DNA of 64,000 nt, taken from positions 434,001-498,000 of the forward strand of contig WGND01000003.1 in NCBI GenBank assembly GCA_016124805.1, written 5' to 3'. The notes beneath the pieces were generated by a model. It worked only from the letters and a program-made list of their open reading frames with translations. It had not been told where the DNA came from and made no database searches. Each line of letters begins with the position of its first letter. Position 1 is the stretch's first letter. This document shows, piece by piece, positions 1 through 64,000 of the stretch. Source of the DNA: Hyphomicrobiales bacterium. GTDB lineage: Bacteria; Pseudomonadota; Alphaproteobacteria; Parvibaculales; Parvibaculaceae. Position numbers and translations under genes: made by a program.

Positions 1-261
1 GAGCGAGGCCGCAATGAAAAGCGCGATGCCGCCCAGCAGCGGGATGCGACGGCCCATGCGGTCAGAGAGCGGTCCGAGAAAGGCCTGACCGATGGCGAGC
101 CCGGCGAAGTAAACCGCCAGCGTCGCCTGCACTGCGCCGTCATTGGTGTTGTAGAATTTGGCAACCGCCGGGAAGGCGGGCAGATACATGTCGATGGCGA
201 GCGGCCCGAAGGCAGCAAGCGCACCGAGAATGATCACAAATTTCAGATGGGTTTTCGACAT
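1..261 (-). CDS. Bcr/CflA-type MFS drug efflux transporter (N-terminal part, cut by window edge)
   Basis: The first 87 residues are visible and the gene runs off the left edge. The start is the ATG whose first base is 261. Residues 18-31 read FGPLAIDMYLPAFP, the first-helix signature of the Bcr/CflA (DHA1) branch of the major facilitator superfamily. Residues 63-72, GPLSDRMGRR, are the MFS loop 2-3 motif. Family members are inner-membrane proton-driven exporters of drugs such as bicyclomycin or chloramphenicol, or of cysteine; the substrate here cannot be told. It lies downstream of the arsM-like gene on the same strand, 111 bases away. No strong ribosome site is seen. Confidence 0.85.
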   Translation of the reverse strand, partial: MSKTHLKFVIILGALAAFGPLAIDMYLPAFPAVAKFYNTNDGAVQATLAVYFAGLAIGQAFLGPLSDRMGRRIPLLGGIALFIAASL

Positions 262-372
262 GACGACTTTCGCGGGGCGGCGGCTTTGATGCACGCCGTT
301 CCTATACCCGGTCCGTCATAGAGGCAACCAGCACCGCCAGAAAGGGCTCAGAACGCCCATTCTCCGGACGGC

Positions 373-1422
373 TCAGCAGCAGGGCGCGCCGTCTGTGGCG
401 GGGCCTGCCTCGCTGAAGGGGATATTGGTGCCGCAGCCCTTGAAGATGCCGTAATGCTGGCTGAAATCGCCGATGAAGGTGAAATGGGGCGCAAAGCGCG
501 TTGCCTTGAGCATGTGCCATGTGTTGCCGCAGACGGGAAAGACCCGGCCCTTCTCAATGGCATGGTGGCTGTCGAGGTGAAACACATCTTCAGCATGTTC
601 AATTCCGCCCTTGTAAATGACGGCCTGACCGTAATCCTCGCAAGCCGGTTCCAGCATATCGAGCTTGAAGAGGCGATAGGTGGCCGAGAAAAATTGCGCC
701 GTGCCAAGTGCGGACCGGATGGCGGGTTCGCCGATCTCGATGGGGCGGTCGCTCATCAGGCGGGGATCGGCAAAACCGGCCCCCTTGGCGAGGCTCAGGA
801 AATCGTTCCAGTAAAGTGCGCCACCCAGACATTCGCCGAGCAGCACCGGGTCTTCCCTGGCATGGCCCGGCAGGCGACGGTCGGCGTAGACATCGGCGAA
901 ATAAAGTTCGCCGCCGGGCTTGAGCAGATCATAGGCGCCTTTCAGTACAGCAGGCTTGTCGGGCGAAAGATTGATGACGCAGTTTGAGACGATGACATCG
1001 AAGCTGCCGGGCGCAAGGCCGAGCGCGCCGAGATCCTCGATATAGCCTTCCAGAAAAGAGATATTCGGTTTGGCATAGCCATAGGCCTCGGTGTGGAAAT
1101 CAACATGGCGGCGGGCCACCTCAAGCTGCTCGGCGGTCATGTCGACGCCGACGACCGAACCCTTCTCCCCGACGAGGCGGCTGAGCACATAGGCGTCGCG
1201 GCCCGAGCCGCAACCGAGGTCAAGCACACGGGCCCCTTCAATGGCGTGGGGCACGACAAGGCCGCAGCCATAGTAGCGGTCGAGAACTTCGGGGTGAATG
1301 GCGCCCAGCGCTGAACGGATATGCAGGGGCATATCATTGATGTCGCAGCAGGCATTTGTCTTGAGGTCAGCCGAGCCGGTGAGCGTCTTGCCGTAATATT
1401 CCTTGACCGATGAGATCGACAT
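373..1422 (-). CDS. arsM: Arsenite S-adenosylmethyltransferase (ArsM type)
   Basis: This 349-residue SAM-dependent methyltransferase has motif I LDLGCGSGRD near residues 67-76. The cysteines expected of ArsM are present: C25/C26 (NACC), C53, C148 (SNCVIN) and C198 (ECLGG). The 50-residue spacing of the last two matches the arsenite-binding pair of characterised ArsM (C174/C224 in the Cyanidioschyzon enzyme). The protein ends in CC. ArsM methylates As(III) to volatile or less toxic organoarsenicals in the cytoplasm. I chose the ATG at 1422 because AAGGGAA lies just before it; an in-frame upstream start at 1455 would add 11 residues. No arsR or other ars gene lies beside it. Confidence 0.85.
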   Translation of the reverse strand: MSISSVKEYYGKTLTGSADLKTNACCDINDMPLHIRSALGAIHPEVLDRYYGCGLVVPHAIEGARVLDLGCGSGRDAYVLSRLVGEKGSVVGVDMTAEQLEVARRHVDFHTEAYGYAKPNISFLEGYIEDLGALGLAPGSFDVIVSNCVINLSPDKPAVLKGAYDLLKPGGELYFADVYADRRLPGHAREDPVLLGECLGGALYWNDFLSLAKGAGFADPRLMSDRPIEIGEPAIRSALGTAQFFSATYRLFKLDMLEPACEDYGQAVIYKGGIEHAEDVFHLDSHHAIEKGRVFPVCGNTWHMLKATRFAPHFTFIGDFSQHYGIFKGCGTNIPFSEAGPATDGAPCC

Positions 1423-1513
1423 ATCCGGTTCCCTTGAAGCCTGTGACGGCTTCAAGGGTGCATGGTGACGCCCGGCTGTCCAGTCACAAAGTCGCGAGTT
1501 GCCGGGGTGCGAT

Positions 1514-2254
1514 CTACTGGATGGCGATGGTCAGCGTGACGCTGGTGGAGATGGTCTGTTCGCCCGCCGCCATGGGCACGTCGGCGGCTTCCGAGCGCAT
1601 CATGGATTTCATATACATGGGCTGGGGCATGCCGCCGCCATTCTCATTGATGGTGACGATTTCACCCAGCGCCACACCGGCTGCGCCGGCATAGATCTTG
1701 GCCTTGTGCAAGGCATCGACCACGGCATCGGCGCGGGCCTCGTCGAGATATTTTTCGGGCTTGTCGACGCTGAAGCTGATGCCGCCGATCTGGTTGGAGC
1801 CGAGCGTGACGAGCTTGTCGAGCACGCCGCCCAGGCTGTCGAGATCACGGATGACGACGCTGAGCTGGTTGGAAACGCGATAGCCCTGAATAGTGGGCAC
1901 GGTGCGCTCACTGCCATTGACGGGTGCGTTGTCGTAAACCGGATAGACGGAGAAGTTGGATGTCTGCATGTCCTTCTTTTCGATCTTGAGATCGGCAAGG
2001 CCTGCAAAAATCGCACTCATGGATTTGGTGTTGGCGGCCAGCGCGTCGGCAGCGGTTTTGCCTTCGGTGATGACACCGGTCTGGATGACGGCGGTGTCGG
2101 GCACCACATTGACCTGTCCTTCACCCGTGATGGTCATTACATGGGGTGTGTCGATGTCTGCGGCGCGGGTGCCGGTCAACCCGCTCATCAGGCCAAGCGC
2201 AAGGGCGGCGGCGAAGAGCGGAGCGTGCGAGATGCGTGTCAGACGACTTGTCAT
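1514..2254 (-). CDS. Secreted SIMPL-domain (DUF541, YggE-like) protein
   Basis: The product has 246 residues, beginning with a signal peptide of about 31 residues (basic start, hydrophobic AAALALGLMSGL, cleavage near TRA-AD). The mature part starts with VMTITGEGQVNVVPDTA, the hallmark of SIMPL/DUF541 proteins such as E. coli YggE and Brucella BP26. The periplasmic family forms oligomeric rings and is linked to oxidative-stress tolerance, but its biochemical role is not settled. A good GGAGGAAT ribosome site precedes the ATG. The gene is divergent from the YbfB-type transporter, with 94 bases between the starts. Confidence 0.85.
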   Translation of the reverse strand: MTSRLTRISHAPLFAAALALGLMSGLTGTRAADIDTPHVMTITGEGQVNVVPDTAVIQTGVITEGKTAADALAANTKSMSAIFAGLADLKIEKKDMQTSNFSVYPVYDNAPVNGSERTVPTIQGYRVSNQLSVVIRDLDSLGGVLDKLVTLGSNQIGGISFSVDKPEKYLDEARADAVVDALHKAKIYAGAAGVALGEIVTINENGGGMPQPMYMKSMMRSEAADVPMAAGEQTISTSVTLTIAIQ

Positions 2255-2348
2255 GGGTATTCCTCCAGGTTAATTGCGGGCAGCTTCACGCCGGATTGGG
2301 ACAAAATTGCGGCATTTCCTCTCTTTGCATGGCAGATAGAGGATGAAG

Positions 2349-3605
2349 ATGACATTTGCGTGGGTGAGGCGGCGTTTTTTGATGGTGGAAGCGGAAGAGA
2401 GCAGGGGCGAGGCGGCCGGCGAAACGCTGTGGCGGGAAATCAGCGGGGCGGCGCTGCTGCTGGCTGTCGCCATGGGGGTGGGGCGTTTTGCCTATACACC
2501 GATCCTGCCGGACATGCTGACGGCTGGCGTGGTGGATACGGGCGCGGCGGGGCTTATCGCGTCGGCAAATTTCATCGGCTATCTGCTGGGTGCGCTGAGC
2601 GCGGGTTTTGTCGTGCGGCTTCAGGGTATCGGGCGCGTGCTCGTTGTGTCGATGCTGCTGACATGCCTGACCACGCTGCTGATGGCCGTGGCGGATGATC
2701 TGCCCCAACAAATTTCTGTCTTTGCGCTGCTGCGTCTGGTCGGCGGCGCGGCAAGCGGCTGGGCTTTTGTATCTGTCTCTGCACTGATGTTTGAGCGCCT
2801 GACATTGCGCGGGGCGGGGCATCTGGCCGGTCTTGCCTTTGGGGGTGTCGGGTTGGGGATGATTGTCTCGGGGGGTGCGGTTGCCTTTCTTTCGCCGGAC
2901 TGGCAGCTTGACTGGATTGTGATGGCGCTGCTTTCCCTTGCGCTCAGCCTTATCGGCTTCTGGCTTCTGGGCCGTGCGATGTCCTTCCACAAGGCTTTGC
3001 CCGTCGCGAAGGCAAGCCATCGCGCGGCGGCGGATGCCTCATTGCCGCGCGCCTTTTACTGGTTGGCGGTCGCCTATTTCTGCGAAGGTCTTGGCTATAT
3101 CGTCACGGGCACGTTCATGGTCTCGGTTTTCCGGGCCAGTGAGGGGCTCGGCCGCTATGCCGAACTCGCCTGGATCGTGGCCGGGGCGGCGGCGGTGCCA
3201 TCCTGCGTACTCTGGACACTCTTTGCCGCCCGTCGCGGCTTTGCCGCTGCGCTGCTCCTTGCCTGTCTTCTGCAGGCTGTCGGCATTTTGTTGCCCGCCA
3301 TTTCAGGCGGCATGGCCAGCGCGCTTCTCTCTGCGGTGCTGTTCGGCGGCACCTTCATGGGCATTGCCACGCTGGCGGTCGGCTTTGCCCGCCAGATCGT
3401 GCCGCATGCGCCTGCACGCGCCATTGGGCTCATGACCGGGGCTTTTGGTCTGGGGCAGATATTCGGGCCCGTCATGGGGGCGGCGCTGGCGCAGGCGGGC
3501 GGCGGCTTTGGGCTGCCCTTGCAGGTCGCGGCAGGCGTCGTCACATTGGGGGCGCTCTTTCTGCTGCCGCTTCAGAAGCGGTTTCAGAGCGTTTCGCCCG
3601 GCTGA
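2349..3605 (+). CDS. YbfB/YjiJ-family MFS transporter
   Basis: This is a polytopic membrane protein of about 418 residues with twelve predicted helices. Its first helix carries AMGVGRFAYTPILPDM, the characteristic motif of the YbfB/YjiJ (MFS_4) family, and GLIASANFIGYLLGAL follows in helix 2. These transporters are of unknown substrate. AGAGG lies six bases before the ATG at 2349, which favours it over an in-frame ATG at 2343; a start at 2382 (MVEAEE) is also possible. The N-terminal stretch is basic and may be partly artefactual. The CAT tRNA begins 46 bases after the stop. Confidence 0.8.
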   Translation: MTFAWVRRRFLMVEAEESRGEAAGETLWREISGAALLLAVAMGVGRFAYTPILPDMLTAGVVDTGAAGLIASANFIGYLLGALSAGFVVRLQGIGRVLVVSMLLTCLTTLLMAVADDLPQQISVFALLRLVGGAASGWAFVSVSALMFERLTLRGAGHLAGLAFGGVGLGMIVSGGAVAFLSPDWQLDWIVMALLSLALSLIGFWLLGRAMSFHKALPVAKASHRAAADASLPRAFYWLAVAYFCEGLGYIVTGTFMVSVFRASEGLGRYAELAWIVAGAAAVPSCVLWTLFAARRGFAAALLLACLLQAVGILLPAISGGMASALLSAVLFGGTFMGIATLAVGFARQIVPHAPARAIGLMTGAFGLGQIFGPVMGAALAQAGGGFGLPLQVAAGVVTLGALFLLPLQKRFQSVSPG

Positions 3606-3651
3606 ATGTTCTGCTATGGAAGAAGCGTTGTGATCGATTCACGATCTTTGG

Positions 3652-3728
3652 GGGCCTGTAGCTCAGTTGGTTAGAGCGGACCGCTCATAACGGTTTGGTC
3701 GCAGGTTCGAGTCCTGCCGGGCCCACCA
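3652..3728 (+). tRNA. tRNA with CAT anticodon; fits tRNA-Ile2 better than elongator tRNA-Met
   Basis: A 77-nt cloverleaf folds completely. The acceptor stem GGGCCTG pairs with CGGGCCC, with discriminator A and an encoded CCA. The D arm is GCTC/GAGC, the anticodon stem GACCG/CGGTT encloses CTCATAA with anticodon CAT at 3686-3688, and the T stem is GCAGG/CCTGC around TTCGAGT. The acceptor stem has C4-G69 and C5-G68, the pairs that TilS uses to select tRNA-Ile2 for lysidine formation in E. coli. The variable region TGGTC also resembles E. coli ileX. I therefore favour tRNA-Ile2, although simple anticodon-based calls would say Met. Confidence 0.93.
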
Positions 3729-3738
3729 TAGATTGCTG

Positions 3739-5628
3739 TCACACGGCCTTGGCGCTTTCGATCTCGAAATCTGCCGGATCAGGTGCATTTGTCATGTGCC
3801 AGTAATCCACCAGCCGCCAGGGCATGACAGAGACAACGCGGCCCGCGGCGTTGCGGTAATAGGTGGTCATGCCGGGATGAGTCCAGATCAGTGTCTCATG
3901 CTCCGCATCGACCGACGCGACATAGGCATCATGCACATCGCGGCGCACATCCATCACGGCGCCAGGCTCTGCAATCAGCTCGACAAGACATTTGGTGATG
4001 TATTTGGCCTGGCATTCCGACTGGAAGATGGCGCTGCCGCCATGACCAAGACCTGTATTGGGTCCCTGCAGGCTGAAGAAGTTGGGAAAGCCCGGGGCGG
4101 TGATGCCGAGATAGGCCTTCGGGTTGTTCTCCGCCCAGGCCTCTGCCAGTGATTGCCCGTTGCGCCCCGTGATGCCGAGGCTTGCGGCCATCTCCGTCAC
4201 CTTGAAGCCGGTCGAATAGACAATCACATCCGCGTCAAATAGCTGCCCGTCGGATGTTTTCACGCCCTCCGCTGTGATCGCTGCAATATGGCTTGTGACA
4301 AGTTCGACATTGGGTTTCAACAACATGTCGAACCAGCCATTGTCGAGCAGGATGCGTTTGCCGAAGGGGGGATAGTCCGGCATGCATTTCTCGATCAGGT
4401 CGGGGCGGCCCGCCAGCGACTCCTCGATATGCGCGGCCATCTGTACGCGGTGACGTTCATTGGTGCGATTGAGGGAGCGCGCCGCATGGGGCCAGTCGGG
4501 GTCTTTGCGCAGGGTGGGCAGGAGCCCGTCGCCATAGCGCCAGAACATGGCGAAGCGGTGCCAGCTTGCATAGATGGGCACATGGGTCAGCAACCACTGA
4601 ATGCCCGGCGCGATCGGCTCATGGAAACGGGGAATGGGGCGCACCCATTGCGGCGAGCGCTGGAAGATGGTGAGCGATGACACCTTGTCGGCAATACTTG
4701 GCGCGAGTTGCATGGCGGATGCGCCGGTGCCGATGATGGCAACAGACTTGCCGGCCAAATCAAGGCCCTGTGGCCAGCGGGCAGAGTGAAAGGCGCGGCC
4801 CTTGAATGTCTCCTGTCCCTTGATGTTTGGCATGGCCGGGATATTGAGCTGGCCAATGGCGCTGATCAGCGCACGGGTTTGCAGGGTTTCGACACCGCGC
4901 CCGTCTTCGACCTCGACATGCCAGAGGCGGGCGGCTTCATCCCATCGGGCGGCGATGACACGCGTGTTGAAACGGGTGTGCTTCTTGATCCCCAGAGTCT
5001 CGACGGTTTTGCCGAGATAGGCATAGATATCCTCGCGGGGTGAAAAATTGCGACTCCAGGCAAAGGGCTCGGCAAAGGAAAAGGAATAGGCGTGATTGGG
5101 CGTATCCACACTGCAGCCGGGATATTTGTTCTCCAGCCAGACACCGCCGCTTGAGTCATTTTTCTCGATGATGAGATAGGGGATACCTGCTTTGCTCAGC
5201 GCATGCGCCATGGCAATGCCGCTGACGCCAGCCCCGACAATGATGACCGGATTTTCAAAATCTGTTGCGGCAGGTTTTACCGCTGCTCTGGCAAAGCCCA
5301 TCTGTTCACGCATCATCGGGGCATATTCCGGCGGGACAGCTTCGCCCAGACATGTGCTCATCATGCGTACGAGCAGGGCATCATCCGGATTGCTCATGGT
5401 GGGCCGGGCCTCGCCGTCTGACAGGATGTTTTCGGCGGCGGCGCGTATTTCGGCCTGAATGGCCTCCGGCAGGCCTGCATCCTCCGCCGCAATGAGATTG
5501 ACATCGCGACGCGGCAGGTAAGGCGCTGCCAGCCATTTTTCGTCACCCGTATATTGAAACAGCAGCATGAGAAGGACGCGCATGTCGGCGTCCTTCAATG
5601 TGTCTCTGAGATTGAAATCGTCTGTCAT
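3739..5628 (-). CDS. Flavin-containing Baeyer-Villiger-type monooxygenase (HAPMO-like)
   Basis: At 629 residues this matches the long 4-hydroxyacetophenone monooxygenase type, with an extra N-terminal region of about 120 residues. The FAD Rossmann motif GAGVSG is at residues 132-137, the Baeyer-Villiger fingerprint FKGRAFHSARWP at 275-286 and the NADPH Rossmann motif GTGASA at 300-305. The motif WLENKYPGCSVDTPNHAYSF near 164-183 is typical of class B monooxygenases. Such enzymes insert oxygen into ketones to give esters or lactones, using FAD and NADPH in the cytoplasm. The native substrate is unknown. It is followed closely on the left by the tRNA gene on the opposite strand. Confidence 0.9.
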   Translation of the reverse strand: MTDDFNLRDTLKDADMRVLLMLLFQYTGDEKWLAAPYLPRRDVNLIAAEDAGLPEAIQAEIRAAAENILSDGEARPTMSNPDDALLVRMMSTCLGEAVPPEYAPMMREQMGFARAAVKPAATDFENPVIIVGAGVSGIAMAHALSKAGIPYLIIEKNDSSGGVWLENKYPGCSVDTPNHAYSFSFAEPFAWSRNFSPREDIYAYLGKTVETLGIKKHTRFNTRVIAARWDEAARLWHVEVEDGRGVETLQTRALISAIGQLNIPAMPNIKGQETFKGRAFHSARWPQGLDLAGKSVAIIGTGASAMQLAPSIADKVSSLTIFQRSPQWVRPIPRFHEPIAPGIQWLLTHVPIYASWHRFAMFWRYGDGLLPTLRKDPDWPHAARSLNRTNERHRVQMAAHIEESLAGRPDLIEKCMPDYPPFGKRILLDNGWFDMLLKPNVELVTSHIAAITAEGVKTSDGQLFDADVIVYSTGFKVTEMAASLGITGRNGQSLAEAWAENNPKAYLGITAPGFPNFFSLQGPNTGLGHGGSAIFQSECQAKYITKCLVELIAEPGAVMDVRRDVHDAYVASVDAEHETLIWTHPGMTTYYRNAAGRVVSVMPWRLVDYWHMTNAPDPADFEIESAKAV

Positions 5629-5677
5629 TTTGAGGCTGATCTTTTTGTTGTTGTTTCAGCTTGTCGGTTGGCAGCAA

Positions 5678-6988
5678 TTATCTTTTCGCCTCGGCCTCCA
5701 CGTCATCCATGAGCCGCATGAGATTGCCGCCCCAGATTTTGCCGATATCCTCATCAGAATAGCCACGCGCAATAAGTGCCTTGGTGACATTGATGGTTTC
5801 ACCGGCATTTTCCCAGCCTGTGATGCCGCCACCGCCCTGAAAATCGGATGCAATGCCGACGTGATCGACGCCAATGAGTTTCACGGCATAGTCGATATGG
5901 TCAACGAGATCGGCAACCGATGCGCCGGGGTATTTTGCATCAAGTTCGGCAGCGCCTGCCCGGAATTTTTCCTGTATGTCGGGCGTGGCGTCAAAAAAGG
6001 CATCAAGGCTCGTCAGGCCCAGTGACATGGCGAGCTTGCCACGGGCCATTTTCTTTTCCGGCGGCATGGGGCGGAGATATTCGTCGAAGGCGACAATTTG
6101 AATGACACCGCCCTTGGCGGCGAGGGCCTTCATTTCCTCGTCGCTCATGTTGCGGGCATGCGGGTTGAGCGCATAGACCGCCGAATGGGAGGCAAGGATC
6201 GGGGCACGGGAGGTTTTAATGGTGTCGAGTGTGGCCGCTTTTGAGGCATGGGACACATCGACCATGATGCCGAGATCATTGCAGCGTTTCACGATCTCAT
6301 AGCCATAGTCGCTCAAACCGCCATAGGCGCCGCCTTCCTCATTCGGCTTGTCGCCAAATTTCTCGCGTGGCTGGGCGGAGTCCGCAATATCATTGTGACC
6401 ATTATGGACAAGGCCGAAATAGCGCGCCCCGAGGCGGTAATAAATATCGAGAAGTTCGGGCTCGCGGCCAATGGCGTAACCATTCTCAATGCCGATCAGG
6501 GCCACGCGCTTGCCTTCGCCATGGATGCGGCGGATGTCGGCGGCGCTGGTCGCCAGGACGATTTCATCCGGGTACATCTCATCTGTCATGTGATGAATGT
6601 CGGCGAATTTGGCAAAAGCTTCCGAGGCGGCTTCCGCATAACCCGATGCGGTGCGGGCTGTCTGATCGACATAGGCGATGAAGAAGACCGCATCCAGCCC
6701 GCCTTCTTCCATGCCGGGTATGTCGACGAGAATGGGCGGGCCGTTTTTCTTGCCGGGGTCATATTTCTCCGAGGCAAAGAAGGTCGGAATATCGGTATGT
6801 GTGTCGATGGTGATGATCTGCGACTGAAGCGCGCTTGCATGCGCGTCAATATCGGCTGCGCTCATCTCGGCGCTTGCCGGGATCATGCTTGTCAGCAGGA
6901 ACGAGGCAGAGAGCAGAAGTGCCTTGGGCAAAGTGTGATGATGCACGGGCGACTGATCCTCATTTTGCGGCGCGGTGAGGCGCGTCAT
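5678..6988 (-). CDS. Secreted membrane-type dipeptidase, peptidase family M19
   Basis: The product has 436 residues. A hydrophobic segment near residues 22-40 (LLLSASFLLTSMIPASA) acts as a signal peptide, so the enzyme should be exported. The M19 zinc-site motifs are in order: DTHTD at 62-66, the bridging glutamate in GIENGYAIG (E168), VSH (H247) and SHS (H268), then HARN. Family members hydrolyse dipeptides, including D-amino-acid-containing ones, and some dehydropeptides; the exact substrate is not predictable. An AGGAA ribosome site lies before the ATG. It sits upstream of the monooxygenase on the same strand, 49 bases apart, so they may be co-transcribed, with no obvious shared pathway. 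Confidence 0.9.
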   Translation of the reverse strand: MTRLTAPQNEDQSPVHHHTLPKALLLSASFLLTSMIPASAEMSAADIDAHASALQSQIITIDTHTDIPTFFASEKYDPGKKNGPPILVDIPGMEEGGLDAVFFIAYVDQTARTASGYAEAASEAFAKFADIHHMTDEMYPDEIVLATSAADIRRIHGEGKRVALIGIENGYAIGREPELLDIYYRLGARYFGLVHNGHNDIADSAQPREKFGDKPNEEGGAYGGLSDYGYEIVKRCNDLGIMVDVSHASKAATLDTIKTSRAPILASHSAVYALNPHARNMSDEEMKALAAKGGVIQIVAFDEYLRPMPPEKKMARGKLAMSLGLTSLDAFFDATPDIQEKFRAGAAELDAKYPGASVADLVDHIDYAVKLIGVDHVGIASDFQGGGGITGWENAGETINVTKALIARGYSDEDIGKIWGGNLMRLMDDVEAEAKR

Positions 6989-7056
6989 GGCGTTCCTGAA
7001 AGCCTAGAGGACCGTTTCGACCAACGCCAGTGTTGAGGTTTCGTCTCGGGAATGGC

Positions 7057-8127
7057 TCAGTTTTTGAGCGCCTGATAGGCGGAAAGCTGGGCAAGGCTGA
7101 CGGTTCGCATGTCTTCACCGGCATTCAGCGCCTGATACCAGTCCACCAGCCATTGCACGCAGTCATAGCCGGGCAGGCGGTCTTCCCAGCCGAGGCATGC
7201 GCGCGCAAGGGAGGAATCAATTTCAAGGGCGCTCATTTCATGCGGGGCAGGTGCCTCATCGGGCTGCCAAGCCTCGCCATTGCCAAGTGTCGATTGCACG
7301 GCTTCTGCCAGTTCGGCCACACGGATGGAGGGAGCATCGGGATGTGGCCCAAAATTCAGCGCTGTCGGCACCTTGGCGCGTTCATCCAGTGCGCGAACAT
7401 AGGCGAAATAGCCCGTCAGGCAATCGAGCACATGCTGCCAGGGCCGCGAGGCATTGGGGCTGCGCAGTTTGAGCGGCGTGCCGGCCTTTGCGGCGCGCCA
7501 GATATCCGGAATCAGCCTGTCTTCGGAGAAGTCGCCGCCGCCAATGACATTGCCGCCGCGGGCCGTGGCCACACGGATGCCACGCTCATTGAAGAAGGAT
7601 TTGGCATAGCTCGCCGTGACAATTTCAGCCGCCGCTTTGGAGGCGGCATAGGGATCATGCCCGCCAAGCCTGTCATCCTCGCGGAAGGATTGGCCGGTTT
7701 CCGCGTTTTCGTAAACTTTGTCTGTCGTGACGACCAGAACCGTGCGCAGCGAAGATGTGGTGCGCAGCGCGTCAAGCAGATGGACGGTACCCATGACATT
7801 GGTGAGATAGGTTTCAACCGGTTGCACATAGGAGCGCCGGACGAGGGGCTGGGCCGCCATATGCAGTACGATTTCCGGATCGAGGCGTGCAACCAGTTCT
7901 GTCAGCTTGTCGCGTTCGGCCAGATCAAGAATATGGGAGTCGACGACAGAGGAGACATTGGCGAGATCGAAAAGATCAGGGCTCGTTTCCGGTGCTAGCG
8001 AGATGCCCGACACTCGGGCGCCCATCTGGTTCAGCCAGAGGGCGGCCCATGCGCCTTTGAAGCCGGTATGGCCCGTGAGCAAAACACGGCGACCCTGCCA
8101 GAATGTGCTGTCGATGCCGTTGAACAT
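7057..8127 (-). CDS. rfbG: CDP-glucose 4,6-dehydratase
   Basis: This short-chain dehydrogenase/reductase has about 356 residues and an N-terminal NAD-binding VLLTGHTGFKGAW motif typical of RfbG. The catalytic YAASK follows in HDPYAASKAAAEI, along with RGGNVIGGGDFSEDRLIPD and a C-terminal SRPWQHVLD. It converts CDP-glucose to CDP-4-keto-6-deoxyglucose, the entry point to many 6-deoxy and dideoxy sugars. It directly follows rfbF. A TTG at 8136 would overlap the rfbF stop, but the ATG at 8127 has GGAACG at workable distance, so I use that. Confidence 0.92.
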   Translation of the reverse strand: MFNGIDSTFWQGRRVLLTGHTGFKGAWAALWLNQMGARVSGISLAPETSPDLFDLANVSSVVDSHILDLAERDKLTELVARLDPEIVLHMAAQPLVRRSYVQPVETYLTNVMGTVHLLDALRTTSSLRTVLVVTTDKVYENAETGQSFREDDRLGGHDPYAASKAAAEIVTASYAKSFFNERGIRVATARGGNVIGGGDFSEDRLIPDIWRAAKAGTPLKLRSPNASRPWQHVLDCLTGYFAYVRALDERAKVPTALNFGPHPDAPSIRVAELAEAVQSTLGNGEAWQPDEAPAPHEMSALEIDSSLARACLGWEDRLPGYDCVQWLVDWYQALNAGEDMRTVSLAQLSAYQALKN

Positions 8128-8132
8128 GAGGC

Positions 8133-8912
8133 TCAATCGTTCCAGAGCTTCCAGGGGGGTGTGCCCGAACTCCAGAGATCTTCGAGATGGTTCTTGTCGC
8201 GCAGCGTGTCCATGGCCTGCCAGAAGCCGTCATGCTCGAAGGCCATGAGCTGGCCATCGCGCGCCAGACCTTCCAGCGGCTCACGTTCAAAGGAGGTTGA
8301 GTCACCGGCAATGCGGTCAATGACGTTGGGTTCGAGCACGAAGAAACCGCCATTGATACGGGCATTGTCGCCGCGCGGCTTTTCGGTGAAGCGCTTGATC
8401 TCGCCATTCTGAATGTCGAGCGCCCCATAGCGGCCGGGCGGGGCCACGCTGGTGAGTGTTGCTTCCTTGCCGCTGTCCTTGTGGAAGGCAATGAGCTTGG
8501 CGATGTCCACATCCGACACGCCATCACCATAGGTGAAGCAGAAGGTTTCGCCGGGGTCGAGATAGTTGCGCACGCGACGCAGGCGTCCGCCCGTCATGCT
8601 GTTTTCGCCCGTATCGACAAGCGTCACGCGCCATTCTTCCTTGGCGCGGTGATGCAGCGTCGTTTCGCCGGAGCGGGTATCAATGGTGATGTCGGATGAA
8701 TGCAGGAAGTAATTGGCGAAATATTCCTTGATCATATAGCCCTTGTAGCCAAGGCAGATGATGAAATCATTCATGCCGTAATGCGAATAGAGCTTCATGA
8801 TGTGCCAGAGAATCGGGCGACCGCCGATATCGATCATGGGTTTTGGTCGAAGCTGGCTCTCCTCAGCGATTCGTGTGCCAAAGCCGCCGGCCAGTATGAC
8901 TACTTTCGTCAT
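8133..8912 (-). CDS. rfbF: Glucose-1-phosphate cytidylyltransferase
   Basis: This 259-residue nucleotidyltransferase begins MTKVVILAGGFGTRIAEES, the sugar-nucleotide pyrophosphorylase signature with its GGxGTR loop, followed by RPKPMIDIGGRPILWHIM and GLARDGQLMAFEH. It makes CDP-glucose from CTP and glucose-1-phosphate. GGAAGAAG lies seven bases before the ATG at 8912, which decides this start over an upstream in-frame one at 8969. It forms a two-gene unit with rfbG. The glycosyltransferase/epimerase/methyltransferase genes diverge from it, and together they look like one sugar pathway. Confidence 0.95.
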   Translation of the reverse strand: MTKVVILAGGFGTRIAEESQLRPKPMIDIGGRPILWHIMKLYSHYGMNDFIICLGYKGYMIKEYFANYFLHSSDITIDTRSGETTLHHRAKEEWRVTLVDTGENSMTGGRLRRVRNYLDPGETFCFTYGDGVSDVDIAKLIAFHKDSGKEATLTSVAPPGRYGALDIQNGEIKRFTEKPRGDNARINGGFFVLEPNVIDRIAGDSTSFEREPLEGLARDGQLMAFEHDGFWQAMDTLRDKNHLEDLWSSGTPPWKLWND

Positions 8913-9064
8913 GCATCTTCTTCCAACTGTTGAATAGCCAGTCTTGTCCGGCCTTGTTGCGTGGGTCACTCAAGAAGCTTGGTTAATAAGGCGTCTTTCC
9001 GTGCTGACCACATGTTGCAGGCAATATGCCTTGTGTCCGGGGTATCATCAAGCAAGCAGAGTCA

Positions 9065-9094
9065 TTGGCGATTTCAATAGCTTGTGGCTATATT
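9065..9094 (+). promoter_or_regulatory. Candidate sigma-70 promoter for the 9131-12711 sugar operon
   Basis: TTGGCG at 9065-9070 and TATATT at 9089-9094 are 18 bases apart. They match the -35 and -10 consensus at four and five of six positions. They lie 37 bases before the glycosyltransferase start, in the only sizeable gap upstream of that operon. Inferred from sequence only. Confidence 0.35.
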
Positions 9095-9130
9095 CTGGGC
9101 CCTGCCGGGTTGGAATGATGGAACTCCCTT

Positions 9131-9988
9131 ATGGCCAGAATTACTGTCGGTGTGCCTGTCTATAATGGGGCCGCCACACTGCGCGCCTGCCTGACCTGTC
9201 TGCGTGACCAGAGCTTCAGGGATATTGAAGTGCTGATTTCTGATAATTGCTCGCAGGATGACAGTGCAGTGATTGCAGAAGAATTTGTGCAGGCTGATCC
9301 GCGCTTCCGGCTGATCCGGCAGAGAGAGAATGTGGGTGCGAGGCGCAATTTTGCGTCGCTTCTTGCGGCGGCGTCCGCGCCCCTCTTCATGTGGCGGGCC
9401 GATGATGCCATTTCCGACCCCAATTACATCGAAAGTCTTCAAGCCTTGCATGAGCGGGAGCCGGATCTGGTGCTGGCTGTGGGTGGTGAGCTCATCAACA
9501 ATGCCGATGGGACGCTGTGGCGTGCGGTGGCTTTCGAACCGAGCGACAGCCCGATCAAGGCCATCCGTATCGGCCGTGAAATGCTGGCTGCTCACGCCAA
9601 TTTTATTTATGGGCTGTGGAATCGCGATTATCTGCGTCAGGCACATGGCTTTGTGATGGCGCATTATCCTCATCTCTGGGCCTGGGATCACATGACGGTG
9701 CTGCCTGTGCTTCTGGATGAAAAGATTGCCAGCACGAGTGATACCCGGCTCATTTCCTCGCTGCATGAAACGCGCGAGGGCACACGCCCCAGCGTGCCGC
9801 AGATGGTGGCCATTCGACGCAGTTTCCGGCATGTGGCGGGGCTATTTGTGCAGGCGCGTCGCTGGTCTCTCGCCGATAGCTTGTTGATGCAGCTCTATGT
9901 TTATCGCTATGCCAATCTCAAAACCTTTCGCTTCTTCAAGGTTTTGCGCCGCGCCATTCGTGACAGGCTGGGGATGGCATCGAAATAG
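9131..9988 (+). CDS. Glycosyltransferase family 2
   Basis: The product is a 285-residue GT-A fold enzyme. The N terminus ITVGVPVYNGAATLRACL and ISDNCSQDD (SDN at 38-40) form the nucleotide-binding half. MWRADDA at 88-93 supplies the metal-binding DxD-like site (D91, D92). No membrane segment is obvious. It is expected to transfer a sugar from a nucleotide donor onto a surface glycan. It opens a four-gene run with an RmlC-type epimerase 16 bases downstream, so the donor may be the CDP sugar made by the neighbouring genes. Acceptor and donor specificity cannot be read from the sequence. Confidence 0.85.
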   Translation: MARITVGVPVYNGAATLRACLTCLRDQSFRDIEVLISDNCSQDDSAVIAEEFVQADPRFRLIRQRENVGARRNFASLLAAASAPLFMWRADDAISDPNYIESLQALHEREPDLVLAVGGELINNADGTLWRAVAFEPSDSPIKAIRIGREMLAAHANFIYGLWNRDYLRQAHGFVMAHYPHLWAWDHMTVLPVLLDEKIASTSDTRLISSLHETREGTRPSVPQMVAIRRSFRHVAGLFVQARRWSLADSLLMQLYVYRYANLKTFRFFKVLRRAIRDRLGMASK

Positions 9989-10004
9989 ATGATCAGGATT
10001 TCAG

Positions 10005-10559
10005 ATGACTGAGCGCTTTGAGCTGAAAGAGACGCCTATTGCCGGCCTGATCGAAATTGTCCGCAAGCGTGTGGGCGATGAGCGGGGCTATCTGGAGCGT
10101 CTGTTCTGTGTTGAAGAGCTAGCTGAAGCCGGGTGGCAGGCGCCTGTTCGCCAGATCAACCGCACTTTTACCAGCAAGGCCGGTACGCTGCGGGGCATGC
10201 ATTTTCAGCATGCGCCCATGGCGGAAATGAAGCTTGTGTCCTGCCTTGCAGGCGAGGTGCTGGACGTGGCCGTCGATCTGCGGGAAAACTCTCCCACCTA
10301 TCTGCAATGGCACGGCCTGCGCCTCTCATCTGACCATCGCAACAGTCTGCTGATTCCGGAAGGCTGTGCCCATGGCTTTCAGACCCTGACGGATGATGTG
10401 GAAATGCTCTATCTTCATTCGCAGGTTTATTCCCCTGACCATGAAGGGGGCCTGCGCCCAACCGACCCGCGTCTCGGCATTGCCTGGCCGCTGCCCGTGA
10501 CTGAAATTTCGCATCGCGACCAGAACCATCCCCTGCTCGCACCCATAGATGAAGGTTGA
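10005..10559 (+). CDS. rfbC: RmlC-type nucleotide-sugar 3,5-epimerase
   Basis: This 184-residue cupin belongs to the dTDP-4-dehydrorhamnose 3,5-epimerase family. RGMHFQ at 63-68 carries the catalytic histidine (H66), LIPEGCAHGFQ at 116-126 is the usual substrate-loop motif, and a tyrosine is near 136-142. Canonical RmlC inverts C3 and C5 of a 4-keto-6-deoxy sugar nucleotide. With rfbF and rfbG next door and no rmlA/rmlB/rmlD in view, the likely substrate is a CDP-4-keto-6-deoxyhexose rather than the dTDP form; that is inference. The next gene starts 3 bases after the stop. Confidence 0.88.
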   Translation: MTERFELKETPIAGLIEIVRKRVGDERGYLERLFCVEELAEAGWQAPVRQINRTFTSKAGTLRGMHFQHAPMAEMKLVSCLAGEVLDVAVDLRENSPTYLQWHGLRLSSDHRNSLLIPEGCAHGFQTLTDDVEMLYLHSQVYSPDHEGGLRPTDPRLGIAWPLPVTEISHRDQNHPLLAPIDEG

Positions 10560-10562
10560 TCC

Positions 10563-11804
10563 GTGAACTGTCGTTTTTGCAAAGCTTCGCTTGAAGTCCC
10601 CTTCGTTGATCTGGGATCAGCGCCGCCCTCCAATGCCTATCTGACGGCCGAGAGCCTCTATGCGAAGGAGGACTGGTATCCGTTGCGGGTGATGGTGTGC
10701 ACTTCCTGCTGGCTGGTGCAGACGGAAGATTATGCCGGTCGCGAAGCCTTTTTCTCGTCCGAATATGCCTATTTCAGTTCCGTCTCTTCCTCCTGGCTTG
10801 CCCATGCCAAAGCCTATGTTGAGCAGATGACCAATACGCTCGGTCTGGACGAGAACAGTTGCGTGGTGGAGGTGGCCTCAAATGATGGCTATCTGCTGCA
10901 ATATGTCAAAGAGCGCGGCATTCCCTGCTATGGCGTGGAGCCGACCGCAAGCACGGCGGCAGCCTCGCGCGAGAAGGGTATTGAGACGCTTGAAGTCTTT
11001 TTCGGTGAGGCGATGGCGCGCGAGCTGGCCGAAAAAGGACGCGACGCTGATTTGACGGCTGCCAATAATGTGCTTGCCCATGTGCCTGATATTGATGATT
11101 TCGTGCGCGGCTTTGCGGCCCTGCTCAAGCCGGACGGCGTTTCTACATTCGAGTTTCCGCATCTGCTGAAGCTCATCAGGGACACGCAGTTTGATACGAT
11201 CTATCACGAGCATTATTCCTATCTCTCGCTCATCGCCGTCAGTGCCATTTTCAAGGCCAATGGTCTTGAGGTCTTTGATGTCGAAGAACTGACGACCCAT
11301 GGCGGCAGTCTCCGCGTTCACGCCCAGCGGGCCGATACGGGCAAACGGAAGGTAACCAATGCCGTTGCGGCCATTCTGAAGGCGGAGAAGGATCAGAAGC
11401 TTGATCAGCTTGCCGGTTATGAAGGCTTTCAGGCCAAGGCGGAGCGGGTGAAAGATGATCTCCTCACGGCGCTGATCGATGCCAAGCATAAGGGTCTCAA
11501 AGTCGGCGCCTATGGTGCGGCGGCCAAGGGCAATACCTTGATGAATTTTGCAGGTGTTCGCCCTGATCTCGTGCCCTATGTCGTGGATCGCAGCCCGTCG
11601 AAACAGGGGCAGTTCATGCCGGGCAGCCGCATTCCGATCGTGGATGAAGCGCATTTAAAGGCGGACAGGCCGGATCTCATTCTCATTCTGCCATGGAACC
11701 TGAAGACGGAACTTGCCAGTCAGCTCGCTTATGCAGGCGAATGGGGTGCGAGCCTTGTGACGGCTGTTCCGGGCCTGTCTTTCCAGCCTGTTGGCAAGGG
11801 CTGA
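10563..11804 (+). CDS. Sugar C-methyltransferase, TylCIII/NovU type
   Basis: The product has 413 residues from a GTG start 3 bases after the previous stop. Two N-terminal CxxC pairs (C3/C6 and C46/C49) form the zinc-binding module. A SAM-binding domain follows (VVEVASNDGYLLQY near 101-114), then the C-terminal module with HEHYSYLSL and KVGAYGAAAKGNTLMNF. This three-part layout is that of TylCIII, NovU and related enzymes that add a methyl group at C3 or C5 of 4-keto-deoxysugar nucleotides. In this context it suggests a branched-chain (C-methyl) deoxyhexose. The methylated carbon is not predictable from sequence alone. Confidence 0.88.
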   Translation: MNCRFCKASLEVPFVDLGSAPPSNAYLTAESLYAKEDWYPLRVMVCTSCWLVQTEDYAGREAFFSSEYAYFSSVSSSWLAHAKAYVEQMTNTLGLDENSCVVEVASNDGYLLQYVKERGIPCYGVEPTASTAAASREKGIETLEVFFGEAMARELAEKGRDADLTAANNVLAHVPDIDDFVRGFAALLKPDGVSTFEFPHLLKLIRDTQFDTIYHEHYSYLSLIAVSAIFKANGLEVFDVEELTTHGGSLRVHAQRADTGKRKVTNAVAAILKAEKDQKLDQLAGYEGFQAKAERVKDDLLTALIDAKHKGLKVGAYGAAAKGNTLMNFAGVRPDLVPYVVDRSPSKQGQFMPGSRIPIVDEAHLKADRPDLILILPWNLKTELASQLAYAGEWGASLVTAVPGLSFQPVGKG

Positions 11805-11805
11805 T

Positions 11806-12711
11806 ATGCGTGTCCTCGTCACCGGCGCTACGGGGTTTGTCGGGCAACATGCGCTTGCAGGGCTCAAAGACTCCGGTGTCGAGATTTTTGGGGTTTCGCG
11901 AAATCTTCCTGAGGCAACGGATGGCGTGAACTGGGTTCAGGCCGATCTTTTGCAGACAGGCGACGCGCGGCGGGTTGTCCAGGAGGTCCGACCGGACCGC
12001 ATTCTTCATCTGGCCTGGTGCGTTGAGCATGGCCGTTTCTGGACTGATCCGGTCAATCTGGATTGGGTGGCGGCGTCATTGGTGCTGGTGCGTGAGGCGG
12101 CAGAGCAGGGTGCGGCGCGCTTTGTCGCTACAGGTACCTGCTACGAATATGACTGGCCTGAAAATGACGATTGTGATGAAGCCCTCACGCCGACGGCTTC
12201 CCATACCCTTTATGATACGAGCAAGGATGCCCTGCGCCGGGCATTGACGGCTTATTGCGCTCAAAGCGACGTGAGCTTCTCCTGGGCGCGGCTCTTTTTC
12301 ATGTATGGGCCCGATGAAGCTCCCGGCCGTCTGGTGGCCTCCCTTGCCCGCTCACTGGTGAGTGGACAGGATGCGGCCATGTCCAGTGGCAAGGTCATGC
12401 GCGACTTCATGGATGTGCGTGATGTCGGCGCGGCGCTCGCCCGGCTTGTTCTTTCCGATGTGGAAGGCCCAATCAATATCGCGCAGGGCGAACCCCATAG
12501 CATTCGTGAAATTGCTGAGCGTCTGGCCGCCCTGGCGGGCGAACCGGCGCGTCTCAAGATCGGGGCGCTTCCTGATCGGGCGGGTGAACCACCGCGCATT
12601 TCTGCGACCGTTAACCGTCTTCGCGACGAGGTGGGCTTTTCGGGCGCTCGCGACCTCGACACGGGTTTGAAGCAGGCGCTTGAATTCTGGCGTGGTGCAG
12701 CCAGGCGTTAA
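11806..12711 (+). CDS. NAD-dependent epimerase/dehydratase (extended SDR)
   Basis: This 301-residue protein begins MRVLVTGATGFVGQHAL, the extended-SDR nucleotide motif. The catalytic tyrosine and lysine are in LYDTSKDAL near residue 130. It starts one base after the C-methyltransferase stop (TGA-T-ATG), so translational coupling is likely; an in-frame upstream start at 11791 would run into that gene. By position it should act last on the CDP-4-keto sugar, as a 4-ketoreductase or epimerase, but the family does not fix the reaction. Confidence 0.85.
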   Translation: MRVLVTGATGFVGQHALAGLKDSGVEIFGVSRNLPEATDGVNWVQADLLQTGDARRVVQEVRPDRILHLAWCVEHGRFWTDPVNLDWVAASLVLVREAAEQGAARFVATGTCYEYDWPENDDCDEALTPTASHTLYDTSKDALRRALTAYCAQSDVSFSWARLFFMYGPDEAPGRLVASLARSLVSGQDAAMSSGKVMRDFMDVRDVGAALARLVLSDVEGPINIAQGEPHSIREIAERLAALAGEPARLKIGALPDRAGEPPRISATVNRLRDEVGFSGARDLDTGLKQALEFWRGAARR

Positions 12712-12816
12712 CGCCCCGGAATGATCGATCGGGTGCGCTAAAAAATTATTTCCTGATGGATTTTCGCCTCGGATTGCGTGATAAGCTGCCGCTCGAACAC
12801 GAAAATCTAATCCGGG

Positions 12817-13497
12817 GTGAATTCGTTGACCGCTGTTTCCAAGGCAGAACTGATTGAGGCCATCAGAAATTGTGGCTCCGACAATGAGGAATATTTTGGC
12901 TATCCCGTCAAAGAGGATGGGCTGTTTCTTCAGCAGGACCCCGAAGAATTTGCCTCTTTCGTCGAATATCTTGTGACGAAATGTCCGCCCTCGGAGCTTT
13001 CCTGCGAAGTCGGCATTGCGGCAGGCGGCAATACGAAATTTGTCCGAGATTACTACGACGTCAAGAAAACCATTATTGTTGATATTGGTTTGCATCCTCA
13101 GCACTTCAACTGGAAGCGCATCAAGCCCCAGGTGAAAACCGAATTTGTGCTTGAGGTGATTGATGATTCCCACTCGGCCAATGTGCGCAAGCAGCTGCTG
13201 CCTTATGCCGGGCAGATTGACTATGCCTTTGTCGATGGCGATCACACCTATAAGGGCCTGCGCCAGGATATTTTCCTGATGAAGGAAGTTCTCAAGCCCG
13301 GCGCCATCATGACGTTGCATGACACAGCCGCCGTGGAAGATTGCCACAATGTCTATCTCGATCTTCTGAAGTCCAAGGACTTTGAGCTTCAGGCAAATTT
13401 CATCAGTCGTTTTGGTATTTCGGTGTGGAAATTTGTCGGTACAAAGAATGTGACGTCGAACATGTTCAATCGTCGTTTCGGCTGGGGCAATCTTTAG
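12817..13497 (+). CDS. Class I SAM-dependent methyltransferase (Methyltransf_24-like)
   Basis: The product has 226 residues from a GTG start. CEVGIAAGGNTKFV resembles motif I, and YAFVDGDHTYKGLRQDI is the acidic/histidine motif common to the Methyltransf_24 (cephalosporin hydroxylase/macrocin O-methyltransferase-like) group. GAIMTLHDTAAVEDCHNV follows. Such proteins often O-methylate sugars in polysaccharide clusters. It is separated from the SDR by 105 bases and is convergent with the next gene. The substrate is unknown. GTG is the only plausible start nearby and lacks a strong ribosome site. Confidence 0.75.
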   Translation: MNSLTAVSKAELIEAIRNCGSDNEEYFGYPVKEDGLFLQQDPEEFASFVEYLVTKCPPSELSCEVGIAAGGNTKFVRDYYDVKKTIIVDIGLHPQHFNWKRIKPQVKTEFVLEVIDDSHSANVRKQLLPYAGQIDYAFVDGDHTYKGLRQDIFLMKEVLKPGAIMTLHDTAAVEDCHNVYLDLLKSKDFELQANFISRFGISVWKFVGTKNVTSNMFNRRFGWGNL

Positions 13498-13503
13498 ACC
13501 GTT

Positions 13504-14307
13504 CTAGAGCTTTGTGCCTTTCCATATTCCCTTAAGCCTGTTTCCCAATGAGTTGGGTGGTGGCGACGCTTCCTCACCCCAGCTCAGGCGTGCCAGCTTG
13601 GTACGGCGCTTGTTGCTGCCATAGTGATAATCGCGGGTGCGGTTGTCCGATATGAGCAGGTTTTCCTGATGGCCGGACCGGAAGATGTTTGATTTAGGCC
13701 AATCTGCTTCGGCATAGGCCTGACCATTCCGCCCCACGATATAGACCTCGTCGCCCTGCGCCCTGATCTGGCGCGTCATGGACGCCTCGCCATTCTCAAA
13801 GCGACCAGAGGCTTCTTTGCTGTCAAGCGGCCCGAAATTGAGCGACAGGAATTTCTCCCGTCGCAGGGCAAATCCATTGCTGCGGATATGGGCGTTGGGG
13901 AAGGGCATGGCCGGATGCGGACGTTCCCAATTGCCCGTGGCGCCCACAAGACCTGCATCGGGCAGGGTGAGCAGTGGGGTGAGAAGCAAAGCCAGCCAGT
14001 TGTCAGCCTCGATTACGGAGTGGGAATTGGTGAAGACGACAATGTCATGGGACAAAAGGCCGGCGGCATGGCGATAGGCATTGATGTCATAGCCTTCGTC
14101 GCTGACCGGGATGAACTGGGTGTGATCGAGGCGGCTTTTCATCCCGATTTCGAGCTTTGTGCGTTCGGCGGCTGGAAATCCCTTGAAGACGAAGACCAGA
14201 TCATGGGCCATGCCGGCAGGATGGGCGTCATAACTTGCCAGAAACGCCTTCAGTAAGGCGGCCGGATTGCCGAAACGGACCAGATGAATGACGGCAATGC
14301 GGGGCAT
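13504..14307 (-). CDS. Glycosyltransferase-like protein of unknown specificity
   Basis: The product has about 267 residues. The N-terminal IAVIHLVRFGNPAALLKAFL and the central DIVVFTNSHSVIEADNW followed by GLVGATGNWE look like a GT-A style nucleotide-sugar fold, but I do not recognise a named family. No signal peptide or membrane helix is clear. I chose the ATG at 14307 (MPRIAV); the upstream in-frame start at 14352 would add a proline/arginine-rich stretch unlikely to be real. It converges on the methyltransferase gene with six bases between the stops, and by location belongs to the glycan island. Confidence 0.65.
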   Translation of the reverse strand: MPRIAVIHLVRFGNPAALLKAFLASYDAHPAGMAHDLVFVFKGFPAAERTKLEIGMKSRLDHTQFIPVSDEGYDINAYRHAAGLLSHDIVVFTNSHSVIEADNWLALLLTPLLTLPDAGLVGATGNWERPHPAMPFPNAHIRSNGFALRREKFLSLNFGPLDSKEASGRFENGEASMTRQIRAQGDEVYIVGRNGQAYAEADWPKSNIFRSGHQENLLISDNRTRDYHYGSNKRRTKLARLSWGEEASPPPNSLGNRLKGIWKGTKL

Positions 14308-14546
14308 GAGGCGCGATCTGCTTTCTCTTCTGTGCGGCGGGGGGTGGGCCATAAAGCCGGAAAGGTGGCAAGGGCCATTGGTCTCGCCCCCTCAATATGG
14401 TCGCTTTGCCGCGGGCTCTCAATCACTCAAGCAGCTTTTCGATATCCGGAGTGAGGGCAATTTCTGCCAAGCATTGCCCGCGCGTGGGTGATGGGCTAGA
14501 AGATGCCAACTCATTCCATATATTTCAGCGGCAAAAGGGCGATGCA

Positions 14547-16202
14547 ATGGCCTCCTATCAATATGTTTACGTCATGGATCGCCTGTCCAAGACCTATCAG
14601 GGTGGCAAGCAGGTCCTTAAGGAGATCCGTCTTTCCTTCCTGCCGGGCGTGAAGATCGGTGTTGTCGGCCTCAATGGCGCCGGTAAATCGACCCTGCTCA
14701 AGATTATGGCTGGTGTGGACAAGGATTTTCAGGGTGATGCCTGGGCTGCCGAGGGTATCCGCGTGGGCTATCTCGCGCAGGAACCCCAGCTTGACCCGGA
14801 CAAGGATGTCTTTGGCAATGTGATGGATGGTGTTGCCAGCAAGACCGTGCTGATCGAACGCTATAACGAACTGGCGATGAATTATTCCGACGAGACGGCC
14901 GACGAGATGGCCAAGCTTCAGGACATTATTGATGGCCAGAATCTGTGGGATCTCGACAGCCAGGTCGAAATGGCGATGGCAGCACTGAATTGCCCGCCCC
15001 GTGAGTCAGATGTGACGAAGCTGTCGGGTGGCGAGCGCCGCCGCGTGGCGCTGTGCCGCCTGCTGCTGGAAGCGCCCGATATTCTGCTGCTCGACGAACC
15101 GACCAACCATCTGGACGCGGAATCGGTAGCCTGGTTGCAGAACTATCTCAAGGAATATACCGGCACGGTGGTTCTCGTGACCCATGACCGCTATTTCCTC
15201 GACAATGTGACTGGCTGGATTCTCGAGCTTGAGCGGGGCCATGGCATCCCCTATGAGGGCAATTATTCCTCGTGGCTGGAACAGAAACAGAAGCGTCTGG
15301 CCGCCGAAGAGCGCCAAGACGAAGCGCTGCAGAAAACGCTGTCGCGCGAACTTGAATGGATCAAGGCTAGCCCCAAGGCACGACAGAGCAAGAGCAAGGC
15401 CCGTTTCCGCGCCTATGACGAATTGCTGGCCGAAGCCGAGAAGCAGACGGATGGCAAGGCCCAGATCATCATTCCGGCAGGTCCGCGTCTGGGCGGCAAT
15501 GTCATCGAGGCTACCGGTCTCAACAAGGCATTCGGGGATCGCAAGCTGATCAATGATCTCAGCTTCACCCTGCCACCGGGCGGCATTGTGGGGGTGATCG
15601 GTTCGAATGGCGCGGGCAAGACGACGCTTTTCCGCATGATTACCGGCCAGGAACAGCCTGACAGTGGCACCATGAAGATCGGTGAGACCGTCGTCATGGG
15701 CTATGTCGACCAGAGCCGTGACTCGCTCGACCCCAACAAGAATGTCTGGGAAGAGGTTTCCGGCGGTACCGATATTATCGAGCTTGGCAAGATCACGATG
15801 CAGAGCCGGGCCTATGTCGGGGCGTTTAACTTCAAGGGCAGTGACCAGCAGAAGAAGGTCGGCATGCTCTCAGGCGGTGAGCGTAACCGCGTGCATCTGG
15901 CCAAGATGCTGCGCTCCGGTGCCAATCTTCTCATGCTCGACGAACCGACAAACGATCTCGACGTGGATACGCTTCGCGCGCTTGAAGATGCGCTCGTTGC
16001 CTTTGCCGGCTGCGCCGTGGTCATCAGCCATGACCGCTGGTTTCTCGACCGTATCGCCACGCATATGCTCGCCTTTGAGGGCGATGGCCATGTGGAATGG
16101 TTTGAAGGCAATTATGCTGACTATGAGGAAGACAAGAAACGCCGCCTGGGTGCCGAGGCTGATATTCCCGACCGCACCAAGCACAAGCGCTTCAAGCGCT
16201 GA
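14547..16202 (+). CDS. ettA: Energy-dependent translational throttle protein EttA (ABC-F)
   Basis: The product has 551 residues, close to the 555 of E. coli EttA, and no membrane domain. ABC domain 1 carries Walker [10 protein letters not shown] at 41-49, signature LSGGERRR and Walker [12 protein letters not shown]. Domain 2 has [17 protein letters not shown] and [11 protein letters not shown]. The linker between them contains the basic [16 protein letters not shown] stretch typical of the P-site interaction motif. EttA binds the ribosomal E site and gates entry into elongation in response to ATP/ADP. The ATG at 14547 follows AAAGGGCG; longer in-frame starts upstream are discarded. A strong terminator follows. 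Confidence 0.96.
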
Positions 16203-16224
16203 GGCTGAGGCTCAGTTCAAAAGA

Positions 16225-16258
16225 AAACGGCGCATCCAGGGATGCGCCGTTTTTGTTT
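16225..16258 (+). terminator. Rho-independent terminator after ettA
   Basis: A perfect 12-bp stem (16225-16236 with 16241-16252) encloses a CAGG loop and runs into a T-rich tract. It lies 22 bases past the ettA stop. The A-rich 5' side means it could also serve mlaC arriving on the other strand, since mlaC ends at 16275. Confidence 0.9.
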
Positions 16259-16274
16259 CTGCAGGGCAGGTTGC

Positions 16275-16937
16275 TCAGTTGGCCGTGCTGCCGGATGTGT
16301 CAGCCTTGGCGATCTGCGCCTTGAGGTGATCGAGCAGCGCGTTGAAGTCGCCATTGTGACTATTGATCACCGAGGTGAAGGTGGAGCGCTGTTCCTGAGC
16401 CAGCCAGATGCCGACAACATTCACGTCGAAAATGCGGAAGCTGTCACCTTCCTTGATCAGCCACCAGTCAACGGTCACGGGTTCGCGACCGGAGGTGAAC
16501 TCGATCCGGCTTTTGACGATCACTTCTTTTGCGCCTTTATCCGTCGAGCTGAGAATTGTCAGCTTCTGGTCGGTGTAGTCAGCAAGGCGTGTCAGATAGA
16601 CCTTCACGATGAAGTTCTCGACGAGCTTCAGATATTCTGTTTTCTGCTCGGGCGTGGGCAGACGGATGAACTGGCCAAGCGCAAAGCCGGCAATACGGTT
16701 GAGGTCGGCCTTGGCGCGGAGAAGGGCGGTGAACTGTGCCTCGCGCGTCGACTGGTCGATGCTCTTGTCGCCAATGATGGCCAGCGCCTGCTCGGAGGTT
16801 TCGCTCACGAAGGCTTTGGCGGCCTCATTGTCGGCAGCGCGTGCTGACGCAGGCACCAAGGCAATGAAGGCAAACATCAGGGCAGCAAGTGAGAGCATGA
16901 AAGGCGAGGCCATTCGTGCTGAAAACATGGGGGGCAT
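16275..16937 (-). CDS. mlaC: MlaC-type periplasmic phospholipid-binding protein
   Basis: This 220-residue protein has a signal peptide (hydrophobic FMLSLAALMFAFIALVPASARA). The mature part has FVSETSEQALAIIGD, then LNRIAGFALGQF and VDWWLIKEGDSFRIFDVNVVGIWL, the defining segments of MlaC/Ttg2D. MlaC shuttles phospholipid between the outer-membrane MlaA complex and the inner-membrane MlaFEDB transporter. AGGAGA before the ATG at 16937 chooses this start over the one at 16958. It lies 63 bases downstream of mlaA on the same strand; mlaFED are not in the window. Confidence 0.92.
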   Translation of the reverse strand: MPPMFSARMASPFMLSLAALMFAFIALVPASARAADNEAAKAFVSETSEQALAIIGDKSIDQSTREAQFTALLRAKADLNRIAGFALGQFIRLPTPEQKTEYLKLVENFIVKVYLTRLADYTDQKLTILSSTDKGAKEVIVKSRIEFTSGREPVTVDWWLIKEGDSFRIFDVNVVGIWLAQEQRSTFTSVINSHNGDFNALLDHLKAQIAKADTSGSTAN

Positions 16938-17000
16938 TATTGTCTCCTGCTCGTGCACCCGGGGGTGCGTGTGCGTCCGTTCGTCTTAAGATGAGCCTGC

Positions 17001-17843
17001 TCAGCTCGTCGGAGATACAGCCTGCGGTTCATTTGTGTCGAAATTCAGATTGTCGATATCCGGCAGCGTATCGACATTTGTCTCGCCATTATTGATCTCG
17101 TTCAGGCGGCTCTGGCGATAGAGATTGCGGATCGTCGCGTAATAATCGACCGAAGTGCGCTCAATCTGGTCAAGCGTGCCCAGATTGCGGGCGCGCAGAT
17201 CAATGCCGTTGAGAACGAAACGGGCGACGGGCACCGTATTGGGGCCGTTCCAATAGACATAGGTCAGCGGATCAAAGAACTGGTCAACAACAAAGCCGCT
17301 CAGATCGCGCACGGGAGCGGGACCGAGGAGTGGCAGATAGAGATAGGGGCCTTCGCCGGTGCCATAGACCGCAAGCGTCTGGCCGAAATCTTCGCCATGC
17401 TGGGCCATACCCCAGCGGCTGGCCGGGTCCATCAGGCCGCCGACACCGACAGTGGTGTTGATGGCAAAGCGCGACGCCGTTGTGCCGGCGCGGTCCCATT
17501 CACCCTGAAGGAGGTCATTGGCCAGAATGACGGGGCTGCGCAGATTGTCGAGGAAGTTGCGCACGCCATCCTTGGCAAAGCCCGGAAGGACGCCATCATA
17601 CCAAGTTGCCACCGGCTTGACGGCGATGGTGTCGAGAAAGCGGTTCACTTCGAAGAAGTAGCGGTTCATGGGCTCGAGCGGATCGTTTTCATCGCTCACG
17701 GCATCTGTTGCCTGTGCCTGCGTTTCTGCCGCATTTGCGACATTGCTCATCAGGGCATAGCCACTGACAGACAGCAAAAAGGCCAAACCCAGACCGATTG
17801 ATTTTCCGGCCTGCACTCTCATTACGCGCCCCAGCAATTTCAT
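17001..17843 (-). CDS. mlaA: MlaA/VacJ family outer-membrane lipid asymmetry protein, without lipobox
   Basis: The product has 280 residues. DPLEPMNRYFFEVNRFLD, NFLDNLRSPVILANDLLQG, TTVGVGGLMDPASRWG and GPYLYLPLLGPAPVRD are the conserved MlaA segments. The protein removes misplaced phospholipid from the outer leaflet of the outer membrane. The signal region, LAFLLSVSGYALMSNVANAAETQ, ends in an Ala-x-Ala-type site and contains no cysteine, so this copy should not be a lipoprotein, unlike E. coli MlaA. GAGGAC precedes the ATG; a second Met at residue 8 is possible. It forms a pair with mlaC downstream. Confidence 0.92.
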   Translation of the reverse strand: MKLLGRVMRVQAGKSIGLGLAFLLSVSGYALMSNVANAAETQAQATDAVSDENDPLEPMNRYFFEVNRFLDTIAVKPVATWYDGVLPGFAKDGVRNFLDNLRSPVILANDLLQGEWDRAGTTASRFAINTTVGVGGLMDPASRWGMAQHGEDFGQTLAVYGTGEGPYLYLPLLGPAPVRDLSGFVVDQFFDPLTYVYWNGPNTVPVARFVLNGIDLRARNLGTLDQIERTSVDYYATIRNLYRQSRLNEINNGETNVDTLPDIDNLNFDTNEPQAVSPTS

Positions 17844-18234
17844 TCTGCCGTCCTCAAATCCTGAATGGTGAATTCCAAATGCGCCTGGGAGGTATGCAGC
17901 GCTGAGGACTGACCAATCTCTGTCTATTGTTGTGTGCCACTAATTACTGAATTTCAGAAAAAACGGAAGGCTCATTCTCGGGTGGAGATATTAAGTTCAG
18001 GTGAATTCCGGAATTCATGATTTTGGCGGAAAAGCAGGCTATTTCTATTTCTTCTACCTATCATGAAGGGGGCCTGTTAACCAGTCTGGCACCCTTAGGG
18101 CTGTGGCTCTTTTGCGGGGCATTGTTGCGCAAATGCGTCTCAATTTGGCGGTTTTCGATCAAAAATCATCCTATGAAAACGTATAAAGATATGTTTATAT
18201 GTGATCTGGATATTTTCGGATGGAAGAGCGGGCC
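17844..18234. other. 391-base divergent intergenic region between mlaA and the SahR-like gene
   Basis: No credible coding frame is seen. The region contains a 16-nt perfect palindrome at 18002-18017 (TGAATTCC and its mirror half), a smaller CTGAATTTCAG palindrome at 17947-17957, and the AT-rich near-palindrome at 18182-18199 described separately. It must hold the promoters for both divergent units. Confidence 0.7.
18182..18199. promoter_or_regulatory. Candidate SahR operator
   Basis: TATAAAGAT followed directly by ATGTTTATA is an 18-nt inverted repeat with one mismatched pair. It ends 35 bases before the chosen start of the ArsR-methyltransferase gene. AT-rich palindromes upstream of metF/metH operons are what ArsR-family methionine regulators bind. 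The assignment rests on position and symmetry, not on a motif scan. Confidence 0.55.
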
Positions 18235-19233
18235 ATGGAGCAGCTTCTGGCAGGACTGAGAGCAGCGGGCGAGCCGACACGGCTGCGCCTGATCGCGCTT
18301 TTGTCGCGGAGCGAATTGACCGTGACGGAGCTGACCCAGATTCTGCGCCAGAGCCAGCCCCGCGTCAGCCGACACCTGAAGCTTCTCTGCGAGGCCGGTC
18401 TTCTGGATCGCTTTCGCGAGGGGAGTTGGGTCTTTTACCGGCTGGCCCGGCTGGGTGACGGGGCGCGGCTTGCCGAAGTGCTGACGGATTTTGTGCCGGA
18501 CTCCGATCTCACCGTTGCGCGTGATCTGGAGCGTCTTGAGGCGGTGCGCACGGCGCGGGCGACACGGGCGGCGGATTATTTCCGGGCCAATGCCGAGGAG
18601 TGGAACTCGATTCGCTCTCTCTATGTGCCGGAGGAAAAGGTGGAGGCGACCGTCACGGGGCTGGTCGGTGATCGCGAGATTGACGGGTTCGTTGATCTGG
18701 GCACCGGCACGGGACGGATGCTGGAGCTTTTCGGTCCCAAGGCCAAATGGGGTCTGGGGATTGATCTGAGTGCGGAGATGCTTGCTTTTGCGCGGGCCAA
18801 TCTGGAAAAGCCCGAATATCAGCATTGCTCGGTCCGTCAGGCTGATCTTTATGATCTGCCGATTCAAGATCAGTCAGCCGATCTCGTGACGCTGCATCAG
18901 GTGCTGCATTACCTGGATGACCCGCTCGGGGCGATTGGTGAGGCGGTACGGATTCTCAAGCCGGGTGGTCGTTTGATCATTGCTGATTTTGCGCCCCATG
19001 AACTTGATTATCTGCGCGAGGAGCAGGCGCATCGGCGCCTCGGATTTGCCCGTGAGGAAATATCCGACTGGCTTTGCGACTGTGGTCTTGTGACCAGCGA
19101 GATTTTGACATTGCCGCCGGAAGGGGCGGAAGACGCCAAACTGACTGTGCTTGTCTGGGTTGGTGATATGCCGACAGACGGGGCGGTGCCTGCACGCAAG
19201 GCGCGGGTGCATGATTTGCTTGGAGCGAAATAA
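18235..19233 (+). CDS. ArsR-family regulator fused to a SAM-methyltransferase domain (SahR-like)
   Basis: The product has 332 residues. Residues 1-80 form an ArsR winged helix (TVTELTQILRQSQPRVSRHLKLL, HTH about 28-50). Residues about 145-260 form a class I methyltransferase fold with DLGTGTG at 154-160 and LKPGGRLIIADFAPHE. Proteobacterial SahR has this layout; it senses S-adenosylhomocysteine through the methyltransferase-like domain and controls methionine and SAH-recycling genes. The start at 18235 is preceded by GGAAGAG; 18220 is an alternative. metF follows immediately (TAA then ATG), so the regulator heads its own target operon. The metal-binding cysteines of classic ArsR are absent. 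Confidence 0.85.
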   Translation: MEQLLAGLRAAGEPTRLRLIALLSRSELTVTELTQILRQSQPRVSRHLKLLCEAGLLDRFREGSWVFYRLARLGDGARLAEVLTDFVPDSDLTVARDLERLEAVRTARATRAADYFRANAEEWNSIRSLYVPEEKVEATVTGLVGDREIDGFVDLGTGTGRMLELFGPKAKWGLGIDLSAEMLAFARANLEKPEYQHCSVRQADLYDLPIQDQSADLVTLHQVLHYLDDPLGAIGEAVRILKPGGRLIIADFAPHELDYLREEQAHRRLGFAREEISDWLCDCGLVTSEILTLPPEGAEDAKLTVLVWVGDMPTDGAVPARKARVHDLLGAK

Positions 19234-20136
19234 ATGACGACCAACACAGAAACAGTGTCGCGTGAAAAGACACGGGTGTCTTTTGAGTTTTTTCCGCCCA
19301 AGACACCGGAAATGGAAGAGTCGCTTTGGCGCTCGATTGCGCGCCTGGCGCCCATCGAACCCGAATTCGTGTCCGTGACATATGGTGCGGGCGGGTCCAC
19401 GCGCGAGCGCACCCACGCCACCGTTAAGCGCATCAAGCAGGAAACCCAGCTTGAGCCTGCCGCTCATCTCACCTGCGTGGGGGCCACCCGCGAAGAGGTC
19501 GATCAGGTCGTGCGCGACTACAAGGATGCCGGCATCCGCCATATTGTGGCGCTGCGCGGCGACATGAGCGAATTGGGCGCGCCTTATGAGCCGCATCCGC
19601 AGGGCTATCAGTCCACGCCTGAATTGATCGAAGGTATCCGGAAGATCGGCGATTTTGAAATCAGCGTCAGCGCCTATCCTGAAGGTCATCCGGAGTCGGC
19701 ATCCCTGCAGGCCGATATCGAACTGCTCAAGCGCAAGGTCGATGCCGGTGCGACGCGTGCCATCACGCAATTTGTTTTTGATACCGAAAAACATTTCCGC
19801 TTTCTGGAAATGGCGGGCAAGGCGGGTATCGAAATCCCGATTGTGCCGGGCATCATGCCGACAACAAATTTCAAGGGGATCAAACGCATGGCCTCGCGTT
19901 GCGGCGCCAGCGTGCCCGCATGGCTGGACGACTATTATCAGGGGCTGGATGACGAGCTCGAAACACGCAAGCTCATCTCTGCCTATGTTGCCGCCGAGCA
20001 GGTCAATAAATTGCGTGATTTCGGCTATGACCGTTTTCACTTTTACACGCTTAATCAGGCCGATCTGACATTCGCCATCTGCCATGTGCTGGGGCTTCGT
20101 CCCCATGTGACGGCGCCGGTGGCTGAAGCTGTCTAA
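19234..20136 (+). CDS. metF: 5,10-methylenetetrahydrofolate reductase
   Basis: This 300-residue flavoprotein has the TIM-barrel start [19 protein letters not shown], then [24 protein letters not shown] and [14 protein letters not shown], which are MetF landmarks. It reduces methylene-THF to methyl-THF, the methyl donor for MetH. It begins directly after the SahR-like gene stop and is followed after 20 bases by the MetH homocysteine-binding subunit. The order regulator-metF-metH gives a complete methyl-transfer branch in one operon. Confidence 0.96.
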
Positions 20137-20156
20137 GGCCTGAAAGGAATATGACG

Positions 20157-21218
20157 ATGACCAGAGAAGAACGCATTGCCAAGCTCCACACCCTGATCAA
20201 GAAGCGCGTGCTCGTGCTCGATGGCGCCATGGGCACCATGATCCAGGGCTACAAGCTGAGCGAGGAAGATTTTCGCGGCGAAAGACTGAAGAACCATGCC
20301 CATGATGTGAAGGGCAATAACGAACTGATCTCCATCGTTCGTCCCGACATTCTACTCGATATCCATCTGGAATATTATCGGGCCGGTGCTGATTTCGCCG
20401 AGACGAATACCTTCAGTGCCACGCGTATCGCTCAGGCAGATTATCATCTGGAAGACCTGGCCTATGAGATGAATGTTGAAAGCGCCCGCATTGCGCGCAA
20501 GGCAGCCGATATTGCTGAATCCGAAACGCCGGGCCGTGTCTGTTTTGTTGCGGGTGTTCTCGGGCCCACCAACAGGACGGCATCGATCTCGCCACTGGTG
20601 AATGACCCTGGTTTCCGCAATGTGAATTTCGACCAGCTTCGCGAAGCCTATAAAGAATCGACTCGCGGTCTTATCGAAGGCGGTGCGGATACGATCCTTG
20701 TTGAGACGATCTTTGACACGCTCAATGCCAAGGCGGCGCTTTTTGCTGTTGATGAAGTGTTTGAAGAACTCGGCATCACATTGCCTGTGATGATTTCGGG
20801 AACGATCACCGATATGTCGGGTCGTCTCCTGTCCGGTCAGACGCCGGAAGCCTTCTGGAACTCCCTCAAGCATGTGAAGCCTTTTTCCATCGGGCTTAAT
20901 TGTGCGCTGGGCGCCAAGGAGATGCGGCCGCATATCGACACGCTGTCGCGGGTATCGGATGCCCATGTGTCGGCCCATCCCAATGCGGGTCTGCCCAATG
21001 AAATGGGTGAATATGACCAGAGCCCCGAAATGATGGCTGATCTGGTGGGTGAGTTTGCCGTCTCCGGCCTCGTCAACATTGTGGGCGGGTGCTGCGGCAC
21101 GACACCTGCGCATATCAAGGCGATTGCCGATGCGGTCAAGGCTGACAAACCCCGCGCCCTGCCGGAGATCGAGCCCAAGCTGCGGCTCTCGGGTCTCGAA
21201 GCCTTCACGGCAAGCTGA
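20157..21218 (+). CDS. metH: Methionine synthase, homocysteine-binding module (separate gene)
   Basis: The product has 353 residues and corresponds to the first domain of Met[11 protein letters not shown] opens it, and the zinc cysteines lie in [13 protein letters not shown] and [12 protein letters not shown]. It binds and activates homocysteine. AAGGA lies eight bases before the ATG at 20157, while the ATG at 20151 would be too close, so I use 20157. The pterin, cobalamin and activation domains are in the next gene. This is a complete domain with a proper stop and a 49-base gap, not an obvious frameshift. Confidence 0.95.
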
Positions 21219-21267
21219 TTGAACAAGATGCCGAATGTCGGCAAGACGGTTTCAGGAATTGAATAAT

Positions 21268-23955
21268 ATGACGAATGCCACGGCTAACTTCATCAATGTG
21301 GGTGAGCGGACCAATGTGACTGGTTCGGCCCGCTTCCGTAAGCTCATCACCGAGGGCAATTTCGACGAAGCCCTCGTTGTGGCGCGCCAGCAGGTTGAGA
21401 ATGGTGCCCAGATGATCGACGTGAACATGGATGAGGGGATGCTCGATTCAGAAGCGGCGATGGTCAAATTTCTGAACCTGATGGCGGCTGAACCGGATAT
21501 TTCGCGCGTGCCTGTGATGATTGACAGTTCAAAATGGTCGGTCATCGAGGCCGGCCTGAAATGCGTGCAGGGCAAATGCGTGGTCAATTCGATCAGCATG
21601 AAGGAAGGTGAGGCGGCCTTTCTGGAGCAGGCCCGCAAGGTGAAGCGCTATGGCGCGGCGGCTGTCGTGATGGCCTTTGATGAAATCGGGCAGGCGGATA
21701 CGGCCGACCGGAAATTTGAAATTTGTGAGCGTGCCTACAAGCTGCTGACGGAAGCGGTCGGCTTTCCGCCGGAAGACATTATTTTTGATCCCAATATCTT
21801 TGCCGTCGCGACAGGTATCGAAGAGCACAATAATTATGGTGTCGAGTTCATCGAGGCAACGCGGCGCATCAAGCAGGCGCTGCCCTATGCACATGTCTCG
21901 GGGGGTGTCTCGAATGTCTCATTCTCGTTCCGCGGCAATGAGCCGGTGCGCGAAGCCATGCATTCAGTGTTTCTCTATCATGCCATTCAGGCGGGCATGG
22001 ATATGGGCATCGTCAATGCCGGTCAGCTTGCAATTTATGACGAGATCGAACCGGAGCTGCGTGAGCGCGTGGAGGATGTGATCCTCAACCGTCGCGAGGA
22101 TGCCACCGAACGCCTTCTCGAAATTGCCGAGCGCTATCGCGGCGAAGCCGGCAAGAAAAAGGAAGAGGATCTGTCCTGGCGTGAGATGCCCGTCAAGGAG
22201 CGTCTGACCCATGCGCTGGTGAAAGGCATCAATGCCTTCATCGAAACGGATGTGGAAGAAGCGCGCCGCGAGGCGGAGCGTCCGCTGCATGTCATTGAAG
22301 GTCCCCTGATGGACGGCATGAATGTCGTGGGCGATCTCTTCGGCTCCGGCAAGATGTTTCTGCCGCAGGTGGTGAAATCGGCCCGCGTCATGAAGCAGGC
22401 CGTGGCCTATCTGCTGCCCTATATGGAAGAAGAAAAGCGCCTGACGGGGGCGACGCAGAAGGAAGCCCAGGCAAAAATCCTGATGGCGACCGTCAAGGGC
22501 GATGTGCATGACATTGGCAAGAACATCGTGGGCGTGGTTCTGCAGTGTAACAATTTCGAGGTGATTGACCTCGGTGTCATGGTGCCGGCGCAGAAAATTC
22601 TCGATGTCGCCCGTGAAGAGAATGTCGATATTATTGGTCTCTCCGGTCTCATCACACCGAGCCTGGATGAAATGTGCCATGTGGCGGCCGAGATGGAACG
22701 TCAGGGTTTTGATGTGCCGCTGATGATCGGCGGCGCCACGACAAGCCGCATTCATACGGCGGTGAAAATCAACCCGAACTACAAAGCCGGTCAGGCCATC
22801 TATGTCACTGATGCCAGCCGGGCGGTAGGTGTTGCCTCCAACCTTATGGCGGAAGGTGGCCGCGAAGCCTATATCGGCGAAATTCGGGATGAATATGCCA
22901 GGATGGCGTCGGCCCATGCCAAGTCGCGCTCGGGCGAAGCGCGCCAGACGCTTGCCGGCGCGCGCGCCAACAAGACGAAAATCGACTGGGCCGGTTATCA
23001 ACCTGTCGCGCCGAGCTTTCTCGGCACCAAGGTTTTTGACAATTATCCGCTGGATGTTCTGGTTCCCTATATCGACTGGACCCCGTTTTTCTCGACCTGG
23101 GAGCTTGCCGGTCATTACCCGCAAATCCTGCATGACGAGAAAGTGGGCGAGGCCGCGCGCAGCCTCTTTGCCGATGCGCAGGAAATGCTCAAGCAGATGG
23201 TCGAGGAGAAGTGGCTGACGGCGCGTGCCGTGATCGGCTTCTGGCCGGCCAATCAGGTGGGCACGGATGACATCGAGATTTATGGCGATGAAGACCGTGC
23301 CGAGGCAGAGGCCGTGCTGCACAGTCTGCGGCAGCAGATGAAGCGCAAGAATTCGGAGCGTGCGAATATGGCGCTGGCTGATTTCATCGCGCCCAAAGAA
23401 AGCGGCGTGCCGGATTATATTGGCGGCTTTGCGGTGACGACGGGCTTTGGCGAGGATGAAGTTGCCAAGCGTTTTGAAGAAAAGAATGACGATTATCGCT
23501 CCATTCTTTCCAAGGCGCTGGCGGACCGTCTGGCGGAAGCCTTTGCCGAGCATATGCATGCCCGCGTGCGTCGTGAGTTCTGGGGTTATGCCAGGGATGA
23601 AAATCTGGACAATGACCAGCTGATTGCCGAAGCCTATCAGGGCATCCGTCCGGCGCCGGGCTATCCGGCCCAGCCCGACCACACCGAGAAGAAAACGCTT
23701 TTTGAACTGCTCGATGCGGAAGCCTCTATCGGCATCAAGCTGACAGAGAGCTTTGCCATGTGGCCCGGCGCGGCGGTGAGCGGTTTCTATTTCAGCCACC
23801 CGCAGTCGGAATATTTCGGTGTGGGGCGTATTGATCGCGATCAGGTGGTGGATTATGCCAAGCGCAAGGATATGCCGCTGGCTGAATGCGAACGCTGGCT
23901 TGCCCCGATCCTGAACTACAATCCGGCTGATGTGGAAGACGAGGCTGCCGCTTGA
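21268..23955 (+). CDS. metH: Methionine synthase, methyl-folate/cobalamin/activation module (separate gene)
   Basis: The product has 895 residues. It begins [20 protein letters not shown], the pterin-binding domain. The B12 cap and Rossmann domains follow with [15 protein letters not shown] (DxHxxG cobalamin ligand), [13 protein letters not shown] and [12 protein letters not shown]. The C-terminal SAM-binding activation domain contains [19 protein letters not shown]. With the preceding gene it makes a full cobalamin-dependent methionine synthase. I chose the ATG at 21268 (MTNATANF), with AGGAATT upstream; 21235 would add 11 residues. No cobalamin riboswitch is visible upstream. Confidence 0.95.
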
Positions 23956-23961
23956 GGCTGC

Positions 23962-24294
23962 CTAAAGTGTCTTTGCCCAGCTTTCGGCCCAGATCGTCAG
24001 CGGTGTCATGTGATTGAGCAATTCGCGACCTGACGCGGTGAGGGCATACCCTTCGTCAGGACGCTGCTCGACAAGATGGGCCTCGCGGAGTTCAGCGAGC
24101 CTTGTGTTGAGCACGCTCGGGCTCAGCCCACCGCAGGCTGACTGCAGGGCGCGAAAATTCAGTGCTTCGCCCCGCAATTCCCACAATATGCGCAGGACCC
24201 AGCGCCGTCCCAGCAGGTCCAGCATGAGCATGACGGGGCGCCCGGTTGTCGAGCCGCGCACCGCTTTTCCCGGTTTTATTGCCTTGATCGCCAT
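23962..24294 (-). CDS. HxlR-family transcriptional regulator
   Basis: The product has 110 residues with a single winged-helix domain. LDLLGRRWVLRILWELRGEALNFRALQ and GLSPSVLNTRLAELREAHLVE are the HxlR signatures. No cysteine pair typical of redox or formaldehyde sensing stands out. AGGAG precedes the ATG. It is divergent from the carboxymuconolactone-decarboxylase-like gene, and the two starts are 74 bases apart with a duplicated inverted repeat between them, so it probably represses that gene and itself. It ends 7 bases from the metH stop on the other strand. Confidence 0.9.
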   Translation of the reverse strand: MAIKAIKPGKAVRGSTTGRPVMLMLDLLGRRWVLRILWELRGEALNFRALQSACGGLSPSVLNTRLAELREAHLVEQRPDEGYALTASGRELLNHMTPLTIWAESWAKTL

Positions 24295-24306
24295 CGGTCT
24301 CCTTGT

Positions 24307-24346
24307 GCTACGAAAAACGTAGCTTATATGCTACTGATATCGTAGC
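24307..24346. promoter_or_regulatory. Double inverted-repeat operator between the HxlR gene and the CMD-like gene
   Basis: Two copies of GCTAC-N7-GTAGC lie at 24307-24323 and 24330-24346, with centres 23 bases apart, in the divergent promoter gap. The half-site occurs four times in 40 bases. This is a likely binding region for the adjacent HxlR protein. Confidence 0.75.
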
Positions 24347-24368
24347 AAATCTCGAAGGGAGATGAAAG

Positions 24369-24923
24369 ATGGTTCAAGACGCGCGTATTTCACCGGCCAT
24401 GCCGCCCTATCCGGAAGCTGTTCAAGCCCAGTTTGACAGGCTGATGCCGCCTGGCGTTCCGCCGCTGATATTGTTTTCGACACTTGCCCGGGACGAGCGG
24501 CTGTTCAGGAAGTTCATGTCAGCTGGTCTTCTGGATCGCGGTCATCTGACATTGCGGGATCGGGAAATTGCCATTGATCGCACGACGGCGAACTGCGGCT
24601 CCGAATATGAGTGGGGCGTGCACATCACTTTCTTTGCCGAGAAGGTGGGGCTGACGCCCGACCAGATATCGCAGACAACCCGAAATGTATCTGACGAGGC
24701 GGGCTGGAGCCCGCGTGACCTGCTGATCATCCGGCTGATGGATTCGCTGCATCAGACGGCGACCATTGAAGACGCGCTATGGGATGAGCTTGCGGCTGAA
24801 TTCAGCGAAGGCGCCTTGATGGAACTGCTGATGCTGGCCGGCTTCTATCATACGGTTTCCTATCTCACGAACGGATTGCGTCTGCCGCTGGAAGACTGGG
24901 CGGCGCGGTTTCCGGCTGCATGA
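24369..24923 (+). CDS. Carboxymuconolactone decarboxylase (CMD/AhpD-like) family protein
   Basis: This 184-residue all-alpha protein has LTLRDREIAIDRTTANCGSE and YEWGVHITFF, the core CMD motif. It carries a single cysteine (ANCGSEYEWGVH), so it lacks the CxxC pair of AhpD peroxidases and belongs to the non-AhpD side of the family. The role could be decarboxylation, peroxide or electrophile detoxification; the substrate is unknown. GAAGGGAGATGAAAG before the ATG gives a good ribosome site. Control by the divergent HxlR regulator suggests induction by a small reactive or aromatic compound. Confidence 0.85.
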   Translation: MVQDARISPAMPPYPEAVQAQFDRLMPPGVPPLILFSTLARDERLFRKFMSAGLLDRGHLTLRDREIAIDRTTANCGSEYEWGVHITFFAEKVGLTPDQISQTTRNVSDEAGWSPRDLLIIRLMDSLHQTATIEDALWDELAAEFSEGALMELLMLAGFYHTVSYLTNGLRLPLEDWAARFPAA

Positions 24924-24941
24924 GACGGCCTTAAAACAATC

Positions 24942-24972
24942 GGGGCGCGCTCCTTGCGGAACGCGCCCCTTT
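24942..24972. terminator. Hairpin terminator after the CMD-like gene
   Basis: GGGGCGCG at 24942-24949 pairs with CGCGCCCC at 24962-24969, with a further TCC/GGA pairing inside the loop, followed by a short TTT. It lies 18 bases past the CMD-like stop and 44 bases past the end of the small membrane gene on the other strand, so it may serve both. Confidence 0.7.
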
Positions 24973-25015
24973 GGGTTCGATAGCCAGGGTACTGGCAGTG
25001 TGTGTGGACGAGCTG

Positions 25016-25099
25016 TCAGATCAGGCCAATCGTAATGGCGCCCACATAGAGAAATGCAAGGCCGGTAAAGAAGTAGCCGATTTTTGCGGTAAAGGTCAT
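25016..25099 (-). CDS. 27-residue single-helix membrane microprotein
   Basis: A frame from ATG (first base 25099) to TGA encodes 27 residues: MTFTAKIGYF at the start, a hydrophobic centre (FTGLAFLYVGAITIG), and a short LI end. This would make one membrane helix with a lysine near the N terminus. GGGAGG lies seven bases before the ATG, a near-ideal ribosome site. The gene is on the same strand as the 5-oxoprolinase gene, 242 bases after its stop, and ahead of the shared hairpin at 24942-24972. I do not recognise the family. Confidence 0.6.
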   Translation of the reverse strand: MTFTAKIGYFFTGLAFLYVGAITIGLI

Positions 25100-25341
25100 T
25101 TGTGCCTCCCTCAATCCGCTTGTCCTGTCGATGACTCTGCCAGCTATATGGGGTCGCGCAAGCCAATTTCAGCCTGCGTTGATGCAGCCACAATGTGTCT
25201 CGTTTGCACTGGTCCCAAAGGGCAGGGGATGGGCCAAATTTTACGAAATTGTGTCGTCCCGGACGCTGTGGATAAGGAAAAACCATCTGCCATGCGTGGT
25301 TTTGATCCACGATTCGATGACATTTCACATCGCGATCAGGG

Positions 25342-28300
25342 CTAATTAACCCCGAAACCGCCACCGCCGGGGGTTTTCACGATAATGGCCTCGCCCGCGC
25401 GCAATTCGGCCTGATCTGCGCCGTCTCGCCGTTCAATATGACCGTCGAGATGGCGGATGGCATTTTCGCCGGTCAGGGCTGCCCCGCCGCCTTCAAGACC
25501 GAAAGGTGCGACGTGACGGCGGGTGGACAGCAGCGATACCGACATGTCTTCGCGGAAACGGATGATGCGGGTGACGCCATTACCGCCATGATGGCGCCCG
25601 GCGCCGCCGGAATCACGCCGTATGCTGAATTCTTCAATTATAACGGGAAAACGCCATTCCAGCACTTCGGGATCGGTGAGGCGCGAATTGGTCATATGGG
25701 TCTGCACGGCATCAGCACCATCAAAATAATCGCCCGCGCCGGAGCCGCCACAGATGGTTTCGTAATATTGATAGGTGGCATTGCCGAAGGTGAGATTGTT
25801 CATGGTGCCCTGGGCGGCGGCCATGACACCGAAGGCGGCAAAGAGGGCATCCGTGATGGCCTGGCTTGTTTCGACATTGCCGCCGACCACAGCGGCCGGA
25901 TAGCGTGGCGCCAGCATGGAGCCCTCGGGAATGATGATGTCGAGGGGTTTCAGGCAGCCTTCATTCAGCGGAATGTCGTCATCCACCATGCAGCGGAAAA
26001 CATAGAGCACGGCAGCACGGGCGACCGCTGACGGCGCATTGAGATTGGTGGAGAGTTCCGCACTGGTGCCCGAGAAATCAATTGTTGCACTGCGTGTGTC
26101 GCTGTGGACGGTGACTTTGACGCAAATTTTTGAACCATCATCCATCTCGAGGTCAAACCGGCTGTCTTTCAGGCGGCCGATGACGCGACGAACGGCTTCT
26201 TCGGCGTTGTCCTGCACATGACGCATATAGGCCTCGACCACTTCAAGGCCGAATTGCGCCACCATGTTGCGCAGTTCCGTTGCGCCTTTTTCGCAGGCCG
26301 CGATCTGGGCCCGCAGGTCGGCGATATTCTGATCCGGGTTGCGGGCTGGATAGGGGCCATTGCTCAACAGGGCACGCATTTCGTCTTCACGGAAATGGCC
26401 TTGCGAGACGAGATGAAAATTATCAATCAGCACCCCTTCTTCTTCCACGCTGCGCGAATGGGCCGGCATGGAGCCGGGTGTGATGCCACCAATATCGGCA
26501 TGGTGGCCGCGGGCGGCGGCATAGAAAAGGCGCGTTGTGCCCGTGTCGTCATAGACAGGGGTGATGACCGTGACGTCGGGCAGATGGGTGCCGCCATTAT
26601 AGGGCGCGTTCAGCACGAAGACATCGCCCTGTTTCATGTCGGGGTTCTGGTCGATCACCGTGCGGATGCTCGCGCCCATAGAGCCCAGATGCACGGGCAT
26701 GTGGGGGGCATTGGCGACGAGACCGCCCTCGCGATCAAAGATGGCACAGGAGAAATCAAGACGCTCCTTGATGTTGACGGAATAGGCGGTCTTCTCGAGC
26801 GTGAAACCCATCTGCTCGGCAATCGACATGAAGAGGCTGTTGAATATTTCGAGCATGACGGGATCGGCCTTGGTGCCGATGGCATGCGCACGCTCAACTT
26901 GTGTCACCTGTGTTAGCACGATGTGGTCATGCGCCGTGACCTCGGCCTGCCAGCCGGGCTCGACCATGATTGTCTGGTTGGGCTCGATGATGAGGGCAGG
27001 GCCATGCAATCTGTGGCCGGGCGCAAGTGACGCCCGCAGATAAATACCTGCCCGCTGCCATATGCCGCGCGTGTAGATTTGATGGGTCTCGTCAGCAACC
27101 GCGTCTCGGGCAGTCAGCGCATGCTCTGCTTCTTTGGCACCGGGATCACGCCCGTCGCGTGCTTCCACTTCCACAGCTTCGGCGATGACGGGCTTGTCGG
27201 GGTAGATAAAGCCAAATTGACGGCGATGGGCGGCTTCAAAATCATCACGTGCCTTTGCAAGCGCGTCGTTGGTGAATTCGACCTGCAGGCTCGTGTCACT
27301 GCCCTCATAGCGAAGATGCAGGATATGACGCCAGTTGATGGCGTCGGCAGGCACGCCCTGTTCAGCCATGGCGGCTTCAGCCTCATCGCGCAGCACCTCC
27401 AGACCGGCTTCAAGTGTCGGGGGCAGGGGGCTGTCAAATTTCTGCGTCACGGCCTTGATGCGCGATGTGGCGACCGTTGCCAGCCCAATGCCATAGGCGG
27501 AAAGCACACCGGACAGGGGGTGGAAGTGAATGGTTTTCATGCCCAGTGCTTCGGCAACAAGACAGGCATGCTGCCCGCCCGCGCCGCCAAAGCATGACAG
27601 CGCATAGCCGCTGACATCATGGCCGCGCTGCACGGAAATTTTCTTGATCGCCTGCGCCATGTGTTCCACAGCAATGCGGATATAGCCCTCCGCAAGGTCT
27701 TCGCGATCAAGGCCGGTTTGTGCGGATTGTTCGTCGAATTTGGCTCTGACGGTTTCAGCATCCAGCGGTTCATTGCCGCCGGGTCCGAAGACAGTCGGGA
27801 AATGGGCCGGGATCAATTTGCCGAGCAGCAGATTGGCATCCGTGACTGTCAGAGGGCCGCCATTGCGATAAGCGGCGGGACCAGGATGGGCACCTGCCGA
27901 CTCCGGTCCCACACGCAATCGGGCGCCGTCAAAGACGAGGATGGAGCCGCCGCCTGCTGCGACGGTATGGATCTGCATCATGGGCGCACGGATGCGGGTG
28001 CCTGCGACTTCATTGTCGAAGCTGCGCTCATATTCGCCGTCATAGTGGCAGACATCGGTTGAGGTGCCGCCCATGTCAAATCCGATGATGCGATTGAAAC
28101 CTGCAATGGCGGCTGTCTTGACCGCGCCCACGACGCCGCCCGCCGGGCCGGAAAGAATGGCATCCTTGCCTTCAAAGACATCGGCATCGGCGAGCCCGCC
28201 TGATGACTGCATGAACTGCAGCCGTGTCCCCGTGCGCTCGGCGCCGAGGGCGTTTGCGACGCGGTCGACATAGCGCCGCAGGATGGGGGAGAGATAGGCG

Positions 28301-28941
28301 TCGGCGACGGTTGTATTGCCGCGCGCGACAAATTTCATCAACGGGCTCACATGGTGGCTTGTCGAGATGCGCGTGAAACCGATTGATTGCGCGATGTCGG
28401 CGGCGGCCTGCTCATGCGCCGGGTAGCGATAACCATGCATGAGACAGATGGCGACGGCCCGAATGCTGTCATCGTAAGCGGCCTGCAAAGCCGCCCGCGC
28501 GCCGACGCTGTCAAAGGGCTCGAGGACATCGCCTTCGGCCGAGAGGCGTTCATTCACTTCGGCAACCGTCTCATAGAGCGGGACAGGTTTTTCAATCTGC
28601 AGGCGAAAAAGATGGGGCCGGTTCTGGTAGCCGATGGCGAGGCTGTCGGCAAAGCCGCGTGTGGTCAGAAAGAGGGTGCGGTCGCCCTTGCGCTCCAGCA
28701 GCGCATTGGTCGCAACCGTCGTTCCCATTTTCACAGCAGCGATTAGCCCTTCAGGGATGGGGCTATCGGCATCCAGGCCGAGAAATTGCCGGATGCCGTG
28801 CAGGGCAGCATCCTCATATTGCAGCGGGTTTTCAGACAGGAACTTGCGGGCCTTCAATGCGCCCGAGGGCGCCTGGGCCACGATATCGGTGAAGGTGCCA
28901 CCCCGATCAATCCAGAAATTCCAAAGCTTGTTCATCGTCAT
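25342..28941 (-). CDS. 5-oxoprolinase / hydantoinase, fused HyuA-HyuB form
   Basis: The product has 1199 residues. The HyuA half (about 1-690) starts [13 protein letters not shown] and contains [30 protein letters not shown] and [14 protein letters not shown]. The HyuB half (about 700-1199) has [20 protein letters not shown]-type sequence, [13 protein letters not shown] and [10 protein letters not shown]. The single-chain arrangement and length match eukaryotic-type OPLAH, which opens 5-oxoproline to glutamate with ATP, whereas many bacteria have separate hyuA and hyuB. Hydantoin hydrolysis is an alternative. The start may be 28941 or 28935; neither has a strong ribosome site. Confidence 0.9.
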
Positions 28942-29074
28942 GCTGCCAGATTGTCATAAATGGCGGTGGCTTGATATTGGCTCTGCCGTGTTGGCCGCGG
29001 TGAAGTGTCCCTGACGCAGCGAGCCTGCCGTTTTGGGATAGGCGCGCGCCCTTGAATCGCATTATTCTGTGCTC

Positions 29075-29806
29075 ATGTCGATCTGGGGAAAAATTGCAGG
29101 CGCCGGCGTCGGATTAGCCGTCGGTGGCCCACTTGGCGCGCTGCTTGGCGCGGTTGCAGGTCATATTGTCATTGATCGCATGCAGGAAGATGACGAGATC
29201 GTCTTTGCCATCGCCCTGATCGCCTTGTCGGCGAAGATGGCCAAGGCGGATGGTGTTGTCAGCGATTCCGAGATTGTGGCCTTCGAGCAGATATTTGCCG
29301 TCCCCCCCGGTGAGCGCCGCAATGTGGAGCGCGTCTACCGGATTGCCACGCAGGATGTCGCCGGGTTCGAAGCCTATGCCGAACAGGTGGCGCGCATCTA
29401 TCTCAACAAGCCGGCTGTGCTCGAAGACGTCATCGATGCGCTGTTTCATATCGCCAAGGCGGATGGTCACGTGCATCCCGCCGAGCTCGAATTTCTGCGC
29501 ACCGTGGCTGACATTTTTGGCTTTTCAGAGATTGAGTTTGCCCGCATCAAGGCCAGCCATCTGGGGCGGGACCGGGCGGACCCCTATCTCGTGCTCGGCA
29601 TCACGCCCGATATTTCCGATGATGATCTGAAAATTGCCTATCGCCGCCTGTTGCGCGAAAACCACCCCGATATGCTGATTGCCCGTGGCGTGCCGGAGGA
29701 GATGGTGACGATTGCCACCGAAAAAGTCTCCGCGATCAACGTCGCCTATGAAAAAATCCTGGAAATTCGGGCCCGTCAGGCCAACCGATCCGTGCGGCAG
29801 GACTAG
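29075..29806 (+). CDS. TerB- and J-domain protein (DjlA-like)
   Basis: The product has 243 residues. A glycine-rich hydrophobic start (GAGVGLAVGGPLGALLGAVAG) may insert in the membrane. A TerB-like all-alpha domain follows (FAIALIALSAKMAKADGVVSDSE and HIAKADGHVHPAELEFL). The C-terminal J domain starts DPYLVLGITPDISDDDLK and carries the HPD motif (ENHPDML). This is the DjlA layout, a membrane-anchored DnaK co-chaperone. The ATG at 29075 is preferred to GTG at 29069. In alphaproteobacteria such a gene commonly sits near the AmpD-like amidase and rnpB, as here. Confidence 0.88.
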   Translation: MSIWGKIAGAGVGLAVGGPLGALLGAVAGHIVIDRMQEDDEIVFAIALIALSAKMAKADGVVSDSEIVAFEQIFAVPPGERRNVERVYRIATQDVAGFEAYAEQVARIYLNKPAVLEDVIDALFHIAKADGHVHPAELEFLRTVADIFGFSEIEFARIKASHLGRDRADPYLVLGITPDISDDDLKIAYRRLLRENHPDMLIARGVPEEMVTIATEKVSAINVAYEKILEIRARQANRSVRQD

Positions 29807-29907
29807 GCGCGGCTCCGGCCATGGGATAACAAGGGGCAGGGCGCGACCGAATCCGGCGGGACGGCCCGCGTTTGACCGCTCTCATAACAATCCGGCCTGG
29901 CCCCGAC

Positions 29908-30774
29908 ATGACACCCCAGCATCTTGCCTTCATGGTCCTGATCAACCTCATCTGGGGGTTTGCGCTGGTGGCTGCAAAAGTGTCGATGGGTCATTTCCCG
30001 CCGCTGCTTTTCGCCGCCCTGCGTTTCACACTTATTATCGCGGTGCTGTTTCCCTTCCTGAAAATCCAGAAAGGGAAGATGCGCGAGGTCATCATTATCG
30101 CGCTTTGCGCCGGTCCTCTGGGCTTCGGGTTTTTCTTCGCGGGACTGGCTGTTTCCAATGCATCGGTTGTCGCCGTGATCAGCCAACTTGGTGTGCCGAT
30201 TGTGACGGTCCTGTCGGTCTTTTTTCTCGGCGAGACGATTGGCTGGAAACGCGGGCTTGGGATCGCACTCGCTTTTCTCGGCGTCATGATCATCAGCTTT
30301 GATCCGACCGTCTTCCAGTTCATTCATGGCGTTATTCTGGTCATGATCTCGGCCCTGATCGGTTCGGTCGGTACGATCTTCCAGCGGCGGATCCGCAATG
30401 TCGGTGTCTTTGAGATGCAGGCCTGGGTGGCAGTGGCCGCCGCGCCCTTGATGATTGGCGCGTCATTGGCGCTGGAGAGCCATCAACTCGAAGTCATGCA
30501 GACAGCTTCGTTGCTGAACTGGGGCGGTATCTTCTATGTTGCTTTTGCGTCCAGCCTTGTCGGCCATGCCGGTATTTACTATTTGCTGCAGCGCTATGAG
30601 GTGACCCAGACAGCGCCGTTGACGCTGCTCTCGCCTGTCTTCACTGTCTTTTTCGCAGTGATGATCCTTGATGAGCCTTTGAGTGCGCGCATGGTGCTGG
30701 GGGCGGCCGTGGCGCTTTCCGGCGTCCTTATTGTGTCGATCCGTGAAAAGAAGATTGTGGATATTGGCCCCTAA
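29908..30774 (+). CDS. EamA-family (DMT) transporter
   Basis: The product has about 288 residues with ten predicted membrane helices in two EamA repeats. NLIWGFALVAAKVSMGHFPPLLFAALRF opens repeat 1, and LSPVFTVFFAVMILDEPLSARMVLGAAVALSGVLI is the classic end of repeat 2 (paraphrased by its conserved ILDEPLS element). Such proteins export or import small metabolites. The ATG at 29908 fits the family N terminus; a TTG at 29872 would add 12 residues. Its stop overlaps the start of the amidase gene by one base (TAATG), so the two are probably translated together. Confidence 0.87.
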   Translation: MTPQHLAFMVLINLIWGFALVAAKVSMGHFPPLLFAALRFTLIIAVLFPFLKIQKGKMREVIIIALCAGPLGFGFFFAGLAVSNASVVAVISQLGVPIVTVLSVFFLGETIGWKRGLGIALAFLGVMIISFDPTVFQFIHGVILVMISALIGSVGTIFQRRIRNVGVFEMQAWVAVAAAPLMIGASLALESHQLEVMQTASLLNWGGIFYVAFASSLVGHAGIYYLLQRYEVTQTAPLTLLSPVFTVFFAVMILDEPLSARMVLGAAVALSGVLIVSIREKKIVDIGP

Positions 30775-31505
30775 TGCAAATGATCGAACGCCCATCGCCC
30801 AATCTTGATGAACGCCCCGCCGGCGGCCCCATTGATATTCTGCTGATGCATTATACGGGGATGGAAAGCTGCGCGGCTGCCGTGGACAGGCTCTGTGACG
30901 GCGCGGCCAGGGTCTCTTCCCATTATGTTGTGGATGAGCAGGGACAGGTTTTTCAACTCGTGCCCGAAGCCATGCGTGCCTGGCATGCAGGCGTGTCGAG
31001 CTGGATGGGGGCAACGGACATCAATGCGCGCTCTATTGGCATCGAGATCGTCAATGGCGGACATGATTTCGGTTCGCCGCCCTATCCAGCCGCACAGATG
31101 GCTACCGTGACGCAGCTTTCACGCGAAATCCTTTCCCGCCATCCCCGTATCACGCCGTGCCGCGTGATTGGTCATAGCGATGTGGCACCTGCCCGCAAGG
31201 CTGATCCCGGCGAGTGGTTTGACTGGGCAGGCCTTGCCCGTGCTGGTGTGGGTGTCTGGGTTGAGCCGGAAGAGATTGTCGACGGCCCCGTATTGTCTCT
31301 CGGGGATCGCGGCGATCCGGTGTCAGAGCTTCAGTTTGCCCTTGGCAGCTATGGCTACGGGATTGAAGTGCTGGGCCGCTATGACGAGACCACAGAGCAG
31401 GTCGTGACCGCTTTCCAGCGTCATTTCCGGCCTGCGCGGGTGGACGGCGTTGCTGATCTCTCGACCGTCATCACGCTGCAGAAACTGCTTGCCGCCGTCG
31501 CCTGA
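30774..31505 (+). CDS. N-acetylmuramoyl-L-alanine amidase, AmpD/AmiD-like with peptidoglycan-binding domain
   Basis: The product has 243 residues. The amidase_2 domain (about 15-150) has zinc ligands H26 (LLMHYTG), H134 (VIGHSDVAP) and D144 (KADPGEW). The spacing of 120 and 10 residues is exactly that of AmpD (H34, H154, D164). Residues about 175-240 form a PG_binding_1 domain (LGDRGDPVSELQFAL). It cleaves the amide bond between MurNAc and L-Ala of muropeptides. No signal peptide is seen, so it is probably cytoplasmic and acts in cell-wall recycling. It is coupled to the preceding EamA gene. Confidence 0.92.
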   Translation: MQMIERPSPNLDERPAGGPIDILLMHYTGMESCAAAVDRLCDGAARVSSHYVVDEQGQVFQLVPEAMRAWHAGVSSWMGATDINARSIGIEIVNGGHDFGSPPYPAAQMATVTQLSREILSRHPRITPCRVIGHSDVAPARKADPGEWFDWAGLARAGVGVWVEPEEIVDGPVLSLGDRGDPVSELQFALGSYGYGIEVLGRYDETTEQVVTAFQRHFRPARVDGVADLSTVITLQKLLAAVA

Positions 31506-31535
31506 GCCGAAGCCCAGGCGACGGCAACAAAGCAT

Positions 31536-32498
31536 TTACGGGATCATGATGACCCGACCGAAGGCCTGACGGCTTTCGATATAATCATGTGCGGCGGCGG
31601 CATCCTTGAGCGCGAATTCCTTGTCCAGCACGACTTTCAGGTCACCCTTGGCGATCTGGTCGATCAGGTCCGCGATGTTCTTTTGCACGCGCGGCGAGAA
31701 GATTTCGGCTCCCAGAAAAACGCCGGAGATCGACTGGTTGCCACCCATGAGTGTCGAAACATCCACATTCATGGGTTCGCGACCGGCATTGCCGACCATC
31801 GAAACACGGCCGCGATAGGCGAGCGACAGGATGGATTTCTGCAGCGTGGTGCCACCGACAGGATCAACCACCAGATTGACGCCCTGATTGTCGGTGAGGC
31901 GTTTGACCTCGGCGACAAGATCCTGCGTGCGATAGTTGATGCCGTGATCCATGCCGTAGGCTTTGAGCTTTTCGAGGCGCTCGTCGCTGGAGGCTGTGGC
32001 AAAAACCGTTGCGCCAGCGCGCTTGGCCATCTGAATGGCGGCAATGCCGACGGCACCGGCACCAGCTTGAATGAGCACGGTTTCGCCTTTCTGCAGCTTG
32101 CCGAATTCAAAGAGGCAGTCATGCGCCGTCCCGAAAGGAACAGGGATGGCGGCCGCCGTCTTGATGTCCATGCTGTCGGGAACGTGCCAGGCGGTCTGGG
32201 CAAAAACGACGCGCTTTTCAGCATGCGAGCCATGCATGTTGACGGTTGTCACGCGCTGGCCGGGTTTGAAATCTGTCACGCCCTCGCCAATTTCGGTGAC
32301 AGTGCCCGCCGCCTGATAGCCGACAATATGGGGGACGGTGGCAAGGTCGCCGCGACCGCGGTTCAGCGTGTCGCCGCCTTCAATGCTGACGGCTTCGACC
32401 TTGATCTGGATGGTGCCTGGCACACAGATGGGGTCGGGCATATCCTCATAACGCAGGACATTGGGCGGCCCGTTTTCATAATAGACGGCAGCTTTCAT
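31536..32498 (-). CDS. Zinc-independent MDR alcohol dehydrogenase / NADPH:quinone reductase-like
   Basis: The product has 320 residues. MKAAVYYENGPPNVLRYEDMP starts the GroES-like domain, and VLIQAGAGAVGIAAIQMAKRAGATVFATAS is the NADPH-binding glycine motif of quinone oxidoreductase-type MDR enzymes; the structural zinc cysteines are absent. The C terminus AAAAHDYIESRQAFGRVIMIP is typical. It reduces quinones or enones with NADPH in the cytoplasm. GGGAAAC before the ATG at 32498 decides the start; the in-frame extension to 32582 has no such site. It is divergent from rnpB. Confidence 0.88.
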   Translation of the reverse strand: MKAAVYYENGPPNVLRYEDMPDPICVPGTIQIKVEAVSIEGGDTLNRGRGDLATVPHIVGYQAAGTVTEIGEGVTDFKPGQRVTTVNMHGSHAEKRVVFAQTAWHVPDSMDIKTAAAIPVPFGTAHDCLFEFGKLQKGETVLIQAGAGAVGIAAIQMAKRAGATVFATASSDERLEKLKAYGMDHGINYRTQDLVAEVKRLTDNQGVNLVVDPVGGTTLQKSILSLAYRGRVSMVGNAGREPMNVDVSTLMGGNQSISGVFLGAEIFSPRVQKNIADLIDQIAKGDLKVVLDKEFALKDAAAAHDYIESRQAFGRVIMIP

Positions 32499-32610
32499 GG
32501 TCGTTTCCCGTTTTTTATTGGAATGATTGTTGAACTCCACATATTGGACCGCAGCGCCGCAAGTGCAAGGTGGCTTGACCATTGTGACAAAAGCCGCCTA
32601 AGTCCAAGCG

Positions 32611-32998
<388 letters not shown>

Positions 32999-33180
32999 CA
33001 AATTAACCCTCTGATCCGTTAATGATTTTGGTGCCGGGCCTCTCTGCCTTGAGGCTGCCACAGCGTCAGCATCGTGGCGCCCAGATTGGCTGTCACACTT
33101 TCCGGGTGGTCATGGTCGCCTATGGCAATCCATGGAAACAGATTAAATGTTCTTCTTATGTTCTCAAGTAATGACCCTGT

Positions 33181-33208
33181 TTGGGACAGGCAAAGAGACC
33201 AGTATAAA
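33181..33208 (+). promoter_or_regulatory. Candidate sigma-70 promoter of the dcw cluster
   Basis: TTGGGA at 33181-33186 and TATAAA at 33203-33208 are 16 bases apart, matching four and five of six consensus positions. They lie upstream of the CCCA repeats and 168 bases before mraZ. Sequence inference only. Confidence 0.4.
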
Positions 33209-33238
33209 CCTTGAAAACCCCTGAATTTACTAGGCTTT

Positions 33239-33283
33239 CCCATTGACGACCCATGTAGTGGCGTGTTATCCCATGAAATCCCG
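33239..33283. promoter_or_regulatory. Candidate MraZ-binding repeats
   Basis: CCCA (TGGG on the minus strand) occurs at 33239, 33250 and 33270, and a related CCCG at 33280, so spacings are 11, 20 and 10 bases. MraZ of E. coli binds TGGG direct repeats spaced about one helical turn ahead of mraZ. The phasing fits, although the strand and the missing box near 33260 leave doubt. Confidence 0.4.
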
Positions 33284-33375
33284 GAAACCACCAAAACCGC
33301 ACCATGCGGTGGCGTGGCACTCCGGACATGGCGCGCTGACTGCGGGGTGCGGGCGCGCTCAATCAGGGGAAGTCG

Positions 33376-33849
33376 ATGGAGTCCTTCAGGGGGCGGTTCA
33401 CAAACAAGATCGATGCGAAAGGCCGGGTCTCTGTGCCTGCCAAATTCCGCTCGGTTGCGACCGCTCAGGGACTTTCCGGTGTGATCTGCTTTCCCTCCAT
33501 TCAGGGTCAGGTCATCGAAGGCTGTGGCCCTTCTTTTTCCGGCGTGATCGAAGAAATGCTTGAGCGGCTTGATCCCTTTTCTGCCGAGCGCGACATGCTG
33601 GCCTCCGTCCTGATCGGCTCGAGCAGCGAGCTGATGTTTGATGGTGATGGCCGTGTGGTGCTGCCTGAAGAATTGCGCGAACATGCCGGCATCAAGGACG
33701 AGGCGACATTTGTTGGCCTTGGTCAGAAATTCCAGATCTGGGAACCGGCCGCCGGTGCCGCCTTCTTTGCCGAGGCGCTGGCCAAGGCGCGCGCCCATGG
33801 AGACCTGCTGAAATCGCCTCTCGCGCTGGCCGGTGGGGGCGGAAAATGA
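33376..33849 (+). CDS. mraZ: Transcriptional regulator MraZ
   Basis: The product has 157 residues. Two AbrB-like SpoVT-type repeats each carry the DxxxR signature: DAKGRVSVP at 13-21 and DGDGRVVLP at 89-97. MraZ forms a ring that binds repeats in its own promoter and represses the dcw operon. GGGGAAG precedes the ATG. Its last four bases (ATGA) overlap the rsmH start, so it heads the long coupled dcw operon. Confidence 0.96.
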
Positions 33850-34868
33850 CGCAGTCACACCAGGCGCCTCACATTCCGGTCATGCTTGATGAGGTGCTTG
33901 AGGCGCTTCAGCCGGTGGATGGCGGTCTCTATGTCGATGGTACTTTTGGCGCAGGCGGCTATACGCGCGGCATTCTTGCTGCGGCTGATTGCACGGTCAT
34001 TGCCATTGATCGCGACCCCACAGCGATTGCGCGCGGTCAGGCGCTTGTCACTGAATTCGCCGGACGTTTGACGCTGGTTGAAGGGTGCTTTGGTGACATG
34101 CTGAAGCTTGTCAGCGACCTGCTTGCTGATCGGGGGCGGGCCGGTGTCGACGGCGTCGTTTTCGATGTCGGCGTCTCGTCCATGCAGATCGATGAAGCCG
34201 AGCGCGGCTTTTCCTTCCAGAAGGATGGGCCGCTCGACATGCGCATGGGTGCTGAGGGGCTGTCGGCAGCCGATGTGGTCAATGATTTCGACGAACAGGA
34301 TCTCGCCCGCATCATCGCGGTCTATGGCGAAGAAAAGCGCGCCCGCGCGGTTGCCAAGGCGATTGTGGCGGCGCGCGGTGAGGCACGTATCGAGCGCACA
34401 CTGGCGCTGGCGGGTGTGGTGGAAAGCGTTATCCATCGCCGCCCGCAGGACAAAATTCATCCCGCCACACGCACCTTTCAGGCCTTGCGGATTTTCGTGA
34501 ATGACGAATTGGGCGAACTTGCCCGCGGTCTTTCGGCAGCCGAGCATCTGATTGTGGAGGGCGGTCGTCTGGCCGTCGTCACGTTCCATTCGCTTGAAGA
34601 TCGCGTTGTGAAGCGGTTTCTGACGGCGCGCACCGGTCGTGGCGCGCGCGCCAATCGCTATATGCCGGAGCGCGACGAGGCGGTGCCGTCATTCTTCGAA
34701 ATTGCCCACAAGGCGCGCCGGGCAGGTGACAGTGAAGTCGACATCAATCCGCGTTCGCGCTCGGCCAAGCTGCGCCTTGCGGCCCGTACGGCAGCCGGTG
34801 CCTTGCCGCTGGACCTCAAAGGTCTTGGCATGCGTCCCGTACCCTCGCTTGATGGAGGAATTGCGTGA
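33846..34868 (+). CDS. rsmH: 16S rRNA (cytosine-1402-N4) methyltransferase RsmH
   Basis: The product has 340 residues. [13 protein letters not shown] opens it and [16 protein letters not shown] holds the SAM-binding motif. [25 protein letters not shown] and [11 protein letters not shown] are hallmarks of MraW/RsmH. It methylates N4 of C1402 in the decoding centre of 16S rRNA. It overlaps mraZ by four bases and its TGA overlaps the ftsL start (TGATG). Confidence 0.97.
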
Positions 34869-35242
34869 TGCGTTTCCTCAATCTCATTCTCATCATGGGC
34901 GTAATCGGGCTTTCGGTCATTCTTTACGACATCAAGTACCGGGCTGAACTTGCCGACAAACACGCTGAAAAGCTCGAGCAGAAGATTGCCGACGAGCAGG
35001 AGGGCATCCGCGTTCTGCGCGCTGAGTGGAGCTATCTCAATCAGCCCGAACGTCTGCAGGAACTGGCAACGCGTTACACGCATTTGAAGACGCTGACGCC
35101 GGTGCAGATCGGCAGCTTTGATACCGTGCCCATGCCCCGTCGCAATGATGATTTCTATGCGCCATCCGCGCGTGAACCGCTGGGCGGCTATGCCGGTGTC
35201 AGCCCGAGCGATCTCGGCCAGGCAGGGAGCATGGTGCAATGA
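34868..35242 (+). CDS. ftsL: Cell division protein FtsL
   Basis: The product has 124 residues. A single membrane helix (FLNLILIMGVIGLSVILYDI) follows a very short cytoplasmic start. A coiled-coil periplasmic segment comes next (YRAELADKHAEKLEQKIADEQ) with LRAEWSYLNQPERLQELA, the conserved element of alphaproteobacterial FtsL. It works with FtsQ and FtsB to activate FtsWI. The ATG at 34868 or GTG at 34865 could start it. Identity rests on topology, size, the short motif and position between rsmH and ftsI, as the family is poorly conserved. Confidence 0.9.
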   Translation: MRFLNLILIMGVIGLSVILYDIKYRAELADKHAEKLEQKIADEQEGIRVLRAEWSYLNQPERLQELATRYTHLKTLTPVQIGSFDTVPMPRRNDDFYAPSAREPLGGYAGVSPSDLGQAGSMVQ

Positions 35243-37005
35243 TCGGTCGCCGCACAAATGCCACTCCTCATGGCCGCATGGTGTTGACCGGCTATGACGC
35301 CATTGCCAAGCCGCGCACACGCTCCATGCGGGAGGCGCAGGAGCCACGCTCGCCGAGTGAACGGCGCATCTTCATGGCGCTGACCCTTTTTGCGGTCTGC
35401 TTTGCGCTTGTGGGCGCTCGCCTTGTGGCGCTTGCCATTGTTGGGGCTGACCACGGCCCCCGGCTTGCCAGCGCCAGCGAACTGAAACCCATCCACCGCC
35501 CTGATATTGTGGACCGCAATGGTATTGTGCTTGCCACAGATATTGCGACGGCCTCGCTTTATGCCGATGCGCGTTATGTGATTGATCCTGTTGATACGGC
35601 GCGTCAGCTTGCCTCGGTGCTCACCGATATCAATGTGGAAGACCTCGCGGCCAAGCTGGAGAGCGGCAAGGCCTTTGTCTGGATTCGCCGTGATCTGACA
35701 CCCAAGCAGCAATATGCGGTGCATTATCTCGGCTTGCCGGGCCTTGCTTTTCGTGATGAGCAGAAGCGTGTCTATCCCAACGGCGCAACGGCGGCCAATA
35801 TTCTGGGCTCGGTCGATGTCGATAATCGCGGTACGGCAGGGATAGAACGCTATCTTGATCGTGCCATGGGTAACGGGTCGGCAGAGGTGCGGCCGAAGTT
35901 TGACCAGTCGAGCCTTGCCAAGCTGTCCATCGATCTCAATGTGCAGCATGCGATGCGGGACGAACTGGCCAAAGCCATGGTCGAGTTCAAGGCCAAGGCG
36001 GCTGTCGGTATCATCCTGGATGTGCATACGGGCGAAGTGATGGCGTTGAGTTCGCTGCCGGATTTCGATCCCAATAATCCGATGGCGTCTTCGGAAGATT
36101 CGCGCTTCAACCGCGCGACACTTGGCGTTTATGAGCTTGGCTCCGTTTTTAAGGCTGTCACGCTGGCCGCTGCCCTTGATAGCGGCAAGGTCGGGCTCAA
36201 CGAAAAATTTGATGCCACAAAACCGCTGCATGTGGCGCGGTTCACGATCCATGATTTTCATGCCGAAAATCGCTGGCTCTCCTTGCCGGAAGTTTTCATG
36301 CATTCTTCCAATATCGGCACGGCCAAGATCGCGCTTGAGCTTGGTGGCGAAGAGCATCGCGACTATCTGCGCAAATTTGGCCTGCTGACGCGGATGCCGA
36401 TTGAGCTGCCCGAATCCGGCACCCCGCTGGTGCCGACGCGCTGGACTGATCTGGCCACCATCACGACGTCATATGGCCATGGTATTGCCGTGACACCCTT
36501 GCAGGTGACAGCGGCCATGGCCGCGATTGTGAATGGGGGCACCAAGGTCTCGCCGACCTTTTTGCGCAATGAGAACCCGGAAGAGGGCATGCGTCTGATT
36601 TCCGAAAATGTCAGCATGCAGATGCGCGGTCTGCTGCGTCTGGTTGTGATGGATGGCACGGGTCGCAAGGCCGACGTGCAGGGCTATCCGGTCATGGGCA
36701 AGACGGGGACGGCGAACAAGCCCTATCGCGGCGGCTATTCGCAAACCAAGCTGATCACATCCTTTATCAGCGCTTTTCCGGCCAATAATCCGCGTTACAG
36801 CATGCTCATCATGTTTGACGAGCCGCAGCCCTCCAAGGCGACCTATGGCTATGCCACGGCGGGCTGGAATGCCGCGCCTGTGACGGCGCGTGTTGTCGCG
36901 CGGGTGGCACCGCTTCTGGGTCTGATGCCCGTGATGGAACCGGATTGGGATGCGCCTGTGCGTCAGGCAAAACTTGTTTCTTATGAAGTGAATGCTGGTG
37001 AGTGA
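35239..37005 (+). CDS. ftsI: Septal peptidoglycan transpeptidase FtsI (PBP3)
   Basis: The product has 588 residues. A membrane anchor lies near 45-68, followed by the pedestal domain (RPDIVDRNGIVLATDI). The transpeptidase domain has active-site S302-x-x-K305 (ELGSVFKAVTL), SSN at 356-358 and KTG at 488-490. It cross-links septal peptidoglycan with FtsW. The start overlaps ftsL by four bases. The end does not overlap the preferred murE start, which lies 17 bases later. Confidence 0.96.
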   Translation: MIGRRTNATPHGRMVLTGYDAIAKPRTRSMREAQEPRSPSERRIFMALTLFAVCFALVGARLVALAIVGADHGPRLASASELKPIHRPDIVDRNGIVLATDIATASLYADARYVIDPVDTARQLASVLTDINVEDLAAKLESGKAFVWIRRDLTPKQQYAVHYLGLPGLAFRDEQKRVYPNGATAANILGSVDVDNRGTAGIERYLDRAMGNGSAEVRPKFDQSSLAKLSIDLNVQHAMRDELAKAMVEFKAKAAVGIILDVHTGEVMALSSLPDFDPNNPMASSEDSRFNRATLGVYELGSVFKAVTLAAALDSGKVGLNEKFDATKPLHVARFTIHDFHAENRWLSLPEVFMHSSNIGTAKIALELGGEEHRDYLRKFGLLTRMPIELPESGTPLVPTRWTDLATITTSYGHGIAVTPLQVTAAMAAIVNGGTKVSPTFLRNENPEEGMRLISENVSMQMRGLLRLVVMDGTGRKADVQGYPVMGKTGTANKPYRGGYSQTKLITSFISAFPANNPRYSMLIMFDEPQPSKATYGYATAGWNAAPVTARVVARVAPLLGLMPVMEPDWDAPVRQAKLVSYEVNAGE

Positions 37006-37021
37006 AAGAAGCCAGTTCGTG

Positions 37022-38494
37022 ATGTTGGGTGATATGAAGCTTGAGGCATTGATCGGTTCTGATCTTCCGCCGCTTCCCGAAGGGGGGGCAACGGAGATTG
37101 CTGGTCTGACGGCGGATAGCCGGGCCGTGCGTCCGGGCTTCCTGTTTGCCGCGCTGCCGGGCGTGCATGCCGATGGCCGCAATTTCATTCCCCAGGCGCT
37201 TGAGAAGGGCGCGTCGGCGATTCTGGTTGACCGGGCCCCCTGTGCCGAGACCTATCAGGTGCCGGTGGTGTCCGACATTAATCCGCGTCGCCGCCTGGCG
37301 CTGATGGCGGCCCGTTTTTACGGCGCGCAGCCGCAAGTAGCTGCTGCCGTCACGGGCACGAATGGCAAGACCTCGGTTGCAACCTTCATGCAGCAGATCT
37401 GGCAGGCCATGGGTTTGCAGGCAGCCAGTGTTGGCACGCTTGGCGTAACCAGCAATAAAGGCCACCGCGATCTTGGCCACACGACGCCTGATCCCGTGAC
37501 GCTGCAGGCTGCCGTTGCCGATCTTGCCAAGGAAGGTGTGACCCATCTCGCGATGGAAGCCTCCAGTCACGGTCTGGCGCAGTATCGTCTGGATGGCATC
37601 AAGTTGCGCGCTGCCGGTTTCACCAATATCACGCGTGATCATCTCGATTATCATCCAACTTTTGATGATTATCTCTATGCCAAGCTGCGCCTTTTCGGTG
37701 AAGTCATGGCACCGGGCGGCATTGCCGTGCTCAATGCGGACGCGCCCCATTTTGCCGAATTTGAAGCCATTGCCTGGGCGCGCGGCCATCGCGTGATTTC
37801 GGTTGGCCGCAAGGGGCGCAACATCTGCCTCGTGTCGGTGCGGCCGACAACACGCGGGCAAACGCTCGGCATTATCCATGAGGGCGTGAACCACAAAATT
37901 GAGCTGCCGCTGGTTGGCGCGTTTCAGGCCTCCAATGCGCTGGTTGCCGCTGGTCTCGTCATGGCATGTGGCGGCGAGGCGGCAAAAGTTTTTCAGGCGC
38001 TGGCGCATATAAAGGGGGCATCCGGTCGCCTTGAAGAAGTGGTGCATCTTGCCAATGGCGCCTCCGTCTATGTGGATTATGCCCACACGCCCGACGCGCT
38101 GGAAAATATTCTTCAGGCGCTGCGTCCGCATACAACGGGCAAGCTTGCCATTGTGTTTGGCTGTGGTGGCGACCGCGATGCCGGCAAGCGTCCGCTGATG
38201 GGCGACGTCGCAACGCGTCTGGCAGATCGCGTCTATGTGACGGATGACAATCCGCGCGGGGAAGATGCCGTGCTTATTCGCGCCGCCATCATGAAGGCGG
38301 CTCCTGGCGCCCATGAAATCGGTGATCGGGCTGAGGCTATTGCCATGGCAATGAAGGATCTTGCCGCTGGCGATGTTCTGGTTGTCGCCGGCAAGGGGCA
38401 TGAGACGGGTCAGATCATCGGTGACAGGATCATTCCCTTTTCTGATCAGGAAGCGGTTCGGGCTGTGGCTGGCCTGATGGGAGGTGCGGCATGA
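37022..38494 (+). CDS. murE: UDP-MurNAc-L-Ala-D-Glu:meso-diaminopimelate ligase
   Basis: The product has about 490 residues. AVTGTNGKTSVATFMQQIW is the Mur ligase P-loop, and HTTPDPVTLQ and MEASSHGLAQYRLDG are MurE-specific. TDDNPRGED contains the DNPR motif that selects meso-diaminopimelate over lysine. It adds the third amino acid of the stem peptide. Starts at 36992, 37022 and 37034 are all possible; I favour 37022 because AAGAAG lies ten bases before it. Its TGA overlaps the murF ATG by four bases. Confidence 0.96.
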   Translation: MLGDMKLEALIGSDLPPLPEGGATEIAGLTADSRAVRPGFLFAALPGVHADGRNFIPQALEKGASAILVDRAPCAETYQVPVVSDINPRRRLALMAARFYGAQPQVAAAVTGTNGKTSVATFMQQIWQAMGLQAASVGTLGVTSNKGHRDLGHTTPDPVTLQAAVADLAKEGVTHLAMEASSHGLAQYRLDGIKLRAAGFTNITRDHLDYHPTFDDYLYAKLRLFGEVMAPGGIAVLNADAPHFAEFEAIAWARGHRVISVGRKGRNICLVSVRPTTRGQTLGIIHEGVNHKIELPLVGAFQASNALVAAGLVMACGGEAAKVFQALAHIKGASGRLEEVVHLANGASVYVDYAHTPDALENILQALRPHTTGKLAIVFGCGGDRDAGKRPLMGDVATRLADRVYVTDDNPRGEDAVLIRAAIMKAAPGAHEIGDRAEAIAMAMKDLAAGDVLVVAGKGHETGQIIGDRIIPFSDQEAVRAVAGLMGGAA

Positions 38495-39930
38495 CGCAAC
38501 CTCTCTGGACACGTGCTGACGTCTTGCAGGCATGTGGCGGCCACGCCCATGGCGATGACTGGCAGGCGAGCGGTGTCTCGATTGACAGCCGCACGCTCGT
38601 GCCCGGCGACCTTTTTGTGGCGATCCGGGGTGAGAACTCTGACGGCCATGACTATGTCGTCAAAGCCCTGAAGGCAGGTGCTGCGGCGGCCATCGTGTCC
38701 GATGTGACAGATGCCATGCGCGAGGCGGGGTCGCTGGTGATCGTGCCCGATGCGCTTGAGGCACTCAATCGTCTGGGGCATGCCGCGCGCCATCGCACAC
38801 AGGCCAAGGTCATTGCCGTGACAGGCAGCGTCGGCAAGACGAGCACCAAGGAAGCGTTGCTGATGCTTCTGACCGAACAGGGTGCGACGCATGCATCGGC
38901 GGCGTCTTACAACAATCTCTGGGGTGTGCCGCTGTCGCTGGCGCGGATGCCGGCTGACACGAATTTCGGCATTTTTGAAGTCGGCATGAATCATGCCGGT
39001 GAAATTACGCCGCTGACAAAACTTGTCGAGCCGGACGTTGCCATGGTGACGACGGTGGAGCCGGTGCATATGGCCTTCTTCGATTCTGTCGAAGAGATTG
39101 CCGATGCCAAGGGCGAAATTTTTGTCGGTCTCGGTGCGGGCGGGGCTGCCATCATCAATCGCGGCAATCCGCATTTTGCGCGCCTGCGCGAACATGCCCA
39201 GGCCGCGGGCGCGGCGCATATCATCAGTTTTGGCGAGCATCCCGATGCCGATGCCCGGCTTGAAAAGCTGGCGCTGAAGGAAAGCTGCTCCTGCGTGGCA
39301 GCCAATATTTGCGGTGTGCCCGTGACCTACAAGATCGGCGTGCCCGGTCGCCATGTGGTGATGAATTCGCTCGGTATTTTGGCCTGTTTGCATGCCCTGA
39401 AGGCTGATCTCACCATGGCAGCGCTGGCCTTTGCCCGTTTGCGCGCGCCCAAGGGTCGTGGCGAGCGCCATGAAGTGCGTGCACTTGGCCGCAGCTTCAC
39501 GGTCATTGATGAAAGCTATAACGCCAATCCGGCCTCCATGCGCGCCGCTCTTGCAGCCCTTGGTCAGAGCGAACCGCGCGGCGAGGCGCGTCGCATTGCC
39601 ATTCTGGGCGACATGCTGGAACTGGGTGAAGGCGCCGCTGCCATGCATCGCGATCTCTATGCGCCGATCAGGGATGCCGGGGTTGATGTTGTTTTTGCCG
39701 CCGGCCCGATGATGCGCGAACTCGTCAAGGCGCTGCCTGCGGGACTGTCCTTCTTTCATGCAGAAACGTCTGACGGGTTGCTTGATGCCATGGCGGATGA
39801 AATTCGCGATGGCGACATTGTCATGGTCAAGGGGTCACTGGGATCACGGATGGGGCCTGTGGTCGAAGCGCTGTTGTCTTATGCCGATGATGACAGCGAG
39901 AGCATTCGGCGCAATAGAGGGGAAGGCTGA
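38491..39930 (+). CDS. murF: UDP-MurNAc-tripeptide:D-Ala-D-Ala ligase
   Basis: The product has 479 residues. [20 protein letters not shown] starts the UDP-binding domain, [21 protein letters not shown] is the ATP loop, and [15 protein letters not shown] and [15 protein letters not shown] are conserved MurF elements. It completes the pentapeptide in the cytoplasm. It overlaps murE by four bases and mraY by one base. Confidence 0.97.
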
Positions 39931-41018
39931 TGCTGTATCATTTTCTGACCGGGATGACCGGCGATGTGCCCGCACTCAACGTGTTCCGGTACATCACGTT
40001 CCGCACGGGCGGCGCGATGATGACATCGCTGCTGATCAGCTTCCTGTTCGGACCGCAGATTATCGCCATGCTGCGCGCCCGTCAGCGCAAGGGCCAGCCG
40101 ATCCGCGAAGACGGACCGCAGACCCATGTCATTCAGAAGCAGGGCACGCCGACCATGGGCGGGTTTCTTATCCTGTTTGGTCTGATGCCTTCGGTGCTGC
40201 TCTGGGCTGATCTCACCAACCCCTATATCTGGATCGTGCTTTTCGTGACGGTAGGTTTTGGGGCGGTCGGTTTTGCCGATGACTATCTCAAGGTTTCCAA
40301 GATTTCGCCCAAGGGTGTGCCCGGTCGCGTCAAGCTGTTCTTCGAGTTCATCATAGCGATTCTTGCCATGTGGGCGCTGGTAACAGTTGCGCATGGTCCT
40401 CTGGCGACCGCGCTGACATTTCCCTTCTTCAAGGGGCTTGTGCTGCCGCTTGGCGGCTTTTTCTTCTTCTTCGGGTCACTTGTCATTGTCGGCTCGTCCA
40501 ATGCGGTCAATCTGACCGACGGTCTCGATGGCCTCGCCATTGTGCCGGTGATGATTGCCGCTGCAAGTTTTGGTCTGATCGTCTATCTCGTCGGCAATGC
40601 GGTTTTTGCCGATTATCTCCAGGTACATTTCGTGCCGGGCACAGGTGAGCTTGCCATATTCTGCGGCGCGCTGATCGGCGCGGGGCTTGGCTTCCTCTGG
40701 TATAATGCGCCGCCGGCCATGATCTTCATGGGCGACACAGGTTCGCTCGCGCTGGGCGGTGCGCTGGGTGCCATTTCGGTAGCGGCCAAGCATGAGCTGG
40801 TGCTTGCCATTATCGGCGGCCTCTTTGTTCTGGAAGCCGTCTCCGTCATCGTGCAGGTCGCATCATTCAAGCTGACAGGCAAGCGCGTTTTCCGCATGGC
40901 GCCGCTGCATCATCATTTCGAACAGAAGGGCTGGGCGGAACCAACCGTCGTCATCCGCTTCTGGATCATCTCGGTCGTGCTCGCCATGATCGGTCTTGCC
41001 ACGTTGAAGTTGAGGTAA
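39930..41018 (+). CDS. mraY: Phospho-MurNAc-pentapeptide translocase MraY
   Basis: This 362-residue integral membrane enzyme has ten helices. [21 protein letters not shown] with its catalytic aspartates, [25 protein letters not shown] and PLHHHFE near the C terminus are invariant MraY motifs. It transfers phospho-MurNAc-pentapeptide to undecaprenyl phosphate, giving lipid I. The ATG shares its A with the murF stop, and murD starts three bases after its own stop. Confidence 0.97.
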
Positions 41019-41021
41019 GCC

Positions 41022-42440
41022 ATGATCATCGCCACAGGCTTCAGCAATCGCAATGTTGCCGTGTTCGGACTGGGCAAGTCCGGGCTCGCGACCGTGCGTT
41101 CGCTTGAGGCCGGTGGTGCGAAAGTTTTCGCCTGGGATGACTCAGTGGCCAAGCGTGATGAAGCCAAACAGGCGGGCGTCAAGCTGAGCGATTGCGACCA
41201 GTGGAACTGGGCCGAGATGGCGGCGCTGGTGCTGAGCCCTGGTGTGCCATTCACCCATCCCGAACCGCATCGTACGGTCAAGGCGGCACAGGCGGCCAAT
41301 GTCGAAGTCATCGGCGATGTTGAACTGTTCCAGCGGGCGCTGACGGCAAGCGGCACAGGCGCTCGCATGGTTGCGATCACGGGCACCAATGGCAAATCGA
41401 CGACCACGGCGCTGATCGGTCACATGGTTCGCCGTTGCGGCGGTCATGCAGAAGTGGGCGGCAATATTGGCAAGCCGGTTCTGGAGCTTGAAGCGCCCAA
41501 GCCTTCGACTGTCTATGTGATTGAAGTGTCTTCCTATCAGATTGATCTGGCGCCATCGCTGGCGCCGCAGATCGGTGTTCTGCTCAACATCACGCCGGAT
41601 CATATTGACCGTCACGGCACGATTGAGGGCTATGCGGCTGTGAAGGCGCGTCTCTTTGCCAGACAGGGTGCGAAAGACACCTCGATCATCGGCATTGATG
41701 ATGCTTATTCCACCGATATCTGTACCTCAATCTGTGCCGGGCGCCAGTCGCGTCTCGTGCCGATTTCGGTCGGCAAGGCGCTGGGCCGTGGCATCTATGT
41801 GATTGACGGTGTGCTTTATGACAGCACCGGCTCGCAGGCGCAGAAGGTCGACGAGATCAATGATTTCAAGACGCTTGCTGGTGCGCATAACTGGCAGAAT
41901 GCTGCTGCGGCCTATGCAACAGGTCGCGCGCTCGGCTTTGCCCGCGAGAAAATCCTCTCGTCTTTTGAAAGCTTTCCGGGCCTTGCCCATCGCATGGAGA
42001 TTGTTGCCGATCGCAATGGTGTGCGCTTTGTCAATGACAGCAAGGCAACCAATGCGGATGCCGCCTCCAAGGCGCTGGCAACCTATGACAATATTTACTG
42101 GATCATCGGCGGCAAGGCGAAAGAGGGTGGCATTGAAAGCCTGAAATCCTTCTTCCCGCGCATCCGCAAGGCCTATCTGATTGGCGATGCGAGCGACGAC
42201 TTTGCCGCGACGCTTGAGGGTCATGTGCCTTTCGAGGCCTGCGGTACGCTGGAACGCGCCACCGCTGCGGCCACACGCGATGCGGAAAATGATGCGCAGT
42301 CCGGCGAGGCGCTGCGCGTCGTGCTGCTGTCACCGGCTTGCGCCTCGTTTGACCAATTCAAGAGTTTTGAGGAACGCGGCGATCTTTTCCGGTCGCTGGT
42401 CGTGAAGCTTGTCGCCAATCGGGGAGGGGCAGCCGCATGA
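41022..42440 (+). CDS. murD: UDP-MurNAc-L-Ala:D-Glu ligase
   Basis: The product has 472 residues. VAVFGLGKSGLATVRSLE opens the UDP-binding domain. MVAITGTNGKSTTTALIGHM is the ATP loop, and LNITPDHIDRHGTIEGY, LAHRMEIV and FVNDSKATNADAA are MurD signatures. It adds D-Glu in the cytoplasm. Its TGA overlaps the ftsW start by four bases. Confidence 0.97.
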   Translation: MIIATGFSNRNVAVFGLGKSGLATVRSLEAGGAKVFAWDDSVAKRDEAKQAGVKLSDCDQWNWAEMAALVLSPGVPFTHPEPHRTVKAAQAANVEVIGDVELFQRALTASGTGARMVAITGTNGKSTTTALIGHMVRRCGGHAEVGGNIGKPVLELEAPKPSTVYVIEVSSYQIDLAPSLAPQIGVLLNITPDHIDRHGTIEGYAAVKARLFARQGAKDTSIIGIDDAYSTDICTSICAGRQSRLVPISVGKALGRGIYVIDGVLYDSTGSQAQKVDEINDFKTLAGAHNWQNAAAAYATGRALGFAREKILSSFESFPGLAHRMEIVADRNGVRFVNDSKATNADAASKALATYDNIYWIIGGKAKEGGIESLKSFFPRIRKAYLIGDASDDFAATLEGHVPFEACGTLERATAAATRDAENDAQSGEALRVVLLSPACASFDQFKSFEERGDLFRSLVVKLVANRGGAAA

Positions 42441-43579
42441 TCCGTCTTGCCCGTACAAACCGCAGCGCGATTGCCGAATGGTGGTGGACCGTTGACAAGC
42501 TGACGCTGCTCGGTCTGCTCAGCCTGATGCTGGTGGGCGGTGTGCTGGCGCTTGCGGCAAGCCCTGCCGTTGCCATGCGCATTCATTTGCCGCCCTTCCA
42601 TTTTGTCTATCGTCAGCTGATCTTTCTAGCGCCTGCGCTGGTGATCATGTTTGGCGTGTCGCTGCTTAATGTGCGACAGGTGCGGCGTCTGGCTGTGCTG
42701 GTCTTTCTGGTCTCCTTTGCGCTGATGTGCCTGACGCTTGTCATTGGCCCGGAGGTGAAAGGCGCACATCGCTGGCTTGGCGTTGGGCCTTTTTCCATTC
42801 AGCCGTCTGAATTTGTGAAACCCGCTTTCATTGTGCTTGCGGCCTGGATGTTTGCCGAGGCACAGCGTGTGCCCGGTTTCCCCGGCACCTTCATTGCGCT
42901 GGGGCTCTATGCCGCCGTTGTGGGCGTATTGGCGCTGCAGCCCGATTTTGGTCAACTCATGCTGATCACCATGGTTTTTGGCGCGATCTTTTTCATGGCC
43001 GGTCTCTCATGGGCATGGATCGGGTCGCTGGCAACGGTTGCTGTGGTCGGTGCCATCAGCGCCTATAGTCTGATGCCGCATGTGGCCAGCCGCGTGGACC
43101 GCTTCCTGACGCCGGAGTCCGGCGATACCTATCAGATCGACCGTGCACTTGATGCCTTCCACACCGGTGGTTTCTTTGGTCGCGGGCCGGGCGAAGGCGA
43201 AGTCAAACGCATTCTGCCTGACGCTCATACCGACTTCATCTTCGCTGTCGCGGCGGAAGAATATGGCGTGATTGCCGGCCTCATCATTATCGGTCTTTTC
43301 TGCTTCATCGTGATGCGGACCCTGAATCGCGTGATGGAGGAGCCCGATCTCTTCGTGCAGTTTGCGGCGTGTGGGTTGACCTCGCTCTTCGGGCTGCAGG
43401 CGCTCATCAACATGGCGGTGAATGTCAATCTCATCCCGTCCAAGGGCATGACCCTGCCATTCATCTCCTATGGCGGGTCGTCGCTTCTCGCGCTGGCTTT
43501 CACCATGGGTATGTTGCTGGCCCTGACGCGTCATCGCGCGGGCGCCCATGTCGCCCATGCCGCTGGCAGGAGGGGCTGA
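42437..43579 (+). CDS. ftsW: Septal peptidoglycan polymerase FtsW (SEDS)
   Basis: The product has 380 residues with about ten membrane helices. GAHRWLGVGPFSIQPSEFVKP is the SEDS core, followed by LQPDFGQLMLI, GRGPGEGEVKRILPDAHTDFIFAV (catalytic aspartate loop, given by its ends) and GMTLPFISYGGSS. It is the glycosyltransferase that polymerises septal glycan strands and works with FtsI. It overlaps murD by four bases and murG begins two bases after its stop. Confidence 0.96.
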   Translation: MIRLARTNRSAIAEWWWTVDKLTLLGLLSLMLVGGVLALAASPAVAMRIHLPPFHFVYRQLIFLAPALVIMFGVSLLNVRQVRRLAVLVFLVSFALMCLTLVIGPEVKGAHRWLGVGPFSIQPSEFVKPAFIVLAAWMFAEAQRVPGFPGTFIALGLYAAVVGVLALQPDFGQLMLITMVFGAIFFMAGLSWAWIGSLATVAVVGAISAYSLMPHVASRVDRFLTPESGDTYQIDRALDAFHTGGFFGRGPGEGEVKRILPDAHTDFIFAVAAEEYGVIAGLIIIGLFCFIVMRTLNRVMEEPDLFVQFAACGLTSLFGLQALINMAVNVNLIPSKGMTLPFISYGGSSLLALAFTMGMLLALTRHRAGAHVAHAAGRRG

Positions 43580-43581
43580 CC

Positions 43582-44769
43582 ATGAGCCTTTACCCCTCAG
43601 GTCCGATTGTGATTGCCGCAGGTGGCACAGGCGGGCATCTTTTTCCCGGTCAGGCGCTGGCGCAGGAACTGCGCCGCCGCGGACGTCGCATCGTGTTGCT
43701 GACGGATGAACGCGTGCAGCGTTTCGAAAGCCTGTTCCCTGATGCCGATATTTATGCCGTGCCATCGGCAACGCCATCCGGCAAGGGCGTGATCGGTCTT
43801 TTTCGCGCCGCCCCTTCCATTGTGGCGGGCATCGCCAACGCCTTCAGCATTCTGGGCCGTGTGAAGCCTGCCGCCGTCATTGGATTTGGCGGCTATCCCA
43901 CCTTGCCGCCGATTGCGGCGGCGCTGTTTCGCGGTTTGCCGACCTGCGTGCATGAGCAGAATGCCGTGCTTGGCCGGGTCAACAAGCTCGTCGCGCCGCA
44001 TGTGCAGGTGATTGCTTCAACCTTTGCCGCGCCGAAGTTTTTGCGTCCCAAGGATCAGTCCAAACTCGTCATTACCGGCAATCCCGTGCGCGATGCAGTA
44101 GTCGCGCAGGCCGATATGGCCTATCCGGCGCTTGATCGTGAGAGCCCGCTTCATCTGCTTGTCTTTGGCGGCAGCCAGGGCGCCCGCGTGATGAGCGATA
44201 TTGTGCCTGACGCGCTTCTTGCCCTGCCGGAGGGCATTCGCTCCCGTTTGCATGTCGTTCAGCAATGCCGCCCGGAAGACATGGATCGCGTTCGTGGCCT
44301 GTATGAAAATGCAGGCATAGAGGCAGAACTTGCGAGCTTCTTTGACGATATGCCTGCGCGCATTGCAGCCTCCCATCTCGTGATCGGGCGTTCCGGCGCG
44401 TCGACTGTTGCCGAAGTCACCGTCATCGGGCGGCCCTCCATTCTCGTGCCCTTGCCCCATTCACTCGACAATGACCAGAAGGCCAATGCCGAGAAGCTGA
44501 CATCTGCCGGGGCGGCCTGGATGATTGAGCAGAAGGATTTCAAGCCCGAGGTTCTGGGGACGCGCCTACGCGAGCTTTTTCATTCGCTGGAAGTTCTGGT
44601 GCAGGCTGCTGGTGCGGCCAAGTCACAGGGCCAGCCAGACGCAGTTCGTCGTCTCGCAGACCTTGTCGAATCAATGGGTAAAGGCGAGATTCGTAAGTTC
44701 CTTGGTGCAGGCTCCGATGACAAACCGGCGCGCCTTGAAAATCTCAATTTTGAACAGGCAGGTTTGTGA
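43582..44769 (+). CDS. murG: Undecaprenyl-PP-MurNAc-pentapeptide GlcNAc transferase
   Basis: The product has 395 residues. [19 protein letters not shown] is the first G-loop. [41 protein letters not shown] and [12 protein letters not shown] follow in the GT-B order of MurG. It adds GlcNAc to lipid I to make lipid II at the inner face of the membrane. The ATG at 43582 follows a GGAGGGG sequence; the longer in-frame extension into ftsW is rejected. The last bases overlap the murC start. Confidence 0.97.
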
Positions 44770-46235
44770 TGCGCCCGGCACCACTCGATATCGGAATCAT
44801 CCATTTTGTCGGCATTGGCGGCATCGGCATGAGCGGTATTGCCGAGGTCATGCATAATCTTGGCTACAAGGTGCAGGGCAGTGACGCCGCCGAGAGCGCC
44901 AATGTCAAACGTCTGCGCGGGCTTGGCATTGATGTGAAGATCGGTCAGTCGGCTGACAATCTCGGCCTGGCGCAGGTTATTGTCATTTCGTCGGCCATCC
45001 GTGCGGACAATCCGGAGCTGGTTGAGGCGCGATCCCGCTTTCTGCCTGTGGTGCGCCGCGCCGAAATGCTGGCAGAGCTGATGCGTCTGAAATCCTGCGT
45101 CACCATTGCCGGTACGCATGGCAAGACGACAACGACCTCGCTGGTCGCGGCCATTCTGGATGGTGCCGATCTCGACCCGACAGTCATCAATGGCGGTATC
45201 ATCAATGCCTATGGCACCAATGCGCGTCTGGGTGAGGGCGAGTGGATGGTTGTCGAGGCCGATGAGTCCGATGGCACTTTCATCAAGCTGCCCTCGACCA
45301 TTGCCATTGTCACCAATATCGATCCGGAGCATCTCGACTATTACGGCGATTTTGAAGCGGCCAAGGATGCCTTCCTGACCTTTGTCGAGAATGTGCCTTT
45401 TTACGGTTGCGCCGTGATGTGCATCGATCACCCTGAAGTGCAGGCCCTGATCGGTCGCGTGCGGGATCGTCGTATCGTCACCTATGGCACCTCACCCCAG
45501 GCCGATATTCGCGCGACCAATAATCGCGTCGAGGCCGGGCTCAATGTGTTTGACGTGCAGATGACGGATCGCAAGACCGGCACCGTGACCGAGATGCCGG
45601 GTGTGAAGCTCGCCATGCATGGTCGCCACAACATGCTCAACAGCCTGTCGGCCATTGGCGTGGCCATGCAGATGGGCGTGAGCGAGAGCAAGATCCGCAA
45701 GGCGCTGGAAAGTTTTGGCGGCGTGAAGCGCCGTTTCACACCAGTCGGCACCTGGAATGGCGTCAGCCTCTATGATGACTATGGCCATCACCCCGTCGAG
45801 ATTGCTGCCGTGTTGCAGGCGGCGCGGTCGGCCAGCGAAGGCCGCATCATTGCTGTCATGCAGCCCCATCGCTATACGCGTCTGCATAACCTCTTTGATG
45901 ATTTCTGTGCCTGCTTCAATGATGCCGACACGGTGATTGTCGCTGACGTCTATACGGCAGGTGAGACACCCATTGAAGGCGCGGATAAGGAGCACCTCGT
46001 CGCGGGGCTTCGCGACCATGGCCATCGTGATGTAACCGCGCTGGAAAACCCTGAAGCCCTGCCGGCCCTGATTGCGTCGAAAGCCAAGCCGGGTGACCTG
46101 GTTGTGTGCCTTGGCGCGGGCAGCATCACCTATTGGGCCAATTCATTGGCGGCCGATCTTGAAGCGCTATCGTCGCCCAAACCCAAAGCGAAAAAAAGCG
46201 CCCCGGCGAAACCATCAAAAGGGAAAGGCAAATGA
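44769..46235 (+). CDS. murC: UDP-MurNAc:L-alanine ligase
   Basis: The product has 488 residues. [19 protein letters not shown] is the UDP-binding start, [20 protein letters not shown] the ATP loop, [14 protein letters not shown] and [11 protein letters not shown] the catalytic motifs, and QPHRYTRL is conserved in MurC. The C terminus is lysine/proline-rich. It attaches the first amino acid to UDP-MurNAc. GTG at 44766 or ATG at 44769 could start it; both are coupled to murG. It overlaps murB by four bases. Confidence 0.97.
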
Positions 46236-47158
46236 TGAGCGCGCATGCGACCACATCCGGCCTGATTGATCGGTTACCGCCTGTTCGCGGTGAGCTGATC
46301 GTTGATGCGCCCTTGGCACCACTAACATGGTTCCGCGTGGGCGGTACGGCTGACATTCTTTTCCGCCCGGCTGATGCGGATGATCTGGCGAGCTTCCTCG
46401 GCGGCTGTCCGACGGATGTGCCCGTCACGGTTATCGGTGTTGGATCAAATCTTCTGGTGCGTGATGGCGGCGTGCGCGGCATCGTTATTCGTCTCGGCAA
46501 GGCCTTTATGGGCATCAAGGCGGAGGCCAATTCGCGCATTCGTGCCGGTACGGCAGCGCTTGATGTGGCTGTGGCGCGCGCGGCGCAGGAAGCCGGTATT
46601 GCCGGTCTTGAGTTCTATCGCGGCATTCCCGGTTCCATTGGTGGGGCCTTGCGCATGAATGGGGGCTCCTATGGCGGCGAGACAAAGGACATTCTTGTCG
46701 AAGTGAAGGCTGTGGACCGTCGTGGCGGGCGTCACGTGCTCAAGCTTGACGACATGCAATATAGTTACCGCCATAGCGGTACATCGGATTGCCTGATTTT
46801 CGTGGAAGCCCTTTTTCAGGGGCGGCCCGGTGATCCGGCCGAAATTCTGGCGCGCATGGAAGAGATTACCTCCAAGCGCGAGGAAACGCAGCCGATCCGC
46901 ACACGAACGGGCGGCAGCACATTCAAAAATCCCGACGGTCACAAGTCGTGGCAGCTCATTGACGCAGCCGGCTGTCGTGGTCTCAAGGTCGGCGGTGCGC
47001 AGGTGTCGGAACTGCATTGCAACTTCCTGATCAATACCGGCGATGCCACGGCCGCAGACATCGAAATGCTGGGCGAGGAAGTGCGCGCCCGCGTGCTGGC
47101 CCATAGCGGTGTGACGCTGGACTGGGAAATCAAGCGCATTGGGGAGAAGACAGCATGA
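46232..47158 (+). CDS. murB: UDP-N-acetylenolpyruvoylglucosamine reductase
   Basis: This 308-residue type I/II FAD enzyme has [52 protein letters not shown] and [17 protein letters not shown] with the catalytic serine, in MurB order. It reduces enolpyruvyl-UDP-GlcNAc to UDP-MurNAc with NADPH. It overlaps murC and ddl by four bases on each side. Confidence 0.97.
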
Positions 47159-48078
47159 GTGGCAAGCATGTCGCCGTCCTCAAAGGCGGGTGGAGCCCGG
47201 AACGCGAAGTCAGCCTTGTCTCCGGCAAGGGCTGCGCGGAGGCATTGCGCAAGCATGGCTATCGCGTGACGGAAATTGATGTGGGTCGCGATCTGGCTGA
47301 CCAGCTTTTGAAGGTGAAGCCGGACGTTGCTTTTAACGCGCTTCACGGTCGCTGGGGCGAGGATGGCTGCGTACAAGGTATGCTGGAAATACTCAATATT
47401 CCGTATACGCATTCAGGTGTTCTGGCGTCTTCCCTTGCCATGCACAAGGAGCGTGCCAAGGCGACATTCCGTCAGGCCGGATTGCCGGTGGCTGAAAGTG
47501 TTGTCGTGCCACGCGAGACCGCTGCCATGGGCCATGTCATGGAACCACCCTATGTGATCAAGCCTGTCAATCAGGGGTCGTCTGTCGGGGTCTTCATCGT
47601 ACGCGCAGGTGAAAACCGTCCGCCTGCAGAGCTGACATCGAGCGAATGGAATCTGGGTGATGAAGTCATGGCCGAGCGCTACATCGCCGGGCGCGAGCTG
47701 ACATGCGCTGTGCTGGGGGATGATATTTCCAGCGTGACGGAAATCATCGCGGGCACGAATTTCTACGACTATGAGGCAAAATATGCCGCCGGGGGCTCGC
47801 GCCACATCCTGCCGGCGCAGATTGAAGCTGATGTTGCCGCTGAAATTCAGCGCGTGACGCTCGCCGCCCACAAGGTGCTGGGTTGCCGTGGCGTCTCGCG
47901 CGCCGACTTCCGCTATGACGACACGCGTGGCGGCAAGGGCGAACTGATTTTGCTGGAAGTGAATACCCAGCCTGGCATGACACCGACATCCCTTGTGCCC
48001 GAACTCGCGGCCTATGCCGGTCTCAGCTATGGCGAACTCGTCAGTTGGATGGTGGAGGACGCATCATGCGACAGGTAA
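47155..48078 (+). CDS. ddl: D-alanine--D-alanine ligase
   Basis: The product is a 307-residue ATP-grasp enzyme. [49 protein letters not shown]-type sequence, [16 protein letters not shown] and [18 protein letters not shown] are Ddl-B motifs. It makes the D-Ala-D-Ala used by MurF. It overlaps murB by four bases, and its end overlaps ftsQ by 13 bases. Confidence 0.96.
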
Positions 48079-49112
48079 AAGCGAAAAAGGTACCGTCGCG
48101 GACAGGCGTTCGCGCTGTGAGTGCGAAGACCGTCAAGAAGCGCAGCGCCGCCAAGGCGCAGCCGTCAAAACGTGCAAGCCTTGCCGAGCGTCGCGCGGTT
48201 TCGCGCCGTCGTGACCGTGATCTTGGTCTGTTTGGCCGGATTGTGGCTGATCTTCGCGAAGGCAATTTTCCCATGCATCCCTTCACGGCAGGCGCTGTGG
48301 CGATGATTGCGGGCGTGATTGTCTATGGTCTGGTGATTGGTGGTCATGTGACCAATGCCAAGGATGCCGTTGTTGACCAGGTCAATCATGTGCTGGCGCT
48401 TTCCGGCTTCAATGTGCAGGAAGTGACCGTCAAGGGGCGTTCCCATGCCGATGCTAAAGCACTTTTGGCAGCGCTTGGCGTGGGGCGTGGTGATCCGATC
48501 ATGGGCTTTGACACCGAGGCGGCGCGCCAGCGTGTCGAGCAGGTCGATTGGGTCGAGCGTGCAACCGTGACGCGCATGCTGCCGGATCACATCCAGATTG
48601 ATATTCAGGAGCGTCAGCCCTTTGCCATCTGGCAGCGGGGCGGGCAGCTCTCCGTGATCGACAGTCAGGGCCGTTCGATCACGGACCATGATGTGCAGGA
48701 ATTTGCCAGCCTTCCCTTTGTGGTGGGGTTTGGCGCGGCCCGTCACGCAGAGGACATTGTCAAACTCGTGCGTGATACGCAGCCGCAGCTTTTTGCCCGT
48801 GTACGTGCCTTTGTGCGCGTGGGCGACCGGCGCTGGAACATGCGTCTTGAAAATGGCGTTGATGTGAAACTGCCGGAAGTGGGCGTGGAAGCGGCACTTG
48901 CCGAGCTCGTGACACTTGAAAACAAATACAAATTACTCGCGCGTGACATACAGGCGGTTGATCTGCGTTTGCCCGACCGTGTGGCTGTTCAGCTCAGTGA
49001 ACAGGCCGCCGGTGACAAGGGTATCGCCATTGGCGCGAGCGTCACGTCGCAGGACCTTCGTCAGGGTGGGGCGCTTCGTCCCGTTGTGGCAGCCGGTGGG
49101 GGCAACACATGA
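48066..49112 (+). CDS. ftsQ: Cell division protein FtsQ
   Basis: The product has 348 residues. A long basic cytoplasmic tail (about 75 residues, rich in Lys/Arg) precedes one membrane helix ([19 protein letters not shown]). The POTRA domain follows ([24 protein letters not shown]) and then the beta domain with [22 protein letters not shown]. FtsQ scaffolds FtsBL and controls FtsWI. ATG at 48066 lies inside ddl; an in-frame GTG-type start farther upstream adds seven residues. The stop overlaps ftsA. Confidence 0.94.
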
Positions 49113-50419
49113 ATATGGTCAGTCTAGGGTCAAAGGGATTTCAGGGAAGGCCGGTCGCTGCCGGGCGCTCGGGCACGATTGCCGCGCTTGATGTCGGCAC
49201 GTCGAAAATTTCCTGCTTCATCGCCCGCATTGAGCCCGGCCGGATGGCGAACGGGCATGCGCCTGTGCGCGTTATCGGCATTGGTCATCAGATTTCGCGT
49301 GGCATTCGCGCTGGCATGGTTGTGGATATGGATGCCGCCGAGGAAGCCATTCGCGTGTCCGTGGATGCGGCTGAACGCATGGCCGGCGTCACGATCCGCG
49401 AAGTTGTCGTGGGCATTTCCGGTGCCGATCCCAAGAGCCAGACCGTGGGCGTGAAAGCACCCATTCCGGGTACGGAAGTGACGGAAGCCGATCTCGGTCG
49501 CCTGATTGCCCATGCCCAGGCCAATTACCAGCCTGAGGGCCGCGATGTCCTGCATGCCATTCCCACCAATTACAATATTGACGGCAGCCGCGGCGTGCAT
49601 GATCCGCGCGGCATGTTTGGCGAAAAGCTGGGTGTGGATGTGCATATGGTCAGCGTGCAGCGTGGTCCGCTGCGCAATCTCGAGCTTTGCATTGAGCGCT
49701 GCCATCTGGCTGTCGCCGGCATGGCGATTTCGCCCTATGCCAGCGGGCTTGCCTGCCTTGTTGAAGATGAAATGGATCTGGGCGTCGCCGTGATTGACAT
49801 GGGCGGCGGCACGACCTCGCTTTCAGTCTTCTTTGAAGGCGCGATGGTTTATTGCGATTCCGTGTCAATTGGCGGGAATCACATTACTAATGACATTGCG
49901 AGAGGGCTTTCCACGCCATTGTCTCATGCCGAACGCATGAAGACGCTTTATGGCAGCGCATTGGCAAGTCCATCTGACGAGAGAGAGATGATAGACGTGC
50001 CGCAAGTGGGCGAAAGTGATGCTGATTCGGCGAATCATATTCCGCGGTCCATGCTGACCGGCATCATCCAGCCACGTCTGGAGGAAACGCTTGAACTTGT
50101 CCGCGATCGTCTTGAGGCGAGCGGATATGGAAGACTTGCCGGTCGGCGCGTCGTGCTGACGGGCGGGGCAAGCCAGCTCAATGGCGCGCGCGAACTGGCC
50201 GCGCGCATTCTCGACAAGCAGGTTCGGGTCGGACAACCGATCCGGCTTACCGGTCTGGCAGAGGCAACAGGCGGTCCCGCCTTTTCAGCCTGTGCGGGAC
50301 TATTGGCCTATTCACAGATCTCCCCGCTCGAAGCGGTTGGGGCTGATAGCGATTCCGAAGCAGGTGCCTCTGGCGGGCAGCTTCGGCGCATCGGTCGCTG
50401 GCTCAAGGAGAACTTCTGA
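49109..50419 (+). CDS. ftsA: Cell division protein FtsA
   Basis: This 436-residue actin-like ATPase has IAALDVGTSKISCFIARIE (phosphate 1), AVIDMGGGTTSLSVFFEGAM (phosphate 2) and VVLTGGASQLNGARELAARI (adenosine) in order. The C-terminal LRRIGRWLKENF is the amphipathic membrane-targeting helix. It tethers FtsZ to the membrane. The segment near residues 290-310 is more acidic and variable than in E. coli. It overlaps ftsQ by four bases; ftsZ follows after 176 bases. Confidence 0.97.
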   Translation: MNMVSLGSKGFQGRPVAAGRSGTIAALDVGTSKISCFIARIEPGRMANGHAPVRVIGIGHQISRGIRAGMVVDMDAAEEAIRVSVDAAERMAGVTIREVVVGISGADPKSQTVGVKAPIPGTEVTEADLGRLIAHAQANYQPEGRDVLHAIPTNYNIDGSRGVHDPRGMFGEKLGVDVHMVSVQRGPLRNLELCIERCHLAVAGMAISPYASGLACLVEDEMDLGVAVIDMGGGTTSLSVFFEGAMVYCDSVSIGGNHITNDIARGLSTPLSHAERMKTLYGSALASPSDEREMIDVPQVGESDADSANHIPRSMLTGIIQPRLEETLELVRDRLEASGYGRLAGRRVVLTGGASQLNGARELAARILDKQVRVGQPIRLTGLAEATGGPAFSACAGLLAYSQISPLEAVGADSDSEAGASGGQLRRIGRWLKENF

Positions 50420-50595
50420 TGATCTGTGCAACTGAAATGAGCGCTCTCAGGCGGGTAGGGCGAGTAGACGGGGCAAAGGGCTGGTGGCGGCAACACCTGC
50501 TCGCGGCGCCGCCGGGGGAAAAGGCCATCGCGCCTCCACCCCAAATGGCGACGCGACTGAACCCCGATTTTTCAATTTGCTCCGAGGAGGCTTAA
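50420..50595 (+). promoter_or_regulatory. ftsA-ftsZ leader region
   Basis: This is the only long gap in the otherwise overlapping cluster (176 bases). It is G/C-rich, includes the self-complementary GGCGCC core near 50507-50520, and ends with a strong GAGGAGG ribosome site. It probably holds a separate ftsZ promoter, but I cannot point to clear -35/-10 boxes. Confidence 0.4.
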
Positions 50596-52320
50596 ATGAG
50601 CATCAAACTTACAGTTCCCCAGGCACAAGAACTCAAGCCCCGTATTACCGTTTTTGGCGTGGGCGGTGCCGGTGGCAATGCGGTCAACAACATGATCGAG
50701 GCCGGCCTTGAAGGGGTCGACTTTGTGGTGGCCAATACGGATGCGCAGGCGCTGAGCCTGTCTTCTGCTGAACGCCGCATCCAGCTGGGCGCGTCCATCA
50801 CCGAAGGTCTGGGCGCAGGCTCGCGACCCGAAGTCGGCTGCGCGGCGGCTGAAGAAGCTCTCGAAGAAATCATCGAGCATATTCAGGGCGCTCATATGGT
50901 GTTCATCACGGCCGGCATGGGCGGCGGCACCGGCACAGGTGCAGCTCCCGTTATCGCCCGTGTTGCGCGCGAGCACGGTATCCTGACCGTTGGCGTGGTG
51001 ACCAAGCCCTTCCAGTTTGAAGGCTCGCGTCGTCTGCGTCTGGCTGAAGAGGGCATTCGCGATCTGCAGCAATATGTCGATACGCTGATCGTCATTCCGA
51101 ACCAGAATCTCTTCCGTGTTGCCAATGAGAACACGACCTTTGCCGATGCGTTCGGCATGGCCGATGAAGTGCTTCACTCCGGTGTGGCGGGCATCACCGA
51201 TCTGATGATGAAGCCGGGTCTCATCAATCTCGATTTCGCCGACGTGCGGACCGTGATGAACGAGATGGGTAAGGCCATGATGGGCACGGGCGAGGCGTCC
51301 GGCGAAAATCGCGCCATTGAAGCCGCTGAAGCCGCGATCTCCAATCCGCTGCTGGATGAAGTCTCGATGCGTGGCGCCAAGGGTGTGCTCATCAACATCA
51401 CCGGTGGCATGGATCTCACCCTTTATGAGGTGGATGAGGCGGCAAACCGCATCCGCTCCGAAGTGGATCCGGATGCCAACATCATTGTGGGCTCGACCTT
51501 TGACAGCTCGCTTGATGGCCGCATGCGCGTTTCCGTTGTGGCGACAGGCATTGAAACCGAAGTCGAGATGCAGACGCGACTTGATGCCCAGCCGGCACAG
51601 ACGCGGGCCGTGGCATCCGAGCCGCGCATGACGGGTGCCCGCTCGCAGGCAGCCACTTATGCCGCCGTTTCGATTCCTTCGGCGCGCGCTGAAAATCCGG
51701 TCCGCGCCCAGGTCGAGACCATCGAACGTCAGATGGCCCCGAGCGAGAGTGCTGAAAGCAGCCTGCAGGATGAGGCAGGTTCGGCTGAACCGGCCATGCA
51801 ATATAGCGGCAATTATGACCCGCGCGAATTTGAAGCCGAGGTCATCATCCACAAGCCGGAACCGCGCGAACAGGTGGCCACCACACGTCAGGCGCCAAAG
51901 GATGTGCCCGTCGTGTCGCCCCAGTCGGTGCTGGCTGAGCCCAAATCGCGTCCCTTCATTCCGGGTGATCTGGACCCGGTGAAGACCCGTGGCGATCTGC
52001 CCGGTTTTCTCAATGGCAAACCGCAGCCCGTCTCGTCGGGTCGTGCGCCGAAAAAGGGTCCGAGCTTCTTTGAGCGGCTGACGGGTGGCCGCAAGCGGGA
52101 AGAGGAAGCAGCTGCGGAGTCAACGCCCCAGCGGCGTGAACCTGTCGTGAAGCGTGAAGTGGCACCGCGTGCCGAAACCGCGCCGCGCGAGCAGGCCCCG
52201 ACAGCCGAGACGCGCCCACAGCAGGGCCTCTCACCCGCTTCGGAAAGCCGCCTCGTGCAGCCTTCCTATGAAGAAGAGCAGCTTGAGATTCCGACTTTCC
52301 TGCGTCGTCAGGCGAACTGA
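50596..52320 (+). CDS. ftsZ: Cell division GTPase FtsZ
   Basis: The product has 574 residues, longer than the ~380 of E. coli, because of a linker of roughly 240 residues between the core and the tail. The GTPase core has [13 protein letters not shown] near 21-33, the GGGTGTG loop at 109-115 and the T7 loop around [11 protein letters not shown]. The proline/acidic linker ends in [10 protein letters not shown] at 565-574, the conserved tail that binds FtsA and other partners. It polymerises into the division ring. GAGGAGG precedes the ATG by six bases. Confidence 0.98.
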
Positions 52321-52362
52321 CTTCTGTAAGTCTTTGATCTGCTTGATCACACAATATGAACG

Positions 52363-52396
52363 CGCCCGGCGGACAACAATCTGCCGGGCGTTTTTT
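52363..52396 (+). terminator. Rho-independent terminator after ftsZ
   Basis: A 10-bp stem (52363-52372 with 52381-52390, one G-T pair) encloses ACAACAAT and is followed by six T residues at 52391-52396. It lies 42 bases past the ftsZ stop and closes the dcw transcript before lpxC. Confidence 0.93.
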
Positions 52397-52481
52397 GTTA
52401 AATGATTTCAATGACTTAAAATTATTTCAAAAAGTAACAATCGGTAAAAATCTGTTATTTGAGGGGTGGGGACCGACACTG

Positions 52482-52514
52482 CTAAAACTTTTCGCAGTTG
52501 CAGCGTAGTTTTAG
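52482..52514 (+). promoter_or_regulatory. Inverted repeat immediately upstream of lpxC
   Basis: CTAAAACT at 52482-52489 is the exact reverse complement of AGTTTTAG at 52507-52514, and CGC/GCG can pair inside the 17-base loop. It ends 12 bases before the lpxC ATG, where a ribosome site would be expected, so it could be an operator or an mRNA hairpin. Confidence 0.5.
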
Positions 52515-52526
52515 AAAGTGTCTTCC

Positions 52527-53525
52527 ATGCGCAAGACAGAATTCGAAACCATCATTCTCGAGACAGCTCGCCGCAAGGCGCGTCCGCAGGATGCTGCCAC
52601 ATTGCAGTCGACCCTTTCTTCGTCCGTCGCCATCAATGGCGTGGGGCTGCATTCCGGTGAGATGATCTATATGACGCTGCGTCCGGCCTCGGCTGACACG
52701 GGCGTGATCTTCCGCCGCACCGATCTTGAAACCAGCGAGATCAGCGTCACAGATATTCCCGCAACCTATGCCCATGTCGTTGACACCATGATGTCGACCG
52801 TGATCGGCAATGAGGCGGGCACACGCGTCGGCACCATCGAACATCTGATGGCCGCCGTGAGCGCCATGCAGATCGATAATCTCATCATTGAAATCAGTGG
52901 TGCGGAAGTGCCGGTGCTTGATGGCAGCTCCGTGATCTTCGTTGAGAAAATCAGTCAGGCCGGCATCGTTTCGCTGAAGGCACCTCGCAAGGCAATTCGC
53001 ATTCTCAAGCCCGTTGTGGTTGAAGATGGTCTTAAGCGTGCCGCCCTTCTGCCGGGCGAGGGCTTCCGTCTCGGCTTTGAGATTGAATTTAATAATCCGG
53101 TCATCGGGCGTCAGGCCATCGAAGCCGACCTTTATGATGATTTTTTCTCCGACGACATTCTTCATGCGCGCACATTCGGCTTCTTCAAGGATGTCGAAGC
53201 GCTGCAGGCGGCGGGTCTGGCCCGTGGCGCCTCGCTTGACAATGCCGTGGTGATTGATGGCGAGCGTATCCTCAATGCGGATGGTCTGCGCTTCGAGAAC
53301 GAATTTGTCCGCCACAAGGTGCTGGATGCGGTGGGTGACCTCTCGCTTTCCGGCGCGCCTCTGATCGGTCGCTATGAAGGTGTCCGCTCGGGCCATGCCA
53401 TGAATAATCGCGTGCTGCGCGCCCTCTTTGCGGATGCAAGCGCCTGGGAGCTGGTCGATTTTCCGCAGCTGAAGGCGCAGGTTTCACGCGACAGCCTGCC
53501 CCGCATGGCTGTGCCGGCTGAATAA
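52527..53525 (+). CDS. lpxC: UDP-3-O-acyl-N-acetylglucosamine deacetylase
   Basis: The product has 332 residues. The zinc and catalytic residues are visible: H106 (TIEHLMAAV), H263 and D267 (RHKVLDAVGDL) and H290 (SGHAMNN). GVGLHSGE at 38-45 is the usual start of the core, so this protein has an N-terminal extension of about 27 residues. It carries out the committed step of lipid A synthesis in the cytoplasm. I chose the ATG at 52527; GTG at 52518 is possible. No strong ribosome site is seen, and the hairpin just upstream may affect expression. Confidence 0.96.
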   Translation: MRKTEFETIILETARRKARPQDAATLQSTLSSSVAINGVGLHSGEMIYMTLRPASADTGVIFRRTDLETSEISVTDIPATYAHVVDTMMSTVIGNEAGTRVGTIEHLMAAVSAMQIDNLIIEISGAEVPVLDGSSVIFVEKISQAGIVSLKAPRKAIRILKPVVVEDGLKRAALLPGEGFRLGFEIEFNNPVIGRQAIEADLYDDFFSDDILHARTFGFFKDVEALQAAGLARGASLDNAVVIDGERILNADGLRFENEFVRHKVLDAVGDLSLSGAPLIGRYEGVRSGHAMNNRVLRALFADASAWELVDFPQLKAQVSRDSLPRMAVPAE

Positions 53526-53564
53526 GCCAATAATTACCCATATTTGAAGGATTGCGGTGCGGCT

Positions 53565-53570
53565 TTGACA
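53565..53570 (+). promoter_or_regulatory. Perfect TTGACA -35-like element upstream of bamD
   Basis: TTGACA lies in the 247-base gap between lpxC and bamD. The best -10 candidates at normal spacing (around 53588) match poorly, so this is only a hint of a promoter. No hairpin with a T-run is seen in this gap. Confidence 0.3.
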
Positions 53571-53772
53571 GGCTCTTTTGTACTGTCTCAATCCTTTTGC
53601 ATCTCTCATGCTCTGATATCGCGCTGAGCTATGGTTTCGTAGCCCATATTGGGATAGAAACGTGACCGGAGCTGCCTGTTGAGGCGGCAAGGGGTGCCTG
53701 TCGGGCTCTCTTGGGAAACAGAAAACCGGCGTTGATCTGGCTCGATCAGAGACGCTGCCGGTTGTGAATGAA

Positions 53773-54660
53773 ATGGACGTTGCCCGCATGCGTGAGGCCA
53801 GCTTGCATAACGAAAATTATCGCGCCGCTCTCGGGCTCAATTCCAGAACTTTACGCGCAGCCTGCCTCGGTGCCCTGGCATTGATGTCGCTGGGCCTTGT
53901 GTCCTGCGGTGGCGCTGCCGATGACGTTGCTTATGAAGAGCGCCCCGTCGAGGAGATTTACAACTCCGCCATGGATGCCGTGGCCGATGGCAATTACATC
54001 AAGGCGTCCAAGGAATTTGACGAAGTCGAACGCCAGCATCCCTATTCGGAATGGGCCCGCCGCGCAACGATGATGGCTGCCTATTCGCACTATAAGATCA
54101 ATGAATATGAAGACGCCATTCTGAGCGCGCAGCGTTTCATCGCGCTGCATCCGGGCAACAAGGATGTCCCTTATGCCTATTATCTGGTGGGTCTTTGCTA
54201 TTACGAACAGATCTCCGATGTCGGTCGCGACCAGAAGATGACGGAGAATGCGCTGAGTTCTTTTTACGAACTCGTACGCCGTTACCCCAAAAGCGAATAT
54301 GCGCGTGATGCCCGTCTCAAGATTGATCTGACGCTTGACCATCTGGCGGGCAAGGAAATGGAAGTCGGCCGCTACTATCTCAATCGCCATGACTATATCG
54401 CGGCGATCAACCGTTTCCGTGTGGTGCTGGAAAAATACCAGACCACCTCGCATACGCCTGAGGCGCTTGAGCGTTTGACAGAAGCCTATCTCTCACTCGG
54501 CATCAAACCGGAAGCCCAGACGGCTGCGGCCATTCTCGGCTACAATTTTCCGGGCAGCCCCTGGTATGAAGACGCCTATGCGCTGCTTGCCGGAGAGGGT
54601 CTGAAGCCTGAGGAAAACAAGGATTCATGGATCAGCAAGGCCTGGAAGACTGTTTTCTAG
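53773..54660 (+). CDS. bamD: Outer-membrane assembly lipoprotein BamD
   Basis: The product has about 295 residues. A hydrophobic segment ends in the lipobox LVSC (C45), marking an outer-membrane lipoprotein. Five TPR-like units follow, starting PVEEIYNSAMDAVADGNYIKA, with FDEVERQHPYSEWARRA and VARYYLNR-type repeats. BamD partners BamA in inserting beta-barrel proteins. Starts at 53764 (GTG), 53773 and 53788 are possible; the signal peptide would be unusually long with the first two. It lies between lpxC and recN, as in other alphaproteobacteria. Confidence 0.94.
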   Translation: MDVARMREASLHNENYRAALGLNSRTLRAACLGALALMSLGLVSCGGAADDVAYEERPVEEIYNSAMDAVADGNYIKASKEFDEVERQHPYSEWARRATMMAAYSHYKINEYEDAILSAQRFIALHPGNKDVPYAYYLVGLCYYEQISDVGRDQKMTENALSSFYELVRRYPKSEYARDARLKIDLTLDHLAGKEMEVGRYYLNRHDYIAAINRFRVVLEKYQTTSHTPEALERLTEAYLSLGIKPEAQTAAAILGYNFPGSPWYEDAYALLAGEGLKPEENKDSWISKAWKTVF

Positions 54661-54771
54661 GCCGCTTTCCAGACCTCGGGAATCGGTGAACAATCTGTCG
54701 GTTTGGTTCCCTGTCTTTCCGGCAGTGGCTGTGGCCATGGTGACCGGTAGCTTCTCCAGAAGGCGCGTGTG

Positions 54772-58553
<3,782 letters not shown>

Positions 58554-58573
58554 GCTTCCACTGACTTCGCCCA

Positions 58574-58603
58574 TGGGTCCCGGGAACAAGTCCCGGGACG
58601 ACG
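58574..58603 (+). repeat. Palindromic repeat copy A (upstream of GIY-YIG gene)
   Basis: This 30-nt unit is identical to copy C at 58957-58986. Within it GTCCCGGGA and TCCCGGGAC form a 9-bp hairpin stem (58577-58585 with 58591-58599) around the loop ACAAG. It lies between ligA and the GIY-YIG gene. Confidence 0.95.
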
Positions 58604-58621
58604 CAGGGAATCATTTTTGTC

Positions 58622-58644
58622 ATCCCGGCACTTGTTGCCGGGAT
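58622..58644 (-). repeat. Palindromic repeat copy B (inverted, diverged)
   Basis: On the minus strand it reads ATCCCGGCA, loop ACAAG, TGCCGGGAT: the same 9-bp stem and 5-nt loop as copy A in the opposite orientation. Two stem positions differ from A and both are changed on the two arms together, so pairing is kept. A and B form an inverted doublet 22 bases apart. Confidence 0.93.
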
Positions 58645-58663
58645 CCAGTCAGGTCTGAGGGGG

Positions 58664-58951
58664 ATGCATTATTTTGTTTATATACTCGCAAGTCGCAAAA
58701 ACGGGACGCTCTATATCGGCGTGACGAATGATGTGGCACGGCGCGTCTGGGAGCATCGGCAAGGCAAAGGGTCAATCTTCGCGCGCAAGTACAAGGTTCA
58801 TCGGCTTGTTTATGTTGAGGCGTTTGAGGAGATTGATCGCGCCATCCAGCGCGAAAAAACCATGAAAGAATGGCCGAGAGCCTGGAAGATCAGAGTGATT
58901 GAAGAGCGCAATCCCGATTGGAATGATCTCTATAATGATTTGTTGAGATGA
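58664..58951 (+). CDS. Small GIY-YIG nuclease-superfamily protein
   Basis: The product has 95 residues, just one GIY-YIG domain. VYIL at 5-8 replaces GIY, LYIGV at 16-20 supplies YIG, and R27 and H31 follow in ARRVWEHRQG. The C-terminal AIQREKTMKEWPRAWKIRVIEERN is the long conserved helix of the UPF0213/YhbQ-like group (cited by its ends). Members are numerous in alphaproteobacteria and their function is not established. GAGGGGG lies at the ATG itself, closer than usual. The gene is bracketed by an inverted palindrome doublet upstream and one palindrome five bases after the stop. Confidence 0.88.
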   Translation: MHYFVYILASRKNGTLYIGVTNDVARRVWEHRQGKGSIFARKYKVHRLVYVEAFEEIDRAIQREKTMKEWPRAWKIRVIEERNPDWNDLYNDLLR

Positions 58952-58956
58952 GTGCC

Positions 58957-58986
58957 TGGGTCCCGGGAACAAGTCCCGGGACGACG
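58957..58986 (+). repeat. Palindromic repeat copy C (downstream of GIY-YIG gene)
   Basis: It is identical over 30 nt to copy A and in the same orientation, beginning five bases past the GIY-YIG stop. It may also act as a transcription stop, although no T-run follows. Confidence 0.95.
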
Positions 58987-59029
58987 TATGGGACTTTGCT
59001 GGCACTTCGCCAAATTTGCCGTTTGGTTT

Positions 59030-60844
59030 CTATATCGCGCGGGTGGCGTGGAGCAGCCAGTGATGTGTGTCTTCGTCGAGCAGCGGCGTCAGCGCTTCAT
59101 AGACACGTGCATGATAGGTGTTGAGCCATTCTGCTTCTTCATCACTCAGGAGATCGCGATTGACGAGTTCGAGATCGATGGGTGCAAGTGTCAGCGTTTC
59201 AAAGCCGAGCATGTCGCGCTCACCGCCTTCAACGGGCGCGGGCGGTGTCACAACCATCAGATTTTCAATGCGGATGCCGTAGGCACCGGTTTTGTAATAG
59301 CCGGGCTCGTTGGAGAGGATCATGCCGGGTTTGAGCGGCACGGTGCCCGCCTTTGAGATGCGCTGCGGGCCTTCATGTACCGAGAGATAGCTGCCAACGC
59401 CATGGCCGGTGCCGTGGTCGAAATCGAGACCGGCTTTCCACAGCGCCATGCGGGCAAGCGCATCAAGCTGCGCGCCGGAGGTGCCTTCGGGAAAGCGGGC
59501 ACTGGCAAGGGCGATATGGCCTTTGAGGACGCGGGTGAAGCGGTCGCGGGGCTCATCCGCCACGGCGCCAATGGCGACGGTGCGAGTCACGTCCGTTGTG
59601 CCGTCGAGATACTGACCACCGGAGTCGACCAGGAAGAGCTCGCCGATATTGAGCGGGCGGTTGGTGCCTTCCGTGACGCGGTAATGGACAATGGCGCCAT
59701 TTGAACCGGCGCCGGAGATTGTGTCGAAGGAGAGGTCTTTCAGCGCGCCGGTTTCCGCGCGGAAGGCTTCGAGCTTCTTGGCCGCGGTCATTTCATCAAG
59801 GCTGCCCTTGGCGCCTTCAACACTGACCCAGGCGAGGAAGCGTGTCAGCGCAGCTCCGTCGCGCAGATGGGCGGCGCGTGTGCCGCGCACTTCTGCCTCG
59901 TTCTTGCAGGCCTTTGGCAGTTCGCAAGGATCTGACCCGCGCTTCACTTCGGCACCGGATGACTTCAATTGGTCGTAAATGGCGGAGGCGCAAGTCGTCG
60001 GGTCGACCAGCACGGTGGCTTTTGTTTCGCCCAGTCGGGCCAGCGCCTCATTCAGTTCACTGCGCGGACGGATACTCACCACGTTGCCGAGATGAGCACG
60101 CGCGACATCGTCCAGCTTGTGTTCGTCGATGAAGAGATCGGCATGGCCATCCTCATGCAGGATGGCGAAGGCAAGGGCGAGCGGTGTATGCGAGACATCA
60201 CCGCCACGAATATTGAAAAGCCAGGCGATGCTGTCCGGCATGGTGAGAACGGCGGCGCTGGCATCACCCGCCATCAGATCGTTCGTTATACGCTTGATCT
60301 TGTCGGCGGCTGTTTCGCCGGCATATTCCAGCGGATGAATCTGCACCCTGGCGCGGGGGGGCTCGGGCTGATCATCCCAGACGGCGTCGAGCGGATTGCT
60401 CTCGACCGGCACGAAGCTGCCCCCGGCCTTTTCGGCAGCCTTGCGGAAGCGGGCCACCGCATCGACCGTATGCAGCCAAGGGTCATAGGCGAGTTTGGCG
60501 CCTTTGGGCAGATTTTCTTCCACCCATTGTGAAGCGGGCATGTCGATCATGTGGACCGGATCGAAAATATCGATATCGACCTGATCGCGCACCTGCAGCG
60601 TGTAGCGGCCATCGACGAAAATGGCCGCCTTGTCGGCAAGTATGATCGCCAGCCCCGCCGAGCCCGAAAAGCCTGTGAGCCAGGCCAGCCGTTCGGCATG
60701 GGGCGGGACATATTCGCCCTGATGCTCGTCGGCGCGCGGGATGAGGAAGCCGTCAAGATTGCGACGCTTCAATTCGGCGCGCAGGCGGGCGGCGCGCTCG
60801 GCACCAAGGGCAGGATTGGCTGTGTCGTCAAATGTCTGGAACAT
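59030..60844 (-). CDS. Xaa-Pro aminopeptidase (aminopeptidase P, family M24B)
   Basis: The product has 604 residues, the long three-domain aminopeptidase P form. Two creatinase-like N-terminal domains (FLIPRADEHQGEYVPPHAERL and AYDPWLHTVDAV) precede the pita-bread metalloprotease domain. Metal ligands fit FLVDSGGQYLDGTTDVTRT (two Asp), FDHGTGHGVGSYLSVHEGP (His) and LSNEPGYY (Glu). It removes N-terminal residues next to proline, in the cytoplasm. I chose the ATG at 60844 (MFQTF); the longer frame to 60886 lacks support. It lies downstream of prmA on the same strand. Confidence 0.94.
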   Translation of the reverse strand: MFQTFDDTANPALGAERAARLRAELKRRNLDGFLIPRADEHQGEYVPPHAERLAWLTGFSGSAGLAIILADKAAIFVDGRYTLQVRDQVDIDIFDPVHMIDMPASQWVEENLPKGAKLAYDPWLHTVDAVARFRKAAEKAGGSFVPVESNPLDAVWDDQPEPPRARVQIHPLEYAGETAADKIKRITNDLMAGDASAAVLTMPDSIAWLFNIRGGDVSHTPLALAFAILHEDGHADLFIDEHKLDDVARAHLGNVVSIRPRSELNEALARLGETKATVLVDPTTCASAIYDQLKSSGAEVKRGSDPCELPKACKNEAEVRGTRAAHLRDGAALTRFLAWVSVEGAKGSLDEMTAAKKLEAFRAETGALKDLSFDTISGAGSNGAIVHYRVTEGTNRPLNIGELFLVDSGGQYLDGTTDVTRTVAIGAVADEPRDRFTRVLKGHIALASARFPEGTSGAQLDALARMALWKAGLDFDHGTGHGVGSYLSVHEGPQRISKAGTVPLKPGMILSNEPGYYKTGAYGIRIENLMVVTPPAPVEGGERDMLGFETLTLAPIDLELVNRDLLSDEEAEWLNTYHARVYEALTPLLDEDTHHWLLHATRAI

Positions 60845-60890
60845 GTGATGAATGTAGGGTTGCGCCCTGCCGGTGGCAACGGGCAAAGGG

Positions 60891-61826
60891 TCAGCGCTGC
60901 AGTCTTAAGGTGACCCAGTCGCCAATGGGTTTGCGGGAAATGAGATAAAGGCCCTGATCGCGGCAGGCGCTGGTGACCATTTTCTCCTGCCCGCGCAGGA
61001 TGCCGGACAGGATGAGGGTGCCGCCGGGCATGAGATGGCGGTGAAAGGCGGGCGCCAGTGACACCAGCGGGCGAGCCAGAATATTGGCGATGATGAGGTC
61101 ATAGGGGCTCTGGCGGGCGAGATCGGGATGGCCGAAGCCCTTGGCCGTGAATGTGCGCACCAGCGGCGCGACGCCATTGATGCGGGCATTTTCCCGGGCA
61201 ATGCGGGTTGAGAGCGGGTCGATGTCGCTCGCCATCACCAGACGATGGGTGAGGCGGGCGAGCGCGATGGCCAGGACGCCGGAGCCCGTGCCCAGATCAA
61301 GGGCATGGTGGGGCGGGCTGTTGCCGGTGATTTCGGAAAGATATTCAAGACAGCCTTGTGTGGTGGCGTGATGGCCGCTGCCAAAGGCTTGCGCCGCGTC
61401 AATGCGGATGGAGATGCTGCCTGCCGGTATCTTGTCGGCGTCGTGCCCGCCATAGACGAAGAAGCGGCCGGCACGCACAGGCGCGAGGCCTTCAAGCGAG
61501 CGGGTGACCCAGTCGGTTTCGGGAAGCTGTTCCTTGATGAAGTCGCGCACGGTGAGGTCGAGTGTCTCTTCCATCGGCTTGATCAGCTGACGGATGATAT
61601 TGGTGTCGGGCTCGGTTTCATAAAAGGCCTCAACGCGCCAGTCGCCCGCCAGTTCCAGCTCGCCATAGGCGATGATGCTGCCGGTCACATTGGCGGGCGA
61701 GACATTTACCTCGCACATGGCAACCGCGCTCGGCACAGGCCCGGATGCGTTGTCTAGCAGGTCGGTGAATGTGTCGGCATGCTTGAACGGGACGATGAAG
61801 GAGACTTTCCAGAGCGTGTCGGTCAT
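60891..61826 (-). CDS. prmA: Ribosomal protein L11 methyltransferase
   Basis: The product has 311 residues. A small N-terminal substrate-recognition domain precedes the methyltransferase core: AFGSGHHATTQGCLEYL, LDLGTGSGVLAIALARL and DLIIANILARPLVSLAP, the PrmA hallmark with NILA. It trimethylates ribosomal protein L11. The ATG at 61826 is preferred to GTG at 61835, which overlaps the uvrD stop; either way the gene is coupled to uvrD upstream. Confidence 0.95.
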   Translation of the reverse strand: MTDTLWKVSFIVPFKHADTFTDLLDNASGPVPSAVAMCEVNVSPANVTGSIIAYGELELAGDWRVEAFYETEPDTNIIRQLIKPMEETLDLTVRDFIKEQLPETDWVTRSLEGLAPVRAGRFFVYGGHDADKIPAGSISIRIDAAQAFGSGHHATTQGCLEYLSEITGNSPPHHALDLGTGSGVLAIALARLTHRLVMASDIDPLSTRIARENARINGVAPLVRTFTAKGFGHPDLARQSPYDLIIANILARPLVSLAPAFHRHLMPGGTLILSGILRGQEKMVTSACRDQGLYLISRKPIGDWVTLRLQR

Positions 61827-61831
61827 GTGGC

Positions 61832-64000
61832 TCACGCATGCTCCAGAAAGCTGTCGATGACCTTCTTGCGGCCCGCCTTGTCGAAATCGACTGTGAGCTT
61901 GTTGCCGTCAATTTCGGCGACATGGCCATAGCCGAATTTCTGGTGGAAGACGCGTTCGCCATAGGCATAGGTTTCGGCAGCCGGGTCGCTTGTGGCTACG
62001 AGCTCGGAATGGACATCTATATTGGGTGCGCGGCCGCCATTGCCACGGCTGGCATTGGCTTGCGCCCGTCGCCAGCCCGGACTTTGATAATCACTCTTCT
62101 GGGCAAAGTCCTGCGCGAAACGGCTGGGGGCATAATTCTGGTAGCTCGATGCCCCCATGGCGCTTTCAGCCACCTCCACGTGCTTTTGCGGCAGTTCGTC
62201 GATGAAGCGGGACGGGATGGCACTTTGCCAGAGTGCATGAATGCGCCGGTTGGCGGCAAAGGAAATATAAGCCCGCTTGCGTGCGCGCGTGATGCCGACA
62301 TAGGCGAGGCGGCGTTCTTCCTCGAGGCCTGAGAGACCTTTTTCATCAAGGGCGCGCTGATGGGGGAAGAGGCCTTCTTCCCAGCCGGGCAGAAAGACCA
62401 TGTCGAATTCCAGTCCCTTGGCGCTATGCAGCGTCATCAGGTTGATCTTGTCGGCGGTGTCATTCTGTTCGATCTCCATAACGAGGGAGATATGCTCCAG
62501 ATAGCCAGCCAGCGTATCGAAATGCTCCATGGAGCGGACAAGTTCGCGCAGATTGTCGAGCTTGCCCGGCGCATCGGCGGATTTGTCGTTCTGCCACATC
62601 TCGGTATAGCCGGATTCATCCAGGATGATTTCGGCAAGCTCGGTATGCGGCATGCCGGCGACAAGGGCGCGCCAGCGATCGACCATTTCGACAAAGCCTG
62701 ACAGGGCGCGACGGGCCGCCGGTTTCAGCTCTTCCGTCGTTATGATGAGGCGGGCGGCACGCATGAGCGAGACCCCCTCGGCCCGGGCGACCTGATGCAA
62801 TGTCTGGATGGCGACATTGCCAAGACCACGGCGGGGCTTGTTGACGATGCGTTCAAAGGCGAGATCATCATCGCCCTGGGCGACAAGGCGCAGATAGGCA
62901 TTGGCATCGCGGATTTCGGCGCGCTCATAGAAGCGCGGGCCGCCAACGACGCGATAGGGAATGCCGAGATTGATGAAACGGTCTTCGAATTCACGCATCT
63001 GGAAGCTGGCGCGCATGAGGATTGCCATTTCGCGCAGCAGGTGATCCTTGCGCTGGAGCTGTTCGACCTCTTCGGCAATGGCGCGGGCTTCTTCCTCGCC
63101 ATCCCAATAGGAGGAAACCTGCACGCGCTCGCCTGCATCATCCTCGGTCCAGAGGGTTTTGCCCAAGCGCTGCTCATTGCTTGCGATGAGCCCCGATGCC
63201 GCGCCCAGAATATTTGACGTCGAGCGATAATTGCGTTCCAGACGCACGATCTTGGCGCCGGGAAAGTCCTTGTCGAAGCGCAGGATGTTGTCGACTTCGG
63301 CGCCACGCCAGCCATAGATTGACTGATCATCGTCCCCCACACAGCAGATGTTGTGATTTTTCTGGGCGAGCAGGCGCAGCCAGAGATACTGCGCCACATT
63401 GGTGTCCTGATATTCATCCACCAGCATGTAGCGGAAGCGTTCCTGATATTCGGCCAGCACTTCGGGATGCGACTGGAAGATCAGGATGACTTCGAGCAGG
63501 AGGTCGCCGAAGTCTGTCGCGTTGAGAACTTTGAGCCGTGCCTGATATTGCGCATAGAGTTCGAGTCCCTTGCCATTGGCAAAGGCATGACCTTCAGCAG
63601 CGGGCACCTTGTCAGGTGCCAGGCCCCGGTTCTTCCAGCCGTCTATGAGGCTGGCGAGCTGGCGTGCGGGCCAGCGCTTTTCATCAATGCCTTCGGCGGC
63701 AATGAGCTGTTTCATCAGGCGCTGCTGGTCGTCGGCATCCAGAATGGTGAAGTCCGAGCGGAGGCCGGCCAGCTCGGCATGTTTGCGCAGCATCTTGGCG
63801 CCCAGCGCATGAAAGGTGCCGAGCCACTGCATGCCCTCGACAGCGCCACCAATGAGCATGCCGATGCGGTGCTGCATCTCGCGCGCGGCCTTGTTGGTGA
63901 AGGTCACGGCCAGAACCTGGCTTGGCCAGGCTTTGCGGGTGGCGAGCATATGGGCAAGACGCGTGGTGAGAACGCGGGTTTTACCCGTACCGGCGCCAGC
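61832..64000 (-). CDS. uvrD: UvrD/PcrA-type superfamily 1 DNA helicase (5' end beyond window)
   Basis: The frame is open to the window end, where the first visible codons read AGAGTGKTRVLTTRLA, the Walker A motif, so only a short N-terminal part is missing. Later SF1A motifs are in order: VLAVTFTNKAAREM, LVDEYQDTNVAQYLWL, VGDDDQSIYGWRGA, LERNYRSTSNIL, MTLHSAKGLEFDMVFLPG and YVGITRARKRAYISFA. The C terminus (FGYGHVAEIDGNKLTVDFD) is the small Tudor-like domain of PcrA/UvrD. It unwinds DNA 3'-5' in excision and mismatch repair. prmA follows, overlapping or nearly so. Confidence 0.96.
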   Translation of the reverse strand, partial: AGAGTGKTRVLTTRLAHMLATRKAWPSQVLAVTFTNKAAREMQHRIGMLIGGAVEGMQWLGTFHALGAKMLRKHAELAGLRSDFTILDADDQQRLMKQLIAAEGIDEKRWPARQLASLIDGWKNRGLAPDKVPAAEGHAFANGKGLELYAQYQARLKVLNATDFGDLLLEVILIFQSHPEVLAEYQERFRYMLVDEYQDTNVAQYLWLRLLAQKNHNICCVGDDDQSIYGWRGAEVDNILRFDKDFPGAKIVRLERNYRSTSNILGAASGLIASNEQRLGKTLWTEDDAGERVQVSSYWDGEEEARAIAEEVEQLQRKDHLLREMAILMRASFQMREFEDRFINLGIPYRVVGGPRFYERAEIRDANAYLRLVAQGDDDLAFERIVNKPRRGLGNVAIQTLHQVARAEGVSLMRAARLIITTEELKPAARRALSGFVEMVDRWRALVAGMPHTELAEIILDESGYTEMWQNDKSADAPGKLDNLRELVRSMEHFDTLAGYLEHISLVMEIEQNDTADKINLMTLHSAKGLEFDMVFLPGWEEGLFPHQRALDEKGLSGLEEERRLAYVGITRARKRAYISFAANRRIHALWQSAIPSRFIDELPQKHVEVAESAMGASSYQNYAPSRFAQDFAQKSDYQSPGWRRAQANASRGNGGRAPNIDVHSELVATSDPAAETYAYGERVFHQKFGYGHVAEIDGNKLTVDFDKAGRKKVIDSFLEHA

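Follow-up and report, generated by a model that had tools for sequence, protein, structure and literature searches.

A GIY-YIG nuclease gene between inverted CGTC REP hairpins is probably one copy of a small mobile unit

The window analyzed here, a stretch of 64,000 nucleotides, carries a 95-residue GIY-YIG nuclease gene with three neighboring palindromes, and both the Pfam match of the protein and the coordinates of the hairpins bear out the description of this locus given in a first-pass annotation of the same DNA. The features, from left to right, are the following.

56445..58553, plus strand: ligA-like gene, the left neighbor (named from the first-pass annotation and from reading of the open reading frame)
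58574..58603, minus strand: CGTC REP 'A', with its hairpin at 58577-58599 and, both on the minus strand, a CGTC tag at 58600-58603 and a CCA tail at 58574-58576
58619..58647, plus strand: CGTC REP 'B', left end of the proposed unit, with a (T)GTC tag at 58619-58621, its hairpin at 58622-58644 and a CCA tail at 58645-58647
58664..58951, plus strand: GIY-YIG nuclease gene, 95 aa (Pfam GIY-YIG, 1.5e-15)
58957..58986, minus strand: CGTC REP 'C', right end of the proposed unit, with its hairpin at 58960-58982 and a minus-strand CGTC tag, inverted relative to B
59030..60886, minus strand: pepP-like aminopeptidase gene, the right and convergent neighbor (named from reading of the open reading frame)

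Each hairpin consists of a perfect 9-bp stem and a 5-nt loop, as had been claimed, with the loop reading ACAAG in A and C and its reverse complement, CTTGT, in B. The reported identity of A and C over 30 nt (58574-58603 and 58957-58986) holds, as do the two stem differences between A and B, which fall at pairs 1 and 8 with paired changes at both positions. DNA folding gave z-scores of -4.2, -6.1 and -4.2 for A, B and C, and none of 200 shuffles folded as well. The tag of B points leftward and that of C rightward, so that the gene, whose ATG starts 16 nt past REP B, lies between inverted hairpins with their tags outward. The gene is thus bracketed by hairpins as originally proposed, but the inverted bracketing pair is B and C rather than the A/B doublet, and REP A sits just outside B as an element extra to the unit.

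Judged by tag, tail, stem and loop, the window hairpins fit the CGTC-tagged REPs, which the available part of the 2013 survey that defined them (Di Nocera et al. 2013, PMC3733652) describes as having a C/TGTC tag, a CCA tail, an 8-9 bp stem and a 4-5 nt loop. The unpaired tag is CGTC on the minus strand in A and C and TGTC in B, the CCA tail is found in all three (in A and C as TGG at 58574-58576 and 58957-58959), and the 9-bp stems and 5-nt loops lie within the described ranges. One departure concerns the first stem pair, which is A-T almost invariably in the available text of PMC3733652 and G-C in window A and C. The same text reports that CGTC REPs form inverted doublets, predominantly HH, that they occur mainly in Alphaproteobacteria, and that CGTC-1 to CGTC-4 include dRS3 of Neisseria as well as RPE-6 and RPE-4 of Rickettsia conorii. 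It further states that a dedicated transposase was apparently missing and leaves the mover open, transposase genes having been looked for near CGTC REPs with only a few fortuitous cases found.

The enzyme encoded between the hairpins belongs to the GIY-YIG superfamily by domain match, by fold and by its conserved residues. Y6, Y17, R27, H31, E64 and N83 are all present in the window protein and conserved in at least 151 of 152 rows, among which the window gene counts twice, and we take the conserved Y, Y, R, E and N to have catalytic roles. A confident AlphaFold2 model of the protein (pLDDT 93, pTM 0.84) has UPF0213 BH0048 as its nearest solved fold (E 2e-5), followed by Slx1 and HIGLE (E 0.008-0.1), with only 1zg2 falling below 0.001; with such fold neighbors it is plausible that the protein is a structure-selective nuclease. 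The sequence is unmatched in NCBIfam and has a weak match to a homing-endonuclease phrog (E 2.5e-5). Carriage by phages or by plasmids was considered and rejected, as identity was at most 38% in 12 phage records and below 60% in all of 37 plasmid records, mostly large replicons among the 25 listed.

In the genome to which the window belongs (3.2 Mb, 20 contigs), the window-type hairpin has 10 matches at up to 3 mismatches, nine of which are true hairpins; three of these roughly ten genome-wide matches lie at this one gene, a grouping that is therefore not due to chance. A second search pattern gave 24 matches, compared with 2 in the control, and its commonest sequence (6 of the 24) is identical to a hairpin beside C18:10429-10707, the only other subfamily gene in the genome. 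The protein of this second gene is 56% identical to that of the window, and its architecture is the same, with an outer and an inner hairpin upstream and an outer-type copy downstream. Nine pairs among the 24 matches have spacings of 39-63 bp; the tags face outward in four of them and inward in five. The third GIY-YIG gene, C1:24364, whose product we take to be YhbQ-like, shares 34% identity with the window protein, and no hairpin of at least 8 bp lies within 1.5 kb of it. A further REP type, with 7 copies of ATGGCCCG-type hairpins, flanks neither subfamily gene, and these copies are possibly relics of a lost nuclease.

Comparison across genomes provides the principal evidence that the gene and the hairpins belong together. 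Among 61 genomes the subfamily gave 90 matches at E <=1e-20, from which 71 loci were examined and 19 left out; these 71 include orthologous loci, with 90 pairs sharing homologous flanks. Two further sets were the best 80 of at least 588 loci confirmed in one GTDB scan (the named loci), which overlap with the 71 in at least three loci on Parvibaculum contigs (L151, L152, L154), and a phylum-wide sample of the best loci from 29 genomes besides our own. The controls were 21 of about 49 weaker, YhbQ-like GIY-YIG matches. The first-pass annotation had offered its link between nuclease and palindromes as an inference, to be checked by their co-occurrence within 200 bases, and such co-occurrence was found: a REP with strict tag and tail lies within 200 bp at 64 of the 71 relatives' loci, 63 of the 80 named loci and 16 of the 29 loci of the phylum sample, where no strictly tagged REP was found within that distance for 13 genes, against 0 of 21 controls. 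Any stem of at least 7 bp occurs within 200 bp at 71/71 loci versus 4/21 controls, and a stem of at least 8 bp at 61/71 versus 2/21, as well as at 22/29 in the phylum sample. The arrangement of plus hairpin, gene and minus hairpin was seen at 50/71, 38/80 and 6/29 loci and at 0/21 controls. Hairpins with stems of at least 8 bp reach densities of 4.8-4.9 per kb in the two gene-adjoining 200-bp bins, compared with 0.37 per kb beyond 1 kb. An even spread of palindromes with no GIY-YIG association, which would have spoken against the proposed link, is not what these data describe, as REPs are ~30- to 65-fold denser beside the genes than beyond 600 bp. Hairpin-bearing loci include records labeled Uhrbacteria, Omnitrophota, Deltaproteobacteria, Marinimicrobia, Planctomycetota, Myxococcota and Bacteroidetes, labels that may err because many of the records are metagenome assemblies. 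A separate observation comes from a Neisseria gonorrhoeae record, chromosome-sized though filed as a plasmid, in which a subfamily gene (L280 1501-1782) stands in an array of 16 dRS3-type motifs within 3.3 kb.

The sequences of gene and hairpins are also correlated. We compared the upstream (U) and downstream (D) hairpins of each gene with the encoded protein at the 49 (U) and 61 (D) of the 71 loci that have a tagged hairpin within 120 bp on the respective side. U and D of one unit have a mean similarity of 0.84 (48 units), against 0.41 for those of different paralogues in a genome and likewise 0.41 for those of different genomes. Across genomes, hairpin similarity rises with protein similarity, with a rho of 0.34 for U and 0.39 for D, values reached by 0 of 2000 within-genome paralogue shuffles on either side. 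With the homologous-flank pairs left out, rho is 0.305 (U) and 0.354 (D) and is still not reached by shuffling, with a thin margin for U, whose shuffle maximum is 0.304. In a best-match test, the hairpin of the closest foreign protein was nearer than those of the siblings in 37 of 43 cases (U) and 44 of 52 (D). Among paralogues, the sequence of the hairpin tracks that of the nuclease. Part of this co-variation is due to the common ancestry of whole units, and it still shows that the gene and its hairpins travel together; co-variation of protein and hairpin would also be expected if they merely did so.

Hairpins of the same kind occur without the gene. REPIN-like doublets lacking a gene are scattered in these genomes and resemble the REPINs of PMC3116915 and the dimers of PMC3733652, as far as the available portions of those papers describe them. 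One genome, G014, holds many GCGAAAGC-type hairpins as plus/minus pairs ~55-140 bp apart, and 20 stretches taken from it comprise 13 doublets of one type, six of a second type and one gene unit. The G014 doublets carry their tags outward, and the 13 of one type (L131-L143) have two distinct conserved ends and mutually dissimilar middles of 50-60 nt, with one of 81; like REPINs, they are inverted multi-copy doublets with conserved ends and a less conserved spacer. A shared origin of the variable middles was rejected, as their local scores are hardly above those of shuffled sequences (mean 7.2 vs 6.7, maximum 13 vs 14). An A-rich stretch of ~10 nt just outside the GTC tag at both ends is strong in G014, moderate in relatives and weak in the named set, and for this last reason it was left out of the defining features. 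It may reflect a target preference or belong to the element itself.

REP copy number and the presence of the gene are related, though not in a strict manner. Across 199 genomes of the phylum, the family is present in 24 of 39 genomes positive for one REP type and in 29 of 160 negative ones (Fisher p 2e-7, kinship ignored), at a family cut of about E 2e-17 that was chosen after viewing the list and below which 13 of the 66 genomes matching up to 1e-10 fall. Fifteen REP-positive genomes are without a family gene at the chosen cut, including G096 with 152 REP copies and G112 with 48. Within the genus, the ten genomes that encode a nuclease of the matching type have a median of 35.5 GCGAAAGC-type copies and the other seventeen a median of 6 (p 0.001), where the 'cognate' genomes were assigned by reading of the loci; G001 has 55 such copies without any subfamily gene, and G006, which does encode a matching nuclease, has only 4. 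The REP-rich genomes in which no gene was detected argue against a simple one-to-one relation; REPs may outlive their enzyme or share enzymes.

The association of the nuclease subfamily with tagged REPs and the presence or absence of whole units at orthologous sites are well supported, and we consider it probable that the window locus is one copy of a small REP mobile unit with a GIY-YIG nuclease dedicated to its REP family. The resemblance to REP elements paired with RAYT transposases, with a GIY-YIG nuclease instead, had been suggested at first sight of the sequence and gains support from the co-occurrence within 200 bp, the inverted orientation and the co-variation of hairpin and nuclease, and also from the gene-less orthologous sites described below and from the absence of a RAYT-type transposase in the genome itself. 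The proposed unit would consist of REP hairpins B and C, inverted and with tags outward, and of the nuclease gene between them, with REP A as a neighbor; its nuclease would be to CGTC REPs what the HUH transposase RAYT/TnpA-REP is to GTAG REPs. Mechanistically, the hairpins would extrude in single-stranded or cruciform DNA, and the nuclease would recognize the tag plus stem-loop and cut near its base, in the way that structure-selective relatives like Slx1 cut branched DNA. Host repair would then complete excision and insertion, such that either the whole unit or a gene-less doublet with like ends could be copied to new intergenic places. We know of no strand-transfer activity in GIY-YIG enzymes, so host repair must be assumed. 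Both the cutting of REP hairpins by the nuclease and the role of this cutting as the driver of REP spread are what we infer from these observations.

Sites orthologous to the window locus are informative in this respect. The ligA locus was located in 23 of 27 genomes of the genus, our own included, and at this site, which the first-pass annotation had proposed to check for emptiness in relatives, the GIY-YIG gene was found downstream of ligA in none of the other 22 (the stretch being short in L061 and L070). The ligA and pepP genes are adjacent and convergent in eight relatives, and no CGTC REP was found in five of these eight intervals (G007, G003, G004, G019 and G005). The remaining intervals hold one REP of another type in G016, a REP-like remnant in G006 and a different palindromic repeat in G023; the REP in G016 and the remnant in G006 indicate that the site entered by the window unit may be prone to REPs. 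The G016 element (L049) has a ATGGCCGGG stem and stands without a nuclease gene, and the G023 repeat (L055), GTCATTGCGAGGAGCG...GGCAATCCAG, has GTCAT...ATCCA ends as in CGTC REPs.

Whole units are likewise present or absent elsewhere. G002 has a unit where G012 and G021 have none, G021 has one ~500 bp away where G002 and G012 have none, and where G013 has a unit, G001 holds a different REP. The gene of Azospirillum lipoferum lies between sufB and sufC in a spacer of 617 bp, and the corresponding spacers of A. ramasamyi, A. oryzae and strain B510 (91, 87 and 129 bp) contain neither the gene nor a hairpin of 6 bp or more. The Azospirillum lipoferum unit (L277 1489-1782) splits the suf operon, and its gene is flanked left and right by REP doublets, with a mismatch in one arm. 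Insertion junctions and target duplications were sought at the G002/G021/G012, G013/G001 and Azospirillum suf sites, where presence and absence are clear and the spacers are too diverged for boundaries to be drawn. Several genomes also have broken copies of the gene, recognizable by stops or split matches. Another place of recurrent occupation is an FAD-oxidase-like gene (named by reading of the open reading frame), on whose 5' side seven Parvibaculum genomes carry units, six with one hairpin type and one with another (L097 at about 1413-1891, and the same place in L029, L098, L099, L100, L101 and L106), and on whose 3' side units of three types are found in three genomes (L024, L103, L109); the units at this gene differ in nuclease type as well as in hairpin type.

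GIY-YIG enzymes are common homing endonucleases, and an alternative to be weighed with some care is REP-targeted homing, in which a selfish nuclease gene cuts REP doublets that something else has spread, and repair based on the shared REP ends then copies the gene into them, the REPs being homes rather than products. The three empty sufB-sufC spacers without any hairpin and the five of eight ligA-pepP intervals without a CGTC REP do not offer such homes, while the G016 REP and the G006 remnant at ligA-pepP, the different REP in G001 at the G013 unit site and the few intergenic places that hold different unit types are REP-prone sites of the kind that homing would use. The weak phrog match also points toward homing enzymes. 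Units nevertheless occur at many unrelated sites, some of them re-used, rather than at the one conserved target site of homing, and among paralogues the hairpin changes with the nuclease, a match that a generalist lodger could do without. Homing into pre-existing REPs is in our judgment unlikely, and the mobile unit with its own dedicated nuclease remains our preferred reading.

It is far less probable that a RAYT/HUH or other transposase moves the REPs and that the GIY-YIG gene is an accidental passenger. The available part of PMC8266576 reports that GTAG REPs are recognized and cut by HUH enzymes, and one genome of the genus, G019, has a Y1 transposase (PF01797), but this family of RAYT-type transposases is absent from 26 of the 27 genomes, our own included, though REPs and nuclease units are present, and only a few fortuitous associations of CGTC REPs with transposases appear in the available part of PMC3733652. 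RAYT was rejected as the mover on the absence of PF01797. We regard as equally improbable a policing role, in which the nuclease acts on REPs or stalled forks as a structure-selective repair enzyme that trims cruciforms and persists alongside REPs without transposition. The gene is sporadic, multi-copy, in places broken and absent from orthologous sites, and bracketing by its own hairpins would be odd for a housekeeping repair gene, even with the branched-DNA nucleases Slx1 and HIGLE among its fold neighbors. Finally, the hairpins could scarcely be terminators or leader structures of the nuclease gene without a role in mobility, a reading that their rather uniform spacing from the gene (medians of 33-36 nt upstream of the matched start and 21-25 nt downstream of the matched end) might suggest and that was rejected as largely refuted, as 58500-59050 contains no intrinsic-terminator-like site, the window locus matches no Rfam family, like hairpins occur in dispersed gene-less doublets, and tag and tail are found on both hairpins, inverted, and at none of the control GIY-YIG genes.

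Among the literature matches listed, a set with most subscription papers and all of bioRxiv outside it, we found no report linking GIY-YIG nucleases to REPs, and the available part of PMC8266576 mentions neither CGTC nor GIY. A broader proposal, to which we give even chances, is that the CGTC REPs of several phyla, including Neisseria dRS3, are miniature copies of transposable elements of a so far unrecognized class, with a ~95-residue GIY-YIG nuclease that cuts REP hairpins as their only enzyme. Such elements would form a second REP-enzyme world, independent of RAYTs, with hydrolytic cutting and host repair replacing HUH strand transfer. A conserved nuclease subfamily at inverted CGTC REPs under many phylum labels is a concrete and testable candidate for the mover. 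If the nuclease does move CGTC REPs, this would account for how one of the two REP superfamilies arose, REP/REPIN populations would have evolved with two unrelated enzymes, and annotators would have a reason for the many small genes labeled 'GIY-YIG nuclease family protein'.

The window unit can be compared with several known systems. The window protein has its fold in common with UPF0213 proteins (1zg2, 1ywl) and with the YhbQ-like protein encoded in the same genome, but genes of the YhbQ-like/UPF0213 type, unlike the window subfamily, have tagged REPs at 0/21 loci. The structure-selective nucleases Slx1 and At-HIGLE, the next fold neighbors after UPF0213, are eukaryotic repair enzymes with 21-25% identity to the window protein. 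Free-standing GIY-YIG homing endonucleases resemble the window gene as small, selfish-looking enzymes of sporadic distribution and differ from it in that the window type has inverted REP bounds, many unrelated sites and gene-less miniature copies. The CGTC REPs of PMC3733652 are alike in tag, tail, stem, loop and inverted doublets, and whereas the available part of that paper gives them no dedicated enzyme, here a GIY-YIG subfamily lies beside and between them. A further parallel is the REP-RAYT system, or REPtron, in which a small enzyme gene is likewise flanked by REPs of its own type, with matching between enzyme and REP sequence, and which shares with the GIY-YIG units the dispersed gene-less inverted doublets, or REPINs, with conserved ends and a variable spacer. 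Where REP-RAYT has an HUH (Y1) tyrosine transposase and a GTAG tag, the window has a GIY-YIG nuclease and CGTC/TGTC tags, so that the window unit appears to work like a REP-RAYT without being a member of that system.
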